Shown: positions 1 to 24,824 of the stretch, piece after piece
Layout: every line of letters starts with the position of its first letter
Numbering within the stretch: the first letter of the stretch is position 1
From: a virus
DNA length: 24,824 nucleotides
Virus record (IMG/VR): IMGVR_UViG_3300028417_000019
Coordinates: 1-24,824 of that record
Reading direction: 5' to 3' (one strand)
Position numbers and translations under genes: made by a program
Notes under the pieces: model-generated
Told to the model about the DNA's origin: nothing
Databases searched by the model: none
What the model saw: only the letters and a program-made list of their open reading frames with translations

Positions 1-7
1 CGGTTTA

Positions 8-349
8 ATGATTGTTAGTATTATTTTCTTCAAATTTCAAAAAATATTTAATAAAGCCCTATTCATACTATTAATATTAGGGAGCCTAAATTTTATTACT
101 TTTATCAATCAATATAATTTAACTTTAAGCTTGGGATTTGGAAATTTTCGTTTTATTAATCTACAAGTCTATTCATTAACATTGTTGATTTTATATTCCT
201 TCGTCAATAGAAAAAAAATAAAAATACAATATATCAAAATCTTTGGAAAAACAGAACAAGAAATTATTAATGAAAAAAAATCTCTTACTAAAATGTTCAA
301 AAAAAAATTTCAGGATTTAAATGAAAAAGAAATTAATGATAAATTATAA
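8..349 (+). CDS. Small AT-rich membrane protein, possibly host-derived
   Basis: The 113-residue product is not recognised. It has two hydrophobic stretches (about residues 16-33 and 50-67) that look like membrane helices, then a basic, Lys-rich, probably cytoplasmic tail with coiled-coil character (about 68-113). The frame is open back to the window edge, so the true start may lie outside. The coding DNA is clearly more AT-rich than the phage genes that follow, and it points rightward while all following genes up to 10622 point leftward. That fits a gene outside the prophage or a recently acquired one. Its stop lies a few bases before the 22-bp-period repeat discussed as a possible phage end. 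Coding status is likely; function is unknown. Confidence 0.55.
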   Translation: MIVSIIFFKFQKIFNKALFILLILGSLNFITFINQYNLTLSLGFGNFRFINLQVYSLTLLILYSFVNRKKIKIQYIKIFGKTEQEIINEKKSLTKMFKKKFQDLNEKEINDKL

Positions 350-354
350 TCACA

Positions 355-394
355 AAAACGAAATACCCAAAATAGTAAAACGAAATGCCCAAAA
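355..394. repeat. Two 18-bp direct repeats at 22-bp period, possible transposase-binding end sites
   Basis: The motif AAAACGAAATRCCCAAAA occurs at 355-372 and 377-394 with one mismatch and a period of exactly 22 bp. MuA binding sites are 22 bp long and carry a CGAAA core, and R1 and R2 at the Mu right end are adjacent. The repeat lies beyond the modification genes, which is where the Mu right end sits relative to mom. A TG dinucleotide at 337-338 would place the first CGAAA 22-23 bp from a terminus, much as in Mu L1. This is an inference from spacing and position; the opposite end is not available for comparison. Confidence 0.4.
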
Positions 395-430
395 ATTTCA
401 GGCGGTTTTTTGTGAATCCAAATATATAAA

Positions 431-470
431 ATAAACTTTAAACCGTAATTAATCACGGTTTAAAGTTTAT
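431..470 (-). terminator. Strong intrinsic terminator after the methylase remnant
   Basis: A perfect 16-bp stem (431-446 pairs with 455-470) with an 8-nt loop. Read leftward it is followed by a T-rich tract (TTTTATATATTT). The last codons and the TGA stop of the methylase remnant lie within the stem and loop. It ends the leftward transcript of the modification cassette and probably the whole late operon. Confidence 0.8.
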
Positions 471-719
471 TGTAAGGGCTTCTATTTTTGATTTTCCGGA
501 CTTACGGACTTTTATATCATTGCTATACCACCCAAATTCCCGTCTATATTTGTCGAGTATTGGATTCGGATAACTTGACAATATAAACTTACCTTTTAGC
601 TTAGAAAGTGTATCTAAAAGCAAATTAAAGTGTTCCTGCGTATATCCACCATAGTGCCCTTGATGAGCACCAACGTAAGGCGGATCAATATAGTAAAACG
701 TTTCCGGACGGCCCCACAA
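453..719 (-). pseudogene. C-terminal remnant of a D12-class DNA adenine methylase
   Basis: The 88-residue frame contains FYYIDPPY, the DPPY catalytic motif (residues 12-15) of N6-adenine methyltransferases. It continues through a typical C-terminal half with a possible helix, a strand (KFILSSYPN) and a Lys-rich end. Family members of this type are usually about 250-280 residues, with an FxGxG cofactor-binding motif near the N-terminus that is absent here, so about two thirds are missing. The only available start is a TTG codon at a deletion junction. The upstream DNA belongs to another gene (the P-loop ATPase remnant) in a different frame. The protein is therefore probably not functional. The intact gene would have modified phage DNA against host restriction. 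Confidence 0.75.
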
Positions 720-867
720 TTAAACCTATTTTCCACTGCATATCTTCAACCGGCAATTCTGCCGTATGCTCCCAGTTTGCGCCACTCTCGGCGTTAAAAA
801 GGCTCTTCACTCGATTCGCACGGTAACTGTCAAAGTCCGCCGTGCTGTGTTTAACTTTTATTTTCAT
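685..867 (-). pseudogene. N-terminal remnant of a P-loop ATPase of the modification cassette
   Basis: The 60-residue frame starts four bases before the end of the preceding small gene (ATGA overlap), so translation was probably coupled. It ends in GLIVGPSG, the first half of a Walker A motif (GPSGSGKT), after which the sequence switches to methylase DNA in another frame and stops. The intact protein was probably an ABC-type ATPase; such proteins sit beside methylases in some phage modification loci. That identity rests only on the P-loop and its position. The junction coincides with CCGTCCGGAA, which fits both ancestral reading frames and suggests deletion through microhomology. Confidence 0.6.
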
Positions 868-995
868 ACGTTTACAATTTTTAGTTTATATCCCTTTTTC
901 TTTAATTCTTCAAACACCTTCTTTTGGTGCTGCTCGCTTTCACAAATCACAATGACGCCCCATTGTGGTTTGTATTGATATTTTTTCTTTGCCAT
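864..995 (-). CDS. Small basic protein of the modification cassette
   Basis: The 43-residue product has an N-terminal Lys-rich stretch, a GVIVICES beta-strand, and a helix/strand ending (EELKKKGYKLKIVNV), which together look like a small alpha/beta domain. A longer open frame begins at 1049, but its first 18 codons lie inside the long hairpin at 1024-1109. The internal ATG at 993-995 after an A-rich leader is the better start. Its TGA overlaps the ATG of the ATPase remnant, indicating a shared transcript. The function is unknown; I recognise no family with certainty. Confidence 0.6.
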   Translation of the reverse strand: MAKKKYQYKPQWGVIVICESEQHQKKVFEELKKKGYKLKIVNV

Positions 996-1023
996 AATTT
1001 TATTTTGTTTTAATTTTGTGCTA

Positions 1024-1109
1024 CCACAATAAAAGGGAATACCCCACACAAACCGAAAGCTTTTGCTCTCGGCACCTGTGTGGGGTATTCCCTTATACTT
1101 TTATTGTGG
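1024..1109. repeat. 86-nt near-perfect hairpin between fibre gene and modification cassette
   Basis: The left arm at 1024-1050 (27 nt) is fully complementary to the right arm at 1077-1109, apart from a 6-nt insertion (about 1093-1098) in the right arm. The 26-nt loop holds a second stem (1053-1060 with 1065-1072, one mismatch) closed by a TTTT loop. In leftward RNA this would be a very stable structure between the fibre gene stop (1154) and the 43-aa gene start (995). It has no clean T-run after it, so a simple intrinsic terminator is not the obvious reading. Alternatives are an mRNA end protector or processing site, an attenuator, or the footprint of an inverted-repeat mobile element. Confidence 0.8.
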
Positions 1110-1131
1110 TTAATTAAGGTAGAAGGTGTCG

Positions 1132-1149
1132 GGGGCTTTTTTATGCCCC
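1132..1149. terminator. Short GC hairpin after the fibre gene
   Basis: GGGGC (1132-1136) pairs with GCCCC (1145-1149) across an 8-nt A/T loop, directly after the fibre gene stop at 1154. In the leftward direction there is no T-run after it, so termination is doubtful. It may add to the long hairpin just downstream. Confidence 0.35.
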
Positions 1150-1153
1150 TAAT

Positions 1154-1957
1154 TTATTTCTTGGTTACTATTTTTAGCGTGCCGTTATCATTCCATAGAT
1201 CACCTACATTAAGCTTATCAGCCGACGTCGGCAAATTGGGTATATTTAGTGTTTTAGCGTATATATATAATATCTCTGCATCCATATTACCCTCAATTAT
1301 GGACTTCCCGTTTTTAATATTTCCGAGATATAACATATTACTTTCGGTTTCTTTACCGGCATTTTTGCCTATGTATATATTATTATCGCCGTTTTTGTGA
1401 GATGTCCCTGCATTGATGCCGACGGCAAGGTTATAACTACCTAAGGTTTGGAATAAGCTCTCTTTGCCTATAGCTATATTATAACTACCGGTTATTTTTT
1501 GACCTGCAGAATAACCAAAAGCTAAATTATGATGCCCCGACGTGTTAAAATATAGCGACCAATTACCAACCGACACATTACCGTTGCCGCCGGTATTCTG
1601 ATCTTGCGATCCATAGCCAACGGCAATATTATTATCGTTGGCATTCGCATTCTCCAACGCATAATGACCTACTGCAATATTGTATTTTTCGCCTTTCGAA
1701 TATTTAAGGGCATCAGCGCCTAATCTAACATCGTTTTTATCACTTCTAATTTTAAAATTTTCAGACAATACATCATCACCATCTATAAATGGCACCCACT
1801 TACTGCCTTCCGCATTGCCGGGGCTGTAATACCACGTTTTTTGTCCGTTGGCAGTTTTTACAATGCCAAGTTTGTCATTATTCTTAACTTCCGCTAAATT
1901 GTTTGGGTCGTCGTTATTCTCAATAATGCAGACCCCAAGTGTTTTTATTATTCCCAT
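1154..1957 (-). CDS. Tail fibre with trimeric-adhesin-like head repeats
   Basis: This 267-residue protein carries repeated NIAVG/NLAFG/NIAIG/NIYIG motifs from about residue 92 to 205. This left-handed beta-roll repeat is known from YadA-type trimeric adhesin heads and from some phage fibres. The C-terminal part (about 225-267) has the pattern LPTSADKLNVGDLWND, which I associate with Bacteroidota phage tail proteins. No signal peptide or YadA membrane anchor is present, so a virion-bound fibre is more likely than a surface adhesin. It lies six bases after the preceding fibre-type gene and is the last structural gene before the modification cassette. The probable role is receptor binding at the tail tip; the receptor cannot be inferred. 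Confidence 0.75.
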   Translation of the reverse strand: MGIIKTLGVCIIENNDDPNNLAEVKNNDKLGIVKTANGQKTWYYSPGNAEGSKWVPFIDGDDVLSENFKIRSDKNDVRLGADALKYSKGEKYNIAVGHYALENANANDNNIAVGYGSQDQNTGGNGNVSVGNWSLYFNTSGHHNLAFGYSAGQKITGSYNIAIGKESLFQTLGSYNLAVGINAGTSHKNGDNNIYIGKNAGKETESNMLYLGNIKNGKSIIEGNMDAEILYIYAKTLNIPNLPTSADKLNVGDLWNDNGTLKIVTKK

Positions 1958-1963
1958 ATCCTT

Positions 1964-2452
1964 TTATTTTTCTTTGGTTACTCCTACTACCGATCCAAAT
2001 GGCGATACAACACCGTCGGTATTGTTTTCACTCCATAAAAAATATTTGCCGGCACCAAGCATTTGCAAAGCCTCTTGCATTGATGCAAAAGATTGTAAAC
2101 TTTCGGCTGTTTGCAGCTCGGCAAGCTTTGCCTTTTCGCCGTCTGTATAATCGTTACTACTAAGTTGCTTACCCTCAACTTTATCAACCTTTGCGGCAAA
2201 CAAAGCACTATGGGCATTTTCAGATTTTAAATGATTTTCAAATGTGTCAACGTCAATTTTACTATTGATACTTGCCGGCAGATTATAAATCTTATCCATC
2301 GGAATAGGCTCATCTTTATGCCAAAAACTGTTCATCCATGCCCAAAACTGATTTTGGGTGGGTTTTAATCCGGTTTTAAACCAACTTTTTATGGTCTCTA
2401 TCGGCGTTATCTCAATACCGCCGCCTTCGCGATTATTTACTTGTGTTGCCAT
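1964..2452 (-). CDS. Tail fibre or fibre-assembly protein
   Basis: The 162-residue protein starts with a short conserved-looking segment containing WFKTGLKPTQNQFWAWMNSFW (about residues 25-45). A segment around KVDKVEGKQLSSNDYTDGEK (about 88-107) follows; that pattern is common in fibre proteins of Bacteroidetes phages. It lies two bases after the collar gene stop and six bases before the beta-roll fibre gene. It probably forms part of the fibre shaft or links the fibre to the baseplate. No catalytic motif is visible. Confidence 0.65.
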   Translation of the reverse strand: MATQVNNREGGGIEITPIETIKSWFKTGLKPTQNQFWAWMNSFWHKDEPIPMDKIYNLPASINSKIDVDTFENHLKSENAHSALFAAKVDKVEGKQLSSNDYTDGEKAKLAELQTAESLQSFASMQEALQMLGAGKYFLWSENNTDGVVSPFGSVVGVTKEK

Positions 2453-2454
2453 AA

Positions 2455-3276
2455 CTAATATCCTTTAAATTGTATATATGCCAATGTATAATAGGGAGGA
2501 CGGTTCTCATGTGATTGGCCGCCACCCGTTTGTTGTATGTTTAACTGGTGACTGTGCCCTCCTGCGTCGTTGGTATAACCGGGTCTTGAAGTAGAATTAG
2601 GTGAACTGTCATTTCCGCCGCCTTTCCAATCACCGGAAGCTTGTATAACATGCCCGTAATGATTATGAATACCACCGTAATCTGTTCCACCCGCGTGCGT
2701 ATGTGCAGGCATCTCATCTTCGGTAAGGGCATGAGCTTTTTCACCACCGGTTTTGCCAACTTGGTCATAATCGGTATCATTTGCATTATAGCCAACAACA
2801 AACCTGCCCCGCAAATCAACCGTGCCGTTTTGACCGTCGCACAAATACCAGCCCAAAGGCAAATCCGACAAATTGCCGGCATACATGCGAATTTCGTCAA
2901 GCATAACCGCACTTTGCAAATATGCACGCCTAAAGTCCGCCCAGTTATATTGATTAGCGCCGGAGCCAAACTTTACATACCGTTTTTTATAGGTATCTCT
3001 ATTGACACCATCGGCATAGGGCATTTGGGTAACTTCTTCCACTATAATAACCGTTGGTTGTATGGCGCCTCCCTTAAAAAAGAACAGCTCGCCGTTCAAA
3101 AATACCAGCCCGTCCATAACCGTATTACCAATCATGTCACAGCCGTAAAGTATAGCTTTATCGCCGGCAATACCGCCAAGCTTGTTGAGTAAATCGGCGT
3201 GAGCCTCTTGCATAAACTTGAGCGTGTCCTGCTCAAAAGGAAATCCGCCCGGATTGTCTAAAATAACATTATTCAT
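2455..3276 (-). CDS. Tail collar-domain fibre protein with HxH motifs
   Basis: This is a 273-residue protein. Residues 1-125 form an N-terminal attachment region. Residues 128-165 match the phage tail collar domain (LPLGWYLCDG followed by DLRGRFVVGYN). The distal part is rich in His and Gly and carries three HxH motifs (192/194, 204/206, 241/243), then the terminal HENRPPYYTLAYI pattern. HxH motifs in the needle of T4 gp37 bind iron along a trimer axis, so metal-stabilised trimerisation is a reasonable inference. It overlaps the preceding baseplate gene by four bases (ATGA), which indicates translational coupling. Confidence 0.85.
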   Translation of the reverse strand: MNNVILDNPGGFPFEQDTLKFMQEAHADLLNKLGGIAGDKAILYGCDMIGNTVMDGLVFLNGELFFFKGGAIQPTVIIVEEVTQMPYADGVNRDTYKKRYVKFGSGANQYNWADFRRAYLQSAVMLDEIRMYAGNLSDLPLGWYLCDGQNGTVDLRGRFVVGYNANDTDYDQVGKTGGEKAHALTEDEMPAHTHAGGTDYGGIHNHYGHVIQASGDWKGGGNDSSPNSTSRPGYTNDAGGHSHQLNIQQTGGGQSHENRPPYYTLAYIQFKGY

Positions 3277-3740
3277 AAGTGTATAATTTTAAATTGTTTA
3301 ACATCTTGTTTATAAAAATTGATATGCGACCTAATCGCATAGTTTTGTGGTGTCCAGACCTCCGGCGGAACTACCACAATAAAGTCCACCGATGTATCTT
3401 CGTAATCGTCCCTGTGGTATATATATACAGATTGTGTCAAAAAAACCGGATGCAGTTCCGCAGTTGTATAGATATACAGACGGGTATATTGGTTACCGTC
3501 CATAATGTATATACGACGTTGCTGATTGTCAAAACGGTCGTTTAGACTTTTTTCCAACGAACAAACCTGTCCGGTATGCGACAGTTTATACAAATCTTGT
3601 TCGCGGTCTTCACGCCAACGCTCATACATATTTTGAAGCGGCAATATACACACCTTCACAAAGCCCGATAAAACCGGCTTACGCAAAAAAGTAGGCAATA
3701 GCGACACCGCTAATTTGTATAGATTAATTTGATACCACAT
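3273..3740 (-). CDS. Baseplate-to-fibre connector, gp48 / tail protein I position
   Basis: The 155-residue protein follows the baseplate J-like gene (17-nt overlap) and precedes the collar fibre. That slot is held in Mu by gp48 and in P2 by gpI. The N-terminal LLPTFLRKPVLSGFVK segment fits a tail-tip protein. The middle and C-terminal parts are rich in Tyr and aromatic residues with alternating strands (RLYIYTTAELHPVF, VYIYHRDDYEDTSVDFIVVVP). I recognise it by position more than by sequence. It probably anchors the fibres to the baseplate wedge. Confidence 0.55.
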   Translation of the reverse strand: MWYQINLYKLAVSLLPTFLRKPVLSGFVKVCILPLQNMYERWREDREQDLYKLSHTGQVCSLEKSLNDRFDNQQRRIYIMDGNQYTRLYIYTTAELHPVFLTQSVYIYHRDDYEDTSVDFIVVVPPEVWTPQNYAIRSHINFYKQDVKQFKIIHL

Positions 3741-4590
3741 AATTTATATTATCAAAGTTGGGCACTTTAAAGTAACCGCTAACAGGCACTTTTTTTACAT
3801 CAATGGGCTGCGGTGTCGAGTAACCGCCTCCGGTATCTATCCAACTGCTTTTGGCAACCAGCAGATGCGGTATTTCAACACCTTCTACGGCTTGCAACTT
3901 GTCAATCAAATGGGCTAATACCAACTCGCCGTTAAAGGGCAACTCCTTCATGTATGATTGTATGGCTTCTTCCACAGGCTTATTGCCGTATCGTATAGAA
4001 CGACCGTTACCATCCAATACAAGCGGATTGTAATAAATATCCAATGTCAAATAAAGCAAGTCCGGTAAAAAATTGATGATATTAACACGCGTGCCGGCAT
4101 ATTTAAACCTATCTACATAATGTTCTACGGCGGGTATATATGACGTGTCGATTGGCTGTAACTCGCCGTTGTTTTCACCGGCGATTTTAATAATGATTTT
4201 TTTACGATCATCACTCTCTACAACCGCCGCATATTTGATGATTTTACTGGCAGCTATCTGATCAGGTGTCGCACCGGTATTGTCAAATTTGTCAGAACCT
4301 GGCAATAAATTAAAGCCGTGCTGGTATTGCAAAATCATATATCTATACCATGGCAACCGGCCTGTTTTTTGCGTAGCTATTTGCTCATCTATTTGTTTAC
4401 GGTGCCATAACATAAATTGCGACAGTAACGCTATTGCATAACTGATTATATCAAACAAAATGTTTTCAAAACTGACCAACGAAAAAACATCCGAAAAGCT
4501 TTGCCCCGGTTGCAGTCCGTAAGCCGCTTGTATATATACGTTTTGCATAAAAGCATCTGTTATTTGCTGTTTAATCTCTTTTTGTGTCAT
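3724..4590 (-). CDS. Baseplate J-like protein (Mu gp47-like)
   Basis: The 288-residue protein sits between the GPW/gp25-type gene group and the gp48-slot gene, as Mu gp47 and P2 gpJ do. Features typical of the family are an N-terminal helical region, a central segment with YIPAVEHYVDRFKYAGTRVN, and a C-terminal LVLAHLIDKLQAVEGVEIPHL pattern that resembles the wedge domain of baseplate J proteins. It would form the baseplate wedge that changes shape to trigger sheath contraction. It starts by ATGA overlap with the small gene at 4587-4874. Confidence 0.75.
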   Translation of the reverse strand: MTQKEIKQQITDAFMQNVYIQAAYGLQPGQSFSDVFSLVSFENILFDIISYAIALLSQFMLWHRKQIDEQIATQKTGRLPWYRYMILQYQHGFNLLPGSDKFDNTGATPDQIAASKIIKYAAVVESDDRKKIIIKIAGENNGELQPIDTSYIPAVEHYVDRFKYAGTRVNIINFLPDLLYLTLDIYYNPLVLDGNGRSIRYGNKPVEEAIQSYMKELPFNGELVLAHLIDKLQAVEGVEIPHLLVAKSSWIDTGGGYSTPQPIDVKKVPVSGYFKVPNFDNINYVVSN

Positions 4591-4874
4591 CTTACTATAA
4601 ATGTATTTTCAATTGTCATATCGCCTATACCGAACATATCGGTAATATCACTGTTATCCCAGTGCCGTAAACGGGTTGCGGGCGGATCATTCTCGGTAAA
4701 AAATCGGACAACGGCAGCACGTGATACAGCCACCGGTTTAACATCAAAACCAATAGGCAAATCATCAGTAACGGATATGCCGTTTACAATCACCATATCC
4801 AATAAGCCGGACAAATCGCCGGTAAGCTCCAAACATTTATCCAAAATATTTTGTCCTTGCCGTATTTTACTCAT
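4587..4874 (-). CDS. Small LysM/gpX-like tail protein
   Basis: This is a 95-residue protein. Its first half (GQNILDKCLELTGDLSGLLD, then VNGISVTDDLPIG) follows the LysM-type pattern seen in gpX-like tail proteins: helix, helix, then a short loop ending in a DDLPxG turn. The C-terminal half is not recognised. It overlaps the gp25-type gene by eight bases and the J-like gene by four. Baseplate hub stabilisation is a likely role, inferred from the domain pattern and neighbours. Confidence 0.5.
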   Translation of the reverse strand: MSKIRQGQNILDKCLELTGDLSGLLDMVIVNGISVTDDLPIGFDVKPVAVSRAAVVRFFTENDPPATRLRHWDNSDITDMFGIGDMTIENTFIVR

Positions 4875-5205
4875 AATGCGCCTCTATTTTTATGCGGCCG
4901 GTATGGTATAAATCCAAGTCGGTAATTTTTAAACCATCCAAAGCAAAGTTTTGTCGTATTTTATGACGAAACGCCAATAAGTCATCGTCTAATATCATAT
5001 CTTCAATACCAACGCCAAGCGTAGGCATAAACTTAAAATCTCCGGGCTGTGCCAATAGTATAAAAGCTTTATTTTGCTCCAAAGTATCGCCTACAACCAA
5101 ACCGGAAACTATTTTACCGTAAACATCATAAACCGGTGCAACTTTTAAATCAAGCACATTGCCCTCATCGGTGTTTGATATCACCTGTATGCCTCTGTCT
5201 TTCAT
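4867..5205 (-). CDS. Baseplate wedge protein, GPW/gp25 family (Mu gp46-like)
   Basis: The 112-residue protein has the compact size and pattern of the GPW/gp25 family: a QNKAFILLAQPGDFKFMPTL segment followed by GVGIEDMILDDD and a C-terminal strand pair. Family members initiate sheath polymerisation on the baseplate and form the inner wedge ring. Its place between the spike and J-like genes matches Mu (gp45, gp46, gp47). It starts with a four-base overlap with the preceding 71-residue gene. Confidence 0.75.
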   Translation of the reverse strand: MKDRGIQVISNTDEGNVLDLKVAPVYDVYGKIVSGLVVGDTLEQNKAFILLAQPGDFKFMPTLGVGIEDMILDDDLLAFRHKIRQNFALDGLKITDLDLYHTGRIKIEAHYE

Positions 5206-5417
5206 TGCAATTCTCCGTTAAATGTGCCGGTTACGGCTCCGCCTCCCGAAGGTGCCGCCAGCCCGTTATAATATACAATACTTGCCTCTTTTACTTCATC
5301 AACAACCGCCTGCGCCAACCGGTCGGCAAACTCGTCAATGCTGTTATTCTCGCGGGTCATCATGTCCTGCATAATTTGTTTAATCTTGTTTTTTAGTCTG
5401 TCTTTATCAAGTGCCAT
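5202..5417 (-). CDS. Small baseplate-region protein
   Basis: The 71-residue protein has a helical N-terminal half rich in Lys and Asp and a C-terminal VYYNGLAAPSGGGAVTGTFNGELQ-like end, rich in Gly and Thr. It lies between the spike gene and the gp25-type gene and overlaps the latter by four bases. Similar short genes occur at this place in Mu-like phages, but I cannot assign a function. Coding potential is supported by the tight spacing on both sides. Confidence 0.65.
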   Translation of the reverse strand: MALDKDRLKNKIKQIMQDMMTRENNSIDEFADRLAQAVVDEVKEASIVYYNGLAAPSGGGAVTGTFNGELQ

Positions 5418-5424
5418 TTTAAAG

Positions 5425-5928
5425 TTATTTTAATAGTTGATTAAATTTGGTTTCAACCTGCTGTATCTCCGTAATCGTGTCGGGTAACGGTGTTCCTGAC
5501 GGCCCCACAGGGGTAAATACCTTAAATTGTTTGAGCAATCGCATTAAATCGTCCAAAACATCTTTGAGAGACACCTGTCCGTTAGCCACCTTTACCTTGC
5601 CGTCGGTGCTGTCTATCAATACTTCCAGACCGTTTTGTTTATAACTTATTTTTTCAACTTCATCTACCTTTACAACGGTCAAGTTATCAGGCGCACCGGT
5701 ATAACTCAACAGGCTTACTTGTGTGCCTGTTTTAGGGATTAATAACAAAGCATCGCTACCGCCTATCGTGCTTTTGAGTTTTACGTCGTCTATTTCCAAA
5801 CCGCCTGCCAGTTGCACAGTGCAGGTATCACCGCTTACAGCAGTTACCGTCGCCGTTATAGGTGCATAATTGCCATTGTTGGCAATCTCTTGCAAATATT
5901 TTTTTATCTCTTTAAGTTTGTGATCCAT
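5425..5928 (-). CDS. Baseplate spike / puncturing protein (Mu gp45-like)
   Basis: The 167-residue protein has an N-terminal helix, then an OB-fold-like segment (ITATVTAVSGDTCTVQLAGG) typical of gpV/gp45 spike proteins. A beta-rich stretch follows with LIPKTGTQVSLL and a repeat-like region (SYKQNGLEVLIDSTDGKVKV) consistent with a beta-helix shaft. The C-terminal part is helical. It would form the trimeric spike that pierces the outer membrane. It shares one base with the hub gene upstream, a normal arrangement for hub and spike. Confidence 0.75.
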   Translation of the reverse strand: MDHKLKEIKKYLQEIANNGNYAPITATVTAVSGDTCTVQLAGGLEIDDVKLKSTIGGSDALLLIPKTGTQVSLLSYTGAPDNLTVVKVDEVEKISYKQNGLEVLIDSTDGKVKVANGQVSLKDVLDDLMRLLKQFKVFTPVGPSGTPLPDTITEIQQVETKFNQLLK

Positions 5929-6896
5929 CAGCCTAATTTTATACCGGGTGTTATAGTTCTTACACCACCCGACGCACTCAATTTGGTTGTAACACTCTCA
6001 ACATAATACCGGCCCGTTTTGTCCGGATAATCTTCATCCTCTATTATGGCACTGTAACCGGGCTTGCATACCGGTATCAACCAAGTGTCAAAACTCCCTT
6101 CATATTTATCCGCCTTACGTTTATTCAAAATGTTCTCTGCCAGCTTTTGCAACGACGCTTTGGGCATGGCGCCCACCTTCATGGTAAATTTATCGCCACC
6201 GGTAGTGCCGACAGATACTTTGGTAACCTTTCCGCTGACACCGGTGCTTTCAATCACCACTTCAAACTTTCTACGACTTTTGTCTTTATACTCCAAACTC
6301 GATGTCTCGACATTGCGTTGCATGGAATATTTTACCTCGCCTGTTTTTTCTAAATAAGCCGGATGTATATGTAACACTTTATTTTCTGTATCAAACCATA
6401 TATTTGCATGGGTCTCTTGCTGTATCTTTTTCAATACGTCATAAGCGTCTGCCTGCCGTATGGTAAATTTTTCATAGGTAATACCATAATCGCAATTTAC
6501 CGTATAGCCATCGCCAATTTGGGCACATAAATAGTTCGCAATTTGTTTGATGTCGGTATTTTTAAGCTGTTTGTCCGCAACCGGTTTACGAAACAAGAAC
6601 AGAGCGTCTTCACATCGTATCTTGATACTACCGTCAGATACAATAATATCCGTTACATATCCGGTAAATTCTCTTTGCAGGTTGTCGTTATAACCCAAGT
6701 CAATTATAACCTGCGATCCACGACGGATTTTACCTTCCAAATTCAGCGGTTTGTTTAAGATATATTCGGGCAATACAATAGTGGCCGTATCTGCTAAATT
6801 ATTCACACTCGACACAATTTCAACCTCCGACAATAAGGCTAATTTATATCGGCGACCGTCTGTATTAAATTGTATGTTCCACTCTATCTTTAACAT
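5928..6896 (-). CDS. Baseplate hub, late control D-like (Mu gp44/gpP-like)
   Basis: The 322-residue protein has the size and fold pattern of gpD/gp27 hub proteins. An N-terminal beta domain carries DTATIVLPEY, a GYVTDI strand follows, and a middle domain carries DAYDVLKKIQQETHANIWF at about 150-170. The C-terminal beta region contains KPGYSAIIEDEDYPDKTGRYYV. Hub proteins join the tail tube to the spike. It is followed with a one-base overlap by the spike gene and preceded by a hairpin that may separate it from the upstream accessory genes. Confidence 0.75.
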   Translation of the reverse strand: MLKIEWNIQFNTDGRRYKLALLSEVEIVSSVNNLADTATIVLPEYILNKPLNLEGKIRRGSQVIIDLGYNDNLQREFTGYVTDIIVSDGSIKIRCEDALFLFRKPVADKQLKNTDIKQIANYLCAQIGDGYTVNCDYGITYEKFTIRQADAYDVLKKIQQETHANIWFDTENKVLHIHPAYLEKTGEVKYSMQRNVETSSLEYKDKSRRKFEVVIESTGVSGKVTKVSVGTTGGDKFTMKVGAMPKASLQKLAENILNKRKADKYEGSFDTWLIPVCKPGYSAIIEDEDYPDKTGRYYVESVTTKLSASGGVRTITPGIKLG

Positions 6897-6951
6897 TTTT
6901 GGCTTTTTGGCTATCTGCCTTTTACATCTTTTTTTATTGGTTTATATTTTA

Positions 6952-6981
6952 AAGATGCCTGCCCAATCAGACAGGCATCTT
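6952..6981. terminator. 10-bp perfect hairpin upstream of the hub gene
   Basis: AAGATGCCTG (6952-6961) pairs with CAGGCATCTT (6972-6981) across a 10-nt loop, just after the secreted-protein gene stop. There is no T-run after it in either direction, so partial termination or an RNA processing/stability element is more likely than full termination, because hub and fibre genes downstream need read-through. Confidence 0.5.
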
Positions 6982-6994
6982 GTAAATTAGATAA

Positions 6995-7423
6995 TTACTT
7001 TTTAGGTTTTATGATTTTGTCTCTTGGTTTTGCCGTATGCTTTTCCGACAATTTTCTTACACGTATCAGCTCTACCTGTTTATAAATATATCTGTCTATC
7101 AGTAAAGCCTCGTTGTATAAGGTGTCAGTTCCTGCATAATGTAGTTTGCCGATAACTTTATGACATAACGTATCGGGCGGGCTGTAAAAAGTCTTTACGC
7201 CCATAAAACCACCCGTATCCATAACTACATAATCACCGGCAACAACGGTTGTCTCCAACTCAAAAGAGTGGTTAAAGGTCAAAGTTTCCATAACGGAATA
7301 GTCACCGGCTAAAACATAAGTTTTAACCTCCGAATTTTGTCCCGGGTCGCTGTGACTGTGTGCGAACCCCGTGTAACTGACAAACGCTATCAGTAACATA
7401 AAAAGGACAGCTCTCGCTTTCAT
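6995..7423 (-). CDS. Secreted small protein with an internal repeat
   Basis: The 142-residue protein starts with a clear signal peptide (Lys/Arg, then LFMLLIAFVSYTGFA; likely cleavage near residue 22). The mature part contains a repeated motif, VLAGDYSVMETLTF and VVAGDYVVMDTGGF, about 24 residues apart, which suggests an internal duplication. The C-terminus is very basic (KPRDKIIKPKK). An exported protein inside a tail operon is unusual: tail proteins are not exported. It may act in the periplasm during lysis, or be a lysogenic-conversion gene. The function is unknown. It overlaps the membrane-protein gene upstream by four bases, so the two probably work together. Confidence 0.6.
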   Translation of the reverse strand: MKARAVLFMLLIAFVSYTGFAHSHSDPGQNSEVKTYVLAGDYSVMETLTFNHSFELETTVVAGDYVVMDTGGFMGVKTFYSPPDTLCHKVIGKLHYAGTDTLYNEALLIDRYIYKQVELIRVRKLSEKHTAKPRDKIIKPKK

Positions 7424-7665
7424 AAATTCTTTTTAAATATTTTTAGTGCCTTATATATCGGTGTTTTTTGACTTCTCTTGTTAAAATCACCACGGGTATA
7501 TTGCAAGGTAAACTCGGCAACTTCATCCGCTGTATATAAGTCAAACTGCTTTATCAAATAAAGGCGAATTACCTCCTTAAAGACTATCATAAATACAATG
7601 ATGATAATGCCAGCCACTATTATAGCAGTTTGGTTTTCAGATAAAAATTCAAATAGTTGTTTCAT
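7420..7665 (-). CDS. Single-pass membrane protein
   Basis: The 81-residue protein has one strong hydrophobic helix (about residues 13-30, AIIVAGIIIIVFMIVF) followed by a soluble, charged C-terminal domain of about 50 residues ending in KKNL. It overlaps the signal-peptide gene by four bases, so both are probably co-translated. It lies between the DUF6046-like baseplate gene and the hub gene, a place where Mu has gp43 but no membrane protein. Possible roles are in lysis control or as a membrane partner of the exported protein. Neither is supported by a motif. Confidence 0.55.
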   Translation of the reverse strand: MKQLFEFLSENQTAIIVAGIIIIVFMIVFKEVIRLYLIKQFDLYTADEVAEFTLQYTRGDFNKRSQKTPIYKALKIFKKNL

Positions 7666-7677
7666 AATACACTTTAT

Positions 7678-8349
7678 TTAATCGTTTATTTCCAATAATA
7701 ATTCATAGTCAAAATCGCTATATGCTTTGATCTCATACGCCTGCACGTTTTCGCCTTTGGTAAACGGGAATGAAAAATCTTCAATCACGATATAATCTAT
7801 ACCCAGTAGTTGAAACGGCTCCGCCTGCACTTTTATACGCCGGCCGGCTGTCAAAAACGCTCTTAATTTTTCAAAGTCTTTCCGGGGGAAACACTCCGAT
7901 ACATCACCGGTCAATATAGATCCTATCAAAGCACCGGTAATGGTTATTTCATAATCGCCCTGGTTCCAATATTCTTTGATAGAACCGGTCAGTTTTTTAG
8001 TATTGTTTTTGGTACTGTGTGCTTTGGCAACATTGCGCTTAACTACGGTATGCTTGCCCGATATACTTATCATAGGTTCATAAGGAAACAACCATTTTTT
8101 ACCGTCCAGTTCAAACCACAACGGAAAGAATTGCTGCTGTGCGGGCAGTGGATTGTCGGCACGCCAAACGGGTAAATCATCAAAACCCGTTTCGCCTGCC
8201 TTTGGCTTAACCTCTTTTTTGAGCGGCAAAAACGGAATGGGTGGCAACACGTGTTTCATCAACTCGTTTTGCACGGCTCTAAAACGTGGTATGTTCACCT
8301 TTGAACCTACCAAACTTGCAAATAATATGTCTGTGTTTGTCAATCCCAT
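7678..8349 (-). CDS. DUF6046-like baseplate protein (Mu gp43 slot)
   Basis: The 223-residue protein follows the tape measure gene and matches what I recall of DUF6046 proteins from Bacteroidetes phages: an N-terminal GLTNTDILFASLVGSK-type start, a central WLFPYEPMISISGKHTVVKR segment, and a C-terminal half with QLLGIDYIVIEDFSFPFTKG. In Mu this slot is gp43 (gpN), a DNA circularisation/hub protein. A role at the distal end of the tail tube, between tube and hub, is inferred from position. No catalytic motif is visible. Confidence 0.65.
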   Translation of the reverse strand: MGLTNTDILFASLVGSKVNIPRFRAVQNELMKHVLPPIPFLPLKKEVKPKAGETGFDDLPVWRADNPLPAQQQFFPLWFELDGKKWLFPYEPMISISGKHTVVKRNVAKAHSTKNNTKKLTGSIKEYWNQGDYEITITGALIGSILTGDVSECFPRKDFEKLRAFLTAGRRIKVQAEPFQLLGIDYIVIEDFSFPFTKGENVQAYEIKAYSDFDYELLLEIND

Positions 8350-8366
8350 TTCTAACTTTTAAAAAT

Positions 8367-10622
8367 CTAACTACCGGTAGTGCTTGCCATGGCCAATAAA
8401 CGCAAAAACGCATCGGCGGTTTCAGCCTCTATATTTTTGGCACTTTCTTTATAATCCCTGCCCGATACTTTTATCATTTCCACCAAGCTTTTTAAGTTGA
8501 TGGTTATGTATTTGGTTTGTCTGCCACCGGTAGCAATATTCTGATTGGTTTTTTTACCTTCATTATTTTTTGTAGTTTCATCATTATTACCTAACAGACT
8601 TCCTAAAACGCCCGGCTTTTTTGGTGCGGAAATACCGGACTGCGAGCCACTTGTGCCGGGTTGCGACTTCCAATGAACAGAATTAATAGCTTTATTAAAT
8701 TCCTCTTTTGCTTTTATTGTAGTCTTTTTTAAGTCGTCATAAGCCTTTGTAATAGCTTTTTTTCGTTTTTCCATATCTGCGTTGATTTTTTTAATCATCG
8801 CATCGTTTTCTTTTTCATCACCTAAGCCAACGGCATTTTTAAACTTATACCAAGCTATTTTCATCTTGTCAAGTCCAATCATAAAAGCATTAAACAAACT
8901 CAAATAATACAGTTTACCGGCTAATACAAAAGCTTTAAGGGTTAGCTTGGCGCCTTTAATAGTATGATACCATGCCTCGCCCCAACCTTCTGTTTTACTT
9001 GCCACCCACATAATGGCAGAAGCAAGTGCACTCACAAACAAAATGATTTTACCTATTGGGCTCATGTTCATCACAAAGTTGAGACCTTTTTGTGCCATAG
9101 TCCACAGCTTTGTAGCGCCGGTAACAATCTTTGACGAAATGGCTTTTGCCTTATCAATAGCTATCGAGCGTTTTGTCCAAAGCACATGAGCCTGATAGGC
9201 AAGCGTTAAAAAGCCGATGCCGTAAGCCAGACCTACTACAATAGGATTTCCGTCTTCAAATAAGTCTATAAGCCAACTCAAAGCATCAGCTACACCGCCA
9301 ACAACAACTGATAAAACCGAAAAAACAGGTATTAATAATTTAGATAAAACACCCCCTACTTTTATAGACAAATAGGTAATATTGCTCCATAACTCTTGGA
9401 TATTAAACATAGGGTTTTTGGCTTTTTCAAAAGCCTTTTCCGTTTCGCCTTGCGACTGTGCTGTGGCTTGCAATGCTTCTTTTAACTTATTACTATCCGA
9501 TGATAGTGCCATAAATGCCGACCGTGCTTCTTTATCAACCAAACCGATTTTTGCCAAAAAATTTGACTTGTTTTTGTCGGTCATACCGTCCAATTTTGAC
9601 TGCAATTGCGAAAAAATTTCGCCCATATCTTTAAGCGTGCCGTTTTTATCAAAAATAGAAACCCCCGCTTTTTCAAGCCCTTTTTGAATATTACTCTTAC
9701 TCAAAGCCGAAAAGGCATTTTCTAAAAGCATAGTCGATTTTTCCGCTTTAAAACCCTTACCGGTCATATACGCAAACAAACCGGCAGTTTGTTTATAAGT
9801 TACCCCGAGCGACTTACCCGAAGCAATTAATGTAGGCATATAATTGGCAAAGTCTTGAAACTCACCGGCACCTACTCTTTTAGCGGCAAAAAAGGTATCC
9901 AATACCTCTTGTGCGTTGGCATTTTCTTTACCAATTAATGAAAGCGATTGAGCCAAAGCACCGGATACAATATTTACGTCCGTAAATCCTGCCTTAGAGC
10001 CTTTAAGCGAAGCTTTTAAAATATCTTGTGACAGAGCAACATCACCGGTTTGGGACAATATTTTTTCATAAGCATCGGGAACTGTCGCCAAACTAACTCC
10101 GGCTTCTCTTCCCATATCCATCAGATTATTACGCAACTCTTTTAGCTTTTCATCTGACAGCTGGGCGGTAGTATTAACCTTTGCCATACCTTCATCAAAT
10201 TTTAAAGCCATTTTGCCGGCACTAAACATGGCTATTCCTGCCTGTGCAACCGGATTAGTTATAACTTCCGAAAATGGCAAAGCGTTTACGGCACTTTTTA
10301 AATTCCGTTTAAACTTGCTGCCGTTTATGGTTTCAAATTTTCTGATCTCTTTTTCCAGCTTCTTTATTTCTGTATTATACTTGCGGATAGTTTCAATACT
10401 CTTTTGCGGTATCCAATCTCGCTCTTGTTTTAGGTGTTCTAACTTGGCCCGTAGAGCACCGACAGAATTGCCGGTTGCCTTCATTACTTTTTTTACATCA
10501 AGACTTTGCTTTTCCAAACGAGCAAAAATATCCAACGTTTTTTCGCTGGTTACACCTATTTTTTGTAACTTTGAACTGAGTTTGTCGTTAAGTGATAAAG
10601 TATATTCTAAAACGTCCGTCAT
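8367..10622 (-). CDS. Tail tape measure protein
   Basis: At 751 residues this is the longest gene of the tail operon. Residues 1-110 are helical and coiled-coil-like. From about 130 to 350 the sequence follows the TP901-type tape measure core, including KFDEGMAKVNTTAQLSDEKL, LMDMGREAGVSLATVPDAYE and QTAGLFAYMTGKGFKAEKST. Hydrophobic segments lie between about 415 and 545, and a Lys-rich coiled-coil tail carries low-complexity Gly/Ser at about 660-690. Tape measure proteins set tail length and later help DNA cross the inner membrane. For a contractile tail of this class the length implies a tail of roughly Mu size. It begins one base from the divergent start of the membrane gene at 10624. Confidence 0.9.
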   Translation of the reverse strand: MTDVLEYTLSLNDKLSSKLQKIGVTSEKTLDIFARLEKQSLDVKKVMKATGNSVGALRAKLEHLKQERDWIPQKSIETIRKYNTEIKKLEKEIRKFETINGSKFKRNLKSAVNALPFSEVITNPVAQAGIAMFSAGKMALKFDEGMAKVNTTAQLSDEKLKELRNNLMDMGREAGVSLATVPDAYEKILSQTGDVALSQDILKASLKGSKAGFTDVNIVSGALAQSLSLIGKENANAQEVLDTFFAAKRVGAGEFQDFANYMPTLIASGKSLGVTYKQTAGLFAYMTGKGFKAEKSTMLLENAFSALSKSNIQKGLEKAGVSIFDKNGTLKDMGEIFSQLQSKLDGMTDKNKSNFLAKIGLVDKEARSAFMALSSDSNKLKEALQATAQSQGETEKAFEKAKNPMFNIQELWSNITYLSIKVGGVLSKLLIPVFSVLSVVVGGVADALSWLIDLFEDGNPIVVGLAYGIGFLTLAYQAHVLWTKRSIAIDKAKAISSKIVTGATKLWTMAQKGLNFVMNMSPIGKIILFVSALASAIMWVASKTEGWGEAWYHTIKGAKLTLKAFVLAGKLYYLSLFNAFMIGLDKMKIAWYKFKNAVGLGDEKENDAMIKKINADMEKRKKAITKAYDDLKKTTIKAKEEFNKAINSVHWKSQPGTSGSQSGISAPKKPGVLGSLLGNNDETTKNNEGKKTNQNIATGGRQTKYITINLKSLVEMIKVSGRDYKESAKNIEAETADAFLRLLAMASTTGS
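10566..10573 (+). promoter_or_regulatory. Candidate promoter for the embedded membrane gene
   Basis: TAACTTTG fits the Bacteroidota -7 consensus TAnnTTTG exactly, about 50 bp before the start of the rightward gene at 10624. The -33 element is weak (TTTC, 21 bp upstream). A single 8-bp match inside the AT-rich tape measure gene can occur by chance, so this is only a candidate. Confidence 0.35.
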
Positions 10623-10623
10623 T

Positions 10624-10893
10624 ATGTTTGAATTTATTATCAGCGTTTTTACCCTATTAATACTATTCAGGATTATCGCTTTTATAGTGCAAAATATTGA
10701 TGTTATATTCGGTGCAATTCTTGCGCTTATACTTATTGTTATTGCTTTTCCGGTATCGCCCTATGTTCAGGCATGGCAATTAAAACACAAACAACCTGTC
10801 ATGGCATTTTTGTTGGTTTTATTCCCCACACTTTTATATATGCTTGCGGCTTTTATCTATTTTTATATGCCACGCCACTTGTGGACGCTTTAA
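10624..10893 (+). CDS. Three-helix membrane protein wedged into the tail operon
   Basis: The 89-residue product consists almost entirely of three hydrophobic helices (about residues 3-22, 27-47, 59-81) with short charged loops (YVQAWQLKHKQPV between helices 2 and 3). The open frame extends further upstream, but that part overlaps the tape measure gene antisense. The ATG at 10624 is the first after the tape measure start and gives a well-formed membrane protein. It exactly fills the gap between the tape measure (start 10622) and the chaperone frameshift product (end 10890, overlapping its tail). Opposite orientation suggests expression outside the late programme, as expected of a lysogenic-conversion gene such as superinfection exclusion. 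That role is inference only. Confidence 0.6.
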   Translation: MFEFIISVFTLLILFRIIAFIVQNIDVIFGAILALILIVIAFPVSPYVQAWQLKHKQPVMAFLLVLFPTLLYMLAAFIYFYMPRHLWTL

Positions 10894-11341
10894 TTTTTTT
10901 CTTTTTCCTTACCCCTTATATATTCAAGCTCTTTTAATCGCATCGCCCATTCTTTATCTGTAAGGGCGTCCGGGTCATCGATACGCATATAGTAGCGCAA
11001 CTGGGCGTTACTTATGCGTATCCAATCGTCCGGGCGAACCTCCGAAGCCCTTAAAGCTTTTCCAACTTTGCTTCTTTTACTTGAATAATCTCTGACAATT
11101 TACCGCTGACAGCCAAAAAATAACTGTCGTTGGTTTTTAGCTCTTCATCACCGGCAAGCCAGCAACCGTTTAAGATAATCTCATTAAACTTTAACGGATC
11201 TTTGCTACCGACACTCGATGCGTAGCTCAATGTCTTTCTATCGGGCGAACGTAGGTATGCCGATTTGTCATCGACACTTACCTTAAACACATCGCCGTAT
11301 TGTTCTTTCCACGCATGTATTTGCTCTTTACTTACTTTCAT
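10890..11341 (-). CDS. Tail assembly chaperone, -1 frameshift fusion product
   Basis: Continuing from the 96-residue upstream chaperone in the -1 frame gives 55 further residues with good coding character, including WIRISNAQLRYYMRIDD and LTDKEWAMRLKELEYIRG, up to a TAA at 10890-10892. A fusion of about 150 residues results if ribosomes slip near GGAAAAG (11057-11063), just before the zero-frame stop. The -1 frame is open only from about 11100, so the extension has no upstream gene of its own. In lambda (G/GT) and Mu (gp41) this is how the second chaperone component is made. The exact slip site is inferred: GGAAAAG is a weak heptamer, while the A-AAG step alone allows lysyl-tRNA to re-pair. 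Confidence 0.7.
11051..11341 (-). CDS. Tail assembly chaperone, upstream component (Mu gp41-like)
   Basis: The 96-residue protein lies between the tail tube and the tape measure, the standard slot of gpG-type chaperones. It begins MKVSKEQIHAWKEQYGDVFK and contains a short beta-rich centre. It ends IIQVKEAKLEKL, with the stop at 11051. Such proteins bind the tape measure and recruit tube subunits. It starts two bases after the tube gene. A second component is probably made from it by -1 frameshifting (see the fusion product). Confidence 0.7.
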   Translation of the reverse strand: MKVSKEQIHAWKEQYGDVFKVSVDDKSAYLRSPDRKTLSYASSVGSKDPLKFNEIILNGCWLAGDEELKTNDSYFLAVSGKLSEIIQVKEAKLEKL

Positions 11342-11342
11342 A

Positions 11343-11747
11343 TCACACTTGGTTTTGAAGTTTTAGAAATACAATAGGTAAGGTAATTTCCATAAATTTG
11401 TCCCCCTGTTTAATTTCCTTGCTCGCCTCGGTAAAACGAATACCGACGGCACGGTCTTTGGTAATGGGATCGGGCGGATTGCCATAAGCAAATAAGCCGT
11501 CAAGCGACAAACCCAATATACTGCCATTGCCGGCTTTTACCAGTGCCTCGTATTCACTTTGCAACATCGTGATTTCGCCTTCGTAAGACACATTGCCACT
11601 TTGTATGCTGTGCGGAAAGCGCCCTTTGGCATACAATGCCTCACGCTCAATTTTTTCAGAGTATTTAACACCTCTGATGCCGGTAATATCTCTACCGCCA
11701 AGTATCAGGGTCAAGTCTGCCCATTCATATTGTCTGCTGTCAAACAT
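11343..11747 (-). CDS. Tail tube protein (Mu gpM-like)
   Basis: The 134-residue protein directly follows the sheath gene (four bases apart) and precedes the chaperone. That is the invariant sheath-tube-chaperone order of contractile-tailed phages. The sequence is beta-rich, with GGRDITGIRGVKYSEKIERE near the N-terminus, SVSYEGEITMLQSEYEALV-like central strands (residues 53-72) and KFMEITLPIVFLKL at the end. It fits a tube subunit, which forms the inner rigid tube for DNA passage. Confidence 0.75.
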   Translation of the reverse strand: MFDSRQYEWADLTLILGGRDITGIRGVKYSEKIEREALYAKGRFPHSIQSGNVSYEGEITMLQSEYEALVKAGNGSILGLSLDGLFAYGNPPDPITKDRAVGIRFTEASKEIKQGDKFMEITLPIVFLKLQNQV

Positions 11748-11751
11748 AGTG

Positions 11752-12975
11752 CTAATTATTTAAGTTTACGTTATATCCTAATTTGACATCCAACCAACGC
11801 AACATACCTTTGGGACGAATTTGCAATAGCATTTCAACCCTTCCGGTTTGTGCCACGTTTTTTGTGGTGTCTATTTTTGCTTTTACACCCAAATCTTTCG
11901 GGTTGGTCTTATCTACGGATAACTCGCCTTTGGCAGTCATCTGCATATAAACGGCTGTCTCCACATTACCCTCCAAAGTGCCGGCATATATTTCGCTGAC
12001 AGTGCCGTCATTATTCAAATCAAAGTCATCTAATATAGCTTCACTCAATATATTGTGGGCAATACGGTAGGCTTTGTCGGCAACACGTCTGCGGGTGATG
12101 TGGCTGTAATCATCATCTAATCCGGTAGCCAAAGGATCATCGGTAAAATAATAACCGCTTTTTCGCACATGTGTGCGGTAGGTGATATAGCCTTTATCGT
12201 GCAGAGCAGCAACATCGTAATATTCAACGGGCATATCTACAATATAAGCGGTGGGTGTTGCCAACGAACCCAATCGCACTTTGCCGGCATTCTCCTGCAC
12301 GCCTATGGCGGCTAATCTTCCGGCTAATATGTGCGTGTCTGTCCCGTAAGTAACAGGCGTATCACTCGTTTTTTTGCTGTTACCTATAAAAATACCTACA
12401 CGGTTTTTATCATCTTCATGCAGGTTGGCAAGATCGGTATCATTACCTGTAAACATATAGCCCTCTAACAGCACAAACAAAGGTGCATAGTTTTGATTGG
12501 TATAGTTCTCGGCAAATGTTTGTGCCTTGGCTTTTGCCAAAGTTACATCTTCGTCAAAACCGTTTGCCGTATTGGTAGGCTGTGTGGCAGGACTGTATTT
12601 GGTAAACAGCAAACTCAACTTACCGTTGGCGGCATCCGGTAACTTTTTTGCCGGAACCTTGCCGGTAGTAGCATCTGGCGTAAACCAATCACTTACTTTT
12701 TTATTTCGGTCAAAACCCATTAGCCAAAGCTCCGTGCCTTCGCCGGCTTCGGCATAAAACTCTTGCAAAGCTTTATACAGCACATAATTATCCGTGTCCG
12801 GAACTATGCCCAACTTGGCAACATCTTGCATTCCCTTTACTTTGTAAGGAACTTCTAAATCAAACTTACCGGCAACCGCAGTGGCACTCGCCAATAAGCC
12901 GAATATACCGTCATCGGTAGGAACTACCGTGTGCATATTACCATTGCTAAATATGATACTTAATCCGGGTAACAT
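11752..12975 (-). CDS. Tail sheath protein (DUF2586-like)
   Basis: The 407-residue protein has the size of short sheath proteins. It carries typical features: an N-terminal arm, a central alpha/beta region with LFVLLEGYMFTGN and VGIFIGNSKK, and AGRLAAIGVQENAGKVRLGS, which recalls the conserved sheath core. At the C-terminus, after HNILSEAILDDFDLNNDGTV, a strand may augment the neighbouring subunit. I assign it to the DUF2586-like sheath family seen in Bacteroidetes Mu-like phages. It sits upstream of the tube gene, as expected. The sheath contracts to drive the tube into the cell. Confidence 0.8.
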   Translation of the reverse strand: MLPGLSIIFSNGNMHTVVPTDDGIFGLLASATAVAGKFDLEVPYKVKGMQDVAKLGIVPDTDNYVLYKALQEFYAEAGEGTELWLMGFDRNKKVSDWFTPDATTGKVPAKKLPDAANGKLSLLFTKYSPATQPTNTANGFDEDVTLAKAKAQTFAENYTNQNYAPLFVLLEGYMFTGNDTDLANLHEDDKNRVGIFIGNSKKTSDTPVTYGTDTHILAGRLAAIGVQENAGKVRLGSLATPTAYIVDMPVEYYDVAALHDKGYITYRTHVRKSGYYFTDDPLATGLDDDYSHITRRRVADKAYRIAHNILSEAILDDFDLNNDGTVSEIYAGTLEGNVETAVYMQMTAKGELSVDKTNPKDLGVKAKIDTTKNVAQTGRVEMLLQIRPKGMLRWLDVKLGYNVNLNN

Positions 12976-12978
12976 AGC

Positions 12979-13407
12979 TTATTTATTTGGGTTAGTATTA
13001 GTCTCTTTGTCATTGCGGGCCCCAACTCGTTGGGGTGTGGCAATCTCTTTGTTCTTTCCGGCTTCGGCTCCTTTTTTCTTTGCTTCTTGCTCGGCTTTGG
13101 CTTTTGCTTCTGCTTTTTCAATTGCCTTGATTTTTTCAACCACTGCTTTTTTTACCTTTACGGTATTGATACCTTCGGCAATGGTTTTTACTTCGGCAAT
13201 GGTTTTGGCTTGGGCTATTTCGGCCAAAATAGCTTCCGTAGTTTTGGTATCATCACTTTTTACAGTGTGTTTTTCAACTTTTTTTACCGCTTTGTTTTTA
13301 AGCGTTACGGCGTGATTTTTGGCATCTGTTTCGGTAAAGAATTTATGCCCGTCTGCTGTTTGATAATACGCCTCGATATCGGGGTATTGTTTAAAAATTG
13401 CATCCAT
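12979..13407 (-). CDS. Ala/Lys-rich protein upstream of the sheath, with inserted palindromic repeat
   Basis: The 142-residue protein has a short N-terminal domain (DAIFKQYPDIEAYYQTADGH, then KFFTETDAKNHA), followed by a long Ala/Lys/Glu-rich helical stretch (about residues 40-118). Residues 121-133 (EIATPQRVGARND) are encoded by a palindromic repeat that reads as a foreign insertion. The N-terminal half recalls small capsid/tail-connector region proteins placed between head and tail genes (Mu gp35/gp38 region). The role is unknown. Three bases separate it from the sheath gene. Confidence 0.6.
   Translation of the reverse strand: MDAIFKQYPDIEAYYQTADGHKFFTETDAKNHAVTLKNKAVKKVEKHTVKSDDTKTTEAILAEIAQAKTIAEVKTIAEGINTVKVKKAVVEKIKAIEKAEAKAKAEQEAKKKGAEAGKNKEIATPQRVGARNDKETNTNPNK
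13009..13047. repeat. Palindromic repeat inside a coding gene (GTCATTGC...GCAATCTC type)
   Basis: The element begins GTCATTGCGGGC, has a perfect 7-bp inverted repeat CCCCAAC/GTTGGGG around a 2-nt loop (13020-13035), and ends GCAATCTC. The outer ATTGC and GCAAT are also complementary. This layout belongs to a type of dispersed palindromic repeat seen in several bacterial genomes, including insertions into coding genes (compare Rickettsia palindromic elements). Here it stays in frame and encodes residues 121-133 of the host protein. Confidence 0.65.
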
Positions 13408-13424
13408 AATTTTTCTGGTTTTTA

Positions 13425-13901
13425 TTATTTTCTTTTGGTTAAATTATTGACCACAATCAAAAATCCTAATCCTACAAACAAATAAACAATATATACGGGC
13501 TTAAATGTAGCCCCTTCGGATTTATAGTCCGTTTCTTTTTTACTGTCCTTTATTTTGGTATCTGCGGTTTTATTTTCTTTTCGCTGATACGGATTGATTT
13601 TAAACTGTGGTTTCTGCTTACATACGGTTTGCTCGGTAATGCCGTTTTTAGTTTTTATTTGCAAGGCAAGGTTGGTGCTGTGCCGTTCGTAAACAGTATC
13701 TATATCCGGGTCAATTTGCCGGTTGTTAAATGTTATACTGTCGGGCTCAATCTGCACAATACGCACACCTTTTTCAACCACTTGTTCAACGGTATGTATT
13801 TTGGTTTTTGTGCGTTGTTTTTCGCTGTGCTTGCTCGTGGTCTTTAACAAACCGCATCCGGTTAGTGTGAGCAACAACAATATTATTAGTAACTTTCTCA
13901 T
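13425..13901 (-). CDS. Unimolecular spanin candidate (lipoprotein with C-terminal membrane helix)
   Basis: The 158-residue protein begins with a lipoprotein signal peptide and lipobox (LLTLTGC, Cys16). It ends with a membrane helix at about residues 136-152 (YIVYLFVGLGFLIVV) and a basic tail (NNLTKRK). The middle (17-132) is Lys-rich and periplasmic, with coiled-coil and beta character. Together with the 4-base overlap to the endolysin gene, this is the architecture of a u-spanin such as T1 gp11: one protein tied to the outer membrane by lipid and to the inner membrane by its C-terminal helix. It would disrupt the outer membrane at the end of lysis. No separate Rz/Rz1 pair is seen. The assignment is by architecture, not by sequence match. 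Confidence 0.7.
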   Translation of the reverse strand: MRKLLIILLLLTLTGCGLLKTTSKHSEKQRTKTKIHTVEQVVEKGVRIVQIEPDSITFNNRQIDPDIDTVYERHSTNLALQIKTKNGITEQTVCKQKPQFKINPYQRKENKTADTKIKDSKKETDYKSEGATFKPVYIVYLFVGLGFLIVVNNLTKRK

Positions 13902-14320
13902 AAACGTTTATAAGCTAATAATCGGCTTTTGGGGTATGCCGATATTTTTACCTGATTACTTTGGTTACCGCCCAGTATATAAATATGTGTGGACGTTTGT
14001 CTGATAAAAAAACCTACATGTCCTTTCCAACTTTGCGGACTTTCGCGCCACAATACTACCACATCGCCTTGTTCTGGCGTGTAAACGGTTCTGCCTACGC
14101 TCAACCAACTGCGTGCTGTCAGTTTGCCGCTATACGGCTTGCCGGCTTGCTTGGCTACCCAGTTTACAAAAGCACTACACCAGCTTGTCTCATCGTGCAA
14201 TTTGGAACCGTCAAAACCCAAGTCGTTAAAATACTTTAAGACTTCCGGGTTATCTCTACTTCCGGCAACTTCTTTGATGCCATATTGACTTAAAGCTATA
14301 TGTAAAGTATCTTTTGTCAT
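13898..14320 (-). CDS. Endolysin, NlpC/P60-CHAP-like (TIGR02594 type)
   Basis: The 140-residue protein has a Cys-His hydrolase pattern: TSWCSAFVNW (Cys48), GHVGFFI (His101) and a third polar residue in ILGGNQ (Asn119). The N-terminal ALSQYGIKEVAGSRDNPEVL (residues 9-28) is typical of TIGR02594 family proteins, which are widespread in phages of Bacteroidetes and Proteobacteria. It would cleave a peptide bond in peptidoglycan. No signal peptide is seen, so it needs a holin for export. It is coupled by four-base overlaps to the genes on both sides (14317-14320 and 13898-13901), forming a three-gene lysis cassette inside the head-tail operon. Confidence 0.85.
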   Translation of the reverse strand: MTKDTLHIALSQYGIKEVAGSRDNPEVLKYFNDLGFDGSKLHDETSWCSAFVNWVAKQAGKPYSGKLTARSWLSVGRTVYTPEQGDVVVLWRESPQSWKGHVGFFIRQTSTHIYILGGNQSNQVKISAYPKSRLLAYKRL

Positions 14321-14673
14321 TGCTTCGGCTTGCCGTTTAGTTGTTTGAATTTTTGCAACTCGGCCACCAAATTACGGTTGGTTGTAATCAACTTTTGATT
14401 AGTCTTTACCAAGTCTCGGTTGGTTTCCATAAGCTTTTGATTGGCGGCTAACAACTCTTTGTTATGTTGCATCAATACGTCTATTTCTCTAATGGAATTG
14501 TTGAGCCGTTCGCTCATATCATCTAAAAGGTCTTGATAATATTTTGCCGCCTGCATCTCGTTTTCTGTCCGCATACGTATGATTTCTTGCCGGTTTTTTG
14601 CCCGGGCAAGTAACCACGCTAATAAAGCGGTAACTACGGGAGCTACAATAAGGCTTAATACTTCGCTACTCAT
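14317..14673 (-). CDS. Membrane-anchored coiled-coil protein, holin candidate
   Basis: Starting at the ATG at 14673 gives 118 residues. The GTG at 14706 would add residues encoded by the tail of the preceding structured RNA, so I prefer the ATG. One hydrophobic helix at about residues 4-21 (VLSLIVAPVVTALLAWLLA) is followed by a basic segment and a long coiled coil. Within that lies a seven-residue-like repeat (ANQKLMETNRDLVKTNQKLITTNRNL). A single N-terminal helix before a soluble coiled coil is compatible with a pinholin- or T4-like holin, or with an endolysin export helper. Position before the endolysin with an ATGA overlap supports a lysis role. Confidence 0.6.
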   Translation of the reverse strand: MSSEVLSLIVAPVVTALLAWLLARAKNRQEIIRMRTENEMQAAKYYQDLLDDMSERLNNSIREIDVLMQHNKELLAANQKLMETNRDLVKTNQKLITTNRNLVAELQKFKQLNGKPKQ

Positions 14674-14699
14674 ACGATTAGGTTTTTTATGGTTAAGAT

Positions 14700-14930
14700 G
14701 AAACACTACCGGCGTCTATTTCACTCCCCTGTTTCAGGGTTCTTTTCAATTATACGGTGCATCCCGTCTGTCACGGATGCCCGAAGGCAGCAACGGAGTT
14801 CCACCGTTTTTGACAGCACCGTAAATCCGGTATGTTTCAATTGCTCCCCGTGGTGTCAATTTAAGTTAGTAGTTCCCCCATGCTTTCGCACAACTACTAA
14901 CCCGCAATGGTGGCACGGGCGGGCGCAAAA
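14700..14930 (-). ncRNA. Large structured intergenic RNA after the capsid gene
   Basis: There is no plausible ORF here, but pairing is dense in the leftward RNA. One stem is a perfect 10-bp GTTAGTAGTT/AACTACTAAC (14892-14901 with 14865-14874), enclosing a GAAA tetraloop hairpin (14881-14890). A perfect 8-bp long-range stem, TACGGTGC/GCACCGTA, joins 14816-14823 with 14753-14760. Inside it lie AACGG/CCGTT (14804-14808 with 14792-14796) and a GCATCCGT hairpin (14773-14780 with 14759-14767, one bulge). The loop of that hairpin, TGACAG, is complementary to CTGTCA at 14811-14816, a possible pseudoknot. CCCTG/CAGGG (14735-14739 with 14727-14731) closes the 3' part. The 3' part (14715-14747) resembles 23S rRNA. 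I cannot name an RNA class. Confidence 0.7.
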
Positions 14931-14933
14931 TCT

Positions 14934-15839
14934 TTATAGTATGGCGCCTATTTTTTTGTTTTGGAAAGGCGTCACTATATAATAGTGTCTGTAAGACAAT
15001 TCATTGGCTTGGTTGCGCGGATTGTTTTCGGCTTTTATAAAATACTGGCGAGTAACACCTGTTTTTTTAGCCACAATACCTACGGCAAAAGCTACGGAAG
15101 CAACTTTATCACCATTTTCTTTGATAGCACCAAAAGCTTTTTTCACTTTGTTGCTGTCATAGATAGGCATCACCGGATAGGTATGCAATTCAAAACCTGC
15201 AATTACAGGTTTGGGCTTACCCTGTGTATAGTCCACCAACAAGTTGCCGAAACGCTCACGGTCAAGCAATAAATCGTTCCAATGGTCATCGTTGAGCACC
15301 AAGCGACGTTTATCATCGCCCCATCCGGCTTTATCGCAGGCTTTTTTAAGGGCAACCAAATCGTTATATGTCAAACGCTTGCGTCCGGTTCCGTCATCAT
15401 CGCCGGTAGCTTCCAATACAGGTGTAGCAGCCGTATGTTGCAACGGAGCCAAAGCGTGAATGGCTTTTTTAAACTTATTGACTACAATGCTGCGCACAGC
15501 AGCTTTGGTAGCCGTGTCAATAATGTCATAACTGGCGCCTATGATTTTATCATCAGGCAACGAAACTACTTTTGTTTGATACTTATCCAACGTAATCTCA
15601 ATAGTGCCGTCGGCATATTGTTGATACGGGATAGGATATGTATTGTTGTTGATTAATACATCAACTTCAAATTCTGTTTCGGGCACATATATCTTATTAA
15701 TCTCTGACAAGGTGCCTTTATTGATTTGCGATACATCAACGTTCATCTCGGGAATACCGTTCAAAAACGATGCTTCGTCTGACTTGTCAAGGTTTTGGAT
15801 CACTCTGTCCAACCATACTTCTGGAAAATTTGCAGGCAT
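14934..15839 (-). CDS. Major capsid protein
   Basis: The 301-residue protein directly follows the protease/scaffold gene (five bases), the usual order in tailed phages. It has an N-terminal region with YVPETEFEVDVLINNNTYPI and an acidic DGTIEITLDKYQTK stretch. A helix follows (about 105-130), which may be the HK97-fold spine helix. The C-terminal part (KAENNPRNQANELSYRHYYIVTPFQNKK) looks like the last strands of an HK97-type A-domain or P-domain. Mature N-terminal cleavage is possible given the adjacent protease. Identity rests on position and overall character rather than on a motif. Confidence 0.75.
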   Translation of the reverse strand: MPANFPEVWLDRVIQNLDKSDEASFLNGIPEMNVDVSQINKGTLSEINKIYVPETEFEVDVLINNNTYPIPYQQYADGTIEITLDKYQTKVVSLPDDKIIGASYDIIDTATKAAVRSIVVNKFKKAIHALAPLQHTAATPVLEATGDDDGTGRKRLTYNDLVALKKACDKAGWGDDKRRLVLNDDHWNDLLLDRERFGNLLVDYTQGKPKPVIAGFELHTYPVMPIYDSNKVKKAFGAIKENGDKVASVAFAVGIVAKKTGVTRQYFIKAENNPRNQANELSYRHYYIVTPFQNKKIGAIL

Positions 15840-15844
15840 AATTC

Positions 15845-16840
15845 TTATTTTTTAGTGAATAAATTTTTATATCCTTCAGGGTTGCTGGCCTTAAACTCTA
15901 ATTGCTCTTGCAAGCTGAGCTTTTGAAAATCATCAACCGTTTTTACTTCTTTGACACCGCCTTGCTTAATGCCTCCGGCTAAGCTTTGTTTGGCGGGTAA
16001 ATTGTTTAAAGTGGATTGTAACAACGAAAAGTTGGCTACACCCAAGTTTACAAAATCGCTTTTTTGGTCGGCGGTAATTTTGCCTTCCTTTACAGCGGTA
16101 TCAACCATATCATTTATGGCTTGTAATTGTTCTTGCTCTTGCTTTGTTTTAATAGCGGCAAGTTCGTTCTCAACGGCTTTTTTTTGATTGCTAAGCTCTA
16201 TCACTTTGGCGCTCAAAGTAGCCGCATCTAATTCGGTGCCCGCACTATAACCTAATGCAATGAGGGCACTGTCTAAAAGTTTGATTTTCATATCTTCTTT
16301 TTTTTCGGGTTTTTCTTTGTGGAGACGCCCAACTTGGTTTGGGCTGTGAATACGCCCAACTTGGGCGTCTTTACCTTCCATTTGCAATGAAAGGGTAAGT
16401 TGTTTTACTTCATCATCTGTAAGCAGTTCGCCGGTTTCTTTGGCATATAATCTGATAGCATTGCCGTTGGACGGCACGGCTACGATGCTGACTTCCATAA
16501 GCTCACATTTTTCCAATACGATTTTGTCGCCTATCAGCTTCATATCCTCACGGCTAAACAATATACCCATACTACAAGCCCGGATAAAGCCTCGCTCAAC
16601 TTTACCGGCAATTACTTGCGCTTTTTCATCTTCCGGATCAAACTCCGGAACACCGCTTAGCGTGTTCTCATCGCGCTGTAAATCTTTCCAGCGACCTATG
16701 GTATTGGTCGTTTCATTCCAATGACCGTCCAACATCACCGGATTTTTTTCAAAACGGGTAATATCTATACCGGCAGTCCGGATGCTAAATCCGTAACTGT
16801 TATCTACGCGTTGGTCATTAAAAATAAATCTGTCGGGCAT
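15845..16840 (-). CDS. Prohead protease fused to scaffold (Mu gpI-like)
   Basis: This is a 331-residue protein. The N-terminal domain (about 1-140) matches HK97-type prohead serine proteases, with a His in MLDGHWNET (His40) and a Ser in ELMEVSIVAVPSNGNA (Ser118). The C-terminal region (about 180-290) is a helical, Glu/Lys/Ala-rich scaffold with coiled coils, ending in a short tail. Mu gpI combines protease and scaffold in the same way. The linker (about residues 157-173, DAQVGRIHSPNQVGRLH) is encoded by a palindromic repeat that looks inserted. It is the first gene of the leftward late operon, and the operator region lies upstream. Confidence 0.8.
   Translation of the reverse strand: MPDRFIFNDQRVDNSYGFSIRTAGIDITRFEKNPVMLDGHWNETTNTIGRWKDLQRDENTLSGVPEFDPEDEKAQVIAGKVERGFIRACSMGILFSREDMKLIGDKIVLEKCELMEVSIVAVPSNGNAIRLYAKETGELLTDDEVKQLTLSLQMEGKDAQVGRIHSPNQVGRLHKEKPEKKEDMKIKLLDSALIALGYSAGTELDAATLSAKVIELSNQKKAVENELAAIKTKQEQEQLQAINDMVDTAVKEGKITADQKSDFVNLGVANFSLLQSTLNNLPAKQSLAGGIKQGGVKEVKTVDDFQKLSLQEQLEFKASNPEGYKNLFTKK
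16324..16369. repeat. Double palindromic repeat inside the protease/scaffold gene
   Basis: ACGCCCAACTTGG occurs twice in direct orientation (16325-16337 and 16352-16364). The flanks GACGCCCAA (16324-16332) and TTGGGCGTC (16361-16369) are complementary. Two smaller palindromes also lie here: GCCCAA...TTGGGC (16328-16345) and CGCCCAACTTGGGCG (16353-16367). It stays in frame and encodes the linker between the protease and scaffold domains. It resembles dispersed palindromic repeats found in coding genes. Confidence 0.6.
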
Positions 16841-16859
16841 ATCGCATAATTATTTTACG

Positions 16860-16867
16860 CAAATATG
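16860..16867 (-). promoter_or_regulatory. Weak late promoter box for the leftward operon
   Basis: Read leftward, CATATTTG stands 19 bp before the ATG of the protease gene at 16840. It matches TAnnTTTG except for the first base. There is no good TTTG -33 element at the usual distance, which suggests a promoter that needs activation. Confidence 0.4.
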
Positions 16868-16894
16868 CCTCACAATGCAGTCGGTTCGTAAAAG

Positions 16895-16934
16895 TTGTAA
16901 AGTAACTTGACAATTTTGTAAAGTAACTTGACAA
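16895..16934. promoter_or_regulatory. Two tandem 19-bp operators between divergent operons
   Basis: TTGTAAAGTAACTTGACAA occurs at 16895-16913 and again, identical, at 16916-16934. The period of 21 bp puts both on the same face of the helix. Each copy is an imperfect palindrome (TTGTAAAG / CTTGACAA around TAA). The outer arms AAAAGTTGT (16890-16898) and ACAACTTTT (16931-16939) add a further inverted repeat. The position between the protease and terminase genes fits a dimeric regulator controlling both late operons, in the manner of Mu Mor or C. Confidence 0.7.
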
Positions 16935-16937
16935 CTT

Positions 16938-16969
16938 TTTTATTTCAAAGCCATTTTAAACCAACTTTG
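16938..16969 (+). promoter_or_regulatory. Weak late promoter for the rightward operon
   Basis: CAACTTTG (16962-16969) matches TAnnTTTG except for its first base. TTTT at 16938-16941, 20 bp upstream, could be a poor -33 element. The tandem operators abut its upstream edge. The terminase small subunit starts 16 bp after the box, so the leader is short. Confidence 0.45.
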
Positions 16970-16985
16970 CAGTAAAAGACTGATT

Positions 16986-17429
16986 ATGGGAAAATCAAAA
17001 ACAAAAGAAAAAGAATTTGCCAAAACTTTATATCTCGACCCTAATAATGTATTAACCATTAAAGAAATTGCCGAACGGGTAGGCGTGCGACCTAATACCG
17101 TGAGCAATTGGATCACGTCGGAGCGTTGGGACAAAATGCGCAAGTCGCTGATGGTTACCCGTAAGAAAATGATAAGCGACCTATATGACCAACTCGAATG
17201 GCTTAATAATGATATAAAGAAACGCAAAAATAAAGTGGCCACCAATGGCGAAGCCAATACCATTGCCGTTATTACTACCAGCATCAAACGCTTGGAAAGC
17301 GAAATATCCATTGCCGAAGTTTACGAAGTGGCAACCGACTTTTTACAATTTATCAAACCGCAGCACCCGCAGTTATTTAAGAAACTGATACCGCTGTTTG
17401 ACGCCTACATTAATACTAAACTAAACTGA
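16986..17429 (+). CDS. Terminase small subunit
   Basis: The 147-residue protein has an N-terminal helix-turn-helix (about residues 20-45, NVLTIKEIAERVGVRPNTVSNW), the DNA-recognition domain usual in small terminases. A coiled helical region follows (DLYDQLEWLNNDIKKRKNKV and ESEISIAEVYEVATDFLQF) for oligomerisation. It is two bases from the large subunit gene. It would recognise the packaging site in the phage DNA; for a Mu-like phage this is the pac site at one end. Confidence 0.8.
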   Translation: MGKSKTKEKEFAKTLYLDPNNVLTIKEIAERVGVRPNTVSNWITSERWDKMRKSLMVTRKKMISDLYDQLEWLNNDIKKRKNKVATNGEANTIAVITTSIKRLESEISIAEVYEVATDFLQFIKPQHPQLFKKLIPLFDAYINTKLN

Positions 17430-17430
17430 T

Positions 17431-18963
17431 ATGACTAAGGCAGAGAAAAAAAGGTATTTACAACTGTGGCAACAATTTAGAGATAACAGTTACCGCAATA
17501 CGCCTATTGACCTAAACGAAACCGAACTCGAAAAAAAAAGACGGGTAGAAAAACTTGAAAAAACACCGGAACAATGGTTTGCTTACTACTTCCCCGAATT
17601 TTATACCGCAGAGCCGGCAGACTTTCACAAAAAAGCAACCCGCAGGGTATTAAACAACCCCGAATATTACGAAGTCCGCAGTTGGTCACGTGAGCTGGCA
17701 AAGTCCACCCGCACCATGATGGAAGTGCTTTATCTGACACTTACCGGCAAAAAGAAAAATGTAATAATGATAAGCGATACGTTGAGCAATGCCGAACGCT
17801 TATTGTTGCCCTACAAATCCATTTTGGAAGTAAACCAGCGTATCATCAACGATTACGGCAAACAACAAAGTATCGGCAACTGGGAAAGCACCGAATTTAT
17901 CACACGCAAGGGGGTATCGTTCCGAGCACTCGGCGCAGGACAAAGCCCGCGGGGAACAAAAAAGGATGCCGTCCGACCGGACGTTATCTTAATTGATGAT
18001 ATTGATACAGACGAAGAAGTGCGTAACCCCGACAGAGTTGCCGAAAAGGTCAAATGGATCAACAAGGCACTGATACCCACCCGATCTATTTCGGTGCCGT
18101 TGTTGATTATTGCCAACGGTAACATCATTGCAAAATACTGCGTGATTACCGAACTGGGCAAAATGGCGGATACTTGGGATATTGTCAATATACGAGACGA
18201 AAACGGTAACAGCACTTGGCCCCAAAAAAACACCGAAGAGCTGATTGACAGGGCATTGAGTAAAATCCCGTGGAGCGCCGCACAGCAAGAGTATTACAAC
18301 AATCCAATTTCGGAAGGCGATACGTTTAAAGAAATATATTACGACCGCTTACCACCGCTAAGCCGGTGCAAGCAAGTAATTATTTATGCCGACCCCGCCA
18401 CCAGCAATAAAGACCGCGCCACCAAAACCCGACAGGCAAGTTTTAAATCAGTGGTATTAGTAGGCGCCATCGGCATCAAAAGATATGTATATAAGGTATG
18501 GCTCGATCAAGCCAAAAACGCCACATTTATAGACTGGCTCTACGAAGCGCACCTTTACGCTATTGAGCATAAAGCCGATACTCATAAAATTTATATTGAA
18601 AACAACTCGTTGCAGGATCCTTTTTACCAGCAGGTATTGCTACCGCTGATTAAGGAACGCGGCAAAACATTTGGTATTATGTTGCCGGTTAGCGAAGATA
18701 AACGAAAAAAACAAGACAAGTTCTTTCGTATAGAAGCCACACTCGAACCGCTAAACCGCTTGGGCAACTTGATCTTTAATATCAAAGAAAAAAACAACCC
18801 GCACATGCAACGTATGGAAGACCAAATGCTGGGCGTATCGCCCAAAGCAAAGATTATGGACGGCCCCGATGCACTGGAAGGTGCCGTGTGGATTATCAAT
18901 AAAAAAAATTACCAACGCAACACTACCTATGTAGTGCAAAAAGTAAACTCACGAAAATATTAA
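17431..18963 (+). CDS. Terminase large subunit (Mu gp28-like)
   Basis: This is a 510-residue packaging motor. The ATPase domain has a Walker A-like segment SRELAKST (residues 86-93) and Walker B VILIDDID (185-192). The coupling segment is around LLIIANG (224-230). The C-terminal nuclease has an acidic strand IIYADPAT (Asp321) and a late acidic cluster MDGPDALEG (476-484), as expected for the RNase H-like fold. The length is normal. The nuclease residues look intact, which implies headful cutting of DNA. It starts two bases after the small subunit. Confidence 0.9.
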   Translation: MTKAEKKRYLQLWQQFRDNSYRNTPIDLNETELEKKRRVEKLEKTPEQWFAYYFPEFYTAEPADFHKKATRRVLNNPEYYEVRSWSRELAKSTRTMMEVLYLTLTGKKKNVIMISDTLSNAERLLLPYKSILEVNQRIINDYGKQQSIGNWESTEFITRKGVSFRALGAGQSPRGTKKDAVRPDVILIDDIDTDEEVRNPDRVAEKVKWINKALIPTRSISVPLLIIANGNIIAKYCVITELGKMADTWDIVNIRDENGNSTWPQKNTEELIDRALSKIPWSAAQQEYYNNPISEGDTFKEIYYDRLPPLSRCKQVIIYADPATSNKDRATKTRQASFKSVVLVGAIGIKRYVYKVWLDQAKNATFIDWLYEAHLYAIEHKADTHKIYIENNSLQDPFYQQVLLPLIKERGKTFGIMLPVSEDKRKKQDKFFRIEATLEPLNRLGNLIFNIKEKNNPHMQRMEDQMLGVSPKAKIMDGPDALEGAVWIINKKNYQRNTTYVVQKVNSRKY

Positions 18964-18967
18964 GATT

Positions 18968-19423
18968 ATGTTTTTAACCTACAAAGATTTAGGCACCACG
19001 ATGTATGGCTACCAAATACATCAAATAACAGAAGGCAACGACACTATTGTAGAAACAGCACTTGCCGCTGCCGAAGAAGAGATTAGAAGTTACCTTACCG
19101 GTAATAACAAAAAAGAATGGCTCGACGGCCGCATCCGTTACGATGTGGACGCTATTTTAAATGCACAAGGAAACAAACGCAACCGGCTACTTGTCAAACA
19201 CGGTGTTACCATAGCTAAATGGTGGATAGTTGATTTGGCAAATGTCGATATTATCTATCAGCAGGCAAAAGAACGTTACGACCGGACAATTGACTGGCTG
19301 ACCAAATTGGCCGCCGGCGAAATAACATTGTCCACCTTGCCGGTATTACCCGACGACGCACCAAACCAAAACAAAGAACCTTTTAGGTTTGGCAGCAGAA
19401 AAAAGTTTAACCATGAATTTTGA
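18968..19423 (+). CDS. Mu gp36-like head/tail connector protein (DUF1320)
   Basis: The 151-residue protein begins with MFLTYKDLGTTMYGYQI and continues with IVETALAAAEEEIRSYLTGN. The YL.. plus VDLANVDIIYQQAKERYDRTIDWLTKLAAGE pattern is typical of DUF1320 proteins. In Mu this gene lies after the capsid gene, while here it stands between terminase and portal. It probably forms the adaptor ring below the portal. It starts four bases after the terminase stop. Confidence 0.75.
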   Translation: MFLTYKDLGTTMYGYQIHQITEGNDTIVETALAAAEEEIRSYLTGNNKKEWLDGRIRYDVDAILNAQGNKRNRLLVKHGVTIAKWWIVDLANVDIIYQQAKERYDRTIDWLTKLAAGEITLSTLPVLPDDAPNQNKEPFRFGSRKKFNHEF

Positions 19424-19447
19424 AATTAGATTTTAGAAATTAAAATT

Positions 19448-20641
19448 ATGAAAAAAGCACACTTTAAAGCACCCAACAAAAGCGTAAGAATGGTAAAAAA
19501 ACCTGTTTACAGCCCCAAAATAGTTACCAAAAGTATATCGCGCACCCGTCAAGACATAGCTACTTGGCAAGCCGCCCTGCGGCTAACACAAGTAGAAGAA
19601 AATCCAAAGTGGTTTAAACTGCAAAACCTTTATAAAGAAGTTTTGCTCGATGCCTTGTTTACATCGCAATACAATAACCGGCGGCTCAAAACTTTGTCGC
19701 GGCGTCCGGTGTTAAAAAAAGCCGGAGGCAAAATAGATCAAAAACAAACACAAGTATTGCAAACCGCTAAATGGGCAAACGAAATCAACCGCCATATTTT
19801 TGACACCCGGTTCTTTGGCTATTCGTTGATAGAATTTTCGTTTGACGAAACAGGCTTGCAAGTAACCGAAATACCACGTGCCAATATTGACCCCAAAAAC
19901 GGCATTGTATATCCCGATTTATCCAAAGATGATAAAATCGAATATCGCAACACCAAAGAATACGGTATTTGGCTTTTGGAGTTCTTAAACAACGATGACC
20001 TTTACGGATTAATTAATAAATCTATTCCGCATATTTTATTCAAACGCTTTGCCCAAAGTGCGTGGAGCGAACTGGCCGAAATATACGGCATACCGCCGAG
20101 AGTGCTCAAAACAGACACGCAAGACCCGGTTGCATTGGCACGCGGCGAACAAATGATGAAAGATATGGGCGCCGCCGCTTGGTTTATCATCGACGAAAGC
20201 GAACAATTTGAATTTGCCAAAAGTGCCCCAACCAATGGCGATATATATGCCAACCTGATCAACCTTTGCAACAACGAAATATCAATGCTTGTATCAGGAG
20301 CTATCATAGGTCAAGACACCAAACACGGCAACCGAAGCAAGGAAGAAAGTTCAATAGATGTGCTCGACACGCTGATTGAAAACGACCTTAATACTATTGC
20401 AGGTCTATGGAACGAAAAAGTCATACCGGCACTGCAAAAAATAGGACTGATCAAGGGTGATGTATATTTTGAATTTGAACCGGCGGAAAATACCGAAAAG
20501 CTATGGGAAATGACCACACAGGCATTACCCTATTACGAAGTGGATACCGAATGGATTAAAGAAAAGTTTGGTATTGCGGTCATCGCCCCAAAAAACAAAG
20601 CAAACGAAAACTTAAACGCCGATACCGATTTTTTCGATTAA
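19448..20641 (+). CDS. Portal protein (DUF935, Mu gp29-like)
   Basis: At 397 residues this is shorter than Mu gp29 (about 510). Recognisable parts are DTRFFGYSLIEFSFDETG (about residues 118-135), the wing and stem helices, and a segment with ARGEQMMKDMGAAAWFIID (about 230-248). There is also a C-terminal section with NTIAGLWNEKVIPALQKIGL followed by a tail (ENLNADTDFFD). It forms the 12-subunit DNA channel and docks the terminase. The gene ends 11 bases before the start of the MuF-like gene, and the hairpin over that start lies in between. Confidence 0.8.
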   Translation: MKKAHFKAPNKSVRMVKKPVYSPKIVTKSISRTRQDIATWQAALRLTQVEENPKWFKLQNLYKEVLLDALFTSQYNNRRLKTLSRRPVLKKAGGKIDQKQTQVLQTAKWANEINRHIFDTRFFGYSLIEFSFDETGLQVTEIPRANIDPKNGIVYPDLSKDDKIEYRNTKEYGIWLLEFLNNDDLYGLINKSIPHILFKRFAQSAWSELAEIYGIPPRVLKTDTQDPVALARGEQMMKDMGAAAWFIIDESEQFEFAKSAPTNGDIYANLINLCNNEISMLVSGAIIGQDTKHGNRSKEESSIDVLDTLIENDLNTIAGLWNEKVIPALQKIGLIKGDVYFEFEPAENTEKLWEMTTQALPYYEVDTEWIKEKFGIAVIAPKNKANENLNADTDFFD

Positions 20642-20666
20642 GCCCCAAAGGAATGAGCTTTGGGGC
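20642..20666 (+). promoter_or_regulatory. 9-bp hairpin with the MuF start codon in its loop
   Basis: GCCCCAAAG (20642-20650) is perfectly complementary to CTTTGGGGC (20658-20666). The 7-nt loop GAATGAG contains the ATG of the downstream gene (20653-20655). In RNA this would present or sequester the start codon. There is no T-run, so a terminator is unlikely. Confidence 0.7.
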
Positions 20667-21966
20667 GGCGGTTGACCTTTATTACAAAAAAACACGTTCG
20701 GGCTGTCCGGTGCACGGCACGACACTTGCCAACGACAATGATGTTAAAACACCGGATTTCGGGTTGAATGAAAACCAATTGAAAAAGGTTTTAAAACAGA
20801 TTGAAAACAATCCGAAACAAATGATAAACCCGGAGTTGTTTACTTATACCTACCGGATGTTAAATAAAGGATTAAGCCAAGCTTTTGATAAAATAAATAT
20901 AACTGATCCAAATTTTATCAAGGTGCAAAAAATGCGCAAAAGCTTGGCGGTGTTCTCTGCCTACAAAACAGCCCACCAAACAGCCGACCTTAAAAAAGCC
21001 CTGCAACACGAAAAAACAGCCGAAGTGGCACAAATGGTCAATACCCGCTATAACAACGACTGGTTACGCACCGAATACGTGCATACGGTTCGTAGCGCCC
21101 GCCACGCCAATAACTTTTGGCAGTATCAAAATGATAAAGACCTGTATCCGTATCTCGAATATACACCCAGCCGAAGTGCCGAGCCACGCAACGAACACAA
21201 AAAGTTGTATGGTATTGTAAAACCGGTGGACGATGCTTTTTGGGATACTTGGCTACCGCCCAACGATTGGGGCTGTAAGTGTGGGGTAAAGCAAGTAAGA
21301 GAACCCGGAGCGCCCAAAGAACTGCCGGAGATTAAAAAACCGCCTGCCGTTATGCGACATAATCCCGCTAAAACAGGTGAGATTTTTAGCAACAAACATC
21401 CGATGGTAAAAAGAGTAACCGGTAACGCCAAAAAACAAATATATAAGGAGTTGCAAATATTAAAGAAAAAAACACCTGCTATATTAGCATATACAGGCAA
21501 AAATAAAGCAAAACTCTATATTAATGTATTTGCCAGTGATGCCCAAGATTTTAATGTTAATTTAACACATGCAAAGATACTGACAGATAACGGCTTTAAT
21601 ATTATACTATTGCACTATACAGATATACAGGGATTAAAAAATCCCGAGTTGCTTTTTATAGATCAGAAATTAATAGGCGATTTTGTTGTTGAGCGTAAGA
21701 CAAAAAATGTGGAAAAGTATATCAAAAATGCCTTTTCAGATAAATATAGAAAGGGTAAGCAATTAAATAAGTTCAATAAATCTGTTATTGTAATTAAAAT
21801 TGATAAAAATGAAATTATAAACGCGGCTCGAAAAATAAACGGTGAATTCAAAAGCCATAGCCAATCCCATAAAGTTATAGTGATAATTGATAACAAAGTA
21901 GCAGAAGTGAGTAAAACAATGAAGTATGAAGATATATTGTCTGAAATGACAAAAGCAAGTAAATAA
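20653..21966 (+). CDS. MuF-type head protein with C-terminal nuclease-toxin-like domain
   Basis: This is a 437-residue protein. The N-terminal part (about 1-225) is a phage head morphogenesis domain (MuF, SPP1 gp7 type), with EYVHTVRSARHANNFWQYQ (141-159), a Pro-Arg rich segment and WGCKCGVKQV (206-215, Cys208 and Cys210). The C-terminal part (about 285-437) has a different, AT-richer composition. It resembles the CdiA-C type nuclease domains of polymorphic toxins: THAKILTDNGFNIILL (305-320), GLKNPELLF (327-335) and GDFVVERK (342-349). Glu332, Asp343, Glu347 and Lys349 fit a PD-(D/E)xK active site. MuF-fused toxins in temperate phages are known. The likely substrate is RNA (perhaps tRNA), by family analogy only. 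Two terminators follow. No immunity gene is obvious. Confidence 0.75.
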   Translation: MSFGAAVDLYYKKTRSGCPVHGTTLANDNDVKTPDFGLNENQLKKVLKQIENNPKQMINPELFTYTYRMLNKGLSQAFDKINITDPNFIKVQKMRKSLAVFSAYKTAHQTADLKKALQHEKTAEVAQMVNTRYNNDWLRTEYVHTVRSARHANNFWQYQNDKDLYPYLEYTPSRSAEPRNEHKKLYGIVKPVDDAFWDTWLPPNDWGCKCGVKQVREPGAPKELPEIKKPPAVMRHNPAKTGEIFSNKHPMVKRVTGNAKKQIYKELQILKKKTPAILAYTGKNKAKLYINVFASDAQDFNVNLTHAKILTDNGFNIILLHYTDIQGLKNPELLFIDQKLIGDFVVERKTKNVEKYIKNAFSDKYRKGKQLNKFNKSVIVIKIDKNEIINAARKINGEFKSHSQSHKVIVIIDNKVAEVSKTMKYEDILSEMTKASK

Positions 21967-21979
21967 ATACTTGCTTTTG
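21950..21979 (+). terminator. Intrinsic terminator overlapping the MuF-toxin stop codon
   Basis: CAAAAGCAAGTA (21950-21961) pairs perfectly with TACTTGCTTTTG (21968-21979), 12 bp. The TAA stop lies in the 6-nt loop. The 3' arm contains TTTT. It could lower expression of the genes that follow. Confidence 0.65.
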
Positions 21980-22021
21980 GGCCGGGTGGAGTCGTTGCCG
22001 CCTCCCCCCAAATGAGTTACA

Positions 22022-22047
22022 AAAAAGCTACCCGAAAGTAGCTTTTT
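22022..22047 (+). terminator. Second intrinsic terminator, with outer G/C arms
   Basis: AAAAAGCTAC (22022-22031) pairs with GTAGCTTTTT (22038-22047), giving a 10-bp stem ending in a T-run. CCCCCCA (22004-22010) and TGGGGGG (22053-22059) could form an outer stem around it. Being self-complementary, it could act in both directions. Confidence 0.7.
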
Positions 22048-22076
22048 ATAAGTGGGGGGCTTGATCTCTCGCGCCC

Positions 22077-22100
22077 GTAAAGTCCCGACTTACTTTACAA
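22077..22100. promoter_or_regulatory. Operator-like site upstream of the gpG-like gene
   Basis: GTAAAGT (22077-22083) and ACTTTAC (22092-22098) form an inverted repeat. TTACTTTACAA (22090-22100) is the exact complement of the first 11 bases of the tandem operators at 16895-16934. It lies after two terminators and 34 bp before the gpG-like gene, so it may mark a second promoter under the same regulator. No TAnnTTTG box is visible. Confidence 0.45.
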
Positions 22101-22133
22101 ATATACAACAAAACCTATACCAATGTCAAGTAA

Positions 22134-22697
22134 ATGAAAAAAAAATTTAACATAGTAGGAAACTTTGCCCGCTTACAGCAGTATATTGCCAATGACGCTC
22201 CGCGTATTATGGGTATTGAAGCGGTTAACCATTTTAAAGAAAGCTTTGAAAAAGGCGGATTTACCGACCGCTCTTTTGTGCCGTGGCATATTGCCAAACG
22301 GCTCGACAGCAGTAGCCCGTGGTTTGGTTTTCAATACCGGGCACGTGTGGCAACTCCCGACAATCACCCTAAACGAAAGGGAGCCAAACAGCCGTATAAA
22401 CCCCGCAAAGTAAACCCGATAACCAATTACAGCCCTGCAGCAACCAAACGCAAAACCCTTACCGGACTTACCGGAGACTTGGGCGACAGCATACATTATA
22501 TTATCCGAAACGGCAAAGTAATTGTCCGCAGTGACTTGCCCTATGCACGCGTGCAAAACGAAGGCGGAATGATAAAAGTATTTGGAAAGAAAAGCGTTTA
22601 CCTGCGACCGCGTAAGTTTGTAGGATACAGCTTTGTGCTACAAAACCGCATACATAATATATTAAAACAAGATATTGATAAAATTTTACGACTATGA
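22134..22697 (+). CDS. Virion morphogenesis protein (Mu gpG-like)
   Basis: The 187-residue protein has a basic N-terminus, a helical region with EAVNHFKESFEKGGFTDRSFVPW typical of gpG (about residues 28-50), and a basic, Arg/Lys-rich central segment. A C-terminal RVQNEGGMIKVFGKKSVYLRPR pattern (about 140-161) follows. gpG-type proteins close the tail or link head and tail. It has its own possible regulatory site upstream after two terminators. It overlaps the next gene by four bases (ATGA). Confidence 0.75.
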   Translation: MKKKFNIVGNFARLQQYIANDAPRIMGIEAVNHFKESFEKGGFTDRSFVPWHIAKRLDSSSPWFGFQYRARVATPDNHPKRKGAKQPYKPRKVNPITNYSPAATKRKTLTGLTGDLGDSIHYIIRNGKVIVRSDLPYARVQNEGGMIKVFGKKSVYLRPRKFVGYSFVLQNRIHNILKQDIDKILRL

Positions 22698-23146
22698 AAC
22701 AACTACTTAACAGCATTATTAAACGCATAGACAGCGGACAATTGGTTAAATACATTGATGCCGATTGGGGACAAATAGACTTTTATAACCCGAATGCACC
22801 GGTGCAGTTCCCAGCCGTGTTGGTCGATATTACCAATGTGCAGTTTAGTGATATAGGTATGAGCAAAAACGCCATTCCGGAAAATCGCCAACAAGCAAGC
22901 GGACAAATAAGCATTCGTATAGCTGACTACAAGCTGGGTAATACCAGCGCACGGGCACCGCAATGGCAAAAAGACAATGTGTATAAAATATGGGATATTA
23001 TGGACGGACTGCACAAACTGTTACATGGCTGGCGGCCACTTGATAACAGCGGTAAACTGATACGTGCTTCGCTACAACGTATTAAACGCAATGACGGTAT
23101 GCAAGAGTATGTTGTTACTTACAGTTTTGGGCTTCACAACGTTTAG
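22694..23146 (+). CDS. Mu gp37-like tail terminator protein (DUF1834-like)
   Basis: The 150-residue protein starts by four-base overlap with the gpG-like gene. Features are QFPAVLVDITNVQFSDIG (about residues 38-55), QASGQISIRIADY (about 68-80) and a C-terminal beta strand YVVTYSFGL. This resembles tail terminator or completion proteins of the gpU/gp37 kind. In Mu, gp36 and gp37 are neighbours; here they are separated by portal, MuF and gpG. It ends in a 32-nt convergent overlap with the leftward gene at 23115-23375. Confidence 0.65.
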   Translation: MKQLLNSIIKRIDSGQLVKYIDADWGQIDFYNPNAPVQFPAVLVDITNVQFSDIGMSKNAIPENRQQASGQISIRIADYKLGNTSARAPQWQKDNVYKIWDIMDGLHKLLHGWRPLDNSGKLIRASLQRIKRNDGMQEYVVTYSFGLHNV

Positions 23147-23375
23147 GGTGCAGCTTGGCGTCAATTTCGGCAATTTCTTTGTCTATATTGGTGTTAAAAA
23201 TCTCGTAAAGCGTTTGCCTACTGATAAAGAATTTGGGATAAATATAGTTGCGCCACACAAAAGTAACCGGCACCCATTGTGTTTTTTTTTCAAAATAATA
23301 ATCACGTATTTGCCGATAACGTTGCAAAGTGTGTTTACGTCTCAATAATTTGGTTCGTTCGCCCTGTGTAAGCAT
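23115..23375 (-). CDS. Small conserved basic protein
   Basis: The 86-residue protein is rich in Lys, Arg and aromatic residues, with VWRNYIYPKFFISRQTLYEI (about 40-59) and an N-terminal helical segment TKLLRRKHTLQRYRQIRDYY (about 8-27). The C-terminal part (EIAEIDAKLHPKRCEAQNC) contains two Cys. The pattern is reminiscent of small proteins in Bacteroidetes phages, but I know no function. It has the best-matching promoter of the window and overlaps the end of the gp37-like gene convergently. The ATG lies four bases from the -7 box, so the mRNA is probably leaderless or nearly so. Confidence 0.65.
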   Translation of the reverse strand: MLTQGERTKLLRRKHTLQRYRQIRDYYFEKKTQWVPVTFVWRNYIYPKFFISRQTLYEIFNTNIDKEIAEIDAKLHPKRCEAQNCK

Positions 23376-23379
23376 ACTA

Positions 23380-23411
23380 CAAAGATAATGGCGCTTGTAG
23401 TAATAACCAAA
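23380..23411 (-). promoter_or_regulatory. Bacteroidota-type promoter with leaderless start
   Basis: Read leftward: TTTG (23408-23411), 20 bp spacer, TATCTTTG (23380-23387). Both boxes match the Bacteroides consensus exactly. Only four bases separate the -7 box from the ATG at 23375, so the transcript would begin at or within a few bases of the start codon. Confidence 0.7.
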
Positions 23412-23420
23412 TACTTATAT

Positions 23421-23453
23421 AAAAAACCGCCCCCAAGACAGTTGTGGGCGGTT
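23421..23453 (-). terminator. Intrinsic terminator of the dinD-like gene
   Basis: AACCGCCC (23425-23432) pairs with GGGCGGTT (23446-23453), with an inner CAA/TTG extension and a 5-nt loop. Leftward, the stem is followed by TTTTTT (including the last stem bases). It lies 20 bp after the DinD stop and ends the leftward transcript before the promoter of the next gene. Confidence 0.85.
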
Positions 23454-23473
23454 AATAAGATCATATATATTTA

Positions 23474-24298
23474 TTATTTTTTATTTTTTTTATCTATTCG
23501 TTTCATTTCCCTGCTAACTTTTTTTATATCTTTTTTTACAGATGGCAACTCTTTCTTAGCCTGTGGCAAATTTTCAGGGCTTACTCCCATATTCTTTTTA
23601 ATAATATTTCTCACCTCCTTACCTACATTATAATGTGTTTGTTCAAGCGCTCTTTGTCCCTTTACATTTTTATTTTTAATACGCTCTTCTGTTTGCGTTA
23701 TTCTAAATAAATTAGCGGCAAGCTCTGTGCGTCCCATATTATCCATTAGCTTGCGTTTGTCAATTTTTCTACGTCTTGCCAATTTCCACGATTCCATATT
23801 ATAAAGACCTAAATAACCGGCATTTTGGAATTTCGCATAGTCAGACACACCGTGACCTTTCGCTGTTGATGCTAATGACTTATTCCCCTCTATTAATTCA
23901 TCTCGTATTAACAATCTATCAAAGTCATCTCTATTTTGTAAATATATTTCAAACTTTCGGGTCTGTTCTGCAAAATATTGCTGTGCCTTTGCTACTTCAG
24001 GCTTTTTTGGGTTGCCATTCATAACAACTAAGTAACAAGCAAATCTTGTTAATTTAAAATCATTAATTTCTTTACCGTCAATATTTCTTTTTTCTAAAAT
24101 AATATTCTCATAATGTGGAATATTTAAAGTAATAAACGCTTTTGTTGCCCTGTCAATTACTTTTTTAAATGACTTCATATCAGGGTAATCAAGCATCTTC
24201 ATAAGATCACTTGCCCACCAATAAGTAATGCCATTTTCATTTTTAAAATCTTCAAACGATAAAGAACTATCGCCCGTATTAGTTATTATGTCACTCAT
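23474..24298 (-). CDS. dinD: DinD-like DNA damage-inducible protein
   Basis: The ATG at 24298 gives 274 residues, the usual DinD length. A longer open frame from 24394 runs through promoter and terminator structures and is not used. Matches to E. coli DinD include KLTRFACYLVVMNGNPKKPEV (about residues 99-118) and FQNAGYLGLYNME (about 168-180). MDNMGRTELAANLFRITQTEE (about 197-217) and the NVGKEVRNII segment follow. DinD inhibits RecA filament activities and is LexA-controlled in E. coli. In a prophage it could modulate induction or repair. Here it has its own promoter, a palindrome over the -33 region, and a terminator, so it is an independent unit. Confidence 0.85.
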   Translation of the reverse strand: MSDIITNTGDSSLSFEDFKNENGITYWWASDLMKMLDYPDMKSFKKVIDRATKAFITLNIPHYENIILEKRNIDGKEINDFKLTRFACYLVVMNGNPKKPEVAKAQQYFAEQTRKFEIYLQNRDDFDRLLIRDELIEGNKSLASTAKGHGVSDYAKFQNAGYLGLYNMESWKLARRRKIDKRKLMDNMGRTELAANLFRITQTEERIKNKNVKGQRALEQTHYNVGKEVRNIIKKNMGVSPENLPQAKKELPSVKKDIKKVSREMKRIDKKNKK

Positions 24299-24316
24299 GA
24301 TGAAAAATTTATAATA

Positions 24317-24348
24317 CAAAGCTACAAAAAAAAACAACCGGTCACAAA
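24317..24348 (-). promoter_or_regulatory. Promoter of the dinD-like gene
   Basis: Read leftward: TTTG (24345-24348), 20 bp spacer, TAGCTTTG (24317-24324), both exact matches to the Bacteroidota consensus. It lies 18 bp before the ATG at 24298. The -33 box is in the centre of a palindrome, so a repressor bound there would block it. Confidence 0.7.
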
Positions 24349-24360
24349 TTGCGACCGGTT
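24326..24360 (-). terminator. Palindrome with T-run: terminator and possible operator
   Basis: AACCGGTC (24336-24343) pairs with GACCGGTT (24353-24360) across a 9-nt centre. Leftward, the stem is followed by G and nine T (24326-24334), which fits an intrinsic terminator for the gene at 24412-24639. The same sequence overlaps the -33 box of the dinD promoter and could also be an operator. Confidence 0.65.
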
Positions 24361-24372
24361 TACTTCTTTTAA

Positions 24373-24405
24373 CGTCCAGACCTGTGGCTTGCACAGGCGG
24401 GGACG
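24373..24405 (-). other. Nested hairpin downstream of the Cys-rich gene
   Basis: CCTGTG/CACAGG (24381-24386 with 24392-24397) sits inside CGTCC/GGACG (24373-24377 with 24401-24405), separated by a 3-by-3 internal loop. It directly follows the gene stop at 24412 and precedes the terminator. It may protect the mRNA 3' end. Confidence 0.5.
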
Positions 24406-24411
24406 GGTTTC

Positions 24412-24639
24412 TTATGAGTTGTCCTTCTCAAATCGTTTACCACAAATTTGACATACCGGAACGGCATACTGACTGGCAAAGGCGTCATCATCTATGGCGG
24501 ATGTGCCGTTATCGTATTTGTGGCTACAAAGCTTTTGTATGTCTTTAATTATTGCATCTACCTGATCCAATTCATCTTGTATAAGTTGGCGTTTGCGTTG
24601 CCAAAATGCGATGCTATTTTTGAGTTCTTTTTGGGTCAT
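24412..24639 (-). CDS. Small coiled-coil protein with a Cys-rich zinc-like end
   Basis: The 75-residue protein has an N-terminal coiled coil (ELKNSIAFWQRKRQLIQDEL, about 5-24), then LCSHKYDNG and a C-terminal PVCQICGKRFEKDN. Cys and His spacing (C..H, then CxxC) fits a small zinc ribbon. The pattern is familiar from short phage proteins of unknown role. It overlaps the upstream partial gene by 26 nt and is followed by two RNA structures. Confidence 0.55.
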   Translation of the reverse strand: MTQKELKNSIAFWQRKRQLIQDELDQVDAIIKDIQKLCSHKYDNGTSAIDDDAFASQYAVPVCQICGKRFEKDNS

Positions 24640-24824
24640 TGTTTATTATTTTATCAATAATTAATCTTTCTTTCTTGACCCATTTGCCGTTTTCAAATAT
24701 CTCAATCGGTATGGATTGCTTTAATTTGTTCATATTTATAAATCTTCCATTATAAATATACGACTGTAAATTACAATGTATGATTTCGCCATTTTTAGCA
24801 ATATACATATCAAGTAAATCTTGG
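24614..24824 (-). CDS. Partial gene at the window edge
   Basis: The frame is open to the right edge. Within the window the first possible starts are the ATG at 24808 and the ATG at 24733. The visible part includes MYIAKNGEIIHCNLQ, IEIFENGKWVKKERLIID and KINNDPKRTQ-like basic ends. It overlaps the next gene by 26 nt, so the two probably belong to one transcript. Function is unknown. Confidence 0.5.
   Translation of the reverse strand, partial: QDLLDMYIAKNGEIIHCNLQSYIYNGRFINMNKLKQSIPIEIFENGKWVKKERLIIDKIINNDPKRTQK

Follow-up and report, generated by a model that had tools for sequence, protein, structure and literature searches.

Between the capsid and holin-like genes of a 24.8-kb virus record (hereafter the window), there is a structured RNA that belongs to a small, previously undescribed phage RNA family. 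Comparison of its four known members provides good evidence that the family mimics 23S rRNA, its RNAs looking like a reduced version of two domain I segments. The RNA of the window is on the minus strand, as is the late operon, which runs leftward; other leftward genes encode a prohead protease, a CHAP endolysin and a tail-sheath protein. The genes that flank it are as follows.

14934–15839, minus strand: major capsid protein gene (PHROG 267, 5.2e-21; Pfam Phage_capsid_4), upstream of the RNA.
14317–14673, minus strand: holin-like gene (PHROG 8369 'hol-like', 1.6e-4), its ATG lying 26 nt past P1.

With the capsid stop codon within 14934–14948 and the holin-like ATG at 14673, the two genes are separated by a 260-nt gap containing no recognisable coding content, and the non-coding stretch that a first-pass annotation had described past the capsid stop is thus present. 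A conserved reading frame in this stretch found no backing, an antisense 97-aa ORF (14689–14982, plus strand) being without a family match and, when used as a query, without a relative. The same annotation had held that the stretch is structured beyond chance, and this is borne out both by covariation among homologues and by the folding energy of the minus strand, with z = −2.8 for 14674–14933 (3 of 200 shuffles equally good) and z = −3.1 for 14702–14842 (0 of 200). Because folding is nearly as good on the plus strand (z = −2.9), the strand is assigned from the homologues and not from energy. The parts of the RNA are listed below.

14700–14838, minus strand: family core from P1 through P1′, similar to the core of 23S rRNA domain I in compacted form, drawn from homologues and covariation.
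14827–14838, minus strand: P1 5′ strand, pairing with 14700–14712 through 12 bp interrupted by a single bulge; each of the 8 inner pairs is compensatory in the four phages.
14700–14712, minus strand: P1 3′ strand, from pairing and covariation with the P1 5′ strand.
14816–14823, minus strand: P2 5′ strand, H18-like, pairing with 14753–14760; 6 of 6 counted pairs compensatory.
14753–14760, minus strand: P2 3′ strand, from covariation.
14792–14808, minus strand: H19-like T-loop hairpin with loop UGGAACU; UGGAA is invariant in the four phages and the stem is found by RNAalifold.
14778–14789, minus strand: UUCG-capped hairpin, enlarging the 8-nt linker of 23S and of the other phages.
14764–14776, minus strand: H20-like T-loop hairpin with loop UGACAGA; GUGANAGNC is invariant in the four phages.
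14715–14749, minus strand: H24-like module UUGAAAAGAA-hairpin-AGUGAAAUAGA, 91% identical over 33–34 nt to Allocoleopsis and Segatella 23S.
14841–14928, minus strand: upstream accessory hairpin domain, specific to the window, from the fold, with a 10-bp stem at 14865–14901 and a GAAA-capped inner hairpin.

These bounds differ slightly from those first given: 14700 is the end of P1, and the hairpin domain upstream stops at about 14928. The 10-bp stem with its GAAA-capped inner hairpin was correctly recognised at the outset, as was the 8-bp stem joining 14816–14823 to 14753–14760, which is P2 and has compensatory pairs in the homologues. The pseudoknot suggested for TGACAG and CTGTCA fares differently: the complementarity is there, but it is not conserved in the three homologues, and since TGACAG forms the loop in one of the T-loop hairpins the match is probably chance. 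No homologue of the accessory domain (14841–14928) was found; it is absent in L145 and L158, whose gaps are taken up by the core, and L144 has other hairpins in its place.

The three homologues were identified by a combination of covariance models and pattern scans.

L144, 2375–2507, minus strand: homologue on a viral contig.
L145, 5260–5383, plus strand: homologue on a viral contig.
L158, 1987–2121, plus strand: homologue on a viral contig.

The single-sequence model of the window (R1) gave a full-length alignment to L144 (46.7 bits, E = 1.8e-10) and, over 55 kb, matched L158 (E = 2.7e-4) and L145 (E = 6e-3). The pattern GAAAAGNAC-N4..14-GAGTGAAATAGA scanned against 2.9 million viral contigs matched only L144 and L145, both family members, and a pattern drawn from these two and the window brought in L158. 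A further match in that scan, L159, was rejected because it has no H19 part, runs into the end of a coding region and reaches just 12 bits. Two tighter early patterns had no matches in viral contigs, a loose one (GGTGNAANTCC...GCTG) had more than 100 and was uninformative, and among the results of a 28-match search the three known contigs are real and the remainder look like chance. DNA similarity searches in phages returned only weak chance matches and 23S-like contigs. Deposited 'phage' contigs of 2.6–3.1 kb (L203, OR847528.1; H25, H27 and H28) match 23S rRNA and are probably bacterial rRNA contamination.

Searches outside phages led repeatedly to ribosomal RNA genes. In a plasmid collection, a 35-nt match at 14714–14748 recurs in many phyla and is 23S rRNA where checked. 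Ten of the 14 best matches of the family model (R2) in 395 Bacteroidota genomes are 23S genes and the other four look like chance, such that there is no convincing non-rRNA member in this sample; an exact pattern search of a second, partly overlapping draw of 395 Bacteroidota genomes found none, and a pattern combining T-loop and H24 gave a single chance match in genomes, inside a coding gene (L134). The family is so far known from phages only, and is rare there.

No Rfam family matches the window RNA at gathering score, which, together with the existence of covarying homologues, supports the earlier suggestion of a new class of RNA. Of the known classes that had been put forward, HEARO/omega RNA, GOLLD, ROOL and introns gave no covariance-model match even at E ≤ 10, and we find no support for a packaging RNA.

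Several features are shared by the four RNAs. First, all have, in the same order, P1 (8–12 bp), P2 (6–8 bp), a UGGAA.. hairpin, a linker (8 nt in the other phages, the UUCG hairpin in the window), a G(UGANAGN)C hairpin, the P2 return strand, UUGAAAAGAA-hairpin-AGUGAAAUAGA and the closing strand of P1; P1/P2, UGGAA, GUGANAGNC, UUGAAAAGAA and AGUGAAAUAGA are found in four of four. Second, the loops are conserved while the stem sequences change completely from phage to phage. Third, P1 and P2 covary in the four phages, as the first-pass annotation had predicted of a genuine structure: every one of the 14 pairs counted (8 in P1, 6 in P2) shows compensatory change and all 56 cells are standard pairs. 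When the 3′ arms are swapped between phages as a control, pairing falls to about a third. Finally, the covariation score of alignment A8 is 0.954 against 0.265 ± 0.082 in shuffles, with none of 500 shuffles reaching it, and every covariation measure exceeds both the 500 shuffles and all slid registers. RNAalifold recovers P2 and the H19-like and H24-like stems unprompted, but misses the H20-like stem, a short one that is weak in both L144 and L145. The P1 and P2 registers were chosen by us for each sequence, and P1 was counted on a hand-built alignment because in the full-length set the 5′ stems were misaligned by MAFFT; with four sequences, we regard the covariation controls as strong but not final.

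The resemblance to 23S rRNA, which the first-pass annotation did not mention, involves two separate parts of domain I. When anchors taken from the phage RNAs are sought in E. coli 23S, they lie at nt 306–335 and 475–506, segments that we take to be H19/H20 and H24. P2 and the T-loop hairpins correspond to H18-H19-H20 (E. coli nt ~295–345), the H24-like module corresponds to nt 475–506, and the two imitated parts are about 140 nt apart in the 23S sequence. H18/H19 have been placed at about nt 280–315 (PMC5071890). The UGACAG of the H20-like loop in the window is identical to that of E. coli H20. Identity of the H24 module to 23S is up to 91% over 33–34 nt in the window and L144, and L145 and L158 have the same anchors.

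A model built solely from 12 bacterial 23S H18-H20 junctions (R3, 49 nt), whose junction structure is itself strongly supported, has its two best matches over the four phage loci (55 kb) at the predicted places, L158:2013–2061 (24.6 bits, E = 1.2e-5) and L145:5276–5327 (14.2 bits, E = 0.036). In 0.79 Mb the L158 match has E = 1.7e-4, and since the best non-family score there is 14.1 bits, that of L145 would be marginal without its location. The Rfam LSU model likewise aligns L158:2001–2071 to positions 324–390 together with the enclosing stem (E = 0.23), and a position-matrix test of the H19/H20 loops is significant for L145 (0 of 2000) and L158 (10 of 2000). The same test is not significant for the window and L144, whose own H18-H20 regions are too diverged to be recognised by R3; their link to 23S H18-H20 is through alignment to L145 and L158 and through the H24 module.

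The four copies are all sense and intergenic, and the constant element across the phages is the RNA and not the neighboring gene. That of the window is between the capsid and holin-like genes, that of L144 between tail and lysis genes, that of L145 in the terminase-portal region ahead of a 66-aa CxxC protein gene, and that of L158 past the DNA polymerase and ahead of a 76-aa basic protein gene; the downstream products (holin-like, 66-aa CxxC, 76-aa basic and a 117-aa protein) are mutually unrelated, and these contexts single out no function. The L144 copy is followed by a terminator-like hairpin and preceded by three tandem hairpins of ~33 nt (GCGTGGGAATCTCGCAAAGATACCCAATTACGC and variants; L144:2516–2679, minus strand) spaced by ~22 nt and directly upstream of the RNA. 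Among annotated phages, a Winogradskyella phage and contigs of human-faecal phages have the capsids closest to that of the window, suggesting a Bacteroidota host. None of the capsid relatives L002–L011 has a copy of the RNA in the capsid-holin gap, which in L002 (87% capsid identity) holds just a short palindromic hairpin, and the RNA has therefore been gained or lost as a unit. In two of these relatives the gap is occupied by different structured RNAs (L003:3918–4092 and L005:3918–4070), each with a long closing stem and then a T-run, and with no rRNA similarity. The capsid-holin gap may thus be a site where RNAs are frequently exchanged.

H18-H20 and H24 together presumably form the site of uL24 and uL4, and a ~50-nt 23S fragment around nt 295–345 binds both proteins. 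The first proteins to join the assembling large subunit are uL24, uL29 and uL22, and H24, at the tunnel exit, is an early-folding helix (PMC11723945); regulation by uL4 uses a leader RNA, with which a 23S fragment competes for uL4 binding (PMC10931766). We lean towards the view that the phage RNA mimics rRNA and binds large-subunit proteins that join early (uL24 and/or uL4, uL22 and uL29), acting as a decoy or a local regulator. The RNA would fold in the cell like the 23S H18-H20/H24 core and, by uniting the H18-H20 fragment and H24 in one clamp, could capture uL24 and/or its neighbors, the most likely partner being uL24, perhaps together with uL4, uL22 or uL29. Produced alongside the abundant phage mRNA, it would sequester freshly synthesised ribosomal protein, and the outcome would be either a decoy against new 50S assembly or a sensor tuning the gene directly downstream. 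More tentatively, it may be specifically a viral decoy of the 23S assembly core that captures a protein such as uL24 and either blocks 50S formation or ties late or lysis gene expression to free ribosomal protein. A decoy acting in trans is slightly favored because the neighboring genes vary between phages.

The nearness of the next start codon speaks for regulation in cis. An intercistronic regulator akin to a ribosomal protein leader, in which binding of free ribosomal protein would alter translation or transcription of the next gene (the holin-like gene in the window) and couple lysis to host ribosome synthesis, nevertheless seems to us rather unlikely. It would account for the end of P1 lying 15–26 nt ahead of the next start codon in three of the four phages (the window, L145 and L158), for the sense, intergenic position of all copies and for the terminator-like hairpin in L144; however, tight packing alone would give short spacing, no alternative fold masking the start was identified, and the genes downstream are unrelated. 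Control of capsid-to-lysis expression, as first suggested for the window, is conceivable, but in other phages the RNA adjoins different genes.

T-loop pairs have arisen repeatedly and convergently as a module on which the tRNA elbow docks (PMC4810234), and the two hairpins could be a generic scaffold of this kind, an interdigitated pair that serves to bind tRNA or to shape a structural RNA and whose 23S likeness reflects shared motifs. The closeness of two T-loop-like hairpin loops is indeed common to the phage RNA and to RNase P, T-box Stem I and the L1 stalk, although interdigitation in the phage RNA is putative, and its junction layout and H24 module follow 23S domain I. We consider this improbable: it leaves the H24 module, present in all four phages, unexplained, a model made from 23S only finds L158, and the 8-nt linker and enclosing stem are also common to H18-H20. 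Shared motifs may likewise underlie the best Rfam match, a sub-threshold one to the AdoCbl-II riboswitch (RF01689) at 14754–14822 (E = 1.2e-4 in a 401-base search), which has a similar stem enclosing three hairpins and partly matching loops. That the RNA is a variant of this riboswitch controlling lysis genes is very improbable, as the score is 28.4 bits against a gathering score of 36.5, the alignment leaves out nine positions of the core, L145 and L158 have no match at E ≤ 10, no cobalamin gene was recognised nearby, and the phage RNA, unlike the riboswitch, has the 23S H24 module. A functionless recombined relic of a host 23S gene, which the 35-nt near-identity to H24 might suggest, is scarcely credible, and recent rRNA recombination unlikely, because the same positions are kept in four diverged phages, H21-H23 are missing, and P1 and P2 are unrelated to 23S yet covary.

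Viral mimicry of tRNA is known, and bacterial ribosomal protein leaders imitate rRNA. We found no report of a virus-encoded rRNA mimic in the open-access literature, which is weak as evidence of absence; if our reading is correct, this would be the first viral mimic of rRNA known to us and a new route for a phage to act on or sense host ribosome assembly, and would provide a natural stand-in, ~130 nt long, for the core of 23S domain I that is open to testing in vitro.

The phage RNA agrees with 23S H18-H20/H24 in having an enclosing stem, UGGAA in the H19 loop, a linker of 8 nt, the T-loop G(UGANAGN)C at H20 and the GAAAAGNAC...AGUGAAAUAG module, all in the order and on the strand of 23S. However, it spans ~125–140 nt and not ~210 nt, lacks H21-H23, has P1 and P2 of unrelated sequence, is held closed by a long, covarying stem with no counterpart in 23S, and lies in phages, outside an rRNA operon. 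With ribosomal protein leaders such as the uL4-binding S10 leader of E. coli it shares the property of an extra-ribosomal RNA that would compete with 23S domain I. It differs from them in that no ribosomal protein gene follows it in any of the four phages, the neighbors varying and all being phage genes, and in that it is like 23S in sequence at two separate sites.
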